Source: Lacticaseibacillus suibinensis (GTDB taxonomy: Bacteria; Bacillota; Bacilli; Lactobacillales; Lactobacillaceae). From it: 64,000 bases of DNA. The notes under the pieces were generated by a model. It had not been told where the DNA came from. It saw only the letters and a list, made by a program, of their open reading frames with translations, and did not search any database. Positions 1 through 64,000 of the stretch are shown here, piece after piece; the first letter of the stretch is position 1, and the number at the start of each line of letters is the position of its first letter. The stretch spans positions 62,001-126,000 of the forward strand of contig NZ_RHOK01000006.1 in NCBI RefSeq assembly GCF_003946175.1, given 5' to 3'. Position numbers and translations under genes: made by a program.

Positions 1-183
1 CTGGAACCGCTTGAGCATCATGAATGGAATCAAGTGCCCAACATGCAGCGAATCCCCGGTTGGATCCGTGCCGACATAAATGCCGACATGTTTTTCCGCG
101 GTCAGCTTCCGCAAGCCTTCCTCATCAGTTAATTGATTCAGCGCCCCGCGCCATGCTAATTCATCCAAGATATTTTCTGCCAT
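1..183 (-). CDS. tyrS: Tyrosyl-tRNA synthetase, N-terminal part (runs off window)
   Basis: Charges tRNA-Tyr with tyrosine in the cytoplasm. Only the first 61 codons are present. They begin MAENILDELAWRGAL and carry the class I synthetase HIGH-type motif as LHVGH (about residues 49-53), preceded by GTDPTGDS as in TyrS proteins. The ATG at 183-181 follows the Shine-Dalgarno sequence AGGAGG with a 5-nt gap. The tyrosine T-box directly upstream fixes the identity independently: a UAC specifier fits TyrS and no other synthetase. The gene continues leftwards outside the window. Confidence 0.93.
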   Translation of the reverse strand, partial: MAENILDELAWRGALNQLTDEEGLRKLTAEKHVGIYVGTDPTGDSLHVGHLIPFMMLKRFQ

Positions 184-205
184 GATATCCTCCTGTTTTA
201 TGACC

Positions 206-420
206 AAAAAAAGTCCCTGCTTGCATTTGCAAACAGGGACGAAAAGTTTCCGCGGTACCACCCACATTATGGCCAAGGCCATCACTCTTGATGGATAACG
301 GCCATCAGCCAAGACCACAAAGGTAGGTGTAATTCGCTAACCAGAGAAGATCGACTCGCACCGGCCGCCGACTCGCTGAGGCATCCCCTGATTTGCTACT
401 GAAACTACTGGTCAAATATT
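206..420 (-). promoter_or_regulatory. Tyr-specific T-box leader of tyrS
   Basis: A T-box riboswitch senses uncharged tRNA by pairing its specifier codon with the anticodon and its antiterminator bulge with the free CCA end. Read on the minus strand, the conserved T-box core GGGTGGTACCGCG lies at about 248-264. A terminator hairpin GTCCCTGTTTGCAAATGCAAGCAGGGAC would exceed the length shown here as one word: its arms GTCCCTG and CAGGGAC lie at 213-240 and are followed by seven U. A candidate specifier UAC followed by A (GAATTACACC) lies at about 326-335, matching Tyr. Starvation for charged tRNA-Tyr should let transcription enter tyrS. Confidence 0.93.
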
Positions 421-426
421 GCAGTC

Positions 427-455
427 AGTATCCCATAACCACGGGTAAAAGTCAA
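427..455 (-). promoter_or_regulatory. tyrS promoter
   Basis: On the minus strand, -35 TTGACT (450-455), a 17-bp spacer and -10 GATACT (427-432). The predicted start near 420 is just upstream of the T-box Stem I, as expected. Confidence 0.8.
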
Positions 456-509
456 TCACTGCCGCGGCTTTGCGAGGCGGCGTGACGGGGCTTTGCAAAC
501 TAAAGTGGC

Positions 510-842
510 CTAATTGGCCGCCCGTTTCTCCAGCAGTGTCGTCAACCGTTCCAGCCGCGCGATGGTGTCATCAAGCGTCAGGTAATAATAGACAATGTTG
601 CCGACTTGGCGACTATTGACCATGCCTAGCTCATGTAATTGCTTCAGGTGATGAGACGTTGCCGGCTGCGACAAGTCAATCATTCGGGCCAAATCATTGA
701 CCTTCATGCCATGAACCGTCGGATTTTGCCCGAGGATCATCAGCAATTTTTGCCGACTGGCATTAGCAAGGGCAGCGAGATGCCCACTATCTTGGTTCAA
801 TTCTTTCAAAGCGGCCGTTTGGACCGGGGACAAATCGTTCAC
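510..842 (-). CDS. ArsR/SmtB-type winged-helix regulator
   Basis: A small cytoplasmic transcription factor of about 110 residues. The winged-helix domain is clear: ANASRQKLLMIL, then the recognition helix LSQPATSHHLKQLHELG, then the wing NSRQVGNIVYYYL. No cysteine-rich metal-binding motif is visible, so the ligand may not be a metal. The start is placed at GTG (842-840) because GAGGAGGGG stands 6 nt upstream of it. A longer reading from a TTG at 896 adds 18 residues but has no ribosome binding site. It is divergent from apbE, so apbE or its own gene are the likely targets. Family assignment is firm; the signal is unknown. Confidence 0.85.
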   Translation of the reverse strand: MNDLSPVQTAALKELNQDSGHLAALANASRQKLLMILGQNPTVHGMKVNDLARMIDLSQPATSHHLKQLHELGMVNSRQVGNIVYYYLTLDDTIARLERLTTLLEKRAAN

Positions 843-948
843 GCTAATCCCCTCCTCGTTATGAATATAATCACTATAGCGTTTATAATAACTCAATTTA
901 AAACCGGGCGAACATTAAATTAAGGATAATTTTCTTTGCCTTTGTTTA

Positions 949-962
949 TGAAAACGGTTACG
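949..962 (+). promoter_or_regulatory. CcpA (cre) box upstream of apbE
   Basis: TGAAAACGGTTACG matches the cre consensus TGWAANCGNTNWCA at every constrained position except the last. It lies 58 bp upstream of the apbE start, between apbE and the divergent ArsR gene. Carbon catabolite control of apbE is inferred. Confidence 0.6.
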
Positions 963-1020
963 CTTGAATTGATGACTTACCACGTACTGACGGGCAAATT
1001 CGTCCGAGGAGGAACGACAA

Positions 1021-1956
1021 ATGACAACTTCAATTGAGTTCGACGGGCTGGGCGCTAAAAACACCCTCACCATCTATGAAGGCGGCGAAACCGGCACCTT
1101 TGATAAGAGCATCGCTTTAGTGTCTGCTTATGCCAAACTGCTTTCGTTTTACGATGAACACTCGCTGCTGACGCAAATCAACCAACAAGCCGGGATTGCC
1201 CCAGTGCACATTCCGGTGCGGCCAATTTTCAATCTTATTGCGCGGGCGGTGGCTTGGAGCAAACGCGGGCTGGGTTACAATGCTTTGATTGGGCCGTTAG
1301 TGGGGTTATGGCATATCGGCTTTGATGATGCCAGCGTGCCTAGCAGTGATCGCATCAAAGAGCGACTTGCTTTGACTGATCCAGATAAAGTGATTTTGGA
1401 CTCGGAAGCCCAAACTGTTTTTCTCAGTGAACCTGGCATGTCCCTGGATCTCGGCGGGATTGCCAAAGGTTTCATCATTGATGAAATGGGCAAGCTCTGG
1501 CAGCAGCGCGGAGTCACCGGCGGCCTAATCGATTTGGCTGGCAACCAACTGCTGTTCGGCAACAGTGAGCAGGGCGTGCCGCTGTGGCAGGTGCCGATCA
1601 CAGATCCCCGCGAACCTGGCAATCCGCCAATTGCCACCTTAACCACCGGTCCCAAAGCCGTCGTTACGACTGGCATTTACTTCCGCCACTTTGACCGGCG
1701 CGGCCATGTTTACCACCACCTGCTCGATCCACAAACCGGCAGTCCAGTTGATTCCGACATGGCCAGCATCACTGTCGTCGCCGACTCCGCCGAAAAAGCC
1801 GACGTGCTTTCTTCCGTGGGCTTTTACGCCGGCATTCCGGCTGGCTTTGACGTGATTGAGGATGAAGCCGCAGAAGCGATTTTCATCACGAAGGCCACTC
1901 AGATCACCCAAACCAGCGGCCTGCGGGAAACGTTGATGCCCACCATGGGGCACTAA
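1021..1956 (+). CDS. apbE: ApbE-family FAD:protein FMN transferase
   Basis: ApbE enzymes split FAD and attach FMN covalently to Thr or Ser of target flavoproteins. Visible signatures are SLDLGGIAKGFIIDEM (about 140-155), the DLAGN segment (about 170), HHLLDPQTGSPVDSD (about 232-246), and the metal-binding C-terminal stretch TVVADSAEKADVLSS. Length (311 aa) is close to that of the family core, but the protein starts MTTSIEFDGLG with no signal peptide or lipobox, unlike exported ApbE proteins, so it should act in the cytoplasm. The start follows GGAGGAACGACAA. It is a monocistronic unit with a cre box upstream and a terminator downstream. Its protein substrate is not encoded nearby. Confidence 0.9.
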   Translation: MTTSIEFDGLGAKNTLTIYEGGETGTFDKSIALVSAYAKLLSFYDEHSLLTQINQQAGIAPVHIPVRPIFNLIARAVAWSKRGLGYNALIGPLVGLWHIGFDDASVPSSDRIKERLALTDPDKVILDSEAQTVFLSEPGMSLDLGGIAKGFIIDEMGKLWQQRGVTGGLIDLAGNQLLFGNSEQGVPLWQVPITDPREPGNPPIATLTTGPKAVVTTGIYFRHFDRRGHVYHHLLDPQTGSPVDSDMASITVVADSAEKADVLSSVGFYAGIPAGFDVIEDEAAEAIFITKATQITQTSGLRETLMPTMGH

Positions 1957-1971
1957 CACTCAGTTAAAACT

Positions 1972-2016
1972 AAGCGCGCTGCGTCAACTTTAAAGGTTGA
2001 TGCAGCGCGCTTTTTG
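1972..2016 (+). terminator. Terminator after apbE, convergent with the glycogen operon
   Basis: Arms AGCGCGCTGCGTCAAC and GTTGATGCAGCGCGCT with a short AT-rich loop, followed by TTTTT on the plus strand. On the minus strand the tail is a weaker T-rich run, so it may also stop the GH13 hydrolase transcript. Confidence 0.9.
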
Positions 2017-2029
2017 GCTGGCTGCCAAA

Positions 2030-3790
2030 CTAGGACTGAGTGAAGGTTTGCAGCACTTGATCATGCGCCTGGACTAACACAGTGGGCAACAGTGCTTGTA
2101 GCGCCGGCGGCAGCCCTGCTGTCGGCGCAGGTGGGCTAAACAAAAGCGCCTCGGTGGTGGGATTAAAGTAGGCCACCACCACCTGGGCGGCGCTTTGCCG
2201 CACAATGACCAATCCCGTTCCCATGGCGAAGGTCCAAAATGCCGCGGCACCATGCAGCGCCGGCAATTGACGCCAGTGCGTTGCTTCGGCATACAGAGTC
2301 ATGCTAGTGGCGTCTTCATGCCCCCAAGGATAGTACTTGCGATTTTGCGGATCGCGGCCCCCGGTCAGCCCGGCCTCATCCCCGTAGTAGATGACACGGT
2401 TGCCCGGCAGCACCGTCCACAGAAGCACCGCCTGCCGCAACTGGGCGGCCTCTGGTAGCAGCGTTTTGAGGCGCTGCGTATCATGCGTGCCCAAGCTGGT
2501 GAAATTATACGCGAACACTGCTGGTGGGTAATTCGCCTGCAGCGTCAACAGGCGCTGTGCCACTGCAGCGGCCGACATTTGGCCGGCCGCAAACTGCACC
2601 ATCAGCTCCCGCTGTGGATAATTCATCACGGCCTGTAGTGACTCACCAAGGAGGTAAGGCTTGCGCTGGCCATAAGCCACCTTGTTGGAGGCATCCTCCC
2701 ACACCTCACCAATCAGCACTCGGTCCGGATACTGATCCAGCAACTGACGAATTTGCGCCACAAAGGCGGTATCGAGCTCGTCCACCACATCCAGCCGCCA
2801 GCCATCCACCCCCAGGCCGGTCCAATAGCCGATGACCGAATCCGGTCCCCCAGCGATAAAGTCGTGGAACGACTGGCTGGTTTTATTGATAGCCGGCAAA
2901 TCCGCCACGCCCCACCAACTGGCATAATCGTCGGGATAATGCTTGAACGTGAACCAATCATAGTATGGACTCGTTGGCGATTGGGCGGCCCCGACCGTGG
3001 GATAGTGACCTAGCGCATTAAAGTAGCGCGAATCGCGGCCCACATGATTGAACACCCCATCCAAAATCAGTCGCATCCCGCGCTGATGCAGGCCCGCCAC
3101 TAACGCCTTGAACGCCGCCAGGTCGCCTAACATGGGGTCGATTTTAAAATAATCCGCCGTGTCATAGCGATGATTGCTGGCGGCTTCAAAAATCGGGCTT
3201 AAATATAGCGCCGTGTACCCCCGCTGCTGCAGCCAATCGAGCTTAGCGGTAATGCCGGCCAGATTGCCGCCATAAAAATCCCACCGCACCACTTCGCCAG
3301 CAGCATCTTTGACGTAATACGGATCATCAGTCAGTTGGCCGTACAAAAAACTATTGGCTTTCGGCGCCAGCACCCGGCCATCCGGGGTGCCGTTATTGAA
3401 GCGGTCGACGAAGATGTGGTAAATCTGCGCATCCTGATACCAGGTGGGCATAGCGTCAAAACTGGCAGCCACGGTCAGCTGATACGGCTGCACCTGCTTG
3501 AGTTCTGCCACAATCTGAGCAGGGCCACCGAACCCGGCCGTGCTGGCACTCAGAAAACGACCATCACCCAAAGCAAAGGCATAAAACCACAAACCCGGGG
3601 TCGGCGGCGTTATCTCCGCCGTGAAGCCTCCGGCGACGCGGGTCATGGCGATCGCATCATAATCCGCGCCATCTTTGGCCAGCAACAAACTCACCGTCGC
3701 TTGGTCATCGCCATGCAAGGTCAAGGTCACAGCGGTTTTCACCGTGACGGCGGTGCTGGGCTTGCGATCGCGAAAGGAATCATATTCCAT
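2030..3790 (-). CDS. GH13 alpha-glucan hydrolase (neopullulanase/maltogenic amylase type)
   Basis: Probable intracellular alpha-glucan hydrolase that trims glycogen or maltodextrins; no signal peptide. An N-terminal beta-sandwich (about 1-115) precedes the GH13 barrel, which opens at YQDAQIYHIFVDRFNNG. The four catalytic regions are visible: DGVFNHVG (Asp247), GWRLDVVDE (nucleophile Asp337), GEVWED (acid/base Glu365) and GTHDTQR (His439-Asp440), numbered from the upstream GTG. It is the last gene of the glgB-glgA-glgP group, where lactobacilli usually carry such a hydrolase. The glgP stop codon is followed at once by a GTG (3799). The ATG at 3790 is preferred, with AGGTGAAGG just upstream, but the choice is uncertain. 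Exact substrate preference cannot be read from sequence. Confidence 0.88.
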   Translation of the reverse strand: MEYDSFRDRKPSTAVTVKTAVTLTLHGDDQATVSLLLAKDGADYDAIAMTRVAGGFTAEITPPTPGLWFYAFALGDGRFLSASTAGFGGPAQIVAELKQVQPYQLTVAASFDAMPTWYQDAQIYHIFVDRFNNGTPDGRVLAPKANSFLYGQLTDDPYYVKDAAGEVVRWDFYGGNLAGITAKLDWLQQRGYTALYLSPIFEAASNHRYDTADYFKIDPMLGDLAAFKALVAGLHQRGMRLILDGVFNHVGRDSRYFNALGHYPTVGAAQSPTSPYYDWFTFKHYPDDYASWWGVADLPAINKTSQSFHDFIAGGPDSVIGYWTGLGVDGWRLDVVDELDTAFVAQIRQLLDQYPDRVLIGEVWEDASNKVAYGQRKPYLLGESLQAVMNYPQRELMVQFAAGQMSAAAVAQRLLTLQANYPPAVFAYNFTSLGTHDTQRLKTLLPEAAQLRQAVLLWTVLPGNRVIYYGDEAGLTGGRDPQNRKYYPWGHEDATSMTLYAEATHWRQLPALHGAAAFWTFAMGTGLVIVRQSAAQVVVAYFNPTTEALLFSPPAPTAGLPPALQALLPTVLVQAHDQVLQTFTQS

Positions 3791-3799
3791 GACCTTCAC

Positions 3800-6190
3800 C
3801 TAGCTTTCAATTGGCTGGCTGGGCAGCACCTGCCAGATATCCCGACCATAGCGCTCAACGGTAAAATCAGCCGAGAATTGGCCACTGGCAGCAATGTTAG
3901 CCAGCGCCAACTTGGCCCAAGCCTTGGGGTCGGCCCACAGCTGATCCAGCTTGCGACTGGCAGCCACATAACTGGCAAAATCCGCCAACACAAAATAGCT
4001 ATCATTATAATCCAGCAATTCAGTGCGAATCATCCGTCCCTCGGATTCAACTCCAGGAATCGAGCCGTCCGTCAGCATGTCCACAATGCGATGCAGTGTC
4101 GGATCCGCTTCATACTGGGCGGCCGCCCGGTACGATTGGTTTTGCTGGGCAAAGGCCACCTGCTCACTGGTTAAGCCAAAAGTGGCCATCGCCCGTTCGC
4201 CGGCCGCTTGGCGGATTTCGATATTGGCCCCATCCAGCGTCGCCAGCGTAATTGCGCCGGTGGCCATCAGCTTCATGTTCGAGGTGCCCGAAGCCTCGGT
4301 GCCGGCCAGCGAAATCTGCTCGGAAATGTCCGCTGCCGGCACAATTTGCTCGGCGAGGGTGACCCCGTAATTCGGTAAAAAGGCCACTTGCAAGCTTTGG
4401 TTGACGGCAGGATCATGATTCACCGTGTCCGCCACAGCGTTCATCAGCTTGATCACGGCTTTAGCATATTGATAACTTGGGGCGGCCTTGGCGCCGAAGA
4501 CATGCACCCGCGGCGGCCGCTTTTCTCCTTTTTTCAGGGCTAAGTACGCTTCTAAAATGCCAAACACATGTAGCAGCTGCCGCTTGTACGCGTGCAGGCG
4601 TTTGATTTGAACGTCGAACATCGCCTCTGAATTGACTTTAAGGCCCAACTGGTGCTCAATCACTTGCGCCAACCGCTGCTTATTGGCCAACTTGGCGGCG
4701 TTCAGTGCCGTCAAAAACGCCTCGTTATTTTCATACTGGCTGAGCCGACGCAGCAACATGGGGTCGCGCCGCCACGGTTGGCCAATTTTGCGATCGATCA
4801 ACTGCGCCAGTGGCTCATCTGCTAACTGCACCCACCGCCGGGGGGTGATGCCGTTGGTTTGGTTGCTGAAGCGCTCAGGGAAAATCGTATACAAGTCTTT
4901 GAGCACCCGGGTTTTGAGCAGCTGGCTGTGCAACTTCGCCACCCCATTGACGGCATGGCTGCCAATGACTGCCAGATAAGCCATCCGCAGCTGGCCATCC
5001 CCCAATGGTGCCACCCTGTTGACCAACAGTTCGCCATATTGCTGACGGTAGCGGGCGCGGAACCGGCGATCGATTTCACCAGCAATCTGATACAGGCGCG
5101 GCAGGAGCCCAGCAAACATCGATTCCGGCCAAGTTTCCAAGGCCTCAGCCATCAGGGTGTGGTTGGTGTAGCTTAGCGTGGCCACCGTCAGCCGCCACGC
5201 CTCGTCCCAATCGAGTTCCTCTTCATCGAGCAAAATGCGCATCAACTCCAGTACCGCCATCGCCGGATGGGTGTCGTTGATATGAATTGCCACGAATTTA
5301 GGCAACAGCTTCAGTTCCTGATGGAATCGTTTGAAGTGCGTCATAATGCTTTGAATGCCTGCCGACACGAAGAAGTACTCCTGCCGCAGCCGCAATTCGC
5401 GCCCGGCGCTGTCAGAGTCGTCGGGATACAGAATTTGGGTAATGGCATCCACCCGCGCTTTATCGGCCAAATTATGGGCCCGCCCAGGCACACTTTCAGC
5501 TTGCCACAACCGCATCGTGTTCACCACGCCGGTGCGATAGCCTACCATCGGCGTGTCATAAGGCACCGCCAGCACATCATCGGTGTTGTGATAAATGGCC
5601 TGCAAGCTGCCATTGGCCCGCGGTCTAAGCTCAACTTGGCCGCCATATTTGATGATCACCGCGCGATTTTCTTTGCGGGTTTCCCACATATTCGGCTCGC
5701 GCAACCAGTCATCTGGCAGCTCCACTTGATAGCCATCAACGAAGCGCTGCTGAAACAGGCCATATTGGTAACGAATCCCATTGCCGTTACCTGCCATCCC
5801 CACTGAGGCCATGCTGTCCAAAAACGCACTCGCCAGCCGGCCCAAGCCGCCATTACCGAGCCCGGGATCCACTTCTGCCGCATAAATGGCGGCCGGGTCT
5901 AACCCGAGCTCGCGCAGCCCGGCCTCCACCGTGTCCTTGATGCCAAGGTTCAGTAGATTGGAGGCCATCAGCCGTCCGGGCATGAATTCAATGGAAAAAT
6001 AATACACTTGCTTGGTTTGCTTCGCGTCGGCTTGCGCCTTAGTGGCAGCCCATTGTTTGCCATAATAGCCTTTGATGGTGACGGCTACCGCTTGATATTG
6101 TTGTTGCGTGGACAGATGTGTGAGTTCATCCGCGAACAACCCTAGTGCATTGTCGTGAAGGGTCCGCATAAATGCCTTTGTTGTGAGCAA
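3800..6190 (-). CDS. glgP: Glycogen/alpha-glucan phosphorylase
   Basis: Releases glucose 1-phosphate from the non-reducing ends of glycogen using orthophosphate and pyridoxal phosphate. The 796 residues contain YYFSIEFMPGR and GLGNGGLGRLASAFLDS near the N terminus and the PLP-lysine signature EASGTSNMKLMATGAI with Lys640, which are diagnostic of the family. Start: a TTG at 6190 lies 7 nt from AAGGAGGG; the first ATG is 21 nt further in and has no such site, so the rare TTG start is the supported one. It sits 71 bp after glgA. The gap can form a GCGCC/GGCGC hairpin without a U-run, possibly a processing or stability element. Confidence 0.96.
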   Translation of the reverse strand: MLTTKAFMRTLHDNALGLFADELTHLSTQQQYQAVAVTIKGYYGKQWAATKAQADAKQTKQVYYFSIEFMPGRLMASNLLNLGIKDTVEAGLRELGLDPAAIYAAEVDPGLGNGGLGRLASAFLDSMASVGMAGNGNGIRYQYGLFQQRFVDGYQVELPDDWLREPNMWETRKENRAVIIKYGGQVELRPRANGSLQAIYHNTDDVLAVPYDTPMVGYRTGVVNTMRLWQAESVPGRAHNLADKARVDAITQILYPDDSDSAGRELRLRQEYFFVSAGIQSIMTHFKRFHQELKLLPKFVAIHINDTHPAMAVLELMRILLDEEELDWDEAWRLTVATLSYTNHTLMAEALETWPESMFAGLLPRLYQIAGEIDRRFRARYRQQYGELLVNRVAPLGDGQLRMAYLAVIGSHAVNGVAKLHSQLLKTRVLKDLYTIFPERFSNQTNGITPRRWVQLADEPLAQLIDRKIGQPWRRDPMLLRRLSQYENNEAFLTALNAAKLANKQRLAQVIEHQLGLKVNSEAMFDVQIKRLHAYKRQLLHVFGILEAYLALKKGEKRPPRVHVFGAKAAPSYQYAKAVIKLMNAVADTVNHDPAVNQSLQVAFLPNYGVTLAEQIVPAADISEQISLAGTEASGTSNMKLMATGAITLATLDGANIEIRQAAGERAMATFGLTSEQVAFAQQNQSYRAAAQYEADPTLHRIVDMLTDGSIPGVESEGRMIRTELLDYNDSYFVLADFASYVAASRKLDQLWADPKAWAKLALANIAASGQFSADFTVERYGRDIWQVLPSQPIES

Positions 6191-6261
6191 AAAAATCCCT
6201 CCTTACCTCGCCAGTCAGAATGAAGCGCCGCGGTGCTAGTCCTTGAGTCAAGGCGTGGCGC

Positions 6262-7698
6262 TTAGCCTTGCAGCCGTTCATACCCAGCCAAATATTGTTT
6301 GGCGGCTTTGGGCCAAGCAAAATCCGCCGCCATGGCTTGCTGCTGCAACTGCTGATACGCTGCCGGCTCATCCCGGTACACCTGGGCGGCGCGCACCAGC
6401 GTGTCAATCAAGACCTGCGGCGTGAAATCATAGTAAGAAAACCCAGTACCAGCGCCGGTCGTGGCGTCGTACGGTGTTACCGAATCACGCAGGCCACCGG
6501 TTTCATGCACAATGGGCAAGGTGCCATAACGCATGGCCATCATCTGGGCCAGCCCGCTGGGTTCAAAGGCACTTGGCATCACGAAGAAATCGGCCCCGGC
6601 ATAAATTTGCTGGGCTAGGGCCTCATCAAACTTGACCAAGCTCGCCACCTTGCCGGCAAACCGATCGCGCAAGGTATTGAACCCGACTTCCAGCTCGGAA
6701 TCGCCAGTGCCAAGCATCACCACTTGAATGTCCTCGCCTGGTAGCAGCACATTCAGCGCCGTCAACAATTGATCCATCCCTTTTTGCCGGGTCAGCCGCG
6801 ACACAATGCCAAATAACGGCACTTTGCGTTGCGGCAAGCCCACACTGCGTTGCAAGGCGCGCTTATCCTTGGCTTTGCCGCTTAAATCACCGGCCGTGTA
6901 ATGTGCAGGCAGATGTTTGTCCGTGGCTGGATCATAAAGCTGAGTATCAATGCCGTTCAAGATCCCAACCAATTTACCTGCCTGCTTGCGCAAAGTACCA
7001 TCAAGATGCTCGCCAAACTGCGGAGTTTGAATTTCCCGGGCATAGCTGGGGCTCACCGTCGATACCAAATCAGCAAAGTTGATGCCGCCTTTAAGGAAAT
7101 TCACTGCACCGTTTTGCGCATATCCATCATCGTGAAAGAACTGACGGCCAATGCCAAACACATCGGTGAGGACTGCCGGTGGAAACCAGCCTTGGAATTG
7201 CAGATTGTGAATGGTCAGCTGGGTTTTGATGCCTTGATAAGGCGTAATCCAACTGTATTTGTCCTTCAGCAGCACCGGAATGAACGCGGTGTGCCAGTCA
7301 TTGAGATGCAAGACGTCGGGAATAAAGTCGATGACCTGTAGCATCTCGATAATCGCCATTTGGAAAAAGCCAAACCGCCCGCCGTCATCCCAGTACCCAT
7401 ACAGCCCTTCGCGCCCAAAGAATTCCTCGTTGTCGATGAAATAATACGGCACGGTCCCTAATTGTAATTGCTTGATGCCCACATACTTCTGCTCACCGCC
7501 AACCATGACGGTAAACTGGGCGACGTCTGACACCTGCGCGCGATATTGCGCGGGAAATAATTGTCCGTAGTACGGCAACACCACCCGAATATCGACCCCC
7601 GCCTGGCGCAAGGTCTTGGGCAACGCGTAGGCGACATCACCGAGCCCGCCGGTTTTATAAAACGGAACGCCTTCCGCTGCGGCAAATAATACTTTCAT
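6262..7698 (-). CDS. glgA: Glycogen synthase (ADP-glucose type)
   Basis: Extends alpha-1,4-glucan chains from ADP-glucose (GT5, GT-B fold). The N terminus MKVLFAAAEGVPFYKTGGLG carries the KxGGL nucleotide-sugar motif at residues 15-19. The C-terminal half has FGIVSRLTRQKGMDQL and the EPSGLAQMMAMRYG loop with the acidic residue that contacts the donor. At 478 residues it has the size of typical bacterial GlgA. The start ATG at 7698 follows AAGGAGG with an 8-nt gap; an upstream in-frame start at 7725 would lie inside the glgB 3' end and is rejected. The glgB stop is 13 bp upstream, so the two are co-transcribed. Confidence 0.96.
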   Translation of the reverse strand: MKVLFAAAEGVPFYKTGGLGDVAYALPKTLRQAGVDIRVVLPYYGQLFPAQYRAQVSDVAQFTVMVGGEQKYVGIKQLQLGTVPYYFIDNEEFFGREGLYGYWDDGGRFGFFQMAIIEMLQVIDFIPDVLHLNDWHTAFIPVLLKDKYSWITPYQGIKTQLTIHNLQFQGWFPPAVLTDVFGIGRQFFHDDGYAQNGAVNFLKGGINFADLVSTVSPSYAREIQTPQFGEHLDGTLRKQAGKLVGILNGIDTQLYDPATDKHLPAHYTAGDLSGKAKDKRALQRSVGLPQRKVPLFGIVSRLTRQKGMDQLLTALNVLLPGEDIQVVMLGTGDSELEVGFNTLRDRFAGKVASLVKFDEALAQQIYAGADFFVMPSAFEPSGLAQMMAMRYGTLPIVHETGGLRDSVTPYDATTGAGTGFSYYDFTPQVLIDTLVRAAQVYRDEPAAYQQLQQQAMAADFAWPKAAKQYLAGYERLQG

Positions 7699-7711
7699 TG
7701 TTGCTGCCTCC

Positions 7712-9565
7712 TTACCGCTGCTCAATCAGCAGCGCGCCCATTGCTGGCAGAACCACTTCCACGCTATCAGGTTGATCACCCGCCGGCACCCCACGCGTGC
7801 GCAGCGTCCGCTGCAGCCGGCGCCAGGTGCCGCCAAAATGATAGCTTTCTGTATTCAGCACCACCGTATACGTCCCACTGCGCGGCACCGGCACGATGAA
7901 GTGCTGGCGTTCTTCAGGCATCAAATTCAGGGCTACCACAATGAAGTCTTGTCCCTTGTCCCACCGAATGTAGCTTAGGTACTGATTGCTGTCCCCGATG
8001 GTGATTTGAATGCCAGCTGGCGAATGATCGCGGGCCCACAGACTTGGCGTGCGCCGGTACAGTTTGTTGAGCGTCGCGGTAAACTGCTGCATCGCCGCGT
8101 TCAGCGGATCAGCCAGATCGCGCCATTCCAGCTGGCTCCAATCCCGCCATTCCAAGAATTGCCCCCATTCACTGCCCATGAACAGCAACTTCTTGCCGGG
8201 GAAAGTCATCTGCCACACCATCATCGTCCGCAGGTTTGCAAACTGGTTATACCGGTCGCCAGGCATTTTGTGCATCAGGGACTTTTTGCCGTGCACCACC
8301 TCATCATGGGAAAACGGCAGGATGAACTGTTCGTTGTGCATATACACCCAGGAAAACGTCAGCAGGTCCGGATGCGCCAGCCGCACGCTGGGATCGAGGC
8401 TGAAATACCGCAGCGTATCGTTCATCCACCCCATGTTCCATTTGTAGTTAAAGCCCAGCCCACCCGCATCAACCGGGGCAGAAACTTGGGGGAAATCAGA
8501 GCTTTCCTCGGCAATCATCAACACATCAGGATGGGCGGCAAACACTTCCGTATTGAGTCGCTGCAAAAACGCAATGCCTTCGAGGTTCTCGCGGCCGCCA
8601 GTTTGATTGCGATCGTGCTCCTTGCCAGCGTCATAATCCATGTACAACATGTTGGAGACCGCATCCACGCGCAACCCGTCGAGATGATAAACTTGCAGCC
8701 AAAACATCGCACTGGAAATCAAGAAACTCTGCACTTGGGTTTTGCCGAGGTCAAAATTCCAAGTGCCCCACCGCACGTTATCCGCACGATGCGGGTCTTG
8801 ATACTCGAAGGTCGGCGTCCCATCAAACTGGGCCAAAGTATCGGTGTTGCGAATGAAATGACCTGGCACCCAGTCCATGATTACCCCCAGCCCGAGCCGG
8901 TGCGCCGCATCGACAAATGCCTGAAATTCGGCCGGGGCGCCAAACCGGCTGGTGGGGGCATAATAGCCCATTAATTGATAACCCCAGCTGGCATCAAGCA
9001 AATGTTCCATCAGCGGCATTAATTCGATGTGGGTGTACCCCATTTTTTTCACATAAGGCAAGACTTCATCAATCGCTTCTAAGTAAGTCAGGTAACTGCC
9101 GTCGTCATGGCGTTTGAACGAGCCTAAGTGCAGCTCGTAAATATTCAGCGGCTGGTCATAGGCCCGGCTTTGCTGGCGGTGCGCGAGCCACTTGCGGTCG
9201 CGCCACTGAAAGTCTAGTTCCGCCACCAATCGCGCCGCGGTGCCCGGCTTACGCTCAAACGCAAAGGCAAACGGATCGATTTTCTCTACCGTCTCGCCAC
9301 TAGCAGTTGTGATTTGCACCTTGTAAAGCTGGCCCACTGCCGCTTCAAACGTCCCCTGCCACACCCCGGTTTCCTCAACCACGGTCAGCGGCAGCGGCTT
9401 CCACGCCGAAAAATCTCCGACAATCGCGACTGCCTGCGCATGGGGCGCCCACACCACAAACCGCCATTGCCCTGGCGCCACTTGATGGGCCCCAAACCGG
9501 TGATACGCCTGCGTATCCTCCCCGCGATTGAACAGATACAGCCACGGCAAAAGCTCCTCCGCCAT
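7712..9565 (-). CDS. glgB: 1,4-alpha-glucan branching enzyme
   Basis: Introduces alpha-1,6 branches into glycogen. A CBM48-like N-terminal module (about 20-110, with WRFVVWAPHAQAVAIVGDFS) precedes the GH13 barrel. Catalytic regions: VIMDWVPGHF, GLRVDAVSNMLYMDYD (nucleophile Asp), IAEESSDFP (acid/base Glu) and LPFSHDEVVHGKKS. The start is set at ATG 9565 because GAGGGG stands 6 nt before it. A longer open frame reaching 9802 would cross the promoter, a terminator and a repeat, and is not real coding. First gene of glgB-glgA-glgP-GH13; promoter and cre box lie immediately upstream. Expected partners glgC and glgD are found 3.3 kb away. Confidence 0.96.
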   Translation of the reverse strand: MAEELLPWLYLFNRGEDTQAYHRFGAHQVAPGQWRFVVWAPHAQAVAIVGDFSAWKPLPLTVVEETGVWQGTFEAAVGQLYKVQITTASGETVEKIDPFAFAFERKPGTAARLVAELDFQWRDRKWLAHRQQSRAYDQPLNIYELHLGSFKRHDDGSYLTYLEAIDEVLPYVKKMGYTHIELMPLMEHLLDASWGYQLMGYYAPTSRFGAPAEFQAFVDAAHRLGLGVIMDWVPGHFIRNTDTLAQFDGTPTFEYQDPHRADNVRWGTWNFDLGKTQVQSFLISSAMFWLQVYHLDGLRVDAVSNMLYMDYDAGKEHDRNQTGGRENLEGIAFLQRLNTEVFAAHPDVLMIAEESSDFPQVSAPVDAGGLGFNYKWNMGWMNDTLRYFSLDPSVRLAHPDLLTFSWVYMHNEQFILPFSHDEVVHGKKSLMHKMPGDRYNQFANLRTMMVWQMTFPGKKLLFMGSEWGQFLEWRDWSQLEWRDLADPLNAAMQQFTATLNKLYRRTPSLWARDHSPAGIQITIGDSNQYLSYIRWDKGQDFIVVALNLMPEERQHFIVPVPRSGTYTVVLNTESYHFGGTWRRLQRTLRTRGVPAGDQPDSVEVVLPAMGALLIEQR

Positions 9566-9583
9566 TGCCATCCCCTCGCTTTC

Positions 9584-9608
9584 TGTTAGCGTTTCCACTG
9601 GGAGTATA
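9584..9608 (-). promoter_or_regulatory. glgB promoter overlapped by a cre box
   Basis: Minus strand: extended -10 TGC-TATACT (hexamer at 9603-9608) with no good -35, and cre box TGGAAACGCTAACA at 9584-9597, which matches the cre consensus except at position 3. The predicted transcription start (about 9596) falls inside the cre box, a position typical of CcpA repression. Glucose would then repress glycogen synthesis and breakdown together. Confidence 0.7.
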
Positions 9609-9657
9609 GCACGCGTTGCCGTTTTCTCCTCGCGATAAGCCTTACCCTCGTGGCACA

Positions 9658-9690
9658 CAAAAAGGCCTACCACTTTGGCTGTGGTAGGCC
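9658..9690 (-). terminator. Terminator downstream of the 6-phospho-beta-glucosidase
   Basis: Minus strand: AGGCCTACCAC, 7-nt loop, GTGGTAGGCCT followed by TTTT. It lies beyond repeat copy A and just ahead of the glgB promoter, so it insulates glgB from the gene at 9931-11304. Confidence 0.88.
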
Positions 9691-9696
9691 TGAACT

Positions 9697-9926
9697 GCCG
9701 CGGGAAAGGGTGGCGTGGCGCCGGGACGGGGTGGTCCTGCCGTGAAAAGAAAAATACGGCAAGGCTGCGTTTTAGCAGGCTTACCGTATTTTTCGGGGAC
9801 AATCCGGAGACTCGGATGCGAGCGCAGCGAGCCGAGGTGCCGGATTGAGGGCCGAGACCTTGGCTCGACCCGGCTCCACAGCAGAACCGCTTTTGGCCCC
9901 GGCGCCTGCCGTACCTACCCCGCGGC
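9697..9926 (+). repeat. Cloverleaf repeat, copy A
   Basis: An intergenic element with outer arms (9697-9742 and about 9877-9926, sharing GCCGCGGG and GGCGCCGGG with their complements) that enclose three hairpins. HP1 is at 9750-9793 (AAAAATACGG / CCGTATTTTT), HP2 at 9800-9847 (CAATCCGG / CCGGATTG) and HP3 at 9849-9871 (CGAG-A-CC / GG-CTCG with a bulged A). It lies 4 bp after the stop of the 6-phospho-beta-glucosidase. The core is almost the same sequence as copy B in the opposite orientation. Confidence 0.85.
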
Positions 9927-9930
9927 CCAG

Positions 9931-11304
9931 TTAGTCGAGCTGAGCGCCGTTAGAGGCGATGACTTGTTTGAACCAGGCGTAGGACTTCTTTGGAATGCGC
10001 TTGAGGTCACGCAAGTCAGTGTTGGTGCGGTTGACGTAGACCATGCCATAGCGCTTGTCCATGTTGCCGCTAGAACTAGGAATATCAATCAAGCCCCAGC
10101 CGAGGTAGCCAATGACATCCACGCCGTCTTGATACACGGCATCCTTCAGCGCCTGAATGTGGACGCGGTGGTAGTCAATCCGGTAATCATCCTGAATTTC
10201 TTTGCCGGTATAGGTTTCGCGAATGCCAATCCCATTTTCGATGGGGAACATTGGCAAGTGGTACTGGTTGTAGACCTTGGTCAAAATATCGCGGAAGCCA
10301 AGGGGATCGATGTTCCAGCCCCATTCGTTCACGCGCAGGCCTGGCACTGGCTCGCCGCCGTAGTCCAGGTACTGGTTAGGAATGGTGTTGACTGGCACCT
10401 TGTCGGAGTTGATTTGGTCGCTGCGATAATAACTGAAAGCGAAGAAATCACTCTTTAGCGCCGCAAAGCTGGCCTTGTCTTCCTCGGTGAAGTCCATGTC
10501 GATGTCATGGGTTTTGACGAAATTCATCACTTCGGTGGAGTAGTGACCAGACGTGAAGACGTCAATCAAATTCTTGTTCAAAAATTCATCCAGCTGGCGG
10601 GCATACATGATGTCCAGCGGCTTGGAGCTGGCAGGATACACTTCGCTGTAGGCCAACATGCCGCCGATTTTGGCATCGGAATGAGCATGCAGGTAGTTAG
10701 CCACGCCGGCGTGGGCGGCCATCACATGGTGGCTGATAGTGTAAAGCGCATTGGTGCTGCGTTCACCGTTTAAATCACCGGCAATGCGATAAGCGTCAGA
10801 CATGAAGTACAGATTTTGTTCGTTGAAGGTAATCCAATATGGCACCCGGTCAGCGAACTCATCGACCATTTTGGCCCCGAAGCGAATGAAGGCCTCGACC
10901 ACATGGCGACTGGCGAAGCCGTTATACTTTTCAGCCAGCGCCAGCGGCATATCGAAGTGATAGAGGCAAATCATCGGCGTGATGCCAGCTTTGATCAACT
11001 TGTCGATCAAATCGGAATAGAACTTGATGCCTTCTTCGTTGAACTCGCCATCCCCGGTTGGGCACACGCGACTCCACGAAATCTGGAACCGATAGCAATT
11101 CATGCCTTGATTGGCCATCAGCGCAATATCTTCGTCGTAGCGGTGGTAGTCATCAACGGCGACGTGCCAGTCAGAAGCGTCCTTAGTGGCTGGCCGAACG
11201 TCATAAACTGATTTGCCTTTGCCGCCTTCATCCCAGGCGCCTTCGGTTTGCATACTGGAGGTCGAATTCCCCCACAAAAATCCTTTTGGCAATGCTTGAC
11301 TCAT
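9931..11304 (-). CDS. GH1 6-phospho-beta-glucosidase
   Basis: Hydrolyses PTS-imported, 6-phosphorylated beta-glucosides (cellobiose, salicin or arbutin type) in the cytoplasm. The GH1 acid/base Glu is in WITFNEQN and the nucleophile Glu in FPIENGIG. The C-terminal stretch SSSGNMDKRYGMVYV carries the Ser, Lys and Tyr that hold the 6-phosphate in phospho-glycosidases. At 457 residues it has the usual length. The start ATG follows AGGAGG with a 9-nt gap. It is divergent from a GntR/UTRA regulator with a GTATATAC palindrome between them. No PTS permease adjoins it. It lies between the two halves of the glycogen gene set and between inverted copies A and B of the cloverleaf repeat. Confidence 0.92.
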   Translation of the reverse strand: MSQALPKGFLWGNSTSSMQTEGAWDEGGKGKSVYDVRPATKDASDWHVAVDDYHRYDEDIALMANQGMNCYRFQISWSRVCPTGDGEFNEEGIKFYSDLIDKLIKAGITPMICLYHFDMPLALAEKYNGFASRHVVEAFIRFGAKMVDEFADRVPYWITFNEQNLYFMSDAYRIAGDLNGERSTNALYTISHHVMAAHAGVANYLHAHSDAKIGGMLAYSEVYPASSKPLDIMYARQLDEFLNKNLIDVFTSGHYSTEVMNFVKTHDIDMDFTEEDKASFAALKSDFFAFSYYRSDQINSDKVPVNTIPNQYLDYGGEPVPGLRVNEWGWNIDPLGFRDILTKVYNQYHLPMFPIENGIGIRETYTGKEIQDDYRIDYHRVHIQALKDAVYQDGVDVIGYLGWGLIDIPSSSGNMDKRYGMVYVNRTNTDLRDLKRIPKKSYAWFKQVIASNGAQLD

Positions 11305-11380
11305 GAGCTACATCCTCCTATCTTGTATTCGCTACCATTGTGCCATGTCTTTCTGGAAAATAAAAGCCTTTTCGTTTAAA

Positions 11381-11392
11381 AAGTATATACAT
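11381..11392. promoter_or_regulatory. Candidate GntR operator
   Basis: Palindrome GTATATAC (11383-11390) set between A-rich and T-rich flanks, in the divergent region between the glucosidase and its GntR/UTRA neighbour. AT-rich palindromes of this kind are common GntR-family sites. Assignment is by position only. Confidence 0.4.
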
Positions 11393-11406
11393 ATTTTTCT
11401 CGTGGA

Positions 11407-11434
11407 TTGTTTTGCCGGTTAAGTACGGTACAAT
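11407..11434 (+). promoter_or_regulatory. Promoter of the GntR/UTRA gene
   Basis: -35 TTGTTT (11407-11412), 16-bp spacer, -10 TACAAT (11429-11434). Confidence 0.6.
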
Positions 11435-11473
11435 AGAAACGACAAGTCGGCTCAGGCTCAAGGAGGGGTTCCG

Positions 11474-12199
11474 ATGTACAAATATCAACAAATTGCTAAT
11501 CAACTACGCCAAGCCTTCACCACTGGGGCTTACGCGCCTGGCGCAATGCTCCCCGATCAAGAGGCGCTGGCCAAAACGTATAACACCACGCGCATCACCA
11601 TTCGCAAAGCCTTGCAGCTGCTGATTGTGGAAGGCGTCGTTTATTCCAAGCGCGGTTCGGGCACTTTTTTGCGGAAAGACTTCAAGCCTGATGACGGCGC
11701 GGCCCGCACCACCATTGATGATCCGCTGGGCACCACCGCCACGCAACGCGGCCACCAGGTCACAAGCAAGGTGCTGGAATTTGCCGCCCGCATGCCAGCT
11801 CCGGATGAACAAGAAGCCCTGCTCATTGGCGCCAGCGACCCAGTGTATGTTATTCGCCGCGTGCGCTATGTCGATGGCAAGATTTTTTCCTATGAGCACA
11901 CCATCATGCCCACAAAAGTCATCGTGCTGACTGAGGCCATGCTGGAAGGTTCGATTTACCGCCAGCTCCACGAAGCTGGCATCCGCGTCGCCGGCTCCCA
12001 CCGCCGGGTCTATGCGATCAAAGCGACCGCCGATGACGTTGAAGCCCTTGGTGCCACGCTAAACGACCCAGTGCTCGTCATCAAGCAAACGAGCTACACC
12101 GACGAAGGCGAGCCCTTCGAATACTCCGAAAGCCACTTCCCGTACGCAACCAGTAGCGTCATCGCCGATGTCGAAATCGACCCTTTGAACCAGGGCTAA
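11474..12199 (+). CDS. GntR-family regulator with UTRA ligand domain
   Basis: Probable local regulator of the divergent 6-phospho-beta-glucosidase. The N-terminal winged helix (about 1-68) starts MYKYQQIANQLRQAF and includes LPDQEALAKTYNTTRITIRK and the wing YSKRGSGTFL. The rest (about 90-241) is a UTRA effector domain, which in this family usually binds a sugar phosphate. The start ATG follows AAGGAGGGG with a 5-nt gap. Length is normal (241 aa). The effector is probably a 6-phospho-beta-glucoside, inferred from the neighbour. Confidence 0.9.
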   Translation: MYKYQQIANQLRQAFTTGAYAPGAMLPDQEALAKTYNTTRITIRKALQLLIVEGVVYSKRGSGTFLRKDFKPDDGAARTTIDDPLGTTATQRGHQVTSKVLEFAARMPAPDEQEALLIGASDPVYVIRRVRYVDGKIFSYEHTIMPTKVIVLTEAMLEGSIYRQLHEAGIRVAGSHRRVYAIKATADDVEALGATLNDPVLVIKQTSYTDEGEPFEYSESHFPYATSSVIADVEIDPLNQG

Positions 12200-12207
12200 C
12201 ACTCACG

Positions 12208-12440
12208 CGGTCGCGGCTACGGCCGGACAAGGCGCCGGGGCCAAAAGTGCTGTTGCAGTGGGGCCGGGCCGAGCCAAGGTCTCGGCCCTCAATCCGGAGC
12301 CTCCCCTCGCGATGCTCGGCTTCGAGTCTCCGGATTGTCCCCGAAAAAAACGGTAAGTCTGCCAAAAGCGCAGTCTTACCGTTTTTTTCGTTTCACCGCA
12401 ACAACACTTTTACCCCTCTACCTTGTCCGACCGCAACCGC
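12208..12440 (-). repeat. Cloverleaf repeat, copy B
   Basis: Same architecture as copy A but inverted. Outer arms 12208-12260 and 12395-12440 share GCGG, CGGACAAGG, AAAAGTG and TGTTGC with their complements. Read on the minus strand: HP1 12343-12388 (AACGGTAAG / CTTACCGTT flanked by A and T runs), HP2 12290-12337 (CAATCCGGAG / CTCCGGATTG) and HP3 12261-12289 (GCCGAG-A-CC / GG-CTCGGC). It follows the GntR stop codon by 8 bp. HP1 ends in a T-run on either strand and may serve as the terminator of the GntR gene. Confidence 0.85.
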
Positions 12441-12550
12441 TGAATAACGGTATTCCTGGTCCGCGAATAAACTGACCTCAACTAGGGCGCATTCAAGCGA
12501 CACATTGCAAAAACTGGACAGCACGTTTAATCCCAGTCACCCGCTATCTA

Positions 12551-12788
12551 GCGGGGTGCGGTGGCAGTGGGCGGAGCTTGGCTGGGGTCTGGCAGTGAAT
12601 CGATTAGCGACAGGCAGACCAGCGCGGGTTTTGCGCAGGGATGCCCAGAGCTAATCGCGGCAAAGTTGGAGACAGCATCGAGCGAAGCGAGGCTGGCTTC
12701 AACTTTAGGTTCGAGACCGGTTTTCGGCTCGGACCGGCCGCACTGCCAGCGCCCCCGCCAAGCGGAGCCCACCGCCGCCGCACCCCGC
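12551..12788 (+). repeat. Cloverleaf repeat, copy C
   Basis: The outer arms are nearly perfect inverted repeats: 12551-12588 starts GCGGGGTGCGGTGG and 12749-12788 ends CCACCGCCGCCGCACCCCGC. Inside are HP1 12601-12657 (CGATTAGC / GCTAATCG), HP2 12662-12705 (AAAGTTG / CAACTTT with the loop segment ATCGAGCGAAGCGAG) and HP3 about 12711-12731 (CGAG-A-CCG / CGG-CTCG). It is preceded by TATCTAGCGGG, as is copy D. It lies between copy B and the glgD terminator. About 110 bp between B and C (12441-12550) hold nothing I can assign. Confidence 0.85.
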
Positions 12789-12796
12789 GGCCCGAA

Positions 12797-12832
12797 TCAA
12801 AACAGCCCCGGTCAAATGGCCGAGGCTGTTTG
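12797..12832 (-). terminator. glgCD operon terminator
   Basis: Minus strand: AAACAGCC-t-CGG, loop, CCG-g-GGCTGTTTTG; the T-run directly follows the hairpin. It starts a few bases past the glgD stop. Confidence 0.88.
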
Positions 12833-12838
12833 AATCCA

Positions 12839-14017
12839 CTAGGCTTTGGTCGCCGCTGCTTGCGGAATGTCAGCAGCAGAAAGAATGGTTTGGTTCTTGC
12901 CGATGACTAGCGGCTGGTCAGGCGTGCCGGCTAAGGTTAGGTTCGGCCCGATGACGACGCCTTTGTCCAAAATCACATTGCTCAGCTTGGAACCGTTGGC
13001 GATTTTACCGCCTTGCATGATCACGCTATTGTCCACGGTGACGCCTTGGTGCACCACCACGCTGCGGAAAATGACGCTGTGGTTGATCTGTCCTTCGATG
13101 TACGACCCCGTGCCAAGCAAGCTGTTTTCGACTTTAGCGGTGCGCGCGAAGAAAGTTGGCACCTCGTTTTTGCTCTTGGTCAGCACTGGCACCGCCGAGA
13201 ACAACAACGCCTGATAATTGGCTTCATCCAGCATCCCCAGCGAATAGTCGAAATACCGCTGCAAGGTGGTGATGCGAGCTAAGTACCCCGTGTACTCAAA
13301 GGCGTTGGCGTTGTTGGCCACCACGTAATCCCGCAGCAATGCTGGCAGCGGCCGGAAGGTTTCATTTTCCGCGGCGGCATCCAAAATATCAATCAAATCC
13401 GGCGTCGCCAGCAAATAGGTATCCATAAAACTCGGGACCTTGCCATCGGCGTCAGCTGGTTCGCGTCGGGCTTCCGTCGGCACTACCGCGCTGGCGGTGC
13501 CTTGCTCCGATAAAGTCAGCGTCCAATCGCTCGGCGCCATTTCCGCTTCGGCCAGCTTCTTATACACGACGGTCACTGGGGCATCGCCGGCTTGGTGATA
13601 AGCCAGCACCGCGGCCAAATCGACGGATGCCACATTGCGACTGCCAATGATCACGGTGTAAGGCGCCCCGCTGCGGCGCAAGAAGGTCGTGTAGTCGTCA
13701 AAATAGCGATGCCGCAGCTGTGAATCGGAGTAATCGCGGGTGGCCATGTACGGAAACATGAACACGCCGCCTTGAATCAGGTCCAAATTCCAAGATGAAC
13801 CGTCCCAGACATGATCTTGTACCGAGCGAGCAGAACGCGGCATAAACAACGCCACGCTGTGCACCCCGGCATGCGCCACCGCACTCAACGGAAAATCGAG
13901 CAACCGGTAACGCCCAGCAAACGGTAAGGTGCCGACTGGCCGGTAAGCAGTCAGTGGGCGCAAGGCATCATCTTCCTCATTCAGGTCGATGATGGCTGCC
14001 ATTTCTCCTTGAGTCAT
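12839..14017 (-). CDS. glgD: Glucose-1-phosphate adenylyltransferase, GlgD subunit
   Basis: Partner subunit of ADP-glucose pyrophosphorylase in Firmicutes, where GlgC is catalytic and GlgD is regulatory. The Rossmann-like N terminus contains [21 protein letters not shown] but lacks the glycine-rich GGxGxRL nucleotide loop seen in GlgC, as expected for GlgD. The C-terminal third is a left-handed beta-helix with hexapeptide-like repeats ([34 protein letters not shown]). The start ATG overlaps the glgC stop as ATGA and has AAAGGAG upstream. At 392 residues it is normal. Confidence 0.94.
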
Positions 14018-15156
14018 GCTTTCTCCTTTCTGCCGACAACTTCGCCGTAGCCAACCACGGCGATGTTTTCGGCATCGCCCAGCACATCACCGTTATCGCC
14101 CACCACGGCATTTTCGCCGATGATGGCATGGTCGATGTGCACATTTTTGCCAATCACGGCATTCGGCATAATCATCGAGTCCACGATTTGAGCGCCTTCA
14201 CCGACTTTAACGTTTTGGCTCAGCACACTGTGGGTCACGGTGCCGGCGATGTAGGAGCCATCTGTCACCATCGATTGTGTGACGTGGGCCGCTTTGGTTA
14301 AAAACATCGGCGGCAGCGCCTCAGCCTGGGAGAAAATCCGCCAGTTGCGGTCGGCAATGTGCAGGCTGTTGTTCGGCGACAGAAATTCCATGTTCGCTTG
14401 CCACAGTGACGCAATCGTGCCGACGTCTTTCCAATAGCCATGGAAGGCATAGGCGTAGGTCGGTTCGTTATGCGCCAGGTAAGCCGGGATTACATCATGA
14501 CCAAAGTCTTCCAAGGTGCCATCAGTGGCGTAGCTTTCCGATAAGTACCGACGCAAAGTGGGCCAGTCAAAAATATAAATGCCCATCGAAGCCAGATTCG
14601 ACTTAGGCGCCTCAGGTTTTTCCTCAAAGGCGATGATGCGGTCAGTGTCGTCAGTGTTCATGATGCCAAACCGCGGTGCCTCAGCCATGGGCACTGGCAT
14701 TACCGCCACGGTCAAGGCGGCATGTTTGGCCTTATGAGCGCGCAGCATTTTGGCGTAATCCATTTTGTAGATATGATCACCAGACAACACTAATAGGTAC
14801 TGCGGATCATAAGCATCGATGTAAGCAATGTTTTGGTAGATCGCATGGGCGGTGCCTTCAAAAAACTTCGCCCCTTCGCTGGAAGCGTAGGGCTGCAAAA
14901 TGGTGACACCGGCGCCGGTTTCGTTCAAGCCCCAAGCCCCGCCGTTTTGAATGTGGCGGTTGAGTTCCAGTGGCTCGTACTGGGTGATGACGCCCACCGT
15001 ATTAATGCCGGAATTGCTCAAGTTGCTCAACGTAAAATCAATAATGCGATAACGCCCGCCGAAAGGTACCGAGGGCTTGGCCGTCGTTTTGGTTAGCTTG
15101 CCTAAGCGCGTTCCCTGCCCCCCGGCAAGAATCATCCCCAACATTTCCGTGCTCAT
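14014..15156 (-). CDS. glgC: Glucose-1-phosphate adenylyltransferase, catalytic subunit
   Basis: Makes ADP-glucose from ATP and glucose 1-phosphate, the committed step of glycogen synthesis. The N terminus [20 protein letters not shown] holds the nucleotide-binding glycine loop. [28 protein letters not shown] (metal-binding Asp) and FEEKP (substrate site) follow. The C terminus is a beta-helix of hexapeptide repeats ([20 protein letters not shown]). GAGGAGGAG lies 4 nt before the ATG. It is translationally coupled to glgD. The pair is separated from glgB-glgA-glgP, unlike the single glgBCDAP operon usual in lactobacilli. Confidence 0.96.
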
Positions 15157-15204
15157 TTTGCTCCTCCTCGGCCGCAGTAGCGGCTCCCTCCTAACTTGCC
15201 CGTC

Positions 15205-15233
15205 AATAAAGCGCTCTCAATTTTCTTCGTCAA
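15205..15233 (-). promoter_or_regulatory. Candidate glgC promoter
   Basis: Minus strand: -35 TTGACG (15228-15233), 17-bp spacer, -10 TTTATT (15205-15210), about 50 bp before the glgC start. The spacer contains TGAGAGCGCTTTAT, which matches cre at only 11 of 14 positions. Confidence 0.5.
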
Positions 15234-15307
15234 GCCACCACCCCGTTTTCTCACCGAGAGCGTAGCACGGAATAAGGCAAAAACCTATCAATAAGCCTTG
15301 GCGCACA

Positions 15308-15337
15308 CCAAAAAAGCCGTCCCATAATTGGACGACT
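15308..15337 (-). terminator. Terminator after the YitT-family gene
   Basis: Minus strand: GTCGTCC, AT-rich loop, GGGACGGC followed by TTTTTT. Confidence 0.85.
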
Positions 15338-15346
15338 TCAACAGGT

Positions 15347-16177
15347 TTAATTGAGTGAGCCGCCATGCACCTCGGTGGCTTCAACCGCCAAGATAAACGC
15401 AGCGGCATCGAGCTGGTGAATCTGGTCGATCAAAGCGCGGAAGTTGGTTTGCTCCACCACCACCATCAGCATTTCCTGGGGCTGGCCGGAAAAACCGCCT
15501 AGCACTTGATGAATGGTCAGACCGTAATCGCCAGTTGCGGTCAGCGCCTGCTTCAGGGCTGGTAGCTGACTGCTCATGACATACACGGCCTTCTTGCGAT
15601 CAAGCCCGGTTTCGACGTAATTCATCACGAGACTGCTGAGGCCCACCGCGAACACCGCCAAGATAAAGGCTTCCAGCCCGGCCACCGGAATGTTGAGCAA
15701 GCAAATCACAAAATCAATGGCGAACAGCCCGACTGCCGGTTTGACGTTGAAATATTTTTTGAAAATCAACGGTGGCACCGTGGTCCCGCCGCTGGAAGCG
15801 TCGATGCGGTAATTTAGCGCCACCCCGACGGCAAAAATCACACTCCCGACCATCACCGCCAGCAGCCGATCTTCAACAATCATGCGCTGCGGCGTCAGGG
15901 CGAGCAACACTGGTAGCAAGATACTGCCCGCCAGAATACGGCGGAACGTCCCGCGGCCCAGCAGCCACCAGGCCAGCGCCAGCATCACCGCGTTGACCGC
16001 TAAAGTCGTGGCACTCAACGGGATGCCAACCAGTTCTTGCACAATGATGGCCAAACCAGTCGCGCCGCCAGCGGCCACGCCATGCGGGGCATAGAACAGA
16101 TTGATACTGATGGCGATCAGTTCCAGCGCCACCAGCATGATCAGGCCGCGCTTAAGGGTTGGGTTAAGTTTGGGCAT
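15347..16177 (-). CDS. YitT-family membrane protein (DUF161/DUF2179)
   Basis: A 276-residue membrane protein of unknown molecular function. Five or so hydrophobic segments fill residues 12-185 (for example LIMLVALELIAISINLFYA and AVMVGSVIFAVGVAL). Conserved family patterns are AAGGATGLAIIV and YRIDASSGGTTVPPLIF. The soluble C-terminal domain (about 190-276) is of the DUF2179 type. The start follows AAGGAGGAACGCC. It is single, between fbp and glgC, with its own terminator. No metabolic link to its neighbours is evident. Confidence 0.85.
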   Translation of the reverse strand: MPKLNPTLKRGLIMLVALELIAISINLFYAPHGVAAGGATGLAIIVQELVGIPLSATTLAVNAVMLALAWWLLGRGTFRRILAGSILLPVLLALTPQRMIVEDRLLAVMVGSVIFAVGVALNYRIDASSGGTTVPPLIFKKYFNVKPAVGLFAIDFVICLLNIPVAGLEAFILAVFAVGLSSLVMNYVETGLDRKKAVYVMSSQLPALKQALTATGDYGLTIHQVLGGFSGQPQEMLMVVVEQTNFRALIDQIHQLDAAAFILAVEATEVHGGSLN

Positions 16178-16242
16178 GGCGTTCCTCCTTTGGTCAGGTC
16201 GTTAACTGTTAGCTTATATAACTACTCTACCAAAGATTATCA

Positions 16243-18150
16243 TTACCCGCTAGTTAACCGTTGCAGGCGCGCTTTGAGCAGGCAGATTTGCACTTGCAAC
16301 TGATGGCCAATATCGGTTTCCGCTACAGTTCGCCGCCGCGCTTCGGTTTCCACCACCCGCCTGGTCGACACAATGTCGGTCAGATGCGCAATCGCATCTT
16401 GGCGCGACACAAACGGCTGATGTGCCACCAGTTGCATGCCGTAGGAATTATCTAGCAAGGTGTAGCCGCCAATGCCGGTGGTTTTCTGATAAGGCCGTGA
16501 AAAGCCGCCATCGATCACGAGCATTTGGCGATTGGCCATGATCGGCGAATTGCCTTTTTTCACTGGGGTGTGGCCGTTAATGATATGCCCGCGCTCACCA
16601 TCCAGACCAAACGCCCTCAGCAATTTTTGGACAAATGCCTGCTCATGACGCAATCGATAGTAAGGATTGGGCTGTTCATCATGCGCCGCTTTATCTGCGA
16701 TGAAATAGCGTTCAAAGGTGGTCATTTTTTGTTTGCCAAACAGCGGTGAATACGGGCCGGTCCACAGATACCACAGTAGGTCGTTGGCCAAACTGCCAGG
16801 CTCCGGATTTTGGTAGGCCTTAACCAGATTAGTGCCGAGCAGATCAAACAACGCCGCCCCACGATAAGTCTTGCCGGCCAGCGTTAACCCGACCAACTCA
16901 CCGGCCTCATCGACTGGCACACAGCCATGAATGAGCAGGTTGCCATTGGTTTTGCGGTACATGCTACCATTTTCGACCAAGAAGTCCATGTGCCGATGCA
17001 ATTTTTCCGAATGAATGAAGGCCTGTACTAGTTGATCAATGACCGACTGTTCCATTGCGGTCAGCCGGTAAGGATCCGCCGGGTCGACCAGGTCAAAGCA
17101 ACCATTAGTGAGTGCATAGGTCTGGCCGTCAATCGTGATGCTCTGACGGTCCGGGCTGAGCTGGTCCAAAAGCAAGCGATTCGCCATGCCAAATTCTGGC
17201 CGCCGCCTGATGACCGGGCCTTCCAGTTTCAGTTGAATAATCAAAATGGCCTGGTGAATCTGGGTAATGGCGCGCCGCTCACCATCGCTGAGCGTGGTGC
17301 CAGCGGGGACTTTCGGTTGAAACGCAGAATTGTCCCCATCATAGCGCTCCCCCAGCTGGGCGAGGTGGCGCAGGTTGATGCCATAAGTGTCTTCCAAAAT
17401 ATCCAAGTTCGCATAGCGGGCGCAGATCCGCACCAAATTCGCGATATTCAGCGCCGAACCAGCGGCCCCACCAAGCCATAAAATATCATGATTGCCCCAC
17501 TGGAAATCGACATGACCCAGGCGCATCAACGCCTCGACCACCCGGTGCGGCGCCGGCCCTCGATCGTAAATATCACCGATAATGTGAATTTGATCCACCG
17601 TTAGTTGCTGAATGGTGTGCGCGGTGGCCTCAATCCAAGCCGTCACCTGTCCCAGGCCAATCAGATTTTGAATGATGGCCCAGTAATACGCCCGCTTATC
17701 TGCCGCTTGCGGGTCGTTGAACAAAAGCTCTTCGGTAATATACACGAACTCTGGCGCCAAGGCTTTGCGCAACTTCGAGCGGGTGTATTTCGTCGCGGTG
17801 TACGCCAGCAGCTGTGCCAGCCGCAGCGCCTGGTCGCGGTACCACTGTTCAAGCTCAGCCGGCGCCAGCGCGGCCTGGGCACGGGCCACCATTTCGCTGG
17901 GATAATAGACCAAAAAGGCAAACTGCTGGCGGGTTTGCTCGGTCATTTGGCCGCCAAAACATTCACTAATTTTCGTTTTGACATTGCCACTGCCATTGCG
18001 CAAGACATGGGAAAACGCATCGTACTCCCCGTGAATGTCACTCATGAACGCTTCGGTTGGTTTCGGCAAATTCAAAATGGCACTTAAGTTGATCAACTCG
18101 GTGGTGATAGCTGGCACCGTCTGAAACGGCGCCGTGGGATCCTGGCTCAT
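16243..18150 (-). CDS. fbp: Fructose-1,6-bisphosphatase, class III
   Basis: Removes the C1 phosphate from fructose 1,6-bisphosphate, the gluconeogenic counterpart of phosphofructokinase. The calcineurin-type metal motifs are visible: FMSDIHGEYDAF (about 35-46), IIGDIYDRGPAPHR (about 190-203), WGNHDILWLG (about 218-227) and INGHTPVKKG near residue 535. The length of 635 aa is typical of the Firmicutes class III enzyme. The start ATG follows AGAGGAGG. It diverges from pyruvate oxidase. An extended -10 (TGC-TACAGT, hexamer 18186-18191) is present upstream, without a clear -35. Confidence 0.95.
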   Translation of the reverse strand: MSQDPTAPFQTVPAITTELINLSAILNLPKPTEAFMSDIHGEYDAFSHVLRNGSGNVKTKISECFGGQMTEQTRQQFAFLVYYPSEMVARAQAALAPAELEQWYRDQALRLAQLLAYTATKYTRSKLRKALAPEFVYITEELLFNDPQAADKRAYYWAIIQNLIGLGQVTAWIEATAHTIQQLTVDQIHIIGDIYDRGPAPHRVVEALMRLGHVDFQWGNHDILWLGGAAGSALNIANLVRICARYANLDILEDTYGINLRHLAQLGERYDGDNSAFQPKVPAGTTLSDGERRAITQIHQAILIIQLKLEGPVIRRRPEFGMANRLLLDQLSPDRQSITIDGQTYALTNGCFDLVDPADPYRLTAMEQSVIDQLVQAFIHSEKLHRHMDFLVENGSMYRKTNGNLLIHGCVPVDEAGELVGLTLAGKTYRGAALFDLLGTNLVKAYQNPEPGSLANDLLWYLWTGPYSPLFGKQKMTTFERYFIADKAAHDEQPNPYYRLRHEQAFVQKLLRAFGLDGERGHIINGHTPVKKGNSPIMANRQMLVIDGGFSRPYQKTTGIGGYTLLDNSYGMQLVAHQPFVSRQDAIAHLTDIVSTRRVVETEARRRTVAETDIGHQLQVQICLLKARLQRLTSG

Positions 18151-18272
18151 GCTCTGCCTCCTCTGTCATTTCGACTATGCGTTTGACTGTAGCACAGAAC
18201 CAGCCGTAATTAAAACGTTGTCATTCGGCTTGAGCACTTCTTAATCGTTGTATTACTTTTTTGAATTATCTG

Positions 18273-18301
18273 TTGTAATCGGTTTCAATTCGTGATACAT
18301 T
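18273..18301 (+). promoter_or_regulatory. Pyruvate oxidase promoter with a perfect cre box
   Basis: -35 TTGTAA (18273-18278), 17-bp spacer, -10 TACATT (18296-18301). The cre box TGTAATCGGTTTCA (18274-18287) fits TGWAANCGNTNWCA at all 14 positions and covers the -35, a repressing position. CcpA repression of pyruvate oxidase genes is known in other lactic acid bacteria. Confidence 0.8.
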
Positions 18302-18312
18302 GTGAACGTGAT

Positions 18313-18326
18313 AGTTGTAGACAACT
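18313..18326. promoter_or_regulatory. Palindrome in the pyruvate oxidase leader
   Basis: AGTTGTAGACAACT is a 14-bp inverted repeat (arms AGTTGT and ACAACT) placed just after the predicted transcription start. It may be a second operator, for example for an oxygen or peroxide-linked repressor. The factor is unknown. Confidence 0.4.
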
Positions 18327-18357
18327 AAATAACACCACATACAAGGAAGTGCTCATC

Positions 18358-20178
18358 ATGACAAACACCACGCCAGCCAGCGTCGCCATGCTTAAAGTGA
18401 TTGAAGCTTGGGGCGTTAAACATATTTTCGGTTACCCCGGCGGTTCTTTTAATTCCACGATGTCTGCGTTGGAACAGGAAAAAGAACGCCTTCAATACAT
18501 CCAGGTCCGCCATGAACAAGTGGGCGCGTTAGCCGCCGCGGCTGACGCCAAACTGACCGGCAAAATCGCCGTCACCTTTGGCTCCGCCGGCCCTGGCGCC
18601 ACCAATTTGCTCACTGGGCTGTACGACGCCCGCGAAGACCACGCGCCGGTGCTGGCGCTGATTGGCCAAGTACCACATGACAAAATGAACTACAACTTCT
18701 TCCAAGAATTCGACGAAAACCCGATTTTTGCTGATGTTTCCTGCTACTGCCGCACTGTCATGACGCCAGAAAGCCTGCCATATGTCGTGGACAAAGCCAT
18801 TCGTGAGGCCTACAAGCACCGCGGCGTGGCCGTGGTTATCATCCCTAACGACTTCGGCTACGTGCAAATCCCGGATGTACCATACAAGAGCACTTCCCCG
18901 ACTGATCACAAGCCGCAGCCGGAACCAGCTGCCACTGACGAGGAAGTTGATCAGGTGCTGGCCATGATCAAGGCCGCCAAGCGCCCGGTGATTCACGTCG
19001 GCCGTGGCATTAAAAACGGCGGGGACCAGCTGATTGAATTATCCAAAAAATTGCAAATTCCGCTGATTATGACCGGTTTGACCAAAGGCCTACTCTCAGA
19101 AGATTACGAAGGCAACCTCGGTCCGGTTAACCGCGCTGGTTCTAAAGCCGCCAACGAAATCATGGACATTGCCGATTTAGTGATTGCCTTGGGCACGGAC
19201 TTCCCGTTTGCTAATAATGTCTATACCCGCCATGACTTCAAGTTCATTCAGGTCGATCATGACGAGGCGCAATTTGGCCGCCATCACTACCTCGACCTGG
19301 GTGTTTGGGCCGACGCCACTCAGTTTGTGAACAAGATGCTCGAACGCAGTCAGGCGCAGCCAGCTTCCGCCTTTTTCCAAGCCGCCGTGGCTGACCAAAA
19401 GAATTGGCAGGCTTACCTCAAGAAGCTCGCCACGCGCCACACGGACCCGCTTGAATTCGAGCCGGTTTACAACGAACTCAATCGCATCGCCAACGACCGC
19501 ACCGTGGTGTCCTTAGATGTCGGCGACAACACCATCAACTTGCTGCGGTACATGAACGTGAAGCCAACCAACAAGTGGGTTGTTTCTGCTTTATTCGCCT
19601 CGATGGGCGCTGGCATCCCTGGCGCTATTGCTGGGGCGCTGAGCTTCCCCGACCGGCAAGTGGTGTCCATTTCTGGGGACGGGGCGTTCTCCATGGTCAT
19701 GCAAGATCTGATTACCGAAAAGAAGTACCACCTGCCGATTTTGAACATCGTCACCTCCAACACCACTTTAGGCTTTATCCGCGACGAACAAGCTGACATT
19801 CCGGGCATGCACGATTACAGCGGCATTGACCTAGAAGACCAAGACTTTGTCAAAATTGCTGAAGGCATGGGCGTCGAAGGCGTGACCGTGACCAAGAACG
19901 ACGATTTGAAAGCCGCCTTTGATCAGGCGGCAACCGTGCTCGCTGCTGGCCGGCCATTTGTTATCAACGCCAAAATCACCTTGAAGCGCGGATTCCCAGT
20001 TGAAGCGCTGAAAGTTGCAATCAAAGATGGCCGCGTGGTGGAAACCGTCGATCCGGCGTTCAACGCCAATGACGTTGAGCACCATGTCGACGACCTCCAA
20101 GGCCTGTTCGATTACTACGACGGTGAAGAACTCAAGCCGCTGCAGCATTTCCTCGATGAGGCGCAAGTCACCCTCTAG
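18358..20178 (+). CDS. pox: Pyruvate oxidase (acetyl-phosphate and H2O2 forming)
   Basis: Thiamine diphosphate and FAD enzyme: pyruvate + Pi + O2 gives acetyl phosphate, CO2 and H2O2. The N-terminal domain has YPGGSFNSTMSALE and the ThDP Glu region VRHEQVGALAAAADAKLTG. MNYNFFQEFDENPIFADVS is characteristic of pyruvate oxidases rather than acetolactate synthases. The C-terminal ThDP motif is SGDGAFSMVMQDL followed by NTTLGFI. The start ATG at 18358 follows AAGGAAGTGCTCATC; an earlier in-frame start at 18292 falls in the promoter and is rejected. At 606 residues it is normal. Expression should be aerobic and repressed by glucose (cre box upstream). It could support ATP gain through acetate kinase and supply H2O2. 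Confidence 0.93.
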   Translation: MTNTTPASVAMLKVIEAWGVKHIFGYPGGSFNSTMSALEQEKERLQYIQVRHEQVGALAAAADAKLTGKIAVTFGSAGPGATNLLTGLYDAREDHAPVLALIGQVPHDKMNYNFFQEFDENPIFADVSCYCRTVMTPESLPYVVDKAIREAYKHRGVAVVIIPNDFGYVQIPDVPYKSTSPTDHKPQPEPAATDEEVDQVLAMIKAAKRPVIHVGRGIKNGGDQLIELSKKLQIPLIMTGLTKGLLSEDYEGNLGPVNRAGSKAANEIMDIADLVIALGTDFPFANNVYTRHDFKFIQVDHDEAQFGRHHYLDLGVWADATQFVNKMLERSQAQPASAFFQAAVADQKNWQAYLKKLATRHTDPLEFEPVYNELNRIANDRTVVSLDVGDNTINLLRYMNVKPTNKWVVSALFASMGAGIPGAIAGALSFPDRQVVSISGDGAFSMVMQDLITEKKYHLPILNIVTSNTTLGFIRDEQADIPGMHDYSGIDLEDQDFVKIAEGMGVEGVTVTKNDDLKAAFDQAATVLAAGRPFVINAKITLKRGFPVEALKVAIKDGRVVETVDPAFNANDVEHHVDDLQGLFDYYDGEELKPLQHFLDEAQVTL

Positions 20179-20227
20179 CCGCATTCCTTATCACAGTTAC
20201 CTTCTACTTTTGCCGAAGCAGAAATCG

Positions 20228-20259
20228 CGCCGCCTGGCCAATTGCCAGACGGCGTTTTT
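20228..20259 (+). terminator. Terminator after pyruvate oxidase
   Basis: CGCCG-cCTGGC, loop AATT, GCCAG-a-CGGCG followed by TTTTT. Confidence 0.92.
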
Positions 20260-20263
20260 GAAT

Positions 20264-20477
20264 CCAGGCTGCGAACAAAGGCGGGCTAGCCATATGGCCA
20301 GGATAGTCGCGCTGCGCGAGGCCAACGCCGGAGTGGATTGATCAGTCTGTCGCGCAATGCGCGTACAGACTGACATGCGGCATCAGCTACGCCTGAGGCC
20401 TCACCGCCTAAAAGCGGCGGCAAGGCTTCAGGCTAGGCTACCCATCCGGCTAAAACCGGCCTCACTCCGCAGCCTGA
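20264..20477 (+). repeat. Cloverleaf repeat, copy F (divergent)
   Basis: The outer arms begin with CAGGCTGCG (20265-20273) and end with CGCAGCCTG (20468-20476). Inner hairpins: 20342-20373 (TCAGTCTGT / ACAGACTGA), 20391-20432 (GCCTGA / TCAGGC) and 20446-20459 (CCGG, loop CTAAAA, CCGG). The motif ACCGGCC-N-CAC after the last hairpin is shared with copies C and E, and the second hairpin closes with GGCTTCA as in copy E. It lacks the GAGACC bulge motif, so it is the most diverged copy. An additional arm with GGGCTAGCC and GCGCTGCGC lies at 20281-20320. Confidence 0.6.
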
Positions 20478-20565
20478 ATCGCAGCCTGCCTTACAACATT
20501 GTTATTTGCCGCCGCCTAATTCTTCCACTAGACTGGAAGTAATTTCAGAAAAGAGGCGCAGGTCA

Positions 20566-21384
20566 ATGACAAAAGGATGGTGGGTCATTTTACTCGCGCT
20601 CATCAGCTTCACGCTGGCGCCGCAAACGGTGCACGCCAGCGTTCAGCGGCAGGTGCCGACGCTATATTTGCATGGGCATCATGGTGGCCCCAATTCAATG
20701 GTGCCGCTGATGACCGCCGCACAGCGCACGGATCATGCCACCGCGGTCGTGACCGCGACGGTTGACGGTGATGGCCACGTCCATCTCGAAGGCGACTGGC
20801 CAGTCGCCACCCATCGGCCGCTGATCAAAATCGTCTTCAAAAATAATCGCACGTTGAATTACCATCGCATTGCCGACTGGCTCCGCAACGTGATTGAAAC
20901 GCTGCAAAGCCGTTACCAAATCACCAAGTTTAATATCGTGGCTCACAGCTTGGGCAACGCCGCCGTCCTGTTTTATGAGCTTCGGTATGGCGACGTCCCC
21001 GGGCTGCCGAAGCTGCAGCGCTATGTGGCCATCGCTGCTAACTTCAATGGCGTGCCAGGGGTGCACCACTTGCGCCGGCAACATCACCTTGGCCCTGACG
21101 GTCGGCCGCCGTGGTTTGCCCCGGATTTTCGCCGGGCGCTACGGATGCGGCGGCATTTTCCGGTAAATCAGGTCGATGTGTTGAACATCTATGGCAACAT
21201 CGGCGACGGCACCTACTGGGATGGCAAAGTGCTCAATGTCTCCTCCCGTTCGCTGAAGTACCTGCTCGGCCGGCGCTTGCGCACCTATCGCACGTTGCCG
21301 ATCTATGGTCCCCAAGCCCAACACAGCCTGCTGCGGTATAACCTGGAAGTCGCAGGCGCGACGAATCATTTTCTGTGGCCATAA
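20566..21384 (+). CDS. Secreted alpha/beta hydrolase, DUF915 type
   Basis: Predicted exported hydrolase of unknown substrate. The N terminus MTKGWWVILLALISFTLA is a signal peptide with likely cleavage after VHA. PTLYLHGHHGGP carries the oxyanion-side HG motif. NIVAHSLGNAAVLFYEL provides the nucleophile elbow Ser (GxSxG-like, AHSLGN), and PQAQHSLL near the C terminus supplies a candidate catalytic His. Mature length is about 250 residues, as usual for DUF915. The ATG at 20566 is chosen because the signal peptide starts there; AGAGG stands upstream. It is monocistronic between copy F and a bidirectional terminator. Confidence 0.82.
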   Translation: MTKGWWVILLALISFTLAPQTVHASVQRQVPTLYLHGHHGGPNSMVPLMTAAQRTDHATAVVTATVDGDGHVHLEGDWPVATHRPLIKIVFKNNRTLNYHRIADWLRNVIETLQSRYQITKFNIVAHSLGNAAVLFYELRYGDVPGLPKLQRYVAIAANFNGVPGVHHLRRQHHLGPDGRPPWFAPDFRRALRMRRHFPVNQVDVLNIYGNIGDGTYWDGKVLNVSSRSLKYLLGRRLRTYRTLPIYGPQAQHSLLRYNLEVAGATNHFLWP

Positions 21385-21388
21385 CAAA

Positions 21389-21425
21389 AACGGCATCTCT
21401 CATTTTTTTGAGAGATGCCGCTTTG
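21389..21425. terminator. Bidirectional terminator
   Basis: CGGCATCTCTC and GAGAGATGCCG (21391-21420) with T-rich tails on both strands. It serves the DUF915 gene (plus) and clpL (minus). Confidence 0.9.
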
Positions 21426-21427
21426 TT

Positions 21428-23515
21428 TTACGCTGCTTGAATAACAATCTTGTCGTCGACCAGCGTGGCCTTTAGGGCCTTGTCATCTGGATGGTCCAGG
21501 TAATGGTCGGTGACTTGGTCGCGGATGTTTTGCTCAATCACCCGCCGCAATGGCCGCGCGCCCATCGCTTCATCATAACCTTGGTTGATCAGCCAGTCCT
21601 TGGCTTCAGGGGTCACGGTCAAAGTGAGCCCTTTCTTCGCCAGCGTGCTGTCAACATCGCTGAGCATCAGATCCACGATTTTACCCAAGTCATCCTTGGA
21701 CAGGTGGCTGAACTCGACAATGCCATTGAACCGGTTGAGAAATTCTGGCCGGAAGTAAGGTGCCAGCCGCTTCATCAAATCCTGATCTGCATCCTTTTGG
21801 CCAGTTAAAGCTTCATTACCAAAACCAGCGTTCGAGGTCGCGATAATCACAGTATTCTTGAAATCGACCACGTTACCTTGGCCATCGGTCAGGCGGCCGT
21901 CATCCATCACCTGCAGCAGCAGGGTCAGCACTTGCGGATCCGCCTTTTCGATTTCATCCAGCAGCACAATCGCATACGGGTTGCGCCGTACTTGTTCGGT
22001 CAAGGTATTGCCGTTATCTTCGTAGCCGACATACCCGGCAGAAGTCCCAATCAGCTTGGAAACCGCCGTCCGGTCGCTGTATTCGGACATATCAAGGCGA
22101 ATAATCGCCTCTTTGCTGCCAAACAGATCCAGCGCCAACTGCTTGGCCAGCTCCGTCTTGCCGACCCCGGTCGGTCCGACAAACAAGAAACTGCCAATTG
22201 GCCGGTTGCCTTCGTCAAAGCCAGCGCGGTTGCGGCGAATGGCCCGGGCCACCATATCCACGGCTTCGTCTTGGCCAATGACTTTACCCTTCAGGCGCTT
22301 GCCGATGTTCTTCAAGCGTTCAATGTCACTGGCGCCCATTTGCGCCACGGGAATGCCAGTTAGGCGTTCGACTGCCTGCGCCACATCATCTGGCGTGGCA
22401 ACGACGGGCTTTTCTTCGCTGGTGTCATTCTTTTTAGCTTCCAAATCAGCAATTTGCTGCTTCAACTTAGCGGCCTGTTCGAAGTCCTCGGCTTTAGCCG
22501 CTGCGTCTTTCTGAGTGTTCAAGTCCTTGAGCTGCTTGTCCAAGCTGACTTTATCCACCACTGGGTGCTTGGCGGCCAAATGCGCCGCGGTCATATCAAT
22601 GAGGTCAATGGCCTTATCTGGCAACGACCGCTGCGGAATATACTGCATGGAATAATCCACCGCCGCCTTCAACACATTATCTGGCAGTTCAACATTGTGG
22701 TGCTTTTCGTACAGGCCCTTGACGCCTTGCAAAATCTGCAGCGTCGTTTCAGGGCTCGGTTCATTGATGGTGACATCATTGAACCGGCGTGCCAACGCCG
22801 CATCCTTCATGATGGTGTTGCGATATTCATCTTGCGTGGTCGCTCCGATCACGGTAATCTCACCGCGGGAAAGCGCCGGCTTGATGATATCGGCCAAGCC
22901 TTTGCTGCCATCTTCGCCGCCAGTAGTGCCGGCGCCGAGAATCTGATGAATTTCATCAAAGAACAAGATGACATTGCCTTGCTTCTTAACCGCCTTGATC
23001 AAATCCTGAATATTCTGTTCAAAAGAACCGCGATACTGGGTCCCAGCTTCCAGGCTCGACAAGTCGATGGAAACAATCCGCTTGTCGCGAATGGCTTCGG
23101 GCACATTGCCTTTCACAATGGCCTGCGCCAAACCTTCAACGACGGCTGTTTTACCAACACCGGCGTCCCCGACCAAAATCGGGTTGTTCTTGGTCCGCCG
23201 ACTCAGAATTTCAGCGGTTTCCTGAATTTCTTTGTCGCGACCAATCACTGGATCCAAGGTGCCAGCCTTAGCTTCCGCCGTTAAGTCACGGCCCAATTTG
23301 CCTAAAATATCTTGCTTTTGCGGTTTTTGCGCTTGCTGAGTGACCGGAATATCCTGCCCCTGCCCTGCTTGCGCTTGATACTGCGCGACTTCTTCCGGGG
23401 TCAATTCATGGCCATTAACGACATAGCGTGCCCGCCCATCGCCCATCTGGCGCATGACTTGGTTGAAAAAGTCATCCATATCATGATCAAAAAACGAATC
23501 TGAAAAATTAGCCAT
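21428..23515 (-). CDS. clpL: Clp ATPase ClpL
   Basis: HSP100 disaggregase-type chaperone of lactobacilli and streptococci; acts in the cytoplasm in heat and stress tolerance. A short N-terminal segment ([20 protein letters not shown]) replaces the Clp-N domain. AAA1 has Walker [11 protein letters not shown] (about 125) and Walker [13 protein letters not shown] middle part holds a UVR-like [17 protein letters not shown] helix. AAA2 has Walker [11 protein letters not shown] (about 460) and [11 protein letters not shown]. At 695 residues it has ClpL size and lacks the long middle domain of ClpB. ATG 23515 follows GAGGAAGG. Its promoter overlaps a CIRCE box, so HrcA is the likely repressor, and its leader carries a terminator-like hairpin. 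Confidence 0.92.
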
Positions 23516-23585
23516 TATTATCCTTCCTCTCTGACGCATCGCCTGAGCCATGCGGACACGTTACTTCATCTCAGTAAACAAGGCG

Positions 23586-23613
23586 CAAAAACACCGCCAA
23601 CGCGGCGGTGTTT
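23586..23613 (-). terminator. Terminator-like hairpin in the clpL leader
   Basis: Minus strand: AAACACCGCC, loop GCGTT, GGCGGTGTTT, then a total of five U before GCG. It stands about 45 nt after the predicted clpL transcription start and about 70 nt before the clpL start codon. It could be an attenuator or a mRNA-stabilising hairpin. Confidence 0.6.
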
Positions 23614-23662
23614 GCTTCTCTATTCGACCGCACCGTTCGTCCGGCTCTTGTTTACATAATAT

Positions 23663-23703
23663 ATAATACCACCGTTTTAGCACTCGTGCAAGTAGAGTGC
23701 TAA
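23663..23703 (-). promoter_or_regulatory. clpL promoter overlapped by a CIRCE (HrcA) element
   Basis: CIRCE is present in its exact form at 23677-23703: TTAGCACTC, 9 bp, GAGTGCTAA. On the minus strand the -35 TTGCAC (23686-23691) lies inside CIRCE, followed by a 17-bp spacer and -10 TATTAT (23663-23668). HrcA binding would block the promoter, and heat would release it. Confidence 0.92.
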
Positions 23704-23734
23704 TTTTTTTACTTTGGCGATCGTAGTTTTCAAA

Positions 23735-23972
23735 GGCCGCGGGTTGCGGCGGAGGAGGCTACGCTTGGGGCGCGAGGCTTGCTGTGCGGCCGGTTGGAGC
23801 CACAGTACGGTCTCCAACCTAGTTTTGAAGCCGCAGTCGCTCACGCTCCAATGCGTCTTCAAAACTGCCGCGATAACGACTGGTCAACCTGCAAAGCCCG
23901 CAGTTTGACTAGTCGTTATCGATTCACGGCTAGCCTCACGCCCCAAGCTCCACCCCCGCCACCGCAACCCGC
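23735..23972 (-). repeat. Cloverleaf repeat, copy E
   Basis: Minus-strand orientation. Outer arms 23735-23784 and 23925-23972 (sharing GCGGGTTGCGG and GCTTGGGGCG). HP1 23870-23921 (CGATAACGACT / AGTCGTTATCG), HP2 23822-23866 (AGTTTTGAAG / CTTCAAAACT) and HP3 23785-23820 (GGTTGGAG-A-CC / GG-CTCCAACC). It ends in CCCGCGGCC as do copies A, C and D. It lies just upstream of the clpL promoter region. Confidence 0.83.
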
Positions 23973-24118
23973 TCGATCACAGTCAAGGCGACAAGGTCGT
24001 CCCCTGACCACTTTCACCCTATCATCTTGAAGAATTCCCAGTCTATCAAAAGGGTTTATCGCACATCCATTAGCGTCCTTAAAGGAGCAAATGTTGACTC
24101 GGTATGGCCTGTTATCTA

Positions 24119-24350
24119 GCGGGTCCGGCAGAGGTGGCAGAGGGGCGTGGTGGTCCAGCCGCGAAACAAGCAGCACACGAGGAGACTGCGCCCTTTGCAG
24201 GCTGCTCCTGTGCTGCTTGGGGGCAACGGCGAGACAGCGTTGAGCGGCAGCGATGCTGGCTCGCCGTTGAGGCTGGAGACCGCTTTTCGGCTCCGGCCGT
24301 CCCCCGCAGCTGGACTGCCACGCCCCGGCGCCGCCTCAGCCGGACCCGCG
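24119..24350 (+). repeat. Cloverleaf repeat, copy D
   Basis: Outer arms 24119-24163 and 24304-24350 are about 45 bp long and almost fully complementary (GCGGGTCCGGC, GGGGCGTGG, GTCCAGC). HP1 24168-24218 (AAGCAGCACA / TGTGCTGCTT), HP2 24223-24268 (CAACGGCGAG-A-CAGC / GCTG-G-CTCGCCGTTG) and HP3 24270-24298 (GGAG-A-CCG, loop CTTTT, CGG-CTCC). It is preceded by TATCTAGCGGG as in copy C. The spacer to copy E (23973-24118) has no recognisable gene. Confidence 0.85.
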
Positions 24351-24360
24351 GCCGCCAACC

Positions 24361-24390
24361 AAAAAATCCCCACTCAATTGAGTAGGGATT
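24361..24390 (-). terminator. Terminator of the aromatic amino acid ABC operon
   Basis: Minus strand: AATCCCTACTC, loop AATT, GAGTGGGGATT followed by TTTT. Confidence 0.9.
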
Positions 24391-24397
24391 GGTGGCA

Positions 24398-25207
24398 CTA
24401 ACCAAGCAAAACGGCGTCATCGCTGAGTTCGTTGCCGCTTTGGGCTTTGAACAAGTCAAGCAGGTCGGGAATGGTCAAACCGTGCTTCTTTTCAGCCGGC
24501 AAATCGACGACGATGCGGCCATGGTCGAGCATGATCAATCGAGTGCCGTACTTCAAGGCATCCTGCATGTTGTGCGTAATCATCAAGGTGGTGATGTGTT
24601 GCGCGGAGACGATTTGCTGGGTCAGCGCCATGACCGTCGCCGATGTCTGCGGATCCAGCGCCGCGGTGTGCTCATCGAGCAGCAGCAGCTCCGGCAAATT
24701 CAGCGTCGCCATTAGCAAGGTAATCGCTTGGCGCTGGCCGCCTGAGAGCAAGCCAATTTCGGCATCGAGGCGATCTTCCAAACCTAAGTTCAGGCTGGCA
24801 AGTTTTTCCTTCATCAAAGCTAAATCGTCGTGCTTCACGCCGCGGCGCCAGAAGTTGCGCCAGGTGCCGCGCTTGAGCGCCAGCGCCATGTTTTCCTTCA
24901 CGGTGAGCAGCGGTGCGGTGCCGGAGCGCGGATCTTGGAAGACCCGTGAAATCAGCTGGGCACGCTTAGCCACGCTTTGATACGTGACGTCTTGCCCGGC
25001 AATTTTCACTTGGCCCTGGCTGATGGGCAAGGAGCCAGCCACGCTGTTGAGCAAGGTCGACTTGCCGGCCCCGTTCCCACCGATAATGGTGACGAATTCG
25101 CCTGGTTGCAAGGTCAACTCGATGTTCTTCAAAGCGTGATTCTCGTTGGGCGTGCCTTGTTCAAAATACTGATTCAAACGATGGATTTCTAAAGCTGGCT
25201 CTGTCAT
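24398..25207 (-). CDS. ABC transporter ATPase (TrpXYZ-type aromatic amino acid uptake)
   Basis: ATP-hydrolysing subunit of the importer encoded with the next two genes. Walker A is IIGGNGAGKSTLLN (about 38-51), the signature motif LLSGGQRQAITLLM (about 149), Walker B LLLLDEHTAALD (about 171), and the switch His lies in LMITHNMQDAL. The D-E-H order after Walker B, with His after Glu, is seen in this transporter family. The start ATG overlaps the permease stop as TGATG, so the two are translationally coupled. Substrate is inferred from the leader peptides and the family of the binding proteins. Confidence 0.9.
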   Translation of the reverse strand: MTEPALEIHRLNQYFEQGTPNENHALKNIELTLQPGEFVTIIGGNGAGKSTLLNSVAGSLPISQGQVKIAGQDVTYQSVAKRAQLISRVFQDPRSGTAPLLTVKENMALALKRGTWRNFWRRGVKHDDLALMKEKLASLNLGLEDRLDAEIGLLSGGQRQAITLLMATLNLPELLLLDEHTAALDPQTSATVMALTQQIVSAQHITTLMITHNMQDALKYGTRLIMLDHGRIVVDLPAEKKHGLTIPDLLDLFKAQSGNELSDDAVLLG

Positions 25208-26106
25208 CAGTTATTCATCTCCCGTTTATTGGCGCGCCGTGCGCGACTTTGCTTGATTTCCTTTTGCGCCAGCGGTAAGGCCAAGAATACCACTAGCATC
25301 AGTGCATAGAAGAGGCGTAAGTAATTCGGATCCACGCCGAGCTGCAAGACGCCGGCGATAATCAGGCGGTAGATAATCGCGCCGACAATGATCATCACCA
25401 GGCGTTTGCCAAAGCTGACATTGCGAATCAGGATTTCGGCGATGATAATCGCTGACAAGGCAATGACCAAGGTGCCAATGCCCATTGAGACATCCGCGAA
25501 GCCGTTAGTTTGAGCCATTAAACTCCCAGACAAGGCAATCAAGCCGTTGGATAGCATGTAGACAATGATCTTCATGTTGTCATTGTTGACCCCGTTAGCG
25601 GCGGCCATCGCTTGGTTGTCCCCCACGGCGCGTGCCGCCAAACCCATTTCGGTGTTGAAGAAGAACACCAGCAGGCCGATGACAATGGCTAAAATCACCA
25701 CCCCGATGACAATCGTGGTGACGGTGCTATCGCCGATGGTGGCCATCGTGAACACCGTTTTGATATCGGAAAGCAGAGACACATTCGCGGCCTTCATGAT
25801 GAACAAGTTCACCGAGTACAAACCGGTCATGGTCAAAATCCCGGTTAAAAGATCCGGAATTTTCAGCTTGGTGTGCAGCACGCCGGAAACAAAGCCCGCC
25901 GCTGCGCCGCCGCAAAACCCGAGCAAGGTGGCTAAAATCGGGCCGGTGCCTGAAACCAGCTGATGCGCGGTGATGGCAGCGCCTAAGGGAAAGCTGCCTT
26001 CAGCGGTCATATCAGCAATGTCGAGAATCCGGAACGTTAGATAAACCCCGATTGCCATGATGGCCCATAAAAAGCCGACTGAGATATTCGATACCAGGAT
26101 GTCCAT
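25207..26106 (-). CDS. ABC transporter permease (branched-chain/TrpXYZ type)
   Basis: Integral membrane subunit with about eight to nine hydrophobic helices over 299 residues, starting MDILVSNISVGFLWAIMAIG and containing the family pattern ADMTAEGSFPLGAA. The C terminus KEIKQSRARRANKREMNN is a basic cytoplasmic tail. The ATG at 26106 is preferred (GGAGG, 5-nt gap) over an ATG 12 bp upstream that overlaps the ribosome binding site. It lies 35 bp after the binding-protein gene. One permease appears to serve both binding proteins in this region. Confidence 0.88.
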   Translation of the reverse strand: MDILVSNISVGFLWAIMAIGVYLTFRILDIADMTAEGSFPLGAAITAHQLVSGTGPILATLLGFCGGAAAGFVSGVLHTKLKIPDLLTGILTMTGLYSVNLFIMKAANVSLLSDIKTVFTMATIGDSTVTTIVIGVVILAIVIGLLVFFFNTEMGLAARAVGDNQAMAAANGVNNDNMKIIVYMLSNGLIALSGSLMAQTNGFADVSMGIGTLVIALSAIIIAEILIRNVSFGKRLVMIIVGAIIYRLIIAGVLQLGVDPNYLRLFYALMLVVFLALPLAQKEIKQSRARRANKREMNN

Positions 26107-26141
26107 GTTAACCTCCATTAACTAAGTGCTAAGAATGAGAA

Positions 26142-27095
26142 CTATTTCACGTCTGCGTCGGTCAGGTTGAAGGCCTTCATCATTTTTTCGTTCTTGATGA
26201 CCATGGTCTTGGCTGGGGCTTCAACTGGCAGATTTTTGACTTTTTTGCCTTTCAAAATCTTGATGGCGAGTTTGGCCGTTTGACGGCCCAGTTCTTTGTA
26301 GCTGATGCCACGGGTGGCGACCCCGCCGTCCTCCACCATTGTCGAAGCGGCGCAAACGGCCGGGACATGCTTCTTCAGTGACAACTTGGCGACGGTTGGC
26401 ATCGCTGCGGCCACGGTATTGTCGGTGACCAAGTACATCGCGTCACATTTGCCAGCCAACGTTTCGGTGGCAGCCTGCACATCATTGGTCGAAGCAACCG
26501 TGGTGGTGGCGACTTTCAGGCCCAATTGCTTGGCGACCTTGGTGGCGGACTTAATTTGCACCACCGAGTTTTGTTCGGCGGCGTTATAGAGCAGGCCCAC
26601 GGTTTTGGTCTTAGGGAAGAGCTTGAGTAAGTATTTCATTTGGGCCTTAATGTCCACCATATCGGTAACACCGGTGGCATTTTGGTCCGGCTGGCTGGCG
26701 TTAGTGACCAGGCCTGCCGCTTTGGGATCGGTGACGGCGGTGAAGACCATTGGCGTTTCCTTATCCGCCTTAGCTAAGGCCTGCGCAGCAGGGGTGGCGA
26801 TGGCTAAATTAACATCGTTTTTGTCCTGCTTCAGGCGCTGGCTCATGCTTTGCAAATTGGATTGATCGCCTTGGGCATTGACGTAATCGATTTTGATTTT
26901 ATCGCCAGTATAGCCTTCCTTGGCGAGCTCTTGTTCAAAGCCTTTCCGCGCATCATCCAGCGCGGTTTGGTTGATCAGCTGCAAGATGCCGACCTTGACG
27001 GTTTTGGTCTCCTGCGCATTGGTTTTACTTGAGCAGCCCGCTAAGGCCAGTGCGAGAACGGCGGCAAGGCCGATCAATGTGTGTTTCATTTTCAT
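26142..27095 (-). CDS. Substrate-binding lipoprotein 1 of the aromatic amino acid ABC importer
   Basis: Extracytoplasmic solute-binding protein of the TrpX/peripla-binding-like (DUF534) family. The signal peptide ends in the lipobox LALAGC, with the acylated Cys at residue 21. Mature sequence motifs VKVGILQLINQTALDDARKG, IATPAAQALAKAD and VGLLYNAAEQNSV are shared with the paralogue at 27509-28480. It is the first structural gene of the operon with permease and ATPase, behind the Phe-rich leader peptide and attenuator, so phenylalanine is the predicted ligand. AGGGGG precedes the start. Ligand assignment is inferred from the regulation, not from binding residues. Confidence 0.88.
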   Translation of the reverse strand: MKMKHTLIGLAAVLALALAGCSSKTNAQETKTVKVGILQLINQTALDDARKGFEQELAKEGYTGDKIKIDYVNAQGDQSNLQSMSQRLKQDKNDVNLAIATPAAQALAKADKETPMVFTAVTDPKAAGLVTNASQPDQNATGVTDMVDIKAQMKYLLKLFPKTKTVGLLYNAAEQNSVVQIKSATKVAKQLGLKVATTTVASTNDVQAATETLAGKCDAMYLVTDNTVAAAMPTVAKLSLKKHVPAVCAASTMVEDGGVATRGISYKELGRQTAKLAIKILKGKKVKNLPVEAPAKTMVIKNEKMMKAFNLTDADVK

Positions 27096-27150
27096 GTTGT
27101 TTTCCCCCTGGACGTCGACCTTCGGCTGGGACCGCGGCCAGCCCAGAATA

Positions 27151-27192
27151 GAAAAGGGCCAGCCATTTGGAAATCATCCAAGTGACTGGCCC
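27151..27192 (-). terminator. Second hairpin-terminator of the Phe leader
   Basis: Minus strand: GGGCCAG-t-CA-c-TTGGA, loop, TCCAA-a-TG-g-CTGGCCC followed by TTTTC. It sits between the leader-peptide attenuator and the binding-protein gene, so transcription must pass two terminators in series. Confidence 0.8.
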
Positions 27193-27205
27193 TTTTTTCC
27201 CGGGA

Positions 27206-27320
27206 AAAAGAAAAAGCCACATGGATGATTGCTACGATCCATGTGGCGGTTAATTGCACGTTAAGATGTGCCGGCCATCATGGATACAAACCCTGCGGTT
27301 TGCATCCATGATGCAAACCG
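27206..27320 (-). promoter_or_regulatory. Phe attenuator: four mutually exclusive pairings ending in a terminator
   Basis: Read on the minus strand directly after the leader stop codon. Segment 1 CGGTTTGCATC (27310-27320) pairs with segment 2 GATGCAAACCG (27296-27306). Segment 2, extended to 27313, pairs instead with segment 3 GGTTTGTATCCATGATG (27276-27292). Segment 3 can pair through ATCCATG with CATGGAT of segment 4 GCCACATGGAT (27237-27247). Segment 4 pairs with segment 5 ATCCATGTGGC (27216-27226) to form the terminator, followed by TTTTTCTTTTT. A ribosome on the stop codon would mask segment 1, favour 2:3 and free 4:5 (termination). A ribosome stalled at the first Phe codons leaves 1:2 free, so 3:4 forms and blocks the terminator. 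Confidence 0.82.
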
Positions 27321-27380
27321 CTATCCGAAAAAGCCGGCGAAAAATGTGTGATTAAGCTGTGTTGTCATTACTCGGTTCAT
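27321..27380 (-). CDS. Phe-rich leader peptide of the aromatic ABC operon
   Basis: A 19-codon ORF, MNRVMTTQLNHTFFAGFFG, stop TAG. Phe codons occupy positions 13, 14, 17 and 18 (TTT TTC ... TTT TTC). AAAGGA lies 10 nt before the ATG, and a 5' hairpin CCAAAG / CTTTGG (27400-27417) precedes it. It has exactly the length and frame of the Tyr-rich leader at 28690-28749, with which it shares TQLN at positions 7-10 and G at 16 and 19. Its role is to be translated, not to yield a product: Phe shortage should stall the ribosome and prevent termination downstream. Confidence 0.85.
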   Translation of the reverse strand: MNRVMTTQLNHTFFAGFFG

Positions 27381-27427
27381 GTTCAACACGTCCTTTACCC
27401 CAAAGATTAACCTTTGGTATGTAAATG

Positions 27428-27456
27428 AGAATACCGCTCATTCAACTAGGCGTCAA
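27428..27456 (-). promoter_or_regulatory. Promoter of the Phe-leader operon
   Basis: Minus strand: -35 TTGACG (27451-27456), 17-bp spacer, -10 TATTCT (27428-27433). Predicted start near 27421, four bases before the 5' leader hairpin. Confidence 0.82.
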
Positions 27457-27508
27457 GGACAATTCGCTTATTTCACTGCTTGCCGGCGGGAAAACCTGGT
27501 GCCAAGCC

Positions 27509-28480
27509 TTATTCGACGGCTTTGGCGGCCTTTTCGACTTGCGCTTGGGTCAGGCCGAACAGCTTCATGCGCTTGGCATCGGTAACCAAAGTGGACTTGG
27601 CCGGCGCTTCAATCGCCAGATCAGACACTTTTTTGCCTTTCAAAATCTTCACGGCCAGTTTGGCCGTTTGCTTGCCCAAATCTTCGTAGTTGATGCCGAC
27701 TGTGGCGACGGCTGCGGGTTTCACCATAGTGGCGTCGGCGGTGATCACAGGCACCTTTTTCGCTTCAGAAACTTTGCCGATGGTTGGCATCGCGGCCGCG
27801 GCCGTGTTGTCGGTTGGGATGTAAATCACATCCGCCTGGCTAGCCAAGGTTTCGGCCGCTTGCTGGACATCGTTGGTGGTGGCAGCGGTTTTAACCACGG
27901 CTTTTAGCCCCAACTTCGCGATTTCTTGCTTGGCGATTTTGATCTGGATCACCGAATTTTCTTCAGCGGCGTTGTACAACAGGCCAATGGTTTTCGCTTT
28001 CGGGAAGAGTTGGTGGGCGAAGTCGATTTGGCCTTTGACATCCACCATGTCGGTCACCCCGGTGGCGTTCTTATCAGGCGCCTTGGTGGATGAGGTCAAG
28101 CCGGCGGATTTTGGATCAGTGATGGCGGTGAACACCATCGGGGTCTGGTTATCCGCTTTGGCCAAGGCCTGAGCGGCTGGCGTCGCAATGGCCAGGTTCA
28201 GGTCGTTTTTATCGCTTTTCAGCCGCGCCGACATGGAGCTCAGATTACCCTGGTCACCTTGGGCATTCAGACTATCAAATTTGATCTTATCGCCTTTGTA
28301 GCCTTCCTTGGCCAACTCCTCTTTAAACCCTTTGTTGGCGGCATTCAAGGCGCTTTGATCGATCAACTGCAAGATCCCGACCTTGACGGTTTGCTTGTTA
28401 CTACTTTTGCTGCCACAAGCGGCTAAGCTCAACGTCAGACTCAATGCGGCAACACCCATTAACATATGCTTGATTTTCAT
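27509..28480 (-). CDS. Substrate-binding lipoprotein 2 (paralogue, Tyr-controlled)
   Basis: Second member of the TrpX-like solute-binding family, 323 residues. The signal peptide MKIKHMLMGVAALSLTLSLA ends in lipobox SLAAC. It is collinear with binding protein 1 (GILQLIDQSALNAANKG, IATPAAQALAKAD, IGLLYNAAEENSV). It has its own promoter and a Tyr-rich leader, so tyrosine is the predicted ligand. It has no permease or ATPase of its own and should share those at 24398-26106. ATG 28480 follows GGGAGGAAATCAAA; an open frame that extends upstream to 28672 only crosses the leader hairpins. No clear terminator separates it from the Phe-leader promoter. Confidence 0.88.
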   Translation of the reverse strand: MKIKHMLMGVAALSLTLSLAACGSKSSNKQTVKVGILQLIDQSALNAANKGFKEELAKEGYKGDKIKFDSLNAQGDQGNLSSMSARLKSDKNDLNLAIATPAAQALAKADNQTPMVFTAITDPKSAGLTSSTKAPDKNATGVTDMVDVKGQIDFAHQLFPKAKTIGLLYNAAEENSVIQIKIAKQEIAKLGLKAVVKTAATTNDVQQAAETLASQADVIYIPTDNTAAAAMPTIGKVSEAKKVPVITADATMVKPAAVATVGINYEDLGKQTAKLAVKILKGKKVSDLAIEAPAKSTLVTDAKRMKLFGLTQAQVEKAAKAVE

Positions 28481-28518
28481 TTTGATTTCCTCCCAGAAAT
28501 TATTCGTGTAGCGAAGGC

Positions 28519-28557
28519 AAAAACAGCCGGCCGCGAGGAATCTCCCACACGGCCGGC
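28519..28557 (-). terminator. Second hairpin-terminator of the Tyr leader
   Basis: Minus strand: GCCGGCCG-t-G, loop, C-g-CGGCCGGC followed by TG and TTTTT. It sits between the attenuator and the binding-protein gene, as in the Phe leader, although the sequence is unrelated. Confidence 0.78.
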
Positions 28558-28571
28558 CATCTTCTTTCCGG

Positions 28572-28690
28572 AAAGAAAAAGCCACATGGAAGAGTCTTCT
28601 CATCCATGTGGCGGTTAATGTCATCAAAATACGACGCCTATCATGGATGCAAACCTGCTGCGCGGTTTGCACCCTAGAAGCGCAAGCCGC
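28572..28690 (-). promoter_or_regulatory. Tyr attenuator: four mutually exclusive pairings ending in a terminator
   Basis: Minus strand. Segment 1 GCGGCTTGCGC (28680-28690) begins at the last base of the leader stop codon and pairs with segment 2 GTGCAAACCGC. Segment 2 GGGTGCAAACC (28664-28674) pairs over 11 bp with segment 3 GGTTTGCATCC (28645-28655). Segment 3 CATCCATG pairs with CATGGATG of segment 4 (28599-28612). Segment 4 GCCACATGGATGAG pairs with segment 5 CTCTTCCATGTGGC (28581-28594) as a terminator followed by TTTTTCTTT. The order, spacing and logic are those of the Phe attenuator although several stems differ in sequence. Confidence 0.82.
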
Positions 28691-28749
28691 TATCCGTAAT
28701 AGCCGTAATAATACGAGCGATTAAGTTGTGTTGGATTAAGTTCTGTCAT
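28690..28749 (-). CDS. Tyr-rich leader peptide
   Basis: A 19-codon ORF, MTELNPTQLNRSYYYGYYG, stop TAG. Tyr codons at positions 13, 14, 15, 17 and 18. AAGGAG lies 8 nt before the ATG, and a 5' hairpin GCCAGTT / AACTGGC (28767-28781) sits at the predicted transcript end. Position-by-position match to the Phe leader (TQLN 7-10, Gly 16 and 19, aromatic at 13, 14, 17, 18). It is expected to sense charged tRNA-Tyr by ribosome stalling. The neighbouring tyrS uses a T-box for the same amino acid. Confidence 0.87.
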   Translation of the reverse strand: MTELNPTQLNRSYYYGYYG

Positions 28750-28789
28750 GATCAACACTCCTTCGCGCCAGTTCAACTGGCATGTGTAG

Positions 28790-28818
28790 ACCTTACGATA
28801 ATTAGAAAATGGTGTCAA
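28790..28818 (-). promoter_or_regulatory. Promoter of the Tyr-leader gene
   Basis: Minus strand: consensus -35 TTGACA (28813-28818), 17-bp spacer, -10 TAAGGT (28790-28795). Predicted start near 28783. Confidence 0.8.
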
Positions 28819-28832
28819 GGCTTATCGTAAAA

Positions 28833-29468
28833 TTATTTTTCAATCAGTGGCGGGCGGTCGCGATAAATCAGCTCAAAATGCTTGCCGTCGCTAGTGTTGA
28901 GCTTGGTCACTGTCGTGTTTTGTAAGATGGGCAACGACCGTAGCAATGCCAGCGGGCGCCCCAGCAGCGCATTGACCAACACTTGAAAAACCAGGCCATG
29001 GGCCACCACCAGAATTTTGCCGCTGGGGTGCGCGGCCGCCGCGGTGGTGATGACGGGCACGACCCGCCGTTCCACTTCAGCATAGCGCTCGGCGCCAATC
29101 ACTGGCGCATAATCGGCGTCAAACTCCAGCGGGCGATGAAAGTAGATCTCCCGGCCTAAGCCATCCTCAATTTGGTCTGGCCGTTTGCCATCCCAAGCTC
29201 CGAGGCGCATTTCCCACAAGCCATTGGCCGCCTGCAGCGGCGTATACGGGTCAGCATTAGCTGCTACTATCATTTGCGCCGTGGTCATCGCCCGCGGCAG
29301 CGGCGAACTTAACACTTGGACAAAACGCTGCTGCGCCAAAGCGCGCCCCACTGTTTTAGCCCCAGCACGGCCTTTCGCGGTTAATGGCGAGTCCAGTAAC
29401 CCGCCATTGATTTCGCCGCGCTGGTTGATTTCAGTTTCGCCGTGCCGCACCAGATAAAATTCAGTCAT
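28833..29468 (-). CDS. Histidine phosphatase family protein (phosphoglycerate mutase-like)
   Basis: A 211-residue cytoplasmic phosphatase of the branch-2-like histidine phosphatase family; physiological substrate unknown. The phospho-accepting His is in YLVRHGETEINQRG (residue 9), the second active-site Arg in LSSPLPRAMTTAQ, and the second His in ILVVAHGLVFQVL. The start follows GGAGGCAAGACA. It is distinct from the glycolytic gpmA in this window (lower similarity, broader substrate type). It lies between the kdgK operon end and the Tyr-leader gene, with no terminator visible before the latter. Confidence 0.85.
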   Translation of the reverse strand: MTEFYLVRHGETEINQRGEINGGLLDSPLTAKGRAGAKTVGRALAQQRFVQVLSSPLPRAMTTAQMIVAANADPYTPLQAANGLWEMRLGAWDGKRPDQIEDGLGREIYFHRPLEFDADYAPVIGAERYAEVERRVVPVITTAAAAHPSGKILVVAHGLVFQVLVNALLGRPLALLRSLPILQNTTVTKLNTSDGKHFELIYRDRPPLIEK

Positions 29469-29518
29469 TGTCTTGCCTCCGTGACGATTATACCAAACCT
29501 ACTGCGGCAAACGAGCCG

Positions 29519-29551
29519 CAAAAAAACGACCACGTCGCTCGCCGTGATCGC
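29519..29551 (-). terminator. Terminator of the mupG-dga-kdgK operon
   Basis: Minus strand: CGATCAC, loop, GTGGTCG followed by TTTTTTT. Confidence 0.85.
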
Positions 29552-29574
29552 CTTTGAGTAGATTGCTGCCGAGA

Positions 29575-30573
29575 TTACCGTATCAAGCCCCCGGTGGCGC
29601 CGCTGCTGGCAATAAAGGCATTGACTTGCGCCAAGGTGGCCAAGGGGCTGTCGCCAATTTGAGCATGCGCCAAGGCCGTGTTGGCCACGGCAAAGGTCAA
29701 ACTGCGCTCCACGCTCCAGTGTTGCGTCAGGCCATAAATGATCCCCGCGGCATAGGCATCCCCGCCGCCAATCCGATCCAAAATCATCAGCTCCTGCGGC
29801 TCAGACCAATGCAAGCCCGCTTCATCGCAGACGAAGCCTTGGATGAAGTCGCGGCCGTCTTTTTGCAACCGCTTGGTGCCAGCAAATATGCACAGATCAT
29901 AATCAGCCAAGAACTGCTTAAATAACGGTTCATCCGTCGTATCCCGCGGATAACCCATGAGGTCGGTTAAATCACGCCGACTGCCAAACACCACCTGACT
30001 GGAGTTCAGCATCCGCTGATAATACTGGCGCATTTGGTCATGTGTATTGTGCTGATTCAGCACCACCCGGTAGTTGAAGTCGAAGCATACCGTCGTCTTT
30101 TGCTTGGCCGCAGCTTCAGCAAAAGCAAACGCCGCCTCGCGGGTGCCTTCAGTCAGGCTCAAGGAAATGCCGCAAATATGCAGCACATCGACGTCCTTTA
30201 GCGCCGCCGTCACGGGATAATCTGCCACGGTGCTGGTGCCAAAAGCGCTCGCCAGCCGATTTTGATAGGTGACACTTTCCGGCCGGTTGCCATAGCCGAG
30301 CTCAACAAAGAAACTGCCGAGATGATCGCCACGTTGCTGGACAAACCGGTCACCGACCCCGATGCGGCGCAGCGCGCCTTGCGCTGTGTCGCCCAACCGG
30401 TTCGCTGGCACTGCCGAAATCAGCCGCGTGTCCTGCCCAAAATGCGCCAAACTGGCGAGAATATTCACACCGGTGCCGGTAAAACTCATTTGCAGCTGAT
30501 CGGTTTGTTCCAAAAGCAAGTGGTCAGGCACCGTCAGCCGCAGCATCACTTCACCAAACGCTGCGATGGTCAT
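29575..30573 (-). CDS. kdgK: PfkB-family sugar kinase, probably 2-keto-3-deoxygluconate kinase
   Basis: Phosphorylates 2-keto-3-deoxygluconate to KDPG, judged by its position next to a KDPG aldolase gene. The ribokinase fold is shown by FTGTGVNILASLAHFGQ near the N terminus and by the catalytic loop DRIGGGDAYAAGIIYGL with the base Asp at about residue 269. The 332 residues are normal for KdgK. It is the last gene of the operon, 11 bp after dgaF. Another sugar acid as substrate remains possible. Confidence 0.82.
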   Translation of the reverse strand: MTIAAFGEVMLRLTVPDHLLLEQTDQLQMSFTGTGVNILASLAHFGQDTRLISAVPANRLGDTAQGALRRIGVGDRFVQQRGDHLGSFFVELGYGNRPESVTYQNRLASAFGTSTVADYPVTAALKDVDVLHICGISLSLTEGTREAAFAFAEAAAKQKTTVCFDFNYRVVLNQHNTHDQMRQYYQRMLNSSQVVFGSRRDLTDLMGYPRDTTDEPLFKQFLADYDLCIFAGTKRLQKDGRDFIQGFVCDEAGLHWSEPQELMILDRIGGGDAYAAGIIYGLTQHWSVERSLTFAVANTALAHAQIGDSPLATLAQVNAFIASSGATGGLIR

Positions 30574-30584
30574 GATCAGGCCTC

Positions 30585-31328
30585 CTAGTCGACGAGCCGC
30601 TTGACGATAGCCAGCAGTGCTGCCACGTCTTCAGGCTTGGTGTCGCCGGTGGCCTTGTCAATGATGGAGGAGTAAACATGCGGAATCACGCGCTTCACGC
30701 CGGCGTCCAAAGCAATCTGCAGAATTTCCTCAAAGTTGGCCAAGTCGATGCCGCCAGTCGGTTCCAAGTCGAAGTCGTGCTCTGCGCAAGCCTTCGCCAC
30801 CGCACGGAATTCTGCTTCGTGGGCCAGACCCTTCATCGGGAAGTACTTAATTGAGGTGCCGCCCATGTCTTTCAGCAAGGCAATGGCGGTTTCAATCGGC
30901 ACTTCTGCCGCTGGGGCCTGACTGCTTAACGGCCCAGTGGCGATGTTGACGGTGCCGACATGGCCTGTTGGTGACACGAGGCCATTGATCACTGTGTCAT
31001 GCTGACCCAGTAGCGCCCGGCTAGTCCCCACCCCAGTGAAGACCTGATTGACATGCTGCGGCGCAATCGCGGCGCTGACGCGGCTGACCATTTGGCTTTG
31101 GTTGGGATCCCCGGCCCCAAGCCCGACCGAAACCGCATTGTTAATCGCTGCTTGATACAACTTCATGTCGGCGATGGCGGCTTCATCGGTCGGGTAATTC
31201 TTGGTCAAAACGCCTAGCACCACATGCCCTTCGGCGGCGTCATAGCACGCTTTCGCATTATCAACCGAGTTGGCCAAGACGTTTAACGCCACGCGGCCTT
31301 GGTAGTAGTTTGGTTTCAAGTCAGTCAT
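30585..31328 (-). CDS. dgaF: KDPG aldolase of the DgaF family
   Basis: Cleaves 2-dehydro-3-deoxy-6-phosphogluconate to pyruvate and glyceraldehyde 3-phosphate in the D-glucosaminate pathway. The TIM-barrel protein of 247 residues starts MTDLKPNYYQGRVALNVLA and contains MGGTSIKYFPMKGL, with the Schiff-base Lys, and FDLEPTGGIDLANF. The stop and start codons with dgaE overlap at 31328, so they are coupled. Family resemblance to Salmonella DgaF is the basis for the name. Confidence 0.87.
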   Translation of the reverse strand: MTDLKPNYYQGRVALNVLANSVDNAKACYDAAEGHVVLGVLTKNYPTDEAAIADMKLYQAAINNAVSVGLGAGDPNQSQMVSRVSAAIAPQHVNQVFTGVGTSRALLGQHDTVINGLVSPTGHVGTVNIATGPLSSQAPAAEVPIETAIALLKDMGGTSIKYFPMKGLAHEAEFRAVAKACAEHDFDLEPTGGIDLANFEEILQIALDAGVKRVIPHVYSSIIDKATGDTKPEDVAALLAIVKRLVD

Positions 31329-32437
31329 TATTTTGCCTCCATGATGGTCTTCAACCGGGCCACAATTTGGTCCATTTCATCCTGATCAACTGCGCGAATA
31401 TCGAATTCGATAATCCCCTCATTGGCCCGATATTCACGGGTGTAAATCGCCGGATTACCGGCTTTCAACGCTGCCGTGACTTGCTTGGCGGTCAGCGGGG
31501 CGTCAGACTTGACAGTGACGCTGGCGCGATAGATTTCGCGGCCAGCACCGTCTTGCTGCTGCTTTGCCGCCAGCCCTGGTACTTCATTCAACGCGGTCAA
31601 AAATGGGACCAGCCGCGCTTTCATGTGGTCGCCAGCTTCAGGGCCATTCGTCAGATACTGTTCGATGGCGGCGGTTAACCCTAAAATGTTATCCTTGCCG
31701 ATTTTCATCGCCCGGCCAATCCCGGTGCTTTGCAGTTCAATCCAGTCGATGTATTGTTTCTTACCAAAGACCAGGCCAGACGCTGGGCCTTCCAGGGCTT
31801 TGGCGCCACTGAAGACCACCAAATCAACGCCCATTTTGACGTATTTGATCAAGTCTTCTTCCGCCGCCGCATCCAAAATCAGCGGCAAATTGTGAGCGTG
31901 GGCTACCTTAAGGGCTTCTTCCACGGTCAGCATGCTCTTTTGCACGGTGTGATGGGACTTCACATACAGCACTGCCACGGTTTGGTCGGTGATCATCATT
32001 TCAATGTGTTCCGGCGTGCACATGTTGGCGTAACCGGCTTCGACCAACTGCCCGCCGCCCAGGCCAATCATGACTTCTTCTGGGGCACCATAGTCGACAT
32101 TGTGACCCTTCGGCATGATCACTTCCCGCTTGGTAAAGCGGGGGTCGTTGTAGTGATAGGCGTGATACTGACTGCCGCGGCCAATCAAGGCGGCCACGGC
32201 CAAGGCTAACCCGGCCGAGGCGGAATTGACGATGATCGCCCCTTCTGCGCCTAGCAACTTCGCAATATGAGCACCAGTTTTCTCGGTGAGGTCCTTCATT
32301 TCGAAGAAGTGCGTGCCGCCAAATTGCTGGGCAGCCAGCACCTGCTGAGACACTTTCGAAACGCCGAGGATGGTCATTTTCCCACTGGCGTTGATCACTT
32401 GTTTCAACCCATATTGGGCATAAACATCTTCACTCAT
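31328..32437 (-). CDS. dgaE: D-glucosaminate-6-phosphate ammonia-lyase, DgaE family
   Basis: PLP-dependent enzyme of the SelA-like fold that removes ammonia from D-glucosaminate 6-phosphate to give KDPG. The 369 residues contain VINASGKMTILGVS, GAEGAIIVNSASAGLALAVA and the PLP-lysine region VVFSGAKALEGPASGLVFG (Lys about residue 210). Next to dgaF and 2 bp from the deacetylase-like gene, which places it in an amino-sugar-acid pathway. Confidence 0.88.
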   Translation of the reverse strand: MSEDVYAQYGLKQVINASGKMTILGVSKVSQQVLAAQQFGGTHFFEMKDLTEKTGAHIAKLLGAEGAIIVNSASAGLALAVAALIGRGSQYHAYHYNDPRFTKREVIMPKGHNVDYGAPEEVMIGLGGGQLVEAGYANMCTPEHIEMMITDQTVAVLYVKSHHTVQKSMLTVEEALKVAHAHNLPLILDAAAEEDLIKYVKMGVDLVVFSGAKALEGPASGLVFGKKQYIDWIELQSTGIGRAMKIGKDNILGLTAAIEQYLTNGPEAGDHMKARLVPFLTALNEVPGLAAKQQQDGAGREIYRASVTVKSDAPLTAKQVTAALKAGNPAIYTREYRANEGIIEFDIRAVDQDEMDQIVARLKTIMEAK

Positions 32438-32439
32438 GA

Positions 32440-33549
32440 TTAGTCCTCCAATTCGTAAACCTGGCCGGCGACAATCGTAGTGGTTGGTACCACCAGCGTA
32501 TCCGTGTCGCGGGTGTTGTGATTTGAATCCGTCAAAGTCTTGTGCCCTTTGCGGACTTGGAAAATCGTGACGTCGGCATCTTTACCCACTGCCAGTGCCC
32601 CTTTTTGCTCGAGATGGAAGTTCTTGGCCGGCGCTTTGGTCACCATGTCAATCAGACTCGGCAAATCATAGCCAAGCAGCAGCATTTTCTCGATGCAGGT
32701 GGCTAAATCAATGACGGGGCCATTTTCGCGGTTGGTGTGGTAAATATCACTGCTCAGGGAATACGGATCCAGCCCCGCCGCATGCGCCAGTTCCATGGTG
32801 TGGAAGTTAAAACTATCAGTACCATGACCCACATCAAAAATCACGCCGCGGTGGTAGGCATCCCACACGAAGTCTTCAATCTTGCCATCTTGGTCGATGA
32901 TGCCGTTGGGTTTGCCGTTGTAGGCATGGGTCAAAATATCGCCTTTTTGCAGCAAGGCCAGCACATCTTTGAGTTCAGGCGGATTGGCGCCCACATGCAC
33001 CATCAGCGGCATGTCGCCCATTTCGTGCTGAATGCGTTTGCCGGCAATCAACGGTTTAACATCATTATCAATGACCACCGAGTGGCTCTCCCGAACCTTC
33101 AGCCCGACGATGAAGTCTGGGTATTTCTTCAAAGCCTCCAGCACCAAGTCGTCCTGAATGCGGCTCATATCGCCCAGTTCATCCTGAGCCAAGATCCCCG
33201 TTTTGGACACGTTGATCATCGCGTAGACGTTGGTTTTCTTGTTGCGGGTGATGTCATAAAAGTCGCCAATGTTGTCGGCGCCAGTTGAACCCGCGTCGAT
33301 CACGGTCGTCACCCCAGTCGGCACGCCGTCCAAATCTGGATCATCGTAGTACAGCGTCAACTTTTGATAGCAGTGGGTGTGATCATCGATCCAGCCTGCT
33401 GACACATAGCTCTCGCCATGCAAGTCAATCGTTTTAGCGGCTTCTAGGTTTAACTGAGGGCCAACCGCGGAAATCTTCCCTGCGGTAATCCCGACTTCGA
33501 TTGGTTCACCGGCCGCAGTGCGACCATTTTTGATGTAGATGTCTGTCAT
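32440..33549 (-). CDS. Amidohydrolase/deacetylase-family metallohydrolase
   Basis: Probably deacetylates an N-acetylated sugar acid to feed DgaE. Metal ligands are visible in WIDDHTHCYQ (HxH, about residue 58), in the Lys-containing GLKVRES segment (possible carbamylated Lys), in MVHVGANPPE and in ILTHAYNGKP and FDVGHGTDSFNF. About 369 residues. ATG 33549 is preferred to a TTG at 33567, which lies inside the mupG end. Spacing is 1 bp after mupG and 2 bp before dgaE. The precise substrate is inferred from context. Confidence 0.82.
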   Translation of the reverse strand: MTDIYIKNGRTAAGEPIEVGITAGKISAVGPQLNLEAAKTIDLHGESYVSAGWIDDHTHCYQKLTLYYDDPDLDGVPTGVTTVIDAGSTGADNIGDFYDITRNKKTNVYAMINVSKTGILAQDELGDMSRIQDDLVLEALKKYPDFIVGLKVRESHSVVIDNDVKPLIAGKRIQHEMGDMPLMVHVGANPPELKDVLALLQKGDILTHAYNGKPNGIIDQDGKIEDFVWDAYHRGVIFDVGHGTDSFNFHTMELAHAAGLDPYSLSSDIYHTNRENGPVIDLATCIEKMLLLGYDLPSLIDMVTKAPAKNFHLEQKGALAVGKDADVTIFQVRKGHKTLTDSNHNTRDTDTLVVPTTTIVAGQVYELED

Positions 33550-33550
33550 G

Positions 33551-34645
33551 CTACTTACGCTCCTCAAACTTGAATTTTGTCCACGGCCCCACGAAGTCTA
33601 ACAAAGGCAGCTCAGCTTGACTGATATGACCAATCAGATTTTTGCGGGAATCTGTGTGTGGTTCAAGCACCACTTGCAATTCATTTTTATATTTACCAAA
33701 ATCATCGTTGCCAACCACCACATCACCACGCTCAAACCGCTGCGTATTGTCATGCGGGGCATTGGCCTTAGCCGCAAACTGCTTGCGCACCTCAGTTGAG
33801 CGCACCACCCTCTCAGTAATATCACCACGGCGAACGTGCTGACAACCAAAAGCAATTGTGCGTTCAACGGGATTGCTCGTTGGCAACAACTCCAGGTTAA
33901 AGGTGAGCTGATAGCGATCCAAGGCGCCTAATGCCGCGAGTTCTTCATCGCTGGCATAGGCGTTACCGATAATCACATCATCGATCACACCGGTGGCAAA
34001 CAGGTGCTTCGCCTGGACCGTAATCGGCAAGTGGCGATGCGCCTCCAAGGTCGGCAGGCCGTCGTTCACTGACCATGGTCCAATGGTGGCAACTTGCGAG
34101 CTGATAAAGGCGGCGGTGCGCAGGTTGTTGCGCTTAAACCGGTTGGTGCATGACATGAAGAAATCCTCTGGCAAGCCGGTGCCTTCTTGCGGGTAAAAGT
34201 TGTGGCAGCCATACAGGAAAGGCTTATTCGCCTGGTAACTCAAGATATTGTCCAGGTAGGCGACGTCATTGCTCATGTTGAGTTCAATGATCAGGTGCTG
34301 GGGGTTATAGGTCATTAAGGCTTCTTTTTGACCATCGAAGCCCTGATCGAGACGAATGCCGTCTGCGCCGAGATCCGCGAAGAAACTGAGATCATCGTAA
34401 GAAATACTTAACTGCGCGAAGATATTCGGCGCCACATCTAAGATGACCTCGTAATCTAAGCTTTTCGCGAGTTGAATCAGCCGGCGATATTTCGCCACCA
34501 CCCGGTCTTTGTCCTCAGTAATCTCCAGCATGCTCATAAAAAGTCGAGAAAAGCCATTGGCTGCGGCCTGGTGGAGGTAACGCTCGTTTTGAGCCTCATC
34601 ACTGTGATCGGGATAAATGGAAATGCCTAAGCGTCTTGGAATCAA
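33551..34645 (-). CDS. mupG: MupG-family 6-phospho-glycosidase (DUF871)
   Basis: In Staphylococcus MupG splits MurNAc-6P-GlcNAc delivered by a PTS. The 364 residues show the TIM-barrel start RRLGISIYPDHSD, IRLDQGFDG, LIIELNMSND, FLYGCHNFYPQEGTGL and a C-terminal beta-barrel domain. The start is a TTG (34645) overlapping the stop of the small membrane protein, with GGGAG 9 nt upstream. It sits in an operon with glucosaminate catabolism and is co-regulated with a PTS permease, so the substrate may be a phosphorylated amino-sugar disaccharide other than muropeptide sugar. Confidence 0.85.
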   Translation of the reverse strand: MIPRRLGISIYPDHSDEAQNERYLHQAAANGFSRLFMSMLEITEDKDRVVAKYRRLIQLAKSLDYEVILDVAPNIFAQLSISYDDLSFFADLGADGIRLDQGFDGQKEALMTYNPQHLIIELNMSNDVAYLDNILSYQANKPFLYGCHNFYPQEGTGLPEDFFMSCTNRFKRNNLRTAAFISSQVATIGPWSVNDGLPTLEAHRHLPITVQAKHLFATGVIDDVIIGNAYASDEELAALGALDRYQLTFNLELLPTSNPVERTIAFGCQHVRRGDITERVVRSTEVRKQFAAKANAPHDNTQRFERGDVVVGNDDFGKYKNELQVVLEPHTDSRKNLIGHISQAELPLLDFVGPWTKFKFEERK

Positions 34646-34905
34646 CGTTTCTTGCTCCCTTCCGGATGAAGACTCTTGATGCGGCTGAACTTGTGTAGCA
34701 TCACCAGCGACATAAAGACCGTCACCGCTGGTACCACGAAGTACTTGATGGCCCAGGGCCAGGTCACCAGAATGCTCAGCGCGATGACGCCGACACTAAG
34801 CAAAATCGTTTTGAACCCTGACAGGTTGATGACAAAAGCAGGCAACCATTCTCGTTCCACCACGACCGCGCTAATCATAAACACAATGACCAATGCAATT
34901 ATCAT
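34642..34905 (-). CDS. Small membrane protein of unknown function
   Basis: 87 residues with about three hydrophobic segments (MIIALVIVFMISAVVV, TILLSVGVIALSILVTW and FVVPAVTVFMSLVMLH) and a basic tail ending in GSKKR. ATG 34905 follows GGGATGAAGAC. It is the first gene of the mupG-deacetylase-dgaE-dgaF-kdgK operon and overlaps mupG by 4 bp. I do not recognise a family. A role in uptake or as a membrane partner is possible only by position. Confidence 0.7.
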   Translation of the reverse strand: MIIALVIVFMISAVVVEREWLPAFVINLSGFKTILLSVGVIALSILVTWPWAIKYFVVPAVTVFMSLVMLHKFSRIKSLHPEGSKKR

Positions 34906-34930
34906 GTCTTCATCCCTTTCATTGCGGTGC

Positions 34931-34960
34931 AATCATAACATTATAATCTTTCAATGTAAA
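34931..34960 (-). promoter_or_regulatory. Promoter and operator of the mupG operon
   Basis: Minus strand: -35 TTTACA (34955-34960), 17-bp spacer, -10 TATGAT (34932-34937). The spacer carries ATTATAATGTTATGATT (34931-34947). The element TTATAATGTTA is also found at the same position of the PTS promoter at 35766, pointing to one shared regulator, most likely the adjacent GntR protein. Confidence 0.7.
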
Positions 34961-34993
34961 CCCTTTAGCGATTTGTTTTCGGGCGGGCTTTCA

Positions 34994-35698
34994 TTAGACC
35001 TCATAATCGATTTGATACGGCCGTACGCTGGTGTTATACGTTGCTAACGAGTACTCCACCACTTCATCAAATTGATCATATCCCAGCCGCAAGCGGCGCA
35101 TCGCGTATGGGAACGGTAGCTTAAGCATCTTGGTGACGTTATCATCAATCTTGCGGGTGGCAAAGGTATCCTCGAACCGCTTAACAGTGATATTCGCCAG
35201 CTTGAGCGCTTGATAAAGCGAATGTTCCTCCAAAGACCCCGCCGAAATCTGCTCAATCGGAATGCGCAAGTAGTGAACGAAGAAGATAAACGGTTCGCCG
35301 TCTAATAAGTAAAGGCGCTCAATTTTCGTGATGTCTTGATGCGTGTCACCGCCAAACACTTCAGGTACCTCAGTGTAGCGGCAGGAGGCAATACTGAGCA
35401 CTTTTTTCTCCATCTGCCGCCCTTCAGCTTCCAAAATCGTGGAGAAAGAATCCGCCTTGGAGAGGCGGTTAAACGGGCGATTGCTAATGACAAACGTCCC
35501 CTTACCGCTTTGCTTTTTGAGGTAGCCTTCCTTCGACAGGATTTCCACCGCATTGCGGACGGTGATCTTGCTGACGTTGTATTCGGCCATTAATTCGTTT
35601 TCGGTAGGAATCGCGTGATTAAGGGCATACTGATCCTTAAAGATCTTTTTCTTGATGTCCTCAGCAATGTCCTTATATAAGATACCGGTTCTTTTCAT
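34994..35698 (-). CDS. GntR-family regulator with UTRA domain
   Basis: Likely regulator of the flanking amino-sugar genes. The winged helix (about 1-72) contains IPTENELMAEYNVSKITVRN and the wing KKQSGKGTFVISN; a UTRA effector domain fills 90-234. 234 residues, normal. The gene lies between the mupG operon (same strand, downstream) and the PTS gene (divergent). Similar AT-rich operator motifs precede both, and a third is near 41450. The effector is probably a sugar phosphate of the pathway. Confidence 0.88.
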   Translation of the reverse strand: MKRTGILYKDIAEDIKKKIFKDQYALNHAIPTENELMAEYNVSKITVRNAVEILSKEGYLKKQSGKGTFVISNRPFNRLSKADSFSTILEAEGRQMEKKVLSIASCRYTEVPEVFGGDTHQDITKIERLYLLDGEPFIFFVHYLRIPIEQISAGSLEEHSLYQALKLANITVKRFEDTFATRKIDDNVTKMLKLPFPYAMRRLRLGYDQFDEVVEYSLATYNTSVRPYQIDYEV

Positions 35699-35765
35699 CC
35701 GCTCAAACCTAGCTTTCTCAGATAATATACCGCCAGTGTACCATACGATTTTTGGAAAGTATACG

Positions 35766-35794
35766 TTTACACTATAACGTTATAATGTTACACT
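35766..35794 (+). promoter_or_regulatory. Promoter and operator of the first PTS gene
   Basis: -35 TTTACA (35766-35771), 17-bp spacer, -10 TACACT (35789-35794). The spacer holds the perfect 12-bp palindrome TATAACGTTATA (35773-35784) and the motif TTATAATGTTA shared with the mupG promoter. Confidence 0.72.
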
Positions 35795-35844
35795 CCCCTT
35801 GTGCACAGAACTCATTCAACTATTTTTGCAAAGGAGCAATGATC

Positions 35845-37143
35845 ATGAAGAAACTGATGGACTTCCTTGAGAAGTATTTCATGCCGGTCGCCGACAAAAT
35901 CGGTAACCAGCGTCATTTGCTCGCGATTCGTAACGGCTTGATTTCAATCATGCCACTGACCATCGTGGGCTCCATTTTTGTCATTTTTCTGAATCTGCCA
36001 ATCGACGGTTACGACCAGATGATTGCCGGCTTCCGCCCAATTCTTGATATTCCGTTCCGGTTTACCGTTGGGATTATGGGCCTATATGCGGCCTTTTCCG
36101 TGGCGCATTACTTAGGTAGCTCATACAAACTCGACCCCCTGAGCTCAGGGCTGCTTGCCGTGGTGGGTTACCTCATTTCAGTGGTGACCCCAGTGCGGGT
36201 CACCGAAGACGTGAAGAACGTCATCTCCGCTGGTAATTACCTGTCCATCGCTGACATCAGTTCCACTAGTTTATTCGGCGCAATCGTCGCCGCCGTGGTG
36301 TCAGTGGAAATTTATCACTTCTTCGTTGAGCACAAGATTACCATTAAGCTACCAGCCACGGTCCCACCGGCTGTACTGAAGTCCTTTGAAGCGTTAATTC
36401 CAGCGTTTGTGATCATGATGCTGTTCTGGGGCCTGCGTTACGGCTTGAAGTTTGATATGAACAGTTTCATCACCTTGCTGGTATCACCACTGAAGCACTT
36501 CATGGTGGGGAACAGCCTGTTCGGCGGTTTGCTGACCGTCTTCCTGATTCAATTGTTCTGGAGTTTCGGGATCCACGGCGAAAACGTCTTGGGTCCAATT
36601 ATCCGACCAATGTGGGACGCCGCGATTTTGGAAAACATGGATGTTTTTGCCAAGACTGGTAACGCCCACGCTTTGCCAAATATCTTTACCGAACAGTTTC
36701 TGCAGTGGTTTGTTCAAATCGGGGGCTCTGGGACCACGATTGCCCTGGCCATTCTTTTCCTCACTTCGCGCTCGAAGTTTGCCAAGCAAATGGGTAAAAT
36801 GACCATTGTGCCTGGGCTGTTCAACATCTCTGAACCACTGGTCTTTGGGACTCCAATCGTGATGAACCTAATCTTGGTCATTCCGTTCATTCTCTCACCA
36901 ATCGTTTTGACGATTGTTTCTTACATTGCCACGATTACCGGCTTAGTTCCGATGATGATGGCGAAGCTACCATTTACCATGATCGGCCCGATTGGCGCCT
37001 TGATGAGTACCAATTGGAGTATCCCGGCCGCCATCTTGAACGTGGTCAACATCTTGATCGCCATTGCAATCTACTATCCATTCTTCAAGATTTTCGAACG
37101 CGAACAACTCACCATTGAAGCCAAGGCTGACGCCGAAGCATAA
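35845..37143 (+). CDS. PTS permease EIIC, lactose/cellobiose family
   Basis: Membrane component that transports and, with EIIA and EIIB, phosphorylates a sugar. 432 residues with about ten hydrophobic segments. Family features are the start MKKLMDFLEKYFMPVADKIG, RNGLISIMPLTIVGS, the GIHGENVLGPI segment and LFNISEPLVFGTPIVMNL (substrate site). ATG 35845 follows AAAGGAG with an 8-nt gap. No EIIA or EIIB gene is in the window, so those parts must come from elsewhere. Co-regulation with mupG suggests an amino-sugar disaccharide. Confidence 0.92.
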   Translation: MKKLMDFLEKYFMPVADKIGNQRHLLAIRNGLISIMPLTIVGSIFVIFLNLPIDGYDQMIAGFRPILDIPFRFTVGIMGLYAAFSVAHYLGSSYKLDPLSSGLLAVVGYLISVVTPVRVTEDVKNVISAGNYLSIADISSTSLFGAIVAAVVSVEIYHFFVEHKITIKLPATVPPAVLKSFEALIPAFVIMMLFWGLRYGLKFDMNSFITLLVSPLKHFMVGNSLFGGLLTVFLIQLFWSFGIHGENVLGPIIRPMWDAAILENMDVFAKTGNAHALPNIFTEQFLQWFVQIGGSGTTIALAILFLTSRSKFAKQMGKMTIVPGLFNISEPLVFGTPIVMNLILVIPFILSPIVLTIVSYIATITGLVPMMMAKLPFTMIGPIGALMSTNWSIPAAILNVVNILIAIAIYYPFFKIFEREQLTIEAKADAEA

Positions 37144-37169
37144 CCGGCAAATAGAAAGGACCTGATTTT

Positions 37170-38363
37170 TTGGGTGTTGACGTTAAACTGGACCCAATCA
37201 AGGACGAAGCTCGTTTTTACCATCTGACGCTATATGCGTTTAACCGCCAAGATACGCCGCAGCGACAGGCCTTTTTCGGCCAGCTTTACCGTCATAGCCT
37301 CGCTTACGGGGCCATTGAGGATGGCGAATTGAGTTCAGGCTTTCTCGCCATTCCCTTTGAGACACAGTTCCATCATGACCGCATCCCGATGCGCGGTATC
37401 AGCTATGTCTCCAGTTATCCCGAAGATTCTGGTCATGGCAATATCACCAAACTGATGCACCGGTTCTTCGAAGATTGTCAAACCGATCAGGTCCCGCTGG
37501 CTTACCTCGCCCCCTTCTCATTCCCTTTTTACCGCCGGTTTGGATTCGAGCAGGTTTTTGACCGCGTCCACTACCACGTTCAAACTCGTGATGTGGGCAA
37601 ACTGCCCATCCCCGCTTTCGCTAAAACCGCCGACGTCAGCATCAAACGGCATTCCTTTGCCCAAGCTGGCGCCGAAATCGCCGCCTTCCACGAGGCCCAT
37701 CTCTTTAACCGAGGCGGCGGCACAATTCGCAGCGCCTGGTGGCAAGGCTATCTGACCTTAAAACACGCCACTTGGGAAGTGGCGACCTGTCTGGTGGCAG
37801 GCAAGCTGGAGGGCTACGTAATCTACAGTCGCGATGGCAACCAGCAACTCAGCATCCAAGAATTCTTCTGGGCCAGCAAAACCGCGTACTGGCAGTTGCT
37901 CAATTTCATCGCTCGCCATAAAGGTACCTATGCTGCCTTCGATTACATCTCTGGTGACCCACGGCCGCGCATTGATGCTTTCTCAGATCCGCATGTGAAG
38001 AAATCCATGACGGCCACCAACGAAGCCTACATGATGGCGCGCATTGTCGATTTACCAATGTTCTTCAAGTTCTACCATGTGCCAACCGATCGGCACATTA
38101 GCCTGACAGTGACGGTCACTGACGACTTCTTGCCAGCTAATAACCGCACTTGGCGGTTAACAGCGCAAAATGGGACCATCGCCTGCCAGCCTACTGATGA
38201 CGCTGCAGAACTCATCATCGATATCCGCGAGCTGACTCAAATTTTACTGGGTTACCGGCGAGCGGAAGACCTGATGCAACTAGACTTAAGCGCTAAACAG
38301 GCCAACGCGCTGAACCAGCTCACCCAACCTGACTTGGTGCCTATGCTGTGGGATTACTTCTAA
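37170..38363 (+). CDS. Eis-like GNAT acetyltransferase with SCP2-like C-terminal domain
   Basis: 397 residues in the tripartite Eis arrangement: an N-terminal GNAT domain with YVSSYPEDSGHGNITKLMHR (acetyl-CoA loop) and FYRRFGFEQVFDRVHY, a second GNAT-like domain (about 150-290), and an SCP2-like C-terminal domain. The start is TTG at 37170, 9 nt from AAAGGA; no ATG near this site fits. It is 26 bp after the PTS EIIC gene and should be co-transcribed with it, so the acceptor may be an amino sugar rather than an aminoglycoside. The acceptor is not deducible. Confidence 0.8.
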   Translation: MGVDVKLDPIKDEARFYHLTLYAFNRQDTPQRQAFFGQLYRHSLAYGAIEDGELSSGFLAIPFETQFHHDRIPMRGISYVSSYPEDSGHGNITKLMHRFFEDCQTDQVPLAYLAPFSFPFYRRFGFEQVFDRVHYHVQTRDVGKLPIPAFAKTADVSIKRHSFAQAGAEIAAFHEAHLFNRGGGTIRSAWWQGYLTLKHATWEVATCLVAGKLEGYVIYSRDGNQQLSIQEFFWASKTAYWQLLNFIARHKGTYAAFDYISGDPRPRIDAFSDPHVKKSMTATNEAYMMARIVDLPMFFKFYHVPTDRHISLTVTVTDDFLPANNRTWRLTAQNGTIACQPTDDAAELIIDIRELTQILLGYRRAEDLMQLDLSAKQANALNQLTQPDLVPMLWDYF

Positions 38364-38378
38364 CCTAGATCATTCTGA

Positions 38379-38406
38379 CCTGTGCCGCTTGCGGTGCAGG
38401 TTTTTT
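38379..38406 (+). terminator. Terminator of the PTS/Eis-like operon
   Basis: CCTG-tg-CCGC, loop TT, GCGG-tg-CAGG followed by TTTTTT. Confidence 0.9.
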
Positions 38407-38440
38407 GTTGCACTCTAGCACCATTTCGCTATGCTTTGAT

Positions 38441-38478
38441 GCCGCTTGCCTGCCGGTACGCACTGTCAGGCAAGCGGC
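38441..38478. repeat. Isolated 12-bp inverted repeat
   Basis: GCCGCTTGCCTG and CAGGCAAGCGGC around a 14-bp loop, in a stretch of about 215 bp without a gene (38407-38618). No U-run follows. The rest of the gap holds no supported gene. Confidence 0.6.
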
Positions 38479-38618
38479 TTCCTTTAGAAGACCGACCGCT
38501 GTCCTTTGGCTCGCCCACTTGCACCCACGCAGCATCATCCAGCCTCGGTGTGCGGGTAAACCATTCCCGCTTACGACGGTTATATCGTCTCGGTTTGTCC
38601 TAACCATGCCCGTGGCGT

Positions 38619-38647
38619 AAAAAAGAAGACACCCGGAGGCATCTTCT
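38619..38647 (-). terminator. Terminator after the second PTS gene
   Basis: Minus strand: AGAAGA-tg-CC, loop, GG-gtg-TCTTCT followed by TTTTT. Confidence 0.85.
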
Positions 38648-38667
38648 CAGGCTGGTGCTAGGTCAGG

Positions 38668-39999
38668 CTATGAGGCAGACTGCTCTGATTTGATCAGATC
38701 CGATACTGACTCCCCTTTTTCTTGAGCGATTTGTGTCTTTTCAAAGGCCTTAAAGAACGGGTAGTAGATAATCAGGGAAACGAAGAAGCAGACAAATACC
38801 ATCAGGCAGGCAAACCAGTTCCAGTTGGTAGTAATCAAAGCCCCTAGTGGTGCCGGAATGGAAAATGGCGGTTTCACCATCATGCGTGGCATAAAGCCTA
38901 AAATCGTGACAACGTAAATGATGATGGTATTTACAATAGGCACAATGATAAATGGAATTGCCAGTAATGGGTTCATGACGATTGGTGCCCCAAAAATCAC
39001 CGGTTCGTTGATGTTAAAGATCCCTGGCAAAATGGACAGCCGACCGAGTTGTTTTAGATACTTGGACTTCGAGAACAGGAACAAGACCACCAATGCGAGC
39101 GTAGCGCCGGTCCCACCCATTTGGGCGTACCACTGGAAGAACTGTTCTGTGAAGATGTTAGGCAACTTGAACGCGCTCATCCCGTTTTGGAACAATTCGG
39201 CGTTTTCGATAATGGCTTGGTCCCAGAACGGACGAATAATTGGGCCCATAACTGCGTGGCCGTGAATCCCCATGGTCCAGAACAAGCAAATGAAGAATTG
39301 GGTCACAATTCCGCCGAGCAGGTTATTCCCAGTCAAGAAGCCCTTTAGTGGTGAAATCAAAATCGACAACAGTTCGTTGATATTGATCCCCAGGAAATGC
39401 CGCGGAATCCAGAAGATAAGAACGACCAGCAATGTCGGCAGCAATGCAGCAAAGGATTCACCAACAACCGGCGGCACGCCATCTGGCATCTTGATCTCAA
39501 GCTTATGAACCTTACAGAAGCGATAGATTTCTACCGCAATCAAAGCGGCCAGAATAGCACCGAACAGCCCTTGGGAGCCTAGTGGGGTCAACGGAATGTA
39601 ACGATCGGCCGCCACCGCTTTGCCGGCGGTGGTCACACCTTTGGCAATTTGAACCGGCATCACCATCAGCAAAGTGCCCAACATTGATAAGATCCCGCCA
39701 GTGGTTTTATCGAGCTTATAGGAATCTGACAGGTACGAACCAATAGTGAAGCTAGCATAAAGTGCCATCAAACCGACTGTGAAGCGGAATGGCACATCTA
39801 GGATGGCCACGTAAGGTGCTATAAAATCCGAGTAGCCGTTGATGGGCAAATTCAGCAAAATCGTAAAGAACGAGCCGACAATCGTCAGCGGTAAAATCGA
39901 GATTAACCCGTTACGAATGGCTTGCAGGTGGCGCTGATCCCCAATCTTATTCGCAATGGGGAGTAAGCGGACCGACAGCGCGTCAAAATAATGTGACAC
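38668..39999 (-). CDS. PTS permease EIIC, cellobiose family (second copy)
   Basis: 443 residues with the same family layout as the permease at 35845 (LPIANKIGDQRHLQAIRNGL, GIHGHAVMGPIIRPFW, IFNINEPVIFGAPIVMNP). The start is GTG (39999), well placed after AGGAGGA; no ATG lies near. It follows the 6-phospho-beta-glucosidase by 11 bp, so a beta-glucoside is the likely substrate. EIIA and EIIB are missing here too. The C terminus ends in a polar tail (KGESVSDLIKSEQSAS). Confidence 0.92.
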   Translation of the reverse strand: MSHYFDALSVRLLPIANKIGDQRHLQAIRNGLISILPLTIVGSFFTILLNLPINGYSDFIAPYVAILDVPFRFTVGLMALYASFTIGSYLSDSYKLDKTTGGILSMLGTLLMVMPVQIAKGVTTAGKAVAADRYIPLTPLGSQGLFGAILAALIAVEIYRFCKVHKLEIKMPDGVPPVVGESFAALLPTLLVVLIFWIPRHFLGININELLSILISPLKGFLTGNNLLGGIVTQFFICLFWTMGIHGHAVMGPIIRPFWDQAIIENAELFQNGMSAFKLPNIFTEQFFQWYAQMGGTGATLALVVLFLFSKSKYLKQLGRLSILPGIFNINEPVIFGAPIVMNPLLAIPFIIVPIVNTIIIYVVTILGFMPRMMVKPPFSIPAPLGALITTNWNWFACLMVFVCFFVSLIIYYPFFKAFEKTQIAQEKGESVSDLIKSEQSAS

Positions 40000-40010
40000 A
40001 ATGACTCCTC

Positions 40011-41423
40011 CTATTCTTTGACATCGTAGTCGATTGCATTTGTCGCCACAACCTGTTTAAACCACAGGCCCGACTTCTTAACCGTCTTCTCACCAGTTGC
40101 TAGATCCAGCCGGTAAAACCCATAACGATTCTTATATGCATTCATCCACGACCAGCAATCCACGAAGGTCCACATGTGATAGCCTAAGCAGTGGCTGCCT
40201 TCTTGAATCGCTTTGTGTAAGTAATAAAGATGTTCCTTCAAAAACTCAATCCGATAGTCATCTTGAACCATACCGTCCTTGATGAACTGTTCCTCATCCT
40301 GAATACCAATCCCGTTTTCCGAGACGAACCATGGCACATCAGGGTAATCACGGTCCAGCTTTTTGGCGATGTCATACAGCGCTTCCGGGTAGATTTCAAT
40401 CCCGCGCGAAGTATTCATCCGCCGTCCTGGCATGTCGTACGGATCAAAGAACCATTCTGGGGAAAAGACACCCTCGCGGTTCGGCTCAGATTCACGGGCT
40501 TTCACGCGCCGCGGCCGGTAGTAATTAATCCCAAGCAGATCAATCTTCGTATCGGCAATCAGAGCCAATTCGTCAGCTGTGACCTCCCCAGGCATCTGGT
40601 CGTACTTTTGCAACACTGCGACCAACGCTTCAGGATAATGGCCCTTCAAAATCGCGTCATTCAAGCTCCGCGTGTAAAACAGATCTGCCATCTCGGCAGC
40701 TTTCAGATCTGCTGGATTTTGACTGCGCGGATAAACCGGAATGACATCCATGATAATGCCGATCGTTGACGTTAATCGCGTCCGCCGGAAAGCGGCAACG
40801 CCTTGGCAATGGGCCACGATAATATTATGCAAGACTTGGGCTGCCCGCTTGAAGTCGACAACAAAAGGATAATGTCGGTCATGCAGATAACCGGCTTCTG
40901 CAGGGATCATCGGTTCATTAAAGGTGAACCAATGATCGACCAAGTCTCCGAACTGTTCGAAACACACCGCCGCGTAATGAGCGTAGGCAGTGATAGTGGC
41001 TTTGTTTTCCCACCCTCCTTCATTTTGCAGATACATCGGCAGATCAAAGTGGAAGAGGTTGACGAAGGGGCTGATGCCAACTGCTTTCATCTGGCTGAAG
41101 ACCGCCCGGTAAAACCGCACCGCTTCCGGATTGACCTGACCGCTGGCATCGGGGATTAAGCGCGACCAGGAAATCGAGGTGCGCAGCGAGTTCATCCCGA
41201 TGGCAGCCATCCGCTCAACATCAGCCTCGTGGTCAACGTAAAACCGCGATGTTTGCGCTGTGGTTACCCCATTAAAGAAGCGATTACGATAATGCGTCGA
41301 GGCGTAATCCCAAATGTTCTCTCCTTTGCCATCACCTGGCACTGTCCCCTCTGATTGCGTCGCACTGGTTGCGGCGCCCCACCAGAAGTCTTTTGGAAAC
41401 TGTAATTTAGTCAAAACAGCCAT
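40011..41423 (-). CDS. GH1 6-phospho-beta-glucosidase (second)
   Basis: Hydrolyses the phosphorylated beta-glucoside brought in by the PTS permease next to it. Acid/base Glu in WFTFNEPMIPAEAG, nucleophile Glu in WFVSENGIGIQD, substrate Trp region FWWGAATSATQSEG at the N terminus. About 470 residues. The start is uncertain: ATG 41423 has AAGGAGG only 2 nt away, while TTG 41435 has AAGG slightly upstream. It diverges from an RpiR regulator. It is quite different in sequence from the enzyme at 9931-11304. Confidence 0.92.
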   Translation of the reverse strand: MAVLTKLQFPKDFWWGAATSATQSEGTVPGDGKGENIWDYASTHYRNRFFNGVTTAQTSRFYVDHEADVERMAAIGMNSLRTSISWSRLIPDASGQVNPEAVRFYRAVFSQMKAVGISPFVNLFHFDLPMYLQNEGGWENKATITAYAHYAAVCFEQFGDLVDHWFTFNEPMIPAEAGYLHDRHYPFVVDFKRAAQVLHNIIVAHCQGVAAFRRTRLTSTIGIIMDVIPVYPRSQNPADLKAAEMADLFYTRSLNDAILKGHYPEALVAVLQKYDQMPGEVTADELALIADTKIDLLGINYYRPRRVKARESEPNREGVFSPEWFFDPYDMPGRRMNTSRGIEIYPEALYDIAKKLDRDYPDVPWFVSENGIGIQDEEQFIKDGMVQDDYRIEFLKEHLYYLHKAIQEGSHCLGYHMWTFVDCWSWMNAYKNRYGFYRLDLATGEKTVKKSGLWFKQVVATNAIDYDVKE

Positions 41424-41435
41424 GTCCTCCTTCAA

Positions 41436-41464
41436 TTGACCTTAGAACACTATAACCTTATAAT
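41436..41464 (+). promoter_or_regulatory. Promoter toward rpiR with a GntR-type operator motif
   Basis: -35 TTGACC (41436-41441), 17-bp spacer, -10 TATAAT (41459-41464). ACACTATAACCTTATAAT (41447-41464) nearly repeats ACACTATAACGTTATAAT of the PTS promoter at 35769-35786. This links the RpiR/beta-glucoside region to the same regulator. Confidence 0.65.
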
Positions 41465-41476
41465 AATTTCATATGA

Positions 41477-41493
41477 GGTGAAAGCGTTTCACC
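41477..41493. promoter_or_regulatory. Palindrome between the glucosidase and rpiR
   Basis: GGTGAAAGCGTTTCACC, a perfect inverted repeat with arms GGTGAAA and TTTCACC. It resembles a cre box lacking one base and also the TGAAA-N-TTTCA form of some RpiR-family sites. It lies just after the predicted rpiR transcription start. Confidence 0.55.
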
Positions 41494-41568
41494 GGGTTCC
41501 GTTACTTGTTACGGTGAGTCGTTTTTTGTCACCAACTGGACACATAGCGTTACATTGTGGAGGCAACG

Positions 41569-42342
41569 ATGCTATTTTTGACCCATACACCCAAGCTCAA
41601 CGACTTGGACTTACAGATTTTCAACTATATCAATGAGAACATGGCCTTGGTCCCCTACTTGCCCATCCGCACTTTGGCCAAAAAAACGCATTCCAGTACC
41701 GCTTCCATTTTGCGCTTTTGCCATAAGTTCGAATGCGAAGGCTACGGCGAATTCAAGGTGCGGCTCAAGTTGTACCTGGCCAATACTTCGCATTACGCCC
41801 CCAAAGAATCGCATGTTCAAGAATACATCGCGTTTTTGAAGTCAACCCAAAACGAGGCCTTCAAGGACCGGCTCGCCTCGGCGGTTGAACTGCTGAAAGG
41901 CAAGGACCTGGTGCTCTTTCTAGGCGCAGGCACCTCGGAAGCAATCGGCGGGTATGGCGCCTTGTACTTCTCCAATTTATCCATCCCAGCACTCAAAATT
42001 TCCGATCCGTCGAATTACCCCTCTTCAATGTTCTCAAGTATTTTTTTGAAACAAACGGTCTTCATCGTTACCTCAGTCAGCGGTGAAACCAAAGAGGTCA
42101 TCGAATACATGGAACATCTTAAAGCGGCACACGCCACTATCATCTCGATCTGCAGCGCAGACCGTTCCACCATTGCCCAGCTGGCCAATGTGAACATTCC
42201 GTATCAGATTACACGGGAAACGGTGCAGAAAAACTTCCGCGATCCCGAAAAGGAAACCGAAATTACAACCCAGCTACCAGCCTTATACATTCTCGAAAAG
42301 CTCGCCCAAAGCGTACACAGTCTCGCCGATATACCGACCTGA
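41569..42342 (+). CDS. RpiR-family (MurR-type) regulator
   Basis: Transcription factor with an N-terminal helix-turn-helix (about 1-75, including IRTLAKKTHSSTASILRFCHK) and a SIS sugar-phosphate-binding domain (about 105-235, with LFLGAGTSEAIGGYGA and FIVTSVSGETKEVIEYM). 257 residues. ATG 41569 follows GGAGG with a 5-nt gap. It is divergent from the 6-phospho-beta-glucosidase/PTS pair, its likely target. Family assignment is firm; the effector is inferred to be a phosphorylated sugar. Confidence 0.9.
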   Translation: MLFLTHTPKLNDLDLQIFNYINENMALVPYLPIRTLAKKTHSSTASILRFCHKFECEGYGEFKVRLKLYLANTSHYAPKESHVQEYIAFLKSTQNEAFKDRLASAVELLKGKDLVLFLGAGTSEAIGGYGALYFSNLSIPALKISDPSNYPSSMFSSIFLKQTVFIVTSVSGETKEVIEYMEHLKAAHATIISICSADRSTIAQLANVNIPYQITRETVQKNFRDPEKETEITTQLPALYILEKLAQSVHSLADIPT

Positions 42343-42349
42343 AAGTAAA

Positions 42350-42385
42350 CGCGGCCTGCCGGAAACCTCCGACAGGCCGCGTTTT
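42350..42385. terminator. Terminator between rpiR and the deacetylase gene (convergent)
   Basis: CGCGGCCTG-c-CGG, loop, CCG-a-CAGGCCGCG followed by TTTT on the plus strand and TTTA on the minus strand. Confidence 0.85.
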
Positions 42386-42392
42386 GATGTCA

Positions 42393-43733
42393 TTAAATCA
42401 GGCGTTGATCGCCCAGACTGAAGTACTGATGGCTCGGCAAAAGCTGCTGTCCAAGCAGCTCGCTCACCGTTTTGAACTGGTAACCTTGCTGCTTCAGATC
42501 GCTAATCACCGTTGGCAACGCCGCCACAGTGGCAGGCTGAATGTCATGCATCAAAATAATGCTACCGGAGCGCGCCGCCGCTTTGATGCGGGCAATAATC
42601 ATCTCTCGGTTGCGCGACTTCCAGTCTTGCGAGTCAATGTTCCACTGAATGGCTGGCAGCTCGATTTGCGCCGCATTGGCCTTGGAAATTGCCCCGTATG
42701 GCGGCCGCAAAAACGGCGGCAGGCGATCAAAGGCGGCATAGTAGGTCGCAATATTTTTGCCATAAGTTTCATCCAGCGCCGCGGCTGGCGAAAGGCCTGG
42801 CAAATAAGGATGGTTGTAAGTATGGGTGCCGACCTCGTTGCCCTCATCCGCCACTTGCCGGGCCAGCTGCGGATCATGGGCGATACCAGTGCCGACCATG
42901 AAAAAGGTCGCTTTCGCTTGGTGCTGTCGCAAAATCTGCAGGACTTGTGGCGTGGTGCGCGGATCTGGCCCATCATCAAAGGTCAACGCAATCACCTTGC
43001 CAGCGGCGGGCTGGGCTTGACTGTCTTTGAGATAAGGCTTGACTGCAGTCAGCGGCAAGGTCACTTCGGTCTTGCCAGCGGCATCTTGAATTGTCAGGTC
43101 ATGATCACTGATCACGAAATTCGTGGCAGTCAGCTTGCTTAACAGTGGTCGGCTCAACACGGCGGCTAATGCCGGCGCCGAGAGCTTCTTTCCGCTTGCT
43201 AAGGCCTGCTTGGCAGCGTAGTTGATGGCCCGGCGTGCTTCATCGGTCGTCACCAAAGCCGCCACTGTTGCCCGCTTGCCGGCGGCGTCGAGCGTGTGTG
43301 GGGCCTCTTGCGTGACCGTGCGGTGCATTTTGGTGCCCTGGGTGTACAGCTGTTCCAGACTTGTGTCCATTGTGGTGAGACCTAAAGGTGCGGCAGTCAA
43401 TGCCACCGTCGCCACCACTGCCTTATCGCTGGCGTGCTTCGGCATCGCCGCCAATTTGCTTTTGACGGTTGCCCGCAGTGATGCTGGCACCTGATGCCCT
43501 TTAGGTAGCACAAAAATAGCCTGACCACAGGCAACTTTTTCCTTGGTTTGGGTGCCATGGGCATGGGCCAGCACCTGCGTGAGGTGCGCCTTAGTTTCCG
43601 CCTGCGCGTGCTTAACCGGCGCTTCTTTGGTTTGATACCGCCAACCAACAATGGCGGCGATGACCAGCAGGGCCAGCACAGCGCCCCAAAGCCATCCTCG
43701 CGCCTGCCGATGCTGATAACGTTGCTGTCTCAT
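42393..43733 (-). CDS. Membrane-anchored polysaccharide deacetylase (NodB fold)
   Basis: Probably removes N-acetyl groups from peptidoglycan or another surface glycan. One N-terminal membrane segment (LWGAVLALLVIAAIVGW, about 15-31) anchors an extracytoplasmic protein. A DUF3298-like or unassigned region fills 50-230. The NodB domain (about 235-430) has all five motifs: LTFDDGPD, HTYNHP, RPPYG, WNIDSQDW and ILMHDI. ATG 43733 follows GTGAGGAG; the GTG 15 bp upstream overlaps that site. Possible PgdA-type role in lysozyme resistance is inferred. Confidence 0.88.
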   Translation of the reverse strand: MRQQRYQHRQARGWLWGAVLALLVIAAIVGWRYQTKEAPVKHAQAETKAHLTQVLAHAHGTQTKEKVACGQAIFVLPKGHQVPASLRATVKSKLAAMPKHASDKAVVATVALTAAPLGLTTMDTSLEQLYTQGTKMHRTVTQEAPHTLDAAGKRATVAALVTTDEARRAINYAAKQALASGKKLSAPALAAVLSRPLLSKLTATNFVISDHDLTIQDAAGKTEVTLPLTAVKPYLKDSQAQPAAGKVIALTFDDGPDPRTTPQVLQILRQHQAKATFFMVGTGIAHDPQLARQVADEGNEVGTHTYNHPYLPGLSPAAALDETYGKNIATYYAAFDRLPPFLRPPYGAISKANAAQIELPAIQWNIDSQDWKSRNREMIIARIKAAARSGSIILMHDIQPATVAALPTVISDLKQQGYQFKTVSELLGQQLLPSHQYFSLGDQRLI

Positions 43734-43866
43734 CCCCGAACTCCTCACTTTCGCAATCTGTCTTTAGTATACGGGGTATTCACGGCTAAGTCATAATAGT
43801 TCTATTAGAGTTTTTTGAAAGAATCTCATAAACCAGCGAACCCACTTTTTCCGCGCTTAGCGAAAA

Positions 43867-43897
43867 TAAAAAACGCCAGGCGCTGACTCGCCTGACG
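43867..43897 (-). terminator. efp terminator
   Basis: Minus strand: CG-t-CAGGCG, loop AGTCA, GCGCCTG-g-CG followed by TTTTTT. Confidence 0.88.
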
Positions 43898-43905
43898 TCC
43901 TCTCA

Positions 43906-44463
43906 TTACGCCCGCTTGACGTAAGTGCCCATTTGGGTGTTGATGACTAGCTTTTCGCCGGCCTGAATGAAGTCTGGCACGTTAACGACTACGCCAGTTT
44001 CCATGGTGGCTGGCTTGCCGCCGTTAGTCACCGAACCGCCTTTGATTGAAGGCTGGGTTTCAGTCACGGTCAGCTCAACGGTGGTCGGCAGGGTCACCCC
44101 AATCACTTCACTGCCGTAGAATTCGATGCTGACTTCCATGTTCTCCAGCAAATATTTCATTTCGCTTTCGATGCTGGCCACTGGCAATTCGTATTGTTCA
44201 TAGGTGGCCATGTCCATGAAGTAAGCCATGTCATCTTGGGTGTAGAGATATTGGGCCGGCTTATCTTCCATCACCGCCAGCTCAATTTTTTCGCTTGGCC
44301 GGTAGGTCGTTTGAACCGTGGACCCGCTGCGAATATCGTAAAGTTTCAGTTGCATCAAGGTATTGCCCTTGCCTGGCTTGTGGTGATTACTTTCAATCAC
44401 CTTGATCAGCTTGCCGTCCTTAACAAAAGTCATCCCTGCACGTAAATCAACTGCTTGTACCAT
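43906..44463 (-). CDS. efp: Translation elongation factor P
   Basis: Binds between the P and E sites and rescues ribosomes stalled on consecutive prolines. The 185 residues have the three-domain EF-P layout. Domain I carries [18 protein letters not shown], with Lys in the KPGKG loop tip where modification occurs. The C terminus is [20 protein letters not shown] as in all EF-P. The start ATG follows AAAGGAG. A leader ORF with three consecutive Pro codons ends 34 nt upstream. It stands alone with its own terminator. Confidence 0.97.
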
Positions 44464-44497
44464 GAATTAATCTCCTTTATTTGCGAATGCGACGCCT

Positions 44498-44554
44498 TCA
44501 AATGCGCTGCCACGGGGGCGGTAATGCCCGCCGCACTAAAAATAAATTAATCAT
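44498..44554 (-). CDS. efp leader peptide with a Pro-Pro-Pro-Trp motif
   Basis: An 18-codon ORF, MINLFLVRRALPPPWQRI, stop TGA, in the untranslated region of efp. AAGGAG lies 5 nt before the ATG, as good a ribosome binding site as that of efp. Pro codons 12-14 (CCG CCC CCG) are followed by Trp. Pro-Pro-Pro and Pro-Pro-Trp are strong EF-P-dependent pause motifs, so translation of this ORF should report EF-P activity. The Pro codons pair with upstream Arg codons as a hairpin, GGCGG / CCGCC. Expression of the peptide is not shown; conservation would decide. Confidence 0.72.
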   Translation of the reverse strand: MINLFLVRRALPPPWQRI

Positions 44555-44597
44555 AGAAACTCCTTATCGATCAGATGAATTGATCGTCTCGCTTCCT

Positions 44598-44606
44598 AGT
44601 ATAGCA
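44598..44606 (-). promoter_or_regulatory. efp extended -10 promoter
   Basis: Minus strand: TGC-TATACT (hexamer 44598-44603), no good -35. The predicted start near 44591 puts the leader ORF about 35 nt into the transcript. Confidence 0.6.
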
Positions 44607-44699
44607 TAGGTTTTACCCGCGAAAATCAGGAATGTTCTTCGCATTTATTTGGCTGATATGGTTTAATAAAGGCAATAATAGGGCAAGGAGTTGGGCAAC

Positions 44700-45314
44700 A
44701 TGGCATTAAAATCACAAGCAGATGAACAAGAAGCAACCGACAACCGCTATTACCGGGCCACCGGCTTCACAGCACTCAAGGCGTTTTTCGGAAATTTTGC
44801 GCATTTTCGCGGCCGCTCATCGCGCAGTGAGTATTGGTGGATTCAATTGTTCGGAGTGTTAGCTGGTGTCGTTGCGTTCTTCGCGATTTTTGCGGCCTTA
44901 CTCGGCACCATGGCCACAGCGGCATCCTACACCCAAAAAGACATGCTGGCTGCCCTCGGGCACGCCGGTCCTGCCTTTATCCTTGGCGGGCTCCTGATGA
45001 TTGTGATTTTACTCATCCTAGTGCTTCCGGCCTTGGCGCTGGTCATTCGTCGCTATCGGGATGCCGGTTTGCCTTGGTGGGTCTACCTCATTCAAGTGCT
45101 GGTGTTCTGGGTGCTACTGATCATTTTCCCAGCGCAGACTAAAATTGGCGGGTATGTCGAATGGGGCTTCAACATCTCGGTGATGCTGCTGTGCCTGCTA
45201 CCTTCCAAACCACTGCCGCATCATGCCAACAACGGCTTAGACGACCGGATTCAGCCTGATGCCATGTTCGAGTCCAAACATGACGATAACGATAGGCCTT
45301 ATACTGAAGGCTAG
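44700..45314 (+). CDS. DUF805-family membrane protein
   Basis: A 204-residue inner membrane protein of unknown function. ALKAFFGNFAHFRGRSSRSEYWW is over a limit to quote whole; its key part FRGRSSRSEYWW (about 36-47) is the DUF805 hallmark. Four hydrophobic segments follow (LFGVLAGVVAFFAIFAALL, FILGGLLMIVILLILVLP and two after RRYRDAGLPWW). The C terminus is acidic and polar. ATG 44700 follows AAGGAG with a 9-nt gap. Monocistronic. Confidence 0.87.
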   Translation: MALKSQADEQEATDNRYYRATGFTALKAFFGNFAHFRGRSSRSEYWWIQLFGVLAGVVAFFAIFAALLGTMATAASYTQKDMLAALGHAGPAFILGGLLMIVILLILVLPALALVIRRYRDAGLPWWVYLIQVLVFWVLLIIFPAQTKIGGYVEWGFNISVMLLCLLPSKPLPHHANNGLDDRIQPDAMFESKHDDNDRPYTEG

Positions 45315-45321
45315 CGATTAG

Positions 45322-45360
45322 AAAGAGGGCCCTCGCAAATGCGAGGACCCTCTTTGCTTT
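45322..45360 (+). terminator. Terminator after the DUF805 gene
   Basis: AGAGGG-cc-CTCGC, loop AAAT, GCGAG-ga-CCCTCT then TTGCTTTTT. Confidence 0.88.
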
Positions 45361-45406
45361 TTCACTCAGTTGAGGCTTCATGCCATGTCATCGGCGGCGT
45401 AGAATC

Positions 45407-45434
45407 AAAAACCCAACTGCATTTGCAGTTGGGC
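45407..45434 (-). terminator. gpmA terminator
   Basis: Minus strand: GCCCAACTGC, loop AAAT, GCAGTTGGG followed by TTTTT. Confidence 0.92.
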
Positions 45435-45440
45435 ATGAGC

Positions 45441-46133
45441 TTACTTGCTCAGCTTGGTCTTGTCTTGCACTTCCAACTTGTCGTTGAAGGTGTAAACCAC
45501 TGGTTCGCCAGTAGCCATTTCCAAGTTGATGATGTCTTCATCAGAAATGTTTTCGATGTACTTGGTCAAAGCGCGCAAGGAGTTACCATGGGCAGCCACG
45601 ATAACGTTCTTGCCAGCCAACAGATCTGGCGCAATGTGATCTTCCCAGAAAGGAATAACCCGTTCCAAGGTGACCTTCAAGTTTTCACCACCAGGAACAA
45701 TGCGAGGGTCGAGGTTAGCGTAACGACGATCCTGAGCAGCTGAACCTTCGTCGTCAGCACTCAACAGTGGTGGCAACACGTCGTAGGAACGACGCCAGAT
45801 GTGAACCTGTTCATCGCCCCACTTTTTGGCTGCTTCAGCCTTGTTTTGGCCCTGCAGAGCGCCATAGTGACGTTCGTTCAAGCGCCAAGTCTTGGTTTCT
45901 GGAATCCAGAGTTGGTCGGATTCTTCCAATGCGTAGTGCAAAGTCTTGATCGCACGGGTCAAAACAGAGGTGTAAGCCTGGTCGAATTCAAGCCCAGCAG
46001 CCTTGATGCGGCGGCCCGCTTCCTTCGCTTCTTCAGTCCCCTTTTCGGAAAGGTCAACATCGACCCAACCGGTGAACTGGTTAGACAGGTTCCATTCACT
46101 TTGGCCGTGACGGATAAGCACTAATTTTGCCAT
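45441..46133 (-). CDS. gpmA: 2,3-bisphosphoglycerate-dependent phosphoglycerate mutase
   Basis: Glycolytic interconversion of 3- and 2-phosphoglycerate. The catalytic His is in [20 protein letters not shown] (residue 9), [13 protein letters not shown] is the substrate loop, and [11 protein letters not shown] holds the second His. 230 residues as usual. Codon use is strongly biased, as for a highly expressed gene. The start follows GAGGT and a promoter with extended -10 TGC-TATAAT (hexamer 46188-46193) lies upstream. Confidence 0.96.
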
Positions 46134-46378
46134 CTAGAGATTACCTCGCTTTTTATTTTTGCCAGCAAGCTGACTTTACAACGGTAAATTATAGCATAGT
46201 TTTCAGAAACTTTCGCGCAAAAACACGCTGTGAAGGGCGGCCGCTTGTTAACTGCGAGGCGCTCCACGAAGCATGCCAGTCCCGTGATGGCCGACTCGTT
46301 CCCAATTCGCCGAACGAGTTCGCTTTTCTTCGCCGCCACTGGGTAACTTCTGGTATAGTTTGAGCAGGAGGAATGCTC

Positions 46379-46585
46379 ATGCGTAAATTTTGGCTCGCGG
46401 TAGTCGTCTTTTGGCTGCTTAGCATTGTGTATTTTATCGTGTACGTCAACGACCCGGCCTTGAGATTGGCAGTCGATCAAAGCAGCGCGCTTTCGATTAT
46501 TCATGGCGTCATGGATATTCTGCTCATTGGCGGCGGTTTTGCCTTGATTGCGGGACTGTTGCATAAAATTTTTCATCGCCAGTAA
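46379..46585 (+). CDS. Small two-helix membrane protein
   Basis: 68 residues: MRKFWLAVVVFWLLSIVYFI forms the first helix and DILLIGGGFALIAGLLHKI the second. ATG 46379 is 7 nt from AGGAGG; an ATG 6 bp earlier abuts that site. An extended -10 TGG-TATAGT lies just upstream, and a terminator follows, so it is a complete transcription unit. I do not recognise a family. Confidence 0.7.
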   Translation: MRKFWLAVVVFWLLSIVYFIVYVNDPALRLAVDQSSALSIIHGVMDILLIGGGFALIAGLLHKIFHRQ

Positions 46586-46587
46586 AA

Positions 46588-46622
46588 ATGGACGCTCTGC
46601 ATCAAGCAGCGTCCATTTTATT
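46588..46622. terminator. Bidirectional terminator
   Basis: ATGGACGCT and AGCGTCCAT-type arms (plus strand ATGGACGCTcTGC / GCAgCGTCCAT) with T-rich tails on both strands. Confidence 0.88.
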
Positions 46623-46636
46623 TTGCTCATTCGACC

Positions 46637-47692
46637 TTACGCTTTAGGCTTGGATTGCGTTTGTTTTGGTAGTGACAATTTTTCTTGTGGCAGTTTCTTA
46701 ACCCCGAGAATGTCCAAGATAAAGGTGAAGATGGGAATGCCGACAATCAGCCCCCAGGTGCCAAATAAGCGATCGCCCACCATCAGCACCACAAAGGTGA
46801 AAAACACGGGCAATTTGGTGCGACTGCTCATGAACTTAGGATTAAGCACATAGGTTTCCAGCAGGTGAATCACCACAATCATCACGACAATGGATAAGAC
46901 GCCTTGCAGGCCGTTGACCGTGTAAGCAATGATCGACAGCGGCACCACCGAGATCATTGCCCCGGCGACAGGCACCAGCGACAGCAAGAACACCATGATG
47001 GCCAAACTAGGAATGTTAGGCATTTTCAAGAAAATCAGCGTGATTGTCGTGATCAGGGTGTTGACCAAAGCGATGAACAACTGGGCTTCAATCACCACCC
47101 CGAAGGAATTGATGAACTTATCGGCAAAATACATCACATCACTGAAATACCAGCCGAAGGTCGAGTGGGTGAACTTGGTGCCAAACCGCTGCAATTCATC
47201 GATTTCCATGGAGAAAAAGAAACTCAAGATGAGCGACAACACCAAGGTGACGCCCATCGCGCCGATGCTGCCAGCATAGGCCAACAGCGTAGCAAGCCAG
47301 TTTTTGAGCTGTTCATTCAAGTTCATCTGATTGAGCGCGTTCAGCAGCCATTGCATCGCTTGATTATCGGCGAAGGCCTTGCTGTTGTAAAAATCCGTCA
47401 CCGAATTGACCAAGGTCACGGTTTGCTCCACGACCGCCGGCACATAGTGGATCACCGCATAGCCCATCGCCGCGAGAATGAGAATATAAAGCGGCGCCAC
47501 CACTAAGACTGCTGGTACATGAATATGTTTGCGCAACGCCTTGATCAACCGCGTGACCAAAAAGGCAAAAATGAAGGTTAACAGCACGGTGCTCATCACA
47601 CTGCGAGCCAGCCATAAAATCAGCACCAGGCTCAGCAGCACCGTGCCGCGGCGCACCTTTTCGTTCGCTAAGAATTGTTGATATCGAGTCAT
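46637..47692 (-). CDS. AI-2E family transporter
   Basis: A 351-residue membrane protein of the PerM/AI-2 exporter superfamily, substrate unknown. About seven to eight hydrophobic helices. The conserved central loop region FINSFGVVIEAQLFIALVNT and the block IPSLAIMVFLLSLVPVAGAM are typical, as is VVIHLLETYVLNPKFM. The start ATG follows GAGGAGGAG. Name is by family; transport of autoinducer-2 is not implied. Confidence 0.88.
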   Translation of the reverse strand: MTRYQQFLANEKVRRGTVLLSLVLILWLARSVMSTVLLTFIFAFLVTRLIKALRKHIHVPAVLVVAPLYILILAAMGYAVIHYVPAVVEQTVTLVNSVTDFYNSKAFADNQAMQWLLNALNQMNLNEQLKNWLATLLAYAGSIGAMGVTLVLSLILSFFFSMEIDELQRFGTKFTHSTFGWYFSDVMYFADKFINSFGVVIEAQLFIALVNTLITTITLIFLKMPNIPSLAIMVFLLSLVPVAGAMISVVPLSIIAYTVNGLQGVLSIVVMIVVIHLLETYVLNPKFMSSRTKLPVFFTFVVLMVGDRLFGTWGLIVGIPIFTFILDILGVKKLPQEKLSLPKQTQSKPKA

Positions 47693-47740
47693 GTTCTCCT
47701 CCTCAGTGCGCGCTTATTATACCGCAAGCCTTACCCAAAG

Positions 47741-47763
47741 AAAAAAGCCGGACGCCGCCGGCT
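47741..47763 (-). terminator. Sortase gene terminator
   Basis: Minus strand: AGCCGG, loop, CCGGCT followed by TTTTTCTTT. Confidence 0.85.
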
Positions 47764-47769
47764 GAATGC

Positions 47770-48474
47770 CTAATTCGCTTTAAACACTTTGAGCTTGGCC
47801 TTGGTGGCTTTGTGGACGCTAACGAGTTCGCCACGCACCATAATTCGATCGGCCCGGGTTTTGGTCATCACTTCACAGGTAATCAGCGTAATGAGCTTTT
47901 GGCCTTTAACCGGATCGACCCACTGCACCTCATACTGGTCAATGTTGCGTTTATCCGTGACTTTATAACGGTAAACCTTGGTCATATCGGTCAGATAGAC
48001 ACTGTCGCCTTTTTTGACGTAACCCAGCGGGGAAAAGAGCACGCCTTTACTCGAAGTGTCATGCCCAGCCAAGGCGTAATTGCCTTCGCCCATTTTCTGA
48101 TCCGCCGTCATGGTCGCAGCACCCACCGACAGGTTATTGTTGGAGAGGCCCTTCATAATTGGCAAATACAGCGACACCTTAGGAATCGCGATCATCCCAA
48201 TGGCATCTTTGGTATTCATCGCGGCATTGCCCACGGCGCCGAGATCAAGGTCATCCACGGCGCCAAAATCGTAGTTGGCCTTCTTATTGTTGTTTTTGGC
48301 CACTGACTTTTTGTTGACGCCGTTGAGCGTGGAGCGACTCATGTAATCGACAATAAACAACTTGATTTGTTCATTGAAGACCATCGCCAACCCCAAAAGT
48401 AGCCCTAGCGTGAGGAGCACGCGCCAAGCCCATTTTTTTGCGCGTGATGGTTGTTTTTTTGCCAAATCCAACAC
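47770..48474 (-). CDS. srtA: Class A sortase
   Basis: Anchors LPxTG proteins to the cell wall. One N-terminal membrane helix (VLLTLGLLLGLAMVF, about 19-33), a linker with an Asn/Lys-rich stretch, and the sortase barrel. Catalytic His in YALAGHDTSS, Cys in LITLITCEVMT (TLxTC motif) and Arg in RADRIMVRG. 234 residues, normal. The start is GTG 48474; a TTG three codons further in is better spaced from AAAGG, so the exact start is open. Confidence 0.92.
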   Translation of the reverse strand: MLDLAKKQPSRAKKWAWRVLLTLGLLLGLAMVFNEQIKLFIVDYMSRSTLNGVNKKSVAKNNNKKANYDFGAVDDLDLGAVGNAAMNTKDAIGMIAIPKVSLYLPIMKGLSNNNLSVGAATMTADQKMGEGNYALAGHDTSSKGVLFSPLGYVKKGDSVYLTDMTKVYRYKVTDKRNIDQYEVQWVDPVKGQKLITLITCEVMTKTRADRIMVRGELVSVHKATKAKLKVFKAN

Positions 48475-48500
48475 CCTTTCCGTACATACTCATTAGTCCA

Positions 48501-48529
48501 ATTATACCGTGCTAATGAATTGAGTACAA
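48501..48529 (-). promoter_or_regulatory. srtA promoter
   Basis: Minus strand: -35 TTGTAC (48524-48529), 17-bp spacer, -10 TATAAT (48501-48506). Confidence 0.82.
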
Positions 48530-48627
48530 CCGAATGGCCCAGGCTGTGGCACCGGCCACGCAACCGTTTGGGGTTAGTTCTGAATGGAAAAGATTGACCG
48601 ACCAAACCGCAGGCCTAGCGCATCCCC

Positions 48628-48655
48628 TTGCATCTCAGTTTAGTATGATTATAAT
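48628..48655 (+). promoter_or_regulatory. Promoter of the MFS transporter gene
   Basis: -35 TTGCAT (48628-48633), 16-bp spacer, -10 TATAAT (48650-48655). Confidence 0.78.
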
Positions 48656-48664
48656 TGAACCGTT

Positions 48665-48680
48665 GTTAGGGTACCCTAAC
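48665..48680. promoter_or_regulatory. Operator palindrome before the MFS gene
   Basis: GTTAGGGTACCCTAAC is a perfect 16-bp palindrome placed directly after the predicted transcription start and 24 bp before the start codon. It looks like the operator of a drug-responsive TetR or MarR repressor; no such gene is adjacent. Confidence 0.6.
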
Positions 48681-48704
48681 TCCCTGACTGAAAGGAAGTC
48701 ACTC

Positions 48705-50075
48705 ATGGCTCAATCGGTTCAATCTACTCCCCAACATTCGCACGCCGCTTTTATTGCAACGTTACTCACCGGCACCTTTGCCATGTCGATTTCCCAATCT
48801 TCGTTAAGTACCGCTTATCCAGCGTTTATGCGCAGCTTTAACTTAAGCGCTAGCACGGTGGCTTGGCTCACCACCGGGTTCATGCTGATGATGAGCTTGA
48901 TGATTCCCGTTTCGCCTTGGCTTTTGAACAACGTGCCGTTCAACCGGCTCTTTCAGGCGGTCATTGTGATTTTCGCACTGGGCACGGCGTTATGTATTTG
49001 GGCGCCTAGTTTTGCCCTGCTCATGGTGGGCCGGCTCTTGGAGGCCGTCGCCGTTGGCATTATTTTTCCCAGTTATCAAACCGTCCTCCTGACGATCACA
49101 CCGCGCGCCAGTCGCGGGCACACAATGGGCATCGCCGGGCTGGTGATGGGCTCGGCGCTGGCAGTCGGACCCATCATTTCTGGCGTGCTGTTGACCTGGT
49201 TCCCGTGGCGGGCGCTCTTTACTTTATTTTTGATTGTCTCGCTGTTGGTACTAGCCGCCGCCAGTTTCACCGTCCATGATGTCATGCCGCAACGGTTAAC
49301 GCCACTGGATTGGCTTTCAGTCGGGCTAGCCGCAAGTTTCCCAGCTTTGCTCTATGTGCTCACTGAGGCGACGCACAGCGGAATGAGCGCACTGCTCTGG
49401 CTGATTTTGGTCCTGGCGGCAGCAGCCGCGGTTTGGTTCATTCACCGGCAGCTGCACGCCGCCAAACCACTGCTGCAGCTGCGCGTGTTTGCCACGCCGC
49501 TGTTTACAAAAGCCGTGTTAATGACCGGTATTTCCTACATTGCCTTGATTGTCACGACCATTGTGATGCCCCTATATTTCCAGCAAGTGCTGAAAGTGTC
49601 GCCATTAATCTCTGGCCTCGCTTTGGTCCCGGCGGCGCTACTACTCAGTGTGCTTAATCCACGGGCAGGGCAGCTACTGGATCAAATTGGCCCGCGGCGG
49701 ACGATTGTAATTGGCATGAGTCTCATTATCGTTGGCTTTTTGCTGCTAGGCTTGCTGGTTGGGCAGATGCCACTGCCTGTCGCAATCTTCGGTGCGATGT
49801 TAACCGAAGCTGGGAATGCCTTTGTGATGATGCCGGCGACCACGGCTGGGGCCAATGCTTTGCCAAATGCGTTGATTTCAGACGGCACGGCTGCGGTCAC
49901 AACTGTGCGCCAGCTGCTTGGCTCCAGCGGCGTGGCGATTGCGACCTTAATCCTCACCCAAGTTCAGCTGGCGACTGGGAGCGCGCTCACAGCCTTCACC
50001 ACCACTTTCCTGACCTTTGCCGGGGTGGGCGCAATTGGCCTGCTGCTCGGGCTAACCCTACCTGATCATCGGTAA
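48705..50075 (+). CDS. MFS multidrug exporter, DHA2 (14-helix) type
   Basis: Predicted drug/proton antiporter of 456 residues with twelve to fourteen hydrophobic helices. SLSTAYPAFMRSFNLSASTVAW in TM1-2 and the antiporter motif C-like GLVMGSALAVGPIISGVLL in TM5 are typical of DHA2 proteins. ATG 48705 follows AAAGGAAG and the operator; an earlier open frame from 48534 crosses the promoter and is rejected. Substrate unknown. Confidence 0.88.
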   Translation: MAQSVQSTPQHSHAAFIATLLTGTFAMSISQSSLSTAYPAFMRSFNLSASTVAWLTTGFMLMMSLMIPVSPWLLNNVPFNRLFQAVIVIFALGTALCIWAPSFALLMVGRLLEAVAVGIIFPSYQTVLLTITPRASRGHTMGIAGLVMGSALAVGPIISGVLLTWFPWRALFTLFLIVSLLVLAAASFTVHDVMPQRLTPLDWLSVGLAASFPALLYVLTEATHSGMSALLWLILVLAAAAAVWFIHRQLHAAKPLLQLRVFATPLFTKAVLMTGISYIALIVTTIVMPLYFQQVLKVSPLISGLALVPAALLLSVLNPRAGQLLDQIGPRRTIVIGMSLIIVGFLLLGLLVGQMPLPVAIFGAMLTEAGNAFVMMPATTAGANALPNALISDGTAAVTTVRQLLGSSGVAIATLILTQVQLATGSALTAFTTTFLTFAGVGAIGLLLGLTLPDHR

Positions 50076-50078
50076 GCG

Positions 50079-50252
50079 AAGGGGCTAAGACAGTTTAGAA
50101 ATGGTAACGCGCGCACAACTATTCCAGAACAGTACGAGCCAAAACGCAACGCCCTAGCCGTCTAAGCCAAGCGGCCTGCAAAGCCTAAGTTCGGGATTTA
50201 CAGGCCGTTTGGCTTATACTCTGGGCTAAACGCATTTTGTCTCAGCCTCTTG
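50079..50252. repeat. Structured intergenic repeat of the GAGGCTGAGACA type
   Basis: The outer ends are complementary: GGGGCTAAGACA (about 50081-50092) against TGTCTCAGCCTC (about 50239-50250). An inner hairpin at 50167-50217 has arms AAGCCAAGCGGCCTG and CAGGCCG-t-TTGGCTT. Minus-strand end sequence GAGGCTGAGACA resembles ends of small repeats common in lactic acid bacteria. It fills the gap between the MFS gene and sfsA. Its architecture differs from the cloverleaf family. Confidence 0.6.
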
Positions 50253-50255
50253 GCA

Positions 50256-50975
50256 TCAGTTGCGGACTTCTTGAAACGGCAGGTTTTCATCAAAATGAAT
50301 CCGCGCCCCAAGGTTGATTTGGCCAGGCCCAGTGACACAGCGGTAAGCCAGCACTTTGACCCCGGCTGCTTTGGCTGCCGTGACGGCAGGCGCTAGCTCT
50401 GGAAACCGCTCGCGATAAATCGTCATGCGGTTGATCCCAGGCATTTGCACGACGAACACTAAGTACGCGCGGTAACCGGCTTGGGCCGCATGGGTCAACG
50501 TATGGACATGTTTCAAGCCGCGGGCAGTCGGCGCATCCGGAAAGGCGGCCAGGGTGCCATTGGCCAAAGTGACCCCTTTGACTTCGACAAACCAAGGTTG
50601 GCCGTTTTGCGCCTGGCCGGCAAAATCTAGGCGGGAATCGCGATATTTGGTTTCAGGATGCACGGCGTAAGGCAGCGGACACCCTGGCAGCTTTAACTGA
50701 CCGGCCATTAAGGCACGCCGCACCACCCGGTTAGGCGCCAAGCTATCAATATTGATCCAGCGGCCATCGCGGCGCACCGCCAAGATATCATACGGGGTTT
50801 TTCGTGCCGGGTTGGCCGCGCGGCGAATACTGATTGGGGTCCCGACGCGCAGCAGCTCCTTATTGCGGCCAGTATTGCTGAGATGAGCGTTCACCACCTG
50901 CTGGCCCAGTTGCACCGTCACGGTGAAGCGACTGATGCGCGCAATCACATGCCCGATTTGAATCAAGTTTGCCAT
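50256..50975 (-). CDS. sfsA: SfsA-family DNA/RNA nuclease-like protein
   Basis: 240 or 239 residues. An N-terminal OB-like part (about 1-80, with FTVTVQLGQQVVNAHLSNTGR) is followed by a restriction-nuclease-like core with DSRLDFAGQ, WFVEVKGVTLANG and AFPDAPTARGLKHV, containing the Asp, Glu and Lys of a PD-(D/E)xK site. Historically linked to sugar fermentation in E. coli; the real role is unsettled. ATG 50975 is preferred (GAGGAG, 5-nt gap) over an ATG 3 bp upstream. Confidence 0.9.
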   Translation of the reverse strand: MANLIQIGHVIARISRFTVTVQLGQQVVNAHLSNTGRNKELLRVGTPISIRRAANPARKTPYDILAVRRDGRWINIDSLAPNRVVRRALMAGQLKLPGCPLPYAVHPETKYRDSRLDFAGQAQNGQPWFVEVKGVTLANGTLAAFPDAPTARGLKHVHTLTHAAQAGYRAYLVFVVQMPGINRMTIYRERFPELAPAVTAAKAAGVKVLAYRCVTGPGQINLGARIHFDENLPFQEVRN

Positions 50976-50990
50976 CATTTCTCCTCACGC

Positions 50991-51022
50991 AAAAACGAGG
51001 CAGCAAGCGCCGCCTCGTTTTT
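50991..51022. terminator. Terminator between usp and sfsA
   Basis: AAAAACGAGGC-a-GC / GC-c-GCCTCGTTTTT. On the minus strand it ends usp transcription 14 bp after the stop codon. Confidence 0.88.
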
Positions 51023-51035
51023 GCATCCAGCATCT

Positions 51036-51497
51036 TTACCGAACAATAATCACTGACGCGTCGGCTTCCCGCGCAATTTCACCAGCGACATGGCCGAGCC
51101 GTGAACGCCCGCGCCGTTCATGCGAACCCAAAATAATCAGATCTGGCTTGAACGCCGGTACAATTTCATCCAAAATCACGCCGGCGGGCTTGCCTTCCCC
51201 AATCAACGGTTGCACGTTTTGCGCGCCAAAAGCCTTGGCCTTCTCCACGTACGTATTGAGATGAGCGGCCATTTGACCGCGCCGTTCGCTCAGTAAATCA
51301 GGTGACAGCGATTGATAGATATTTAAGTCCCCGGTTTCAAGCACCGAAACGATGCCAAGCGGGATGTTGTAGATCTTGGCTAAGGTTGACGCGTAGTTGA
51401 ACGCTTTGCGTGATGATTCATCATCATCATCATCAACCGCGAGCAACAAGCGGTTGTAATGCATCGACTCTACTTCAAAATCGTCTTCTGTTGCCAT
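51036..51497 (-). CDS. Universal stress protein (UspA family)
   Basis: 153-residue single Usp domain: NRLLLAVDDDDDESSRKAFNYA at the N terminus (strand 1 and the ATP Asp) and the ATP-binding loop GSHERRGRSRLGHVAGEIAREA (G-x2-G-x9-G-S/T-like, residues about 123-145). The start follows CAGGAGG. Two -10-like TATAAT hexamers lie 45 and 90 bp upstream (about 51537 and 51590), and a long noncoding transcription unit precedes them on the same strand. Confidence 0.9.
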   Translation of the reverse strand: MATEDDFEVESMHYNRLLLAVDDDDDESSRKAFNYASTLAKIYNIPLGIVSVLETGDLNIYQSLSPDLLSERRGQMAAHLNTYVEKAKAFGAQNVQPLIGEGKPAGVILDEIVPAFKPDLIILGSHERRGRSRLGHVAGEIAREADASVIIVR

Positions 51498-51627
51498 TGG
51501 AATGCCTCCTGTTTTTAGGCTTACCTAACAATGCTTATTATACACGCTTTGCTGCCCAAAACCAGGGCGCGCGAAATCATTAGGGTTATTATACCATGAA
51601 GTGCGCTGATCCCGTCTCTTGACCCCT

Positions 51628-52074
51628 AGAAGACACACAAATAGGCTTCAAATCGGATCTTGCACTAATCACGATTCGAAGCCCTTAGGAGTTGAGGCTG
51701 TTCTCGGTGTCTTGGTTTCGTTCATCTTGCTTAACTCTGATACTGCGACACCTCTATATCTATATTCACTTGTACGATCTGACGGCGAGAGGAACTTTGG
51801 TGCGGCCAGATAACTTGGCGTTGTTCGTTGTTATTCAATCAACCGATATGCACCCTAATCACGCTGTCATGCCGCTTGGATTACTGAGTCTTGTTATTAG
51901 ACTCACACCTCCATTGTGCTGCTGATTTTGTTGGTAAGGTTCGGGTAATTCTTAAAACACTGGGTGGCACAGTACATACTGTACCTGGACTCTTCACTGC
52001 TCGGTGTTGGACAACCTCTCAGTTAATGAGCCGGTCTCTTGTGGATGGATCTTCCGAGAACCTCCCTTAACTCC
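51628..52074 (-). ncRNA. Structured noncoding transcription unit of about 445 nt, unassigned
   Basis: Minus strand. The predicted 5' end GGAGTTAAGG (52074) pairs with the 3' part: GGAGTT with AACTCC and GTTCTCGG with CCGAGAAC (52054-52074 with 51688-51707), closing a 387-nt domain. A hairpin GGCTTCGAATCG / CGATTTGAAGCC (51644-51683) and a U-rich tail follow as terminator. Internal hairpins include GGTACAGT / ACTGTGCC (about 51967-51986), TGAGTCT / AGACTCA (about 51885-51905) and CTCA / TGAG near 52025. No ORF with a ribosome binding site is present. It does not carry the core signatures of RNase P RNA, tmRNA or SRP RNA. Its place upstream of usp recalls the Rfam Lacto-usp family, and its size recalls large ornate RNAs, but I cannot confirm either. 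Confidence 0.7.
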
Positions 52075-52080
52075 ACCTAT

Positions 52081-52109
52081 AATATAGCACGGGTCGCTAT
52101 TTTGTGCAA
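52081..52109 (-). promoter_or_regulatory. Promoter of the noncoding transcription unit
   Basis: Minus strand: -35 TTGCAC (52104-52109), 17-bp spacer, -10 TATATT (52081-52086). The sequence AGTAAGCGCTTGCA overlapping the -35 matches the cre consensus at 12 of 14 positions, so CcpA may repress it. Confidence 0.85.
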
Positions 52110-52153
52110 GCGCTTACTCGTTATTTATTTAATTGAGTTGTTCAACTGAATGA

Positions 52154-53245
52154 CTAATATTCAAATTGGCGCAGCGGGCTGGCGGCCCCGTAACCAAAGA
52201 GTTTCAGGCGCCGACTTTGCGGCTCCACTGCCACCACATACCCACTGTATTCACTCGGTGTGTTGATCAGTCGGTTCCATTTGCGGTTATAATTCGTCGT
52301 CAATCCGTGCAGGCGGCCCATCAAGGCACTGCAGTTGAGCAGACTGTAATGGATACCGTTGATACGAAAGTCCTCTTCCGTGTGCCAATGCCCGGCCACG
52401 GCAGCAATGATCGTGCCATTTGTCTGCGTAAAATCAAACGTCGCCTGCCCGCCGAAATCGCCGTGCTCGCCAAATTGCACCTGTCCAGCCAACTTGGCAT
52501 TAAAGGCCCGCAGCACTTCATGCACTTGCTTGCCGTTGTAACGCAAGCCTGGTTTGCCGCTGCGCGTCATCACTGGGGCGTGGCTCATGATCAAGACATC
52601 GCGACTGCCAGCGGTTTGCAAGGCATCAATCAGTTCTTGAATCTGGCCAGCAGTCATTGCCAGCGTTTTTTTCAAATCGTAGTTCTTACGGCCACTGATC
52701 CAGCGCACCGGCACATCAGAGGTATTCATGACAATGACACGGACATTGGCCCAGTCAAAATACGACAAGCCGTGGCGGCTAATGGTCGGGCCGCCCACTT
52801 GCAAACCCATCGGCCGCAGCACAGTTTCGTTGAAGACCCAGGGGTGGAAGCTGCCGGCAAAGCGCCGGTTACGTTCGGCGTATTTGTCATTGTCGTCGTG
52901 GTTCCCTTTGGCAATCACATAAGGCAGGCTGTCGGCTTCGTAGTCCGCCACGATATTGCGCAGCCGCCATAAGGTCAGAAACGACGGCTCCGAGCCATCC
53001 ACCAAATCGCCCAAGTGAATCCGCCAGTCAATCGGCAGCTCCCCGGCCAGCCAGTGCTGCTCTTGCACATGCCAGTATCCATTCGGGCCGTAAAAGGTGC
53101 GCGAAAAAGCCGTGCGATCATGGGTGTCGGTGATGACCGCCATGTTCAACCCGGACTTGCTCAGCTGCGGCCGCACCCAGTCGGCAAAGGCCGTCAGATC
53201 TTTTTTAGCAAAATGGCGAATCGAGATATTTTGGTGACGCAACAT
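52154..53245 (-). CDS. Metallophosphoesterase (calcineurin-like)
   Basis: 363-residue cytoplasmic phosphoesterase with the metal motifs AVITDTHDRT (DxH), IHLGDLVDGSE (GDxxD), IAKGNHDDND (GNHD), IMSHAPVMT and VAGHWHTEED (GHxH). It lacks a signal peptide. GAGGAGG precedes the ATG. Lactic acid bacteria often carry this type near phage or cell-wall genes, but the substrate is unknown here. It is 30 bp downstream of menA and may be read from the same transcript. Confidence 0.87.
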   Translation of the reverse strand: MLRHQNISIRHFAKKDLTAFADWVRPQLSKSGLNMAVITDTHDRTAFSRTFYGPNGYWHVQEQHWLAGELPIDWRIHLGDLVDGSEPSFLTLWRLRNIVADYEADSLPYVIAKGNHDDNDKYAERNRRFAGSFHPWVFNETVLRPMGLQVGGPTISRHGLSYFDWANVRVIVMNTSDVPVRWISGRKNYDLKKTLAMTAGQIQELIDALQTAGSRDVLIMSHAPVMTRSGKPGLRYNGKQVHEVLRAFNAKLAGQVQFGEHGDFGGQATFDFTQTNGTIIAAVAGHWHTEEDFRINGIHYSLLNCSALMGRLHGLTTNYNRKWNRLINTPSEYSGYVVAVEPQSRRLKLFGYGAASPLRQFEY

Positions 53246-53275
53246 GGCAATTCCTCCTCAGGGGCTACCGCCCGT

Positions 53276-54187
53276 TTAAATATGGGTCCACACGCCTAGG
53301 CCTACCGCCACGACCAGTGCCAGGGTGGTCAGCAGCAAGTTTTTCACGGCTAATTTGAACGTTTTTTGCTTGTCGGGATTGGCTTCAAACCCGCGCACGT
53401 TTTTGATGACCACTGGCGCCGTTAAAATCGCCAGCAGCGCCAATTTTGGCAAGGCCTGCGCCGCCACCGCCAGCAACAGTAAGATATAGCCAGCGGTATA
53501 CAACGCCTTAAAGAGCAACAAGCTCTTTTGGCGGCCCAAGTAGTACACAATGGTGCGCCGGCCCAGCGCCTTGTCCTCGGCCTCATCGGCGATGTTGTTA
53601 GCCAAAAGAAGCGCAGCAATCGCGGCTTGCGCCAGCCCGGAAGCCAGAAACACCGGCCAAGCAAACGCCGATAGTGGGGCTTGACTAAAGGCATTCACAT
53701 ACACAGCAATCAAGGTAATCACAAAGCCCATGGTAAAGCCGCTGAAAAACTCCCCGAATGGCGTGGTCGAAATGGGCCGTGGTCCGCCGGCATAGCCGAA
53801 ACCTACAGCAAAGCTAAACAACCCCAGCCACAAAAGCGGCCAACCCGTGCGACTTACCATCCATAGCCCTAAAATGGCGCTGACCGTCATCATGAAGGCA
53901 ATCAGCCAGCCAATGGTGCGGGGATTGAGGTGCTCTCTGCCAATGATATTCGTTTTTTCTCGAAAGGCCAAGGCTTGGGTTTTCGTGGCCCGCCGGTAGT
54001 CCTGATAATTGTCATTGGCATCCACCGCCATGTTAAACAGCAGCATCGCAATGAAAAAAATGATCAGCTCGGGCAGATGGAGCACATGATAATGATACCA
54101 AGCATACAAGGTCCCAAGCAAAAACGGAAACACCGAGGCCGTCTTAGCCTTCAGTTCCACGAGTTCAAAAAATACCGCTGGTCGCAT
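53276..54187 (-). CDS. menA: 1,4-dihydroxy-2-naphthoate polyprenyltransferase
   Basis: UbiA-superfamily membrane enzyme that joins a polyprenyl chain to dihydroxynaphthoate to form demethylmenaquinone. Eight to nine hydrophobic helices in 303 residues. The two Asp-rich motifs for Mg-diphosphate are NMAVDANDNYQDYRR (about 50-64) and NNIADEAEDKALGRRT (about 195-210). ATG 54187 follows AAGGAG. Divergent from a polyprenyl diphosphate synthase that should supply its donor; the early men genes are not in the window. Confidence 0.92.
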   Translation of the reverse strand: MRPAVFFELVELKAKTASVFPFLLGTLYAWYHYHVLHLPELIIFFIAMLLFNMAVDANDNYQDYRRATKTQALAFREKTNIIGREHLNPRTIGWLIAFMMTVSAILGLWMVSRTGWPLLWLGLFSFAVGFGYAGGPRPISTTPFGEFFSGFTMGFVITLIAVYVNAFSQAPLSAFAWPVFLASGLAQAAIAALLLANNIADEAEDKALGRRTIVYYLGRQKSLLLFKALYTAGYILLLLAVAAQALPKLALLAILTAPVVIKNVRGFEANPDKQKTFKLAVKNLLLTTLALVVAVGLGVWTHI

Positions 54188-54276
54188 GAAACACTCCTTT
54201 TTGAGGGCGACTTGACTTGCCCCCACCGCTTTTTTTAGCTAAAGTTAAATTATAATCATTTCAATGGAGGCCCATC

Positions 54277-55233
54277 ATGGTCAAAGCCGCTTGGCTGCGT
54301 TACCCGGAAATCTATCCAAAGCTCACGGCCGTGCAGGCGCGGCTTAAAACCGCCAGCCAGTTGCGCGTGCCTGCCGTCAACGCCCGGGTGCAGGCCCAAA
54401 TCAATGCCGGCGGTAAAATGCTCCGCAGCGGCCTCATGTTCATGCTAGCGCGTTTTCATGACCTTGACAATCCATCGCTAGTCGCAGCCGGCGCCGCGAT
54501 TGAAACGCTGCATCTGGCCACGCTGATTCACGATGACGTGCTGGATCACGCCGACCGCCGCCGCGGGCAAACCACCATATCGCAAGAATCTGGCAACCAA
54601 GCGGCGATATACGCCGGTGACTACCTGTTTGCCGTGTATTTTCAGCTCCTGGCCGAAGCCGCGCCAGACGTGGCTAATGTCGGTCGCAACGCGCGCGTGA
54701 TGCGCCGGCTTTTGCTCGGGGAACTGGATCAAAATGCCGTGCGCCGCGACCAGCCGATCACGATTCACCAATACCTGCGGCAAATCAGTGGTAAAACCGC
54801 AGCGTTATTTGAGCTAGCGGCCTGGCAAGGCGCCACGCTGAGCGGAGCCTCCGCGGCCGAATGCCAGGCCGCGGCGCGCTACGGCCATGCAGTGGGCATG
54901 GCTTTTCAAATGACCGATGACTTACTGGATTACACCACGACTGCCGGCAAACCGGGCCTCGAAGACTTGCAAAACGGCATCTATACGTTGCCCGTCTTGT
55001 ACGCCTTGGCCCAGGCGCCTGAGCTGCAGCCGTTGCTCTTGGCCGCCCAAACCGATTCAGCCGCTAGAGCCGAAGCGGCGGCGCAGATTCGTCAGCTGGG
55101 CCTGCCGCAAGCCCAACACCTGGCGGCGCGCTATACCGAAAAGGCCCTGGCAGCGCTGCAGGCGTTTCCGGCCGGTCAGGCGCGGGGCGACCTGATGAAT
55201 TTAACCCAGGCCCTCCTCACCCGGCGGCAATAA
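54277..55233 (+). CDS. Trans-polyprenyl diphosphate synthase (large subunit type)
   Basis: Builds the isoprenoid tail for menaquinone. The first Asp-rich motif is LIHDDVLDHADRRRGQ (DDxxD, about 88-92) and the second FQMTDDLLDY (DDxxD, about 211-215); GGKMLRSGLMFML is the Lys/Arg substrate site. 318 residues, as for component II of heptaprenyl diphosphate synthase. GGAGG stands before the ATG. A -10-like TATAAT lies 30 bp upstream. The small regulatory subunit of heteromeric enzymes is not adjacent. Confidence 0.9.
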   Translation: MVKAAWLRYPEIYPKLTAVQARLKTASQLRVPAVNARVQAQINAGGKMLRSGLMFMLARFHDLDNPSLVAAGAAIETLHLATLIHDDVLDHADRRRGQTTISQESGNQAAIYAGDYLFAVYFQLLAEAAPDVANVGRNARVMRRLLLGELDQNAVRRDQPITIHQYLRQISGKTAALFELAAWQGATLSGASAAECQAAARYGHAVGMAFQMTDDLLDYTTTAGKPGLEDLQNGIYTLPVLYALAQAPELQPLLLAAQTDSAARAEAAAQIRQLGLPQAQHLAARYTEKALAALQAFPAGQARGDLMNLTQALLTRRQ

Positions 55234-55254
55234 TCCCGGACCTTAAGCGGAAAG

Positions 55255-55297
55255 AAGCCAGCCGGCCAGCCTTTAATGGTGGTCGGCTGGCTTTTTT
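55255..55297 (+). terminator. Terminator after the polyprenyl synthase gene
   Basis: AAGCCAGCCG-g-CCA, loop, TGG-t-CGGCTGGCTT followed by TTTT. Confidence 0.92.
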
Positions 55298-55312
55298 GTC
55301 CGCTCAAATCCT

Positions 55313-56197
55313 CTAGAGGCCCCAGCGGCTACCGGTTTGCGGCGTCAAATAGTAGACCGTGGTTTCAATTTGAAACCCGGCTTTTTGATAGACATGTAAG
55401 GCTGCCGGATTAGTGTTCTCAACCCCTAATTTCAAGGCCCTTCTGCGGGTGTGCGCCAAAGTCACCATCAGCTGGGCCAAAAAGCGCTGGCCCAGACCTT
55501 GGCCGCGAAAACGCGCCGCGATAAACAGCCCGAACAAATAATCATAAGCGCCGTAATCGACCCCACAGTAGCCGATAATCTGGCCCTGATAGTGACCCAC
55601 ATAAGGCGCGTTGTGCGTTGAGCTCAGATTTGCCTCAAGGTAGCGCCGCGCCTCAGCTTCATCGACCTCGGGAAAGGCCTCACAATACGCAGGCAGCAGG
55701 GCCGAAATTTCGGCCGGTTGCAGCTTGGCCACCGTGATGGCAGGATCCGGCGTTGCTGGTTGCTGCGCCGGCGCGACTAACTGATATTCAAACTCGGCCT
55801 CGCGTTGCAGCTGATTATGGGCAGCAAACGCTGGGGCCTTAGCCAAAAAACCTTGCTCGGTCATGAATTCAACCTGGTCGTAGCCGGCTTGCCTCAGTAC
55901 CGCCGCTGCTGCCTGCCACAACTGGCTAGCAATGCCGCGCCGGCGCCAGTTTGGATGCACGTTAAGGGTCACATCCACTAAGCCACCTGGTGCCTCATCG
56001 GCGTAAAGTGTCACCAGCCCCACTAAGCCTGAATCCACATAAGCCAAGAAAAACGCCGGCATGGTTAAGTCGACGTTGAACTGATTACTCAGATAAGGAT
56101 CCCTGGCGCTGCCATCTGCCGCCTGCACCGCCGCCAACAGCGTCTGGGCCGCCGTCCTTTGGCCTGAGCTAAGCTGCGCGGTTTGCTCAATTTGCAT
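55313..56197 (-). CDS. Tandem GNAT acetyltransferase
   Basis: About 294 residues with two GNAT domains. The first (about 1-140) has LNVHPNWRRRGIASQLWQAA (acetyl-CoA loop RRRGIA). The second (about 150-290) has FIAARFRGQGLGQRFLAQL (RGQGLG) and ends NPAALHVYQKAGFQ. ATG 56197 follows GAGGGGG; a longer frame to 56254 overlaps the CydC-type gene. Last in the direction of the cyd operon and probably co-transcribed with it. Acceptor unknown. Confidence 0.85.
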   Translation of the reverse strand: MQIEQTAQLSSGQRTAAQTLLAAVQAADGSARDPYLSNQFNVDLTMPAFFLAYVDSGLVGLVTLYADEAPGGLVDVTLNVHPNWRRRGIASQLWQAAAAVLRQAGYDQVEFMTEQGFLAKAPAFAAHNQLQREAEFEYQLVAPAQQPATPDPAITVAKLQPAEISALLPAYCEAFPEVDEAEARRYLEANLSSTHNAPYVGHYQGQIIGYCGVDYGAYDYLFGLFIAARFRGQGLGQRFLAQLMVTLAHTRRRALKLGVENTNPAALHVYQKAGFQIETTVYYLTPQTGSRWGL

Positions 56198-56237
56198 TGC
56201 TGATGCCCCCTCAAATTCAATTGCGCTTAGTGTACCA

Positions 56238-57959
56238 TTAAATCTCCCCAGCATCTAAGGCATACAAATGGCGATACCGCGCACTGGTTGCCAGCAGGTC
56301 TTGCGGACGGCCTTGCAGCGTCAGGTGGCCGGCTTCAAGAAACAGCACCTGATCACAGCGGTCAACGCCTTGCAAGTGATGGGTCACCCAGAGGACTGTT
56401 TTGTCCTTCAGCACCGCAAACATCGTGGCCACCAGCGCCTGTTCCGTAATGGGATCAAGCCCCACCGTCGGCTCATCGAGCAGCACGATTGGCGCATCCT
56501 GCAGTAAAATTCGCGCCAGCGCCAAGCGCTGCCGCTGCCCGCCGGAGAAGGCAAACCCCGCCTCTTCGACTGGGGTGTCCGCGCCTTGCGGCAAGCTGGC
56601 CACCAACTGATCGAGCTGGACGGCTTTCAGTGCGGCCCAGACCTCATCATCGCTTGCAGTTTCGTTCCCTAACCGCACGTTGTTGGCCACTGAAGTATTA
56701 AACAAAAATGGACTTTGATCCAGCACAGCAAACAATTGCGGCCGCACGCTTTGATATTGCAACACCGACTGGCCATCCAGCAGCACTTGACCACTGGTGG
56801 CGGTCAAATCCCCTAACACCAACTGAAGCAAGGTCGTTTTGCCCATCCCACTGGGCCCAAGCAGTGCGATTTTCTCGCCCCGCTTCATCGTTAAATCAAC
56901 GCCGCTGATCAGTTCCGGCGCCGCGTCATTGTAGCGAAAATGCACGTCAGACAACGTTAACGCCTGCACTTGCGTTGGTGCGGCTAATTGTGCCGGCAAC
57001 GGGCGCTCACTGGGCGTCAGATCATTCAAGTGTTGCAGCGCGCCTTGGTAGGTGGGCCATTCGCCTACGCCCTGGGCCACGTTTGAAAAGGCCATCGCTA
57101 ACGGGAACATCACCAGTGCAAAGCTGCCGATCCAATTGGCCGCCATTTGACCGCCGCCGAACCGAGCTGCGGACCACCACAGCAGCGCCGCTGGAATCAG
57201 ACCAAAGGCCAGATCACCGCAGAAATCGCGCAACCATTGGAACTTGCGGCTAGTATGGGTCGACGCCGCTAACGCCGTGGCCGCCTGCGTGGCCTGCTGG
57301 AGAAAGGCCTGCTCATGATGGGTAATCGTCCAATCACTGAGGCCCAAGGTCGCATCAGTCAAATCGCCATACGCCTGCTGGGTCAAAGCTTTTTGGCGTT
57401 GCTTACGCTTTTTCTCCACCAGCAGACCCCACCAAGGAATCAGAATCAGCTGCACTAACAAAAGTAGCAAAATCCACAGTGCAAAGCCCCAGTCGAAAAT
57501 TCCCAGTCCCACCGTGATGAGCAGGCTCAACCCGCCAGCCACCACGGTGGGAAAAATCGCGCGTAAGTATAAATTCTGAATGTGACCAATATCATCCGCC
57601 AGCAAACTCAGCAAGTCGCCAGTGCGCCGGTGTTCTTGCCAAAAAGCGGCATCGGTTTCCAGCACCTGATACAGCTTGCGCCGCATGTGACTGGTCACGC
57701 GCAGCACCCAGTTATGGCTGGTGAGGCGCTCCAGATATTGAAACACCGGGCGGCCAATCCCAAACGCCCGCGTCAGCACCACTGGCACGTAAATCGCCGC
57801 AAACAGCGGCTGCCGCGCGGAAAAGTCAATTAAGTAACCGGAAGTAAACATCAACGCCCCGGCGCAGACAAACGTTAAAATCCCCAACGTCAGCGACCAA
57901 AACAAAAGCCACCGATATCGTTTCAAATCGGGTTTCACCCAGTGATCATGCTTGAACAT
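56238..57959 (-). CDS. cydC: CydDC-type ABC exporter, second subunit (CydC family; fourth gene of the operon)
   Basis: Half of the heterodimeric ABC exporter needed for cytochrome bd assembly. It has an N-terminal membrane domain (six helices, about 15-310) and an ATPase domain with Walker A LLGPSGMGKTTLLQL, signature FAFSGGQRQRLALARILLQ and Walker B PIVLLDEPTVGLD. 573 residues. AAGGGGG precedes the ATG, which overlaps the preceding gene by 14 bp. Bacillus-type naming would call it cydD. Confidence 0.9.
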   Translation of the reverse strand: MFKHDHWVKPDLKRYRWLLFWSLTLGILTFVCAGALMFTSGYLIDFSARQPLFAAIYVPVVLTRAFGIGRPVFQYLERLTSHNWVLRVTSHMRRKLYQVLETDAAFWQEHRRTGDLLSLLADDIGHIQNLYLRAIFPTVVAGGLSLLITVGLGIFDWGFALWILLLLLVQLILIPWWGLLVEKKRKQRQKALTQQAYGDLTDATLGLSDWTITHHEQAFLQQATQAATALAASTHTSRKFQWLRDFCGDLAFGLIPAALLWWSAARFGGGQMAANWIGSFALVMFPLAMAFSNVAQGVGEWPTYQGALQHLNDLTPSERPLPAQLAAPTQVQALTLSDVHFRYNDAAPELISGVDLTMKRGEKIALLGPSGMGKTTLLQLVLGDLTATSGQVLLDGQSVLQYQSVRPQLFAVLDQSPFLFNTSVANNVRLGNETASDDEVWAALKAVQLDQLVASLPQGADTPVEEAGFAFSGGQRQRLALARILLQDAPIVLLDEPTVGLDPITEQALVATMFAVLKDKTVLWVTHHLQGVDRCDQVLFLEAGHLTLQGRPQDLLATSARYRHLYALDAGEI

Positions 57960-59673
57960 GTGCTTCCCCCTTCATCTGCGCCACCAAGGCCTGGTAAGCG
58001 GCGGAATGGGCCGCTAGCTCCGCCGGCGCGCCTTGGGCCACGATTTGGCCCTGAGCGAGCACGATGACCCAGTCCATCTGATTGAGCCAGTGCAGCCGGT
58101 GGGTGGCAAAAATCACCAGCCGGCCTTCAAACAGCGGCAGCATCGTTGCTTTGAGCTCAGATTCAGTTTCAATATCCAAATGCGCCGTGGGTTCATCAAA
58201 CAGCCAAATGCGCCGCTCCTTGGCCAGCAGCGTGCGCGCTAAGGCGATACGCTGGGCCTGACCGCCTGAAACACCGCGGCCGCCTTCACCAATGCGAGTC
58301 GCTAACCCCTCAGGCAGCGTCCCTAGCCAATCGCTGAGGCCGGCTTCGCTTGCCGCTTGTCGCACTGCCGCAGCGCTGGCTTCAGGTTGATAAAAGCGAA
58401 TGTTCGCTGCAATCGTGTTGGCAAACAAATAAGGATTTTGTGGAATGTAGGACAGATGCTCCTGCCACGCTGGCTGAGCCAAATGAGCAAGTCTCGTACC
58501 ATTCAGCGTAAAGGACTCACCTTCGGGCTGTAAGAAGCCACCAATCAGGTTCAGCAAGGTTGACTTGCCGGAACCACTCGCCCCAATAATCGCCACCTTC
58601 TGGCCTTCATGCAAGGTAAAGCTGGCCTGCTTGATGCCATCGGCGCGGTCCGGGTACTGAAAAGTCAGGTCGCTGGCGGTTAATGTCAGCGGGCCGGCCA
58701 ATTCTGGTTGATGCGTAGCTGGTTGCGGTACCGGCAGCGCCAGCAATTGCCAAATCGCAGTCAGCGCGTTTTTCCCATTCAAAGTGGCGTGATAGTCACT
58801 GCCAAATTCGCGAATCGGCATGAAATACTCTGGCGCCAAAATCAACGCCACCAGCGCCGGGTACAAGCTCAGCTTACCGTTCAGCAAGTCAATGCCCATG
58901 AACACCGCAATCACCGCGATCGACAGGGTGGCAAAAAAGTCCATCGCAAAGCTCGACAGCATCGCAATCCGCAGCACCTTCATGGTTTGCTTGCGGTAAT
59001 CTTCCGAGACGGTGTAGACATTTTGGGCGTATTGTTTGCTAATGCCCATCAACTGCAAGGTCTTCAGTCCCCGGAGCGAGTCAATGAAGTGATTGCTCAT
59101 ACGCTGAAACCCGGCATACTGGCGTTCGGATTCATCTCGCGCTGCCATGCCCAGAATCACCATGAACAAAATAATGACAGGAAACATAATAAGCAGCGCA
59201 ATGCCGGCGAGGTGCTGCTGCATGAAGATGTACCCCACTAACACCCAGGGAATGATCATCATGCTGAGTACTTTATTCAAAATCAGTTCAATATAATTTT
59301 GCGTTTCACTCACGCCGTCCAGCGCCATGGTCACCAAATTGCCGGTGCCTTCCTGCGCCACTGCCTGCGGCCCCAGCGCGTACACCTGGGCCAACAGCCG
59401 GGTTTGTAGGGCACTGGCCGCGCGCCGCGCATAATGCTCCGCTAAGGCGCTGCGCCCCCAAGTAATGGCTTGGCGCCCAGCATAAGCCAGCCCAAAACCT
59501 AGGATATAAGGCACCAGTCCCGCCATGGGGAGCAAATGCCAAGCGTGAACAATCCCTGCTGCAAGAAAATGCCCTTGGCCTAAAATAACAAATGCCTGCC
59601 CCAGCGTAAGCGCGGCAAGCATCAGCATAATTTTTCGGATTCCAGGCAGCTGCAACAATCGTTTATCGATCAT
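57946..59673 (-). CDS. cydD: CydDC-type ABC exporter, first subunit (CydD family; third gene of the operon)
   Basis: Partner of the next gene in the glutathione/cysteine-type thiol exporter required for cytochrome bd. It starts MIDKRLLQLPGIRKIMLML, with six membrane helices and EGTGNLVTMALDGV in the coupling region. The ATPase domain has Walker A IIGASGSGKSTLLNL, signature GVSGGQAQRIALARTLL and Walker B RIWLFDEPTAHLD. 575 residues. GGAGG lies before the ATG. In Bacillus-type cydABCD naming it is cydC. Confidence 0.9.
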   Translation of the reverse strand: MIDKRLLQLPGIRKIMLMLAALTLGQAFVILGQGHFLAAGIVHAWHLLPMAGLVPYILGFGLAYAGRQAITWGRSALAEHYARRAASALQTRLLAQVYALGPQAVAQEGTGNLVTMALDGVSETQNYIELILNKVLSMMIIPWVLVGYIFMQQHLAGIALLIMFPVIILFMVILGMAARDESERQYAGFQRMSNHFIDSLRGLKTLQLMGISKQYAQNVYTVSEDYRKQTMKVLRIAMLSSFAMDFFATLSIAVIAVFMGIDLLNGKLSLYPALVALILAPEYFMPIREFGSDYHATLNGKNALTAIWQLLALPVPQPATHQPELAGPLTLTASDLTFQYPDRADGIKQASFTLHEGQKVAIIGASGSGKSTLLNLIGGFLQPEGESFTLNGTRLAHLAQPAWQEHLSYIPQNPYLFANTIAANIRFYQPEASAAAVRQAASEAGLSDWLGTLPEGLATRIGEGGRGVSGGQAQRIALARTLLAKERRIWLFDEPTAHLDIETESELKATMLPLFEGRLVIFATHRLHWLNQMDWVIVLAQGQIVAQGAPAELAAHSAAYQALVAQMKGEAHVQA

Positions 59674-59706
59674 GCGTGCCTCCTTAAAAATATCATTCGT
59701 TCAGGT

Positions 59707-60705
59707 TTACTTGGCCGCCACGCGCTTGTGGAACACGACATAGCTCCAAATGAAGTAGCCCAGTGCAATCGGCAACAAAATGCAGGTCACAACAGTCATA
59801 ATGGTCAGCGTCAACGGACTCGCCGAAGCATCCTGAATCAAGATGGAATGGGCCGGATTAGCCCCAATCATCACCCGCGGGAATAAGCCATTGAAAATCA
59901 ATGCCACGACCAAGGCCAACCCAGCGCCACTGCTGATAAAGGACAGCAGTTCGCGGTCCTTCACAGCACCGTAATGCGCTGCGACAGCGGCAACCACAAT
60001 CAAGATCACAATCAAAGTGGTAGACACCGGCCGCGCTTTAAAGAAATCGGTCATAAAGAAGACCAGCGCCGCAAACACCACTTCACCGGCATAAAGGACC
60101 CAAGCCAGTTTGGCGTTCAGCGCCCGCGCGCGTTGGCGCAATGGGCCTTCGGTTTTCAGGCGGATAAAGTTGAGGCCATGCATCAGGCACATCAGCACCA
60201 CGGCCACCCCACCAACAAGCGTCAGCAAGTTGACCTGGTTGCCAAAGGTCGCAAATACATTGCCCGCCTGGTCGATAGGGAGCGGCTGAATAATCGCGGT
60301 GAAAATCATGCCGAGGAAAAACGGCGGGATGATGCTGCCAAAGAACAGGGCCCACCGCCAGATGCTGCGGCCACGCGCGGTTTCCGCATGGGCGGCGAAT
60401 TCGAAAGCCACCCCGCGAATGATTAAGCCAACCAGCACAATGAAAAACAAGAGATAGAAACCAGAAAATAGGCTGGCGTACCACAGTGGATAAGAGGCAA
60501 ACATCGCCCCCCCTGCTGTAATCAGCCACACTTCATTGCCATCCCAATGCGGGCCGATGGTGCTGACCAGTTGGGTGCGTTCAGCTTCGTCATGGGCCAA
60601 CAGCCGCGTGGCCATCCCCACCCCAAAGTCGAAGCCGTCAAGGAAGAAGAAGCCGATAAACAGCACGGCGAGCAGTAAAAACCATAACAATTGCAAGGCT
60701 GTCAT
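59707..60705 (-). CDS. cydB: Cytochrome bd quinol oxidase subunit II
   Basis: Membrane partner of CydA. 332 residues with about nine helices. It starts MTALQLLWFLLLAVLFIGFF and contains DGFDFGVGMATRLL and GPHWDGNEVWLITAGGAMFA, both typical of CydB. Its ATG overlaps the cydA stop codon (ATGA), so translation is coupled. Needs haem, which lactobacilli usually take from outside. Confidence 0.95.
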   Translation of the reverse strand: MTALQLLWFLLLAVLFIGFFFLDGFDFGVGMATRLLAHDEAERTQLVSTIGPHWDGNEVWLITAGGAMFASYPLWYASLFSGFYLLFFIVLVGLIIRGVAFEFAAHAETARGRSIWRWALFFGSIIPPFFLGMIFTAIIQPLPIDQAGNVFATFGNQVNLLTLVGGVAVVLMCLMHGLNFIRLKTEGPLRQRARALNAKLAWVLYAGEVVFAALVFFMTDFFKARPVSTTLIVILIVVAAVAAHYGAVKDRELLSFISSGAGLALVVALIFNGLFPRVMIGANPAHSILIQDASASPLTLTIMTVVTCILLPIALGYFIWSYVVFHKRVAAK

Positions 60706-62123
60706 TTAGCAAACGCCTCCTTTGCAAAGGGATCGCTGGTACCGTAATCCGTATCCAGTGGTCCATCTGGTCCTTGCTTCAAGACTCGGCGGCAGTAGTA
60801 AATCATGACCCCACCCAGCATCGTGAATAACAGGAAGTAAACGATGTTGGTGATGAGTAGCTGCGGCACTGTCGTCGTTGGCGACACAGCGTCGGCAATG
60901 GTGTAGAGGCCATAGACAACCCATGGATAGCGACCCAGTTCGGTAATGAACCAGCCCGCCGTATTGATAATGAATGGCAACCACAGCGCCAACCCTAGTA
61001 GATAAAGCAACCAACGTTGATTGAGCAAAGTGTCCTTCTTCTTGCGGGAGAACCACAGCCCCAGCACGGCGAGCAGTGCCAGCAGCACCCCACCGCCAGC
61101 CATCACCCGAAATGACCAGAACAGGGTCTTGACTGGCACATAGTAATCCTTATCCTTGCCGTATTTTTTCTGCAGCTCAGCATTGACGGTGTCCATGCCT
61201 TTCACGCTGCCGTTTGCTTTATGGTAAGACAGCAAACTCAGCAAATACGGAATTTCGATATTACCTTTAACCGTATGCTTTTTGGTATCAATCAATTCCA
61301 CCAAGGTCCAAGCCGCCGGGTCGCCGGTATCCTTGTAAATGCCTTCGGTGGCGGCAAACTTCATCGGTTGGTCCTTGATGATGAATTGCGTCTGGGTGTC
61401 GCCCACGCCAATCGCGCCCACAACGGACACCAAGCCGACAATTAAGCCCACGCGCAGCGACTTTTGGAAAAAGTCAACGTCACGCTTTTTCAGCAGTTGC
61501 CAGGCCGCCATCCCGACCACCGCAAAGCTCGCCGTGGTGAAGGCGCCAAAAATGACATGTGGAAATTCGACCCACAGCTGCGGATTCAAGATCACCGCAC
61601 CAAAGTCCACCAGTTTCACCCGCCCCGTGGCCGGATTGATGGCAAACCCAGTGGGATGCTGCATGAACGAGTTCGCACTTAAAATCCAAATCGCACTCAG
61701 CGTCGTGCCGAGCCAGACGAACCAAATCAGCGCCGCATGGGCCGCTGGTTTGAACCGGTCCCAAGTAAACATCCACAGGCCGATGAAGGTAGATTCCATG
61801 AAGAACGCCAGCAGCGCTTCGATCGCCAGCGGCGCCCCGAAGATATCGCCCATGAACCGCGAATAATTCGACCAGTTCATCCCAAACTGAAATTCTTGGA
61901 TGATCCCGGTGACCACCCCAACAGCAAAACTCAAAAGAAAAATCCGGCCCCAGAACTTGGCCATTTTTAAATAGACTGCCTGCTTTTTGCGGACATACAG
62001 TGTCTCCATAATGGCAGTTAACAGCGCCATGCCGATGGAAAACGGCACGAAGAAGAAATGAAACACTGTGGTCATGGCAAATTGAAAGCGGGCAAGGTCG
62101 AGCACGGTTAAACCTGCAAGCAT
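60702..62123 (-). CDS. cydA: Cytochrome bd quinol oxidase subunit I
   Basis: Oxidises menaquinol and reduces O2 to water with haems b558, b595 and d. 473 residues. MLAGLTVLDLARFQFAMTTV and HFFFVPFSIGMALL give the N-terminal haem region, MNWSNYSRFMGDIFGAPLAIE the next helix, and a short Q-loop (EGIYKDTGD region) the quinol site. ATG 62123 follows AAGGAGG; an earlier start at 62147 lacks a site. First gene of cydA-cydB-cydD-cydC. Confidence 0.95.
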   Translation of the reverse strand: MLAGLTVLDLARFQFAMTTVFHFFFVPFSIGMALLTAIMETLYVRKKQAVYLKMAKFWGRIFLLSFAVGVVTGIIQEFQFGMNWSNYSRFMGDIFGAPLAIEALLAFFMESTFIGLWMFTWDRFKPAAHAALIWFVWLGTTLSAIWILSANSFMQHPTGFAINPATGRVKLVDFGAVILNPQLWVEFPHVIFGAFTTASFAVVGMAAWQLLKKRDVDFFQKSLRVGLIVGLVSVVGAIGVGDTQTQFIIKDQPMKFAATEGIYKDTGDPAAWTLVELIDTKKHTVKGNIEIPYLLSLLSYHKANGSVKGMDTVNAELQKKYGKDKDYYVPVKTLFWSFRVMAGGGVLLALLAVLGLWFSRKKKDTLLNQRWLLYLLGLALWLPFIINTAGWFITELGRYPWVVYGLYTIADAVSPTTTVPQLLITNIVYFLLFTMLGGVMIYYCRRVLKQGPDGPLDTDYGTSDPFAKEAFAK

Positions 62124-62154
62124 GCTTAAACCCCTCCTTGACTCCAATAATTAG

Positions 62155-62184
62155 CGCAATCGTTTTCACACTAATTATAGTATA
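62155..62184 (-). promoter_or_regulatory. cydA promoter region with a cre-like box
   Basis: Minus strand: -10 TATACT (62179-62184) with TATAAT overlapping just downstream; cre-like TGAAAACGATTGCG (62155-62168) matches the consensus at 12 of 14 positions. It lies after the -10, where CcpA would repress. Confidence 0.5.
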
Positions 62185-62218
62185 GCGCCAGGCTAGGGCA
62201 CGGCGGGCACCGGAACTG

Positions 62219-62253
62219 AAAAGAAACCTTTGCTAAATCTGGTTTTAGCAAAG
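62219..62253 (-). terminator. Terminator of the nucleoside phosphorylase gene
   Basis: Minus strand: CTTTGCTAAA, loop, TTTAGCAAAG then GTTTCTTTT. Confidence 0.85.
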
Positions 62254-62268
62254 ATTTCTTAGTGAAAA

Positions 62269-63576
62269 CTAGTTTTGAGGCAAGATTTTCTGAATCAGCG
62301 GCTGCTTAGCTGGCACCTGCTCGCCAATGGTGAACGCCGCTTGGACCTGCTTGGCCACCGCCGCCACGGTTGGCTGACTGGCGTGAATCATCGCCAGCGT
62401 TTCCCCTTCAGCCACTGGGGTGCCCACTTTCTTATGCAGCACCAGCCCCACGGCCAGATCTAAAGCATCATCCTTTTTGGCCCGGCCGCCGCCAAGCTGC
62501 ATCACAGCTAGACCAAGGGCATTGGTGTCAATCGCTGTGACATACCCCGCGGCAGTCGCAGTGACCGGAATTTTGTATTCGGCTTGCGGCAGCAACTGCG
62601 GGTTGTCTACCACGCTCGGATCGCCGCCTTGCGCCGCAATCAGTTGTTTGAACGCGGCCAAGGCCCGGCCGTCACGCAACGCATCTTCAGCCATGCCAAT
62701 GGCAGTTTCGAGATCTGGGGCTTTGCCGCCCAGCACCAGCATATGGGCGGCTTCGGTGATAGTCAGCGTCCGCACATCTTTGGGTCCGCGGTCTTTCAAA
62801 ATGGCAATGGATTCGGCAATTTCCAAGCTATTGCCAATGGTGACGCCAAGCGGTTGATTCATGTTGGTCAAAAGCGCCACGGCCTTCACCCCGGCCTGTT
62901 TGGCAATCGCCACCAAGGCGTGCGCTAGTTTCTCGGCCTGATCAGGCGTCTTCATGAAGGCGCCGTTGCCGACTTTAACATCAAAAACCAAGGCATTGGT
63001 GCCGCTAGCAATTTTTTTGCTCATAATCGAGCTGGCAATCAGCGGAATTGATTCCACCGTGGCAGTGACATCCCGCAAAGCGTAAATGCGGCGATCCGCC
63101 GGCGCCAAATCGCCGCTGGCCGACACAATCGCCTGCTTAATGCTTTTGACTTGGGCGCGAAAAGCGGCTTCGCTTAAGTTGACATTAAACCCAGGAATAC
63201 TTTCCAACTTGTCCAAGGTACCGCCAGTGTGGCCCAAGCCCCGGCCTGAAATCATTGGTACGGGCACGCCTAAGCAAGCCACCAGTGGCGTCAAGGGAAT
63301 GCTGATTTTATCGCCTACGCCACCGGTACTGTGCTTGTCGACTTTAATACCAGGAATCTCGCTGAGATCCAGGCGGTCGCCGGAATTGAGCATCGCAAAG
63401 GCCAGCGCTGCCTGTTCCTCATCGGTCATGCCTTGGAAGTAGGTCGCCATCAAAAAGGCGCTCATTTGATAATCCGGCACCTCCTGCTTGACATAGGCCG
63501 TAATCAGCCAATCAATTTCCTGCTTGGTTAAAGTGCCCCCGTCACGCTTTTTGGCAATTAAGTCCACCATCCGCAT
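62269..63576 (-). CDS. pdp: Pyrimidine-nucleoside phosphorylase
   Basis: Phosphorolysis of uridine, thymidine and deoxyuridine. 435 residues: KVDKHSTGGVGDKISIPLTP (phosphate loop), ISGRGLGHTGGTLDKLESIPG (substrate site), SIMSKKIASGTNALVFDVKV and a C-terminal domain with LGLAVMQLGGGRAKKDD. The start ATG (63576) follows GGGAT; an ATG at 63570 is also possible. An extended -10 TGG-TACAAT is seen upstream. It diverges from an adenosine deaminase gene, so the two may form a nucleoside-salvage pair. Confidence 0.94.
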   Translation of the reverse strand: MRMVDLIAKKRDGGTLTKQEIDWLITAYVKQEVPDYQMSAFLMATYFQGMTDEEQAALAFAMLNSGDRLDLSEIPGIKVDKHSTGGVGDKISIPLTPLVACLGVPVPMISGRGLGHTGGTLDKLESIPGFNVNLSEAAFRAQVKSIKQAIVSASGDLAPADRRIYALRDVTATVESIPLIASSIMSKKIASGTNALVFDVKVGNGAFMKTPDQAEKLAHALVAIAKQAGVKAVALLTNMNQPLGVTIGNSLEIAESIAILKDRGPKDVRTLTITEAAHMLVLGGKAPDLETAIGMAEDALRDGRALAAFKQLIAAQGGDPSVVDNPQLLPQAEYKIPVTATAAGYVTAIDTNALGLAVMQLGGGRAKKDDALDLAVGLVLHKKVGTPVAEGETLAMIHASQPTVAAVAKQVQAAFTIGEQVPAKQPLIQKILPQN

Positions 63577-63693
63577 TACAATCCCAGCTTTCTATATGTT
63601 CTGTCTTCATTGTACCAGAATATGTAGCGCTTTCCCGGTCCAAAGCGAATCGATGTGCTACACTCAAAGCAGAAGACTAAAGGAGCGATGCGC

Positions 63694-64000
63694 ATGGATG
63701 AACAGACACTGCACCAGTTAGGCAAAGTTGAATTACATTGCCACTTGGATGGTTCATTGAGTTTGGAAATGATCAGAAAGCTCGCTGCCCGCATCAACTT
63801 AACCCTGCCAGACAGCGATGAGGCGTTGCGGAAGCTCGTCACCGCGCCGCCTGATGCCACCGACCTGATGGACTATCTCAAGCCTTTCGATTTCATCCGG
63901 CCGCTGCTCCAAACCAAAGAAGCCTTGAGCATGGCCGCCTATGATGTCGTGGCCCAAGCCGCTGCCGAAAACGTCCGGTACATTGAAGTGCGCTTCGCGC
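63694..64000 (+). CDS. add: Adenosine deaminase, N-terminal part (runs off window)
   Basis: Converts adenosine to inosine. The first 102 codons contain the zinc ligands in [13 protein letters not shown] (HxH, residues about 15-17) and [10 protein letters not shown], with VRYIEVRFA at the window end. ATG 63694 is 8 nt from AAGGAG; an ATG 6 bp earlier is too close. The -10-like TACACT lies upstream. The gene continues to the right. Confidence 0.9.

Follow-up and report, generated by a model that had tools for sequence, protein, structure and literature searches.

Two short open reading frames (ORFs), one ending in a block of Tyr codons and the other in a block of Phe codons, lie ahead of two sister genes for substrate-binding proteins in Lacticaseibacillus suibinensis. 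The question raised by this locus is whether the two leaders sense different aromatic amino acids and, if so, how the RNA behind them could convert this into a decision on transcription. The window, that is, the whole stretch of DNA that was analysed, comprises 64,000 nt of contig NZ_RHOK01000006.1, and both units lie on its minus strand. We consider it likely that both leaders act as ribosome-mediated transcription attenuators, each reading a single aromatic amino acid. On the minus strand the Tyr leader is followed by binding protein 1, and the Phe leader behind it by binding protein 2, a permease and an ATP-binding subunit; the features are:

27509..28480, minus strand: substrate-binding protein 1 (PF04392), with the Tyr leader upstream
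26142..27095, minus strand: substrate-binding protein 2 (PF04392), TrpX-like but below the NCBIfam cut-off, with the Phe leader upstream
25207..26118, minus strand: permease (PF02653), 3' of binding protein 2
24398..25207, minus strand: ATP-binding subunit (PF00005), 3' of the permease
27428..27456, minus strand: promoter-like site of the Phe unit, TTGACG-17-TATTCT, a consensus match only

Binding proteins 1 and 2, the products of sister genes, are 63% identical to each other. TrpX was the top NCBIfam model for both, under its cut-off in each case (332 and 306 bits vs 390). A binding protein of the window was 98% identical to its L. suilingensis counterpart. The promoter scan found 5 sites, with 3.8 expected by chance; upstream of the Tyr unit a TTGACA is readable, yet the scan gave no full site there.

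The two leader ORFs are:

27321..27380, minus strand: Phe leader ORF, MNRVMTTQLNHTFFAGFFG and a stop codon, 19 residues, with a Shine-Dalgarno AAGGA upstream
28690..28749, minus strand: Tyr leader ORF, MTELNPTQLNRSYYYGYYG and a stop codon, 19 residues

The original prediction had described two leaders of equal length that align at TQLN and at two Gly residues and differ by a change from Tyr to Phe at residues 13, 14, 17 and 18. Apart from the direction of the change, all of this held. Both ORFs were found as described, TQLN and Gly 16 and Gly 19 align, and the four aromatic residues are all Tyr in one leader and all Phe in the other. Residue 15 also differs, being Tyr in the Tyr leader and Ala in the Phe leader. 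It likewise held that the two are sister attenuators whose codon blocks are cognate; each precedes a different binding-protein paralogue. As is required of an attenuator, a leader ORF with a ribosome-binding site sits just 5' of the terminator region.

Conservation of the codon blocks was examined across the genus with R1, a covariance model built from 55 genus leaders. The codon columns were included in the model, which biases it towards such leaders. The 55 leaders were drawn from 75 pattern hits by requiring a pair of neighbouring aromatic residues and a stretch resembling TQxN; not included were the YYYGYRG leader of L045, the ordinary leader of L036, a spurious L067 hit, and L042, in which terminator 1 was undetected. 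The R1 element was present in 30/30 Lacticaseibacillus genomes, at 64 places, with 2 or 3 places in 28 of them. In the own genome of the window R1 gave two strong places only and did not match the Trp leader described below. At the genus loci, 83 full R1 matches represented 59 distinct leaders, 34 of the Tyr and 25 of the Phe class.

When leader positions were numbered backwards from the stop codon (-1), the Tyr class (n = 34) showed Tyr in 34 leaders at -8, Tyr in 33 and Asp in 1 at -7, Tyr in 34 at -4, and Tyr in 27, Phe in 6 and Arg in 1 at -3. The Phe class (n = 25) showed Phe in all 25 at -8, -4 and -3, and Phe in 19, Ala in 5 and Ser in 1 at -7. Tyr was absent from the last nine residues of every one of the 25 Phe-class leaders of the genus. 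The non-aromatic departures among the 59 leaders comprised five Ala and a single Arg, Asp and Ser each; most coincided with a codon block shifted by one codon. Random residues at 13, 14, 17 and 18 in relatives, which would have refuted the original prediction, were not seen in these 59 leaders. Synonymous codons (TAT/TAC, TTT/TTC) alternate at the sensing places of the 55 leaders. Hence the cognate-codon run near the end of the ORF, also required of an attenuator, is conserved at the amino-acid level. The same codon pattern was obtained independently of R1, in a scan for ORFs upstream of binding-protein genes that required only a Shine-Dalgarno sequence and three aromatic residues.

Some single leaders and genes of the genus may be recorded here. 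In the Tyr leader of L045 (2536-2675, genome G015), which reads YYYGYRG, Arg replaces the last Tyr, at residue 18, and this is the sole non-aromatic residue at that place among the 59. The notion that the stop codon is always TAG was dropped, TAA being present in 4/30 Tyr leaders. In L007/L025 and L012/L071 (genomes G004 and G016) the binding-protein genes are split into two frames or pieces, and represent either broken genes or assembly errors.

The RNA 3' of both window leaders is alignable and folds far better than shuffled sequences (z -7.4 for Phe and -6.2 for Tyr). In it, segments 1-7 are each complementary to the neighbouring segment (1:2, 2:3 and so on to 6:7), and a segment 0 lies within the ORF:

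27321..27338, minus strand: Phe segment 0, the final 18 nt of the ORF; can pair with segment 3 (GCCGGC with GCCGGC, GGATA with TATCC)
27310..27321, minus strand: Phe segment 1; pairs with 2
27295..27309, minus strand: Phe segment 2; pairs with 1 or 3
27270..27292, minus strand: Phe segment 3; pairs with 0, 2 or 4
27237..27247, minus strand: Phe segment 4; pairs with 3 or 5
27216..27229, minus strand: Phe segment 5, the 3' arm of terminator 1; pairs with 4 or 6; U-tract 27215-27205
27173..27192, minus strand: Phe segment 6; pairs with 5 or 7
27156..27172, minus strand: Phe segment 7, the 3' arm of terminator 2; U-tract to about 27152
28690..28707, minus strand: Tyr segment 0
28679..28690, minus strand: Tyr segment 1
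28662..28675, minus strand: Tyr segment 2
28635..28655, minus strand: Tyr segment 3
28602..28612, minus strand: Tyr segment 4
28581..28595, minus strand: Tyr segment 5, the 3' arm of terminator 1; U-tract 28580-28571
28541..28558, minus strand: Tyr segment 6; forms 13 uninterrupted pairs with segment 5 if wobbles are counted
28525..28539, minus strand: Tyr segment 7, the 3' arm of terminator 2

The pairs fall into two mutually exclusive sets, an odd state (1:2, 3:4 and 5:6) and an even state (2:3, 4:5 and 6:7), the tandem terminators being 4:5 and 6:7. Tandem terminator-like hairpins were found in 55/56 genus leaders, the first hairpin of L042 being missed by the detector, and a T-rich stretch, which the detector demanded, follows 4:5 in the same proportion (55/56 Lacticaseibacillus leaders). 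An intrinsic terminator is thus predicted ahead of the structural gene, as an attenuator requires. The claim of homologous downstream segments with alternative pairs held, and the structure proved to be longer, with a second terminator and the in-ORF segment. The span proposed for the Phe element, 27206-27456, holds only in part: it runs from the Phe leader to terminator 1 and misses terminator 2, which reaches to about 27152. The second terminator of the Phe unit (27152-27196) has A-rich and T-rich ends and could also terminate transcription of the opposite strand.

Coevolution of the segments was assayed by comparing own and exchanged segment partners among 55 genus leaders. Own partners were better than exchanged ones for 1:2 (z -7.0), 2:3 (-9.4), 4:5 (-8.4), 5:6 (-13.1) and 6:7 (-16.0). 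No coevolution was detected for 3:4 by partner exchange in the 55 leaders (z +1.6), and the alignment contained no two-sided change there; this link rests on conservation alone. Off-model control pairs gave -0.5 (1:4), +1.1 (2:5), +0.7 (2:7), +2.6 (3:6) and -4.1 (4:7). The last of these is not null, either in the genus or in 70 family-level leaders (-9.7). Together with a non-null control for 0:3 given below, this indicates that shared descent or composition makes up part of the coevolution signals.

Pairs were also counted in a single alignment of 55 rows, 53 of them distinct; the rows are related and the events are not independent. For the odd state 87.9% of the cells were paired, with two-sided change in 14/31 pairs, and for the even state 95.2%, with two-sided change in 16/33 pairs. 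The covariation score was equalled in 0/500 shuffles for either state, and sliding the partners by 1-3 columns reduced pairing to 31-41%. Mutually exclusive RNA pairs are therefore backed by covariation, except 3:4, which is conserved but does not covary. The earlier claim of changes that preserve pairing held with the same exception.

Segment 0 accounts for a feature of the peptide. Of 164 leaders, 12 of the Trp type and 15 lacking a recognised core were set aside. In the remaining 137, the codon before the stop and its counterpart in segment 3 occurred as GGR with TCC in 65 and as AGR with TCT in 48, in crossed combination in 1 and 2, and otherwise in 21. Own partners of 0:3 were better than exchanged ones (z -17.4 overall; genus -9.2, family -9.8, order -4.1). 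A reversed-sequence control gave -7.1, so composition or descent contributes part of this signal. Pairing of segment 0 with segment 3 is, in our reading, why the Gly codons at 16 and 19 are fixed. The aligned Gly residues are indeed present, as originally noted, but as a sign of peptide function they were set aside, RNA pairing with segment 3 being the better explanation. The Gly/Arg and Gly/Ser positions would thus be bound by RNA pairing, while the aromatic positions carry the specificity.

From these elements the following mechanism is proposed. The short ORF ends in a Tyr or Phe block, segments 1-7 pair with their neighbours, and segment 0 also pairs with 3. When charged tRNA is low, the ribosome would stall on the block, covering 0 and freeing 1, and 1:2, 3:4 and 5:6 would form. 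Terminators 4:5 and 6:7 would then remain unformed and the binding-protein gene would be on. A ribosome at the stop codon would cover 1, giving 2:3, 4:5 and 6:7, and transcription would be off. With no ribosome, 0:3 would enclose 1:2 and transcription should likewise end. In the Tyr and Phe units, which are paralogues, the sensing codons differ and the RNA-paired codons are fixed. A ribosome covers about 15 nt past the first base of the P-site codon. Because of this footprint, a stall on the first aromatic codons would leave segment 1 free, and a ribosome at the stop codon would cover it. Translation, stalling, the polarity of the states, the sensing of charged tRNA and the substrate of each binding protein are all inferred, with no measurement. 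The original claim that the leaders sense Phe-tRNA and Tyr-tRNA is accordingly supported as an inference only.

We examined the proposal on the 55 leaders with a script for co-transcriptional folding, a crude one that used a fixed barrier, window refolding and findpath. At barrier 8, terminator 1 was closed in 18 and 21 of 55 leaders when the ribosome was placed at the stall (RNA free from -11 and -2), and in 52 and 53 of 55 when it was placed at the stop codon (RNA free from +4 and +10). With the RNA free from +30, so that 1 and 2 were both covered, it was closed in 13/55, and without a ribosome in only 34/55. With the RNA free from 0 the figure was 29/55. This alternation of closed and open with the place of the ribosome is as the chain predicts. 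At barrier 6 the figures were 25 for stall vs 42 for stop, of 55. In a set of 19 leaders the separation of states shrank, to 8 vs 11 at barrier 5 and 15 vs 19 at barrier 12. The window Phe leader showed the full odd and even states in one run; with more RNA free, terminator 1 closed even at the stall and terminator 2 stayed open. For the window Tyr leader the states were not clearly separated in either folding run. The script is hence an argument for the architecture, not for each individual leader.

It was then asked how far the element extends. A genus-restricted element proved to be wrong, since the relatives span Lactobacillales: R1 matched in 80/301 Lactobacillaceae genomes from 19/40 genera (E up to 0.01) and in 107/198 Lactobacillales genomes from 35/54 genera (E up to 0.001). 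It also matched in 20/200 genomes of the class, five of these (G496, G607, G634, G643 and G653; three families, best E 1e-8 to 1e-7) lying outside Lactobacillales. We examined 78 places in 72 extra-genus stretches from the family search and a selection of 41 order-level places. Among the latter, leaders were called automatically in 37/41 and by eye in a further three (L196, L220, L231), which makes 40/41. The remaining place, L234, is a T-box ahead of a gene that reads like leucyl-tRNA synthetase; it is a false positive of R1, its E of 6.5e-4 being at noise level.

Coevolution of 5:6 was evident in these relatives also (z -23.5 in 107 family and order places; -17.5 in the 70 of the family and -10.3 in the 37 of the order). 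Control 4:7 gave -9.7, -9.7 and -1.4 in the same sets and is clean at the order level only. The 107 places are what remained of 119 after removal of L188, which lacked terminator 2, and of places where automatic calling gave no leader (seven in the family, four in the order). On inspection leaders were present in the dropped L169, L176, L182 and L183 (Trp), and L179, L186 and L187 look like false R1 matches. In L188 the leader MTNMRKKNSNKFYFWYFG stands before an aminotransferase-like gene, and a second terminator was not found.

The first hairpin was followed by a U-tract in only 43/107 extra-genus relatives. This supports a rival reading in which attenuation does take place but depends on terminator 2 (6:7) alone, 4:5 being a structural switch and the U-tract of Lacticaseibacillus weak or decorative. 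Against it stands the T-rich stretch behind 4:5 in the genus (55/56 leaders, with the detector's requirement and its miss of L042 as above), and on balance we lean away from this reading. The converse idea, that terminator 2 is a spare copy, was rejected, as 5:6 coevolves and many relatives have a U-tract only at 6:7. The simplest history, which is inferred, would take 6:7 as the old terminator, 5:6 as the antiterminator and 4:5 as the anti-antiterminator, with Lacticaseibacillus having added the second U-tract.

Comparison with homologues for Phe, Tyr or Trp variants, as had been suggested, brought out Tyr, Phe, mixed and Trp leaders. Outside Lactobacillaceae the leaders examined are mostly mixed Tyr and Phe (FYFSYFR, YYFSYFR) and precede aroE-like or binding-protein genes. 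Within Lactobacillaceae, YYYYWFFK precedes a transketolase-like gene, and YYYGFYYFR precedes MFS-like or aroE-like genes. The downstream genes are what we take to be aroE, DAHP synthase, transketolase, MFS and trpB genes, from their translated starts and without a database call. In other Lactobacillaceae genera tandem pairs were seen in which a Tyr (L131) or a Phe leader (L156) stands beside a mixed one. The direction implied by "Tyr replaced by Phe" is not shown; because the leaders examined outside Lactobacillaceae are mostly mixed, an origin by splitting of a mixed sensor is no less likely.

The history of the codon classes was followed on a tree of binding proteins. Behind the leaders there were 177 distinct reading frames, 120 of which were binding proteins by BLASTP (>=180 residues), leaving 107 after removal of near-copies. 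Leaders with >=4 Tyr and one Phe were counted as Tyr. The four codon classes needed 12 changes on this tree, vs 56 in shuffles, and the Trp class formed one clade with support 100/100. Retargeting of the codon class is therefore recurrent, with at least 12 changes, and the original account of a duplication followed by retargeting has to be extended in this sense.

The Trp class was examined in its own right. Upstream of the third PF04392 gene of the window's own genome (C22) lies the leader MKQYTTEINVRWQSQL and a stop codon, so that Tyr, Phe and Trp are all represented among the leaders of this genome, one ahead of each of three binding proteins. Trp leaders (GWWQSQL, SWQSQQ, SWQSWR) were present in 12/15 of the third-class upstream stretches examined; none was found in L070, L078 and L081 (3/15). 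The 5:6 pair is weak in the 12 Trp-class leaders (-4.9 to -9.9 kcal/mol), and because of this the full chain may fail in the Trp class. Separately, TGGCAAAGC is almost invariant at the base level in 20 Trp-leader sequences (L072, L056, L130, L182 and others). Its base conservation exceeds what the coding of W-Q-S needs, and a small TGGC/GCCA hairpin over the Trp codon is possible. We regard this as an RNA-level constraint that is unexplained.

The Trp leaders lead to a known orphan. The trpB motif (RF04312) is SRC-39-1, a strong riboswitch candidate with >900 members for which an attenuator was not ruled out (Narunsky et al. 2024, PMC11109978). The window Phe leader resembles it, with 41.7 bits and a match spanning about segments 2 to 5. 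There are two hairpins, the second a terminator, and the motif precedes binding-protein-like and trpB-like genes. However, the score is below the gathering score (41.7 vs 59 bits), and the window Tyr leader had no RF04312 match at E up to 1. RF04312 was above cut-off in 41/198 Lactobacillales genomes, at 43 places. In 22/22 of the over-cut-off places that were examined (of the 43), a Shine-Dalgarno-led ORF with Trp near its end was found, stopping 9 to 21 nt before the motif, with >=2 Trp in 19/22 (TWQNWRR, SWQSWRR). Such an ORF occurred in 1.5% of 4,400 shuffles and in 0/22 cases on the opposite strand.

These results bear on the rival view of the elements as metabolite riboswitches, in which the RNA itself would bind the aromatic amino acid. 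In favour of it, the trpB motif is ranked as a strong candidate (PMC11109978), and riboswitches were proposed for two Streptococcus agalactiae elements, before the gbs1262-1260 and gbs2033-2031 operons (Rosinski-Chupin et al. 2015, PMC4448216). Each paper describes an antiterminator as well as a terminator. The S. agalactiae elements are like those described here in standing before paralogous ABC operons, in premature termination as seen by RNA-seq, in conservation across Lactobacillales, and in a copy before E. faecium aroFBC-tyrA (all PMC4448216), although this likeness was drawn without a sequence alignment to the window leaders. The main text of that paper never uses the term "leader peptide". 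Against a riboswitch, a cognate-codon ORF lies ahead of the RNA in the 59 Tyr/Phe leaders of the genus, in 40/41 order-level places and in 22/22 trpB-motif places. Moreover, the codon class shifts with the paralogue while the RNA stays alike, and PMC11109978 itself leaves an attenuator possible. The coding evidence thus argues against a metabolite riboswitch as the sensor, which we consider unlikely.

A second possibility is a T-box leader, reading uncharged tRNA directly, as the TrpX operons of S. suis are controlled by a Trp T-box (PMC9382623). At Rfam's curated thresholds, neither a T-box nor another known RNA family was found in the window. There was no RF00230 match in the window or in 15/16 of the relatives scanned, and the same scan detects the T-box of L234. 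T-boxes are therefore all but excluded.

A third possibility follows from RF02863 (Enterococcus sRNA 2410), which Rfam types as an sRNA gene: the RNA may act in trans, the leader ORF and neighbourhood being incidental. A terminated leader would resemble an sRNA in RNA-seq, which is the point in its favour. The family is over its gathering score in L131, L156 and L203. The window Phe leader reaches only 32.2 bits, vs a cut-off of 61, and differs from RF02863 also in that the latter is filed as an sRNA gene and not as a leader. Over-cut-off RF02863 places in the 198 genomes coincided with R1 places in 45/53 cases; 8 did not coincide. The coinciding places that were examined carry a leader ORF and a gene behind it, and the RF02863 consensus opens with letters that read -SYFR-stop. 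A trans-acting sRNA is hence very unlikely. The consensus structure of RF02863 includes 0:3 and 1:2.

The preferred reading, ribosome-mediated attenuation, is a mechanism of a known kind. The enterobacterial trp, phe and his attenuators combine a leader peptide of cognate codons, alternative hairpins and an intrinsic terminator, trp and phe having four segments and his six. In contrast, the elements described here have seven segments and one within the ORF, with two jointly governed terminators in this genus. Because of this number, a stalled ribosome would have to free segment 1 rather than cover it. Attenuation by leader peptides is likewise seen in Firmicutes, in the His leader peptides of bacilli (PMC2965389) and the His attenuators of Erysipelotrichaceae and others (PMC9413887). 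Those systems differ in reading histidine, and no paralogous codon switching is described in the relevant passages. A Phe uORF before aroF was reported in Acholeplasma (Brewer et al. 2021, PMC8632094). In the open-access literature searched, which left most subscription papers outside its scope, we found no account of these elements as leader-peptide attenuators, no seven-segment chain and no Tyr/Phe/Trp retargeting. What appears to be new is the odd-numbered chain with an in-ORF segment, the two jointly governed terminators of this genus, and the repeated natural retargeting of codons. The downstream genes look aromatic, being TrpX-like binding proteins here and aroE-like and trpB-like genes in relatives.

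A bolder reading, to which we incline with reserve, takes all of these as one order-wide attenuator family that reads Tyr, Phe and Trp through an eight-segment parity relay. As a single joint claim with the relay, a ribosome that is absent, stalled or at the stop codon would give OFF, ON and OFF. The Gly/Ser and Gly/Arg codons dictated by the RNA would be separate from the sensing codons, and this separation would permit retargeting after duplication (Tyr, Phe, mixed), repeatedly and with the switch intact. The trpB motif and Rfam sRNA 2410 would then be pieces of one family. Such a family would offer a mechanism for a widespread orphan riboswitch candidate, the trpB motif, and would relabel an Rfam sRNA (RF02863). 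From the leader codons alone, the three binding proteins of the window's own genome are predicted to have Tyr, Phe and Trp as substrates, and Tyr and Phe are predicted genus-wide. The leaders also form a natural codon-swap series on one RNA chassis, in which a change of attenuator specificity is directly testable.

Within the genus, six Lacticaseibacillus genomes carry an extra binding protein (~50% identical) with its own Tyr leader, for example YYGGYYG or YYDGYYYG (L049, L050, L054, L063, L069 and L048), so that some species own two Tyr units.
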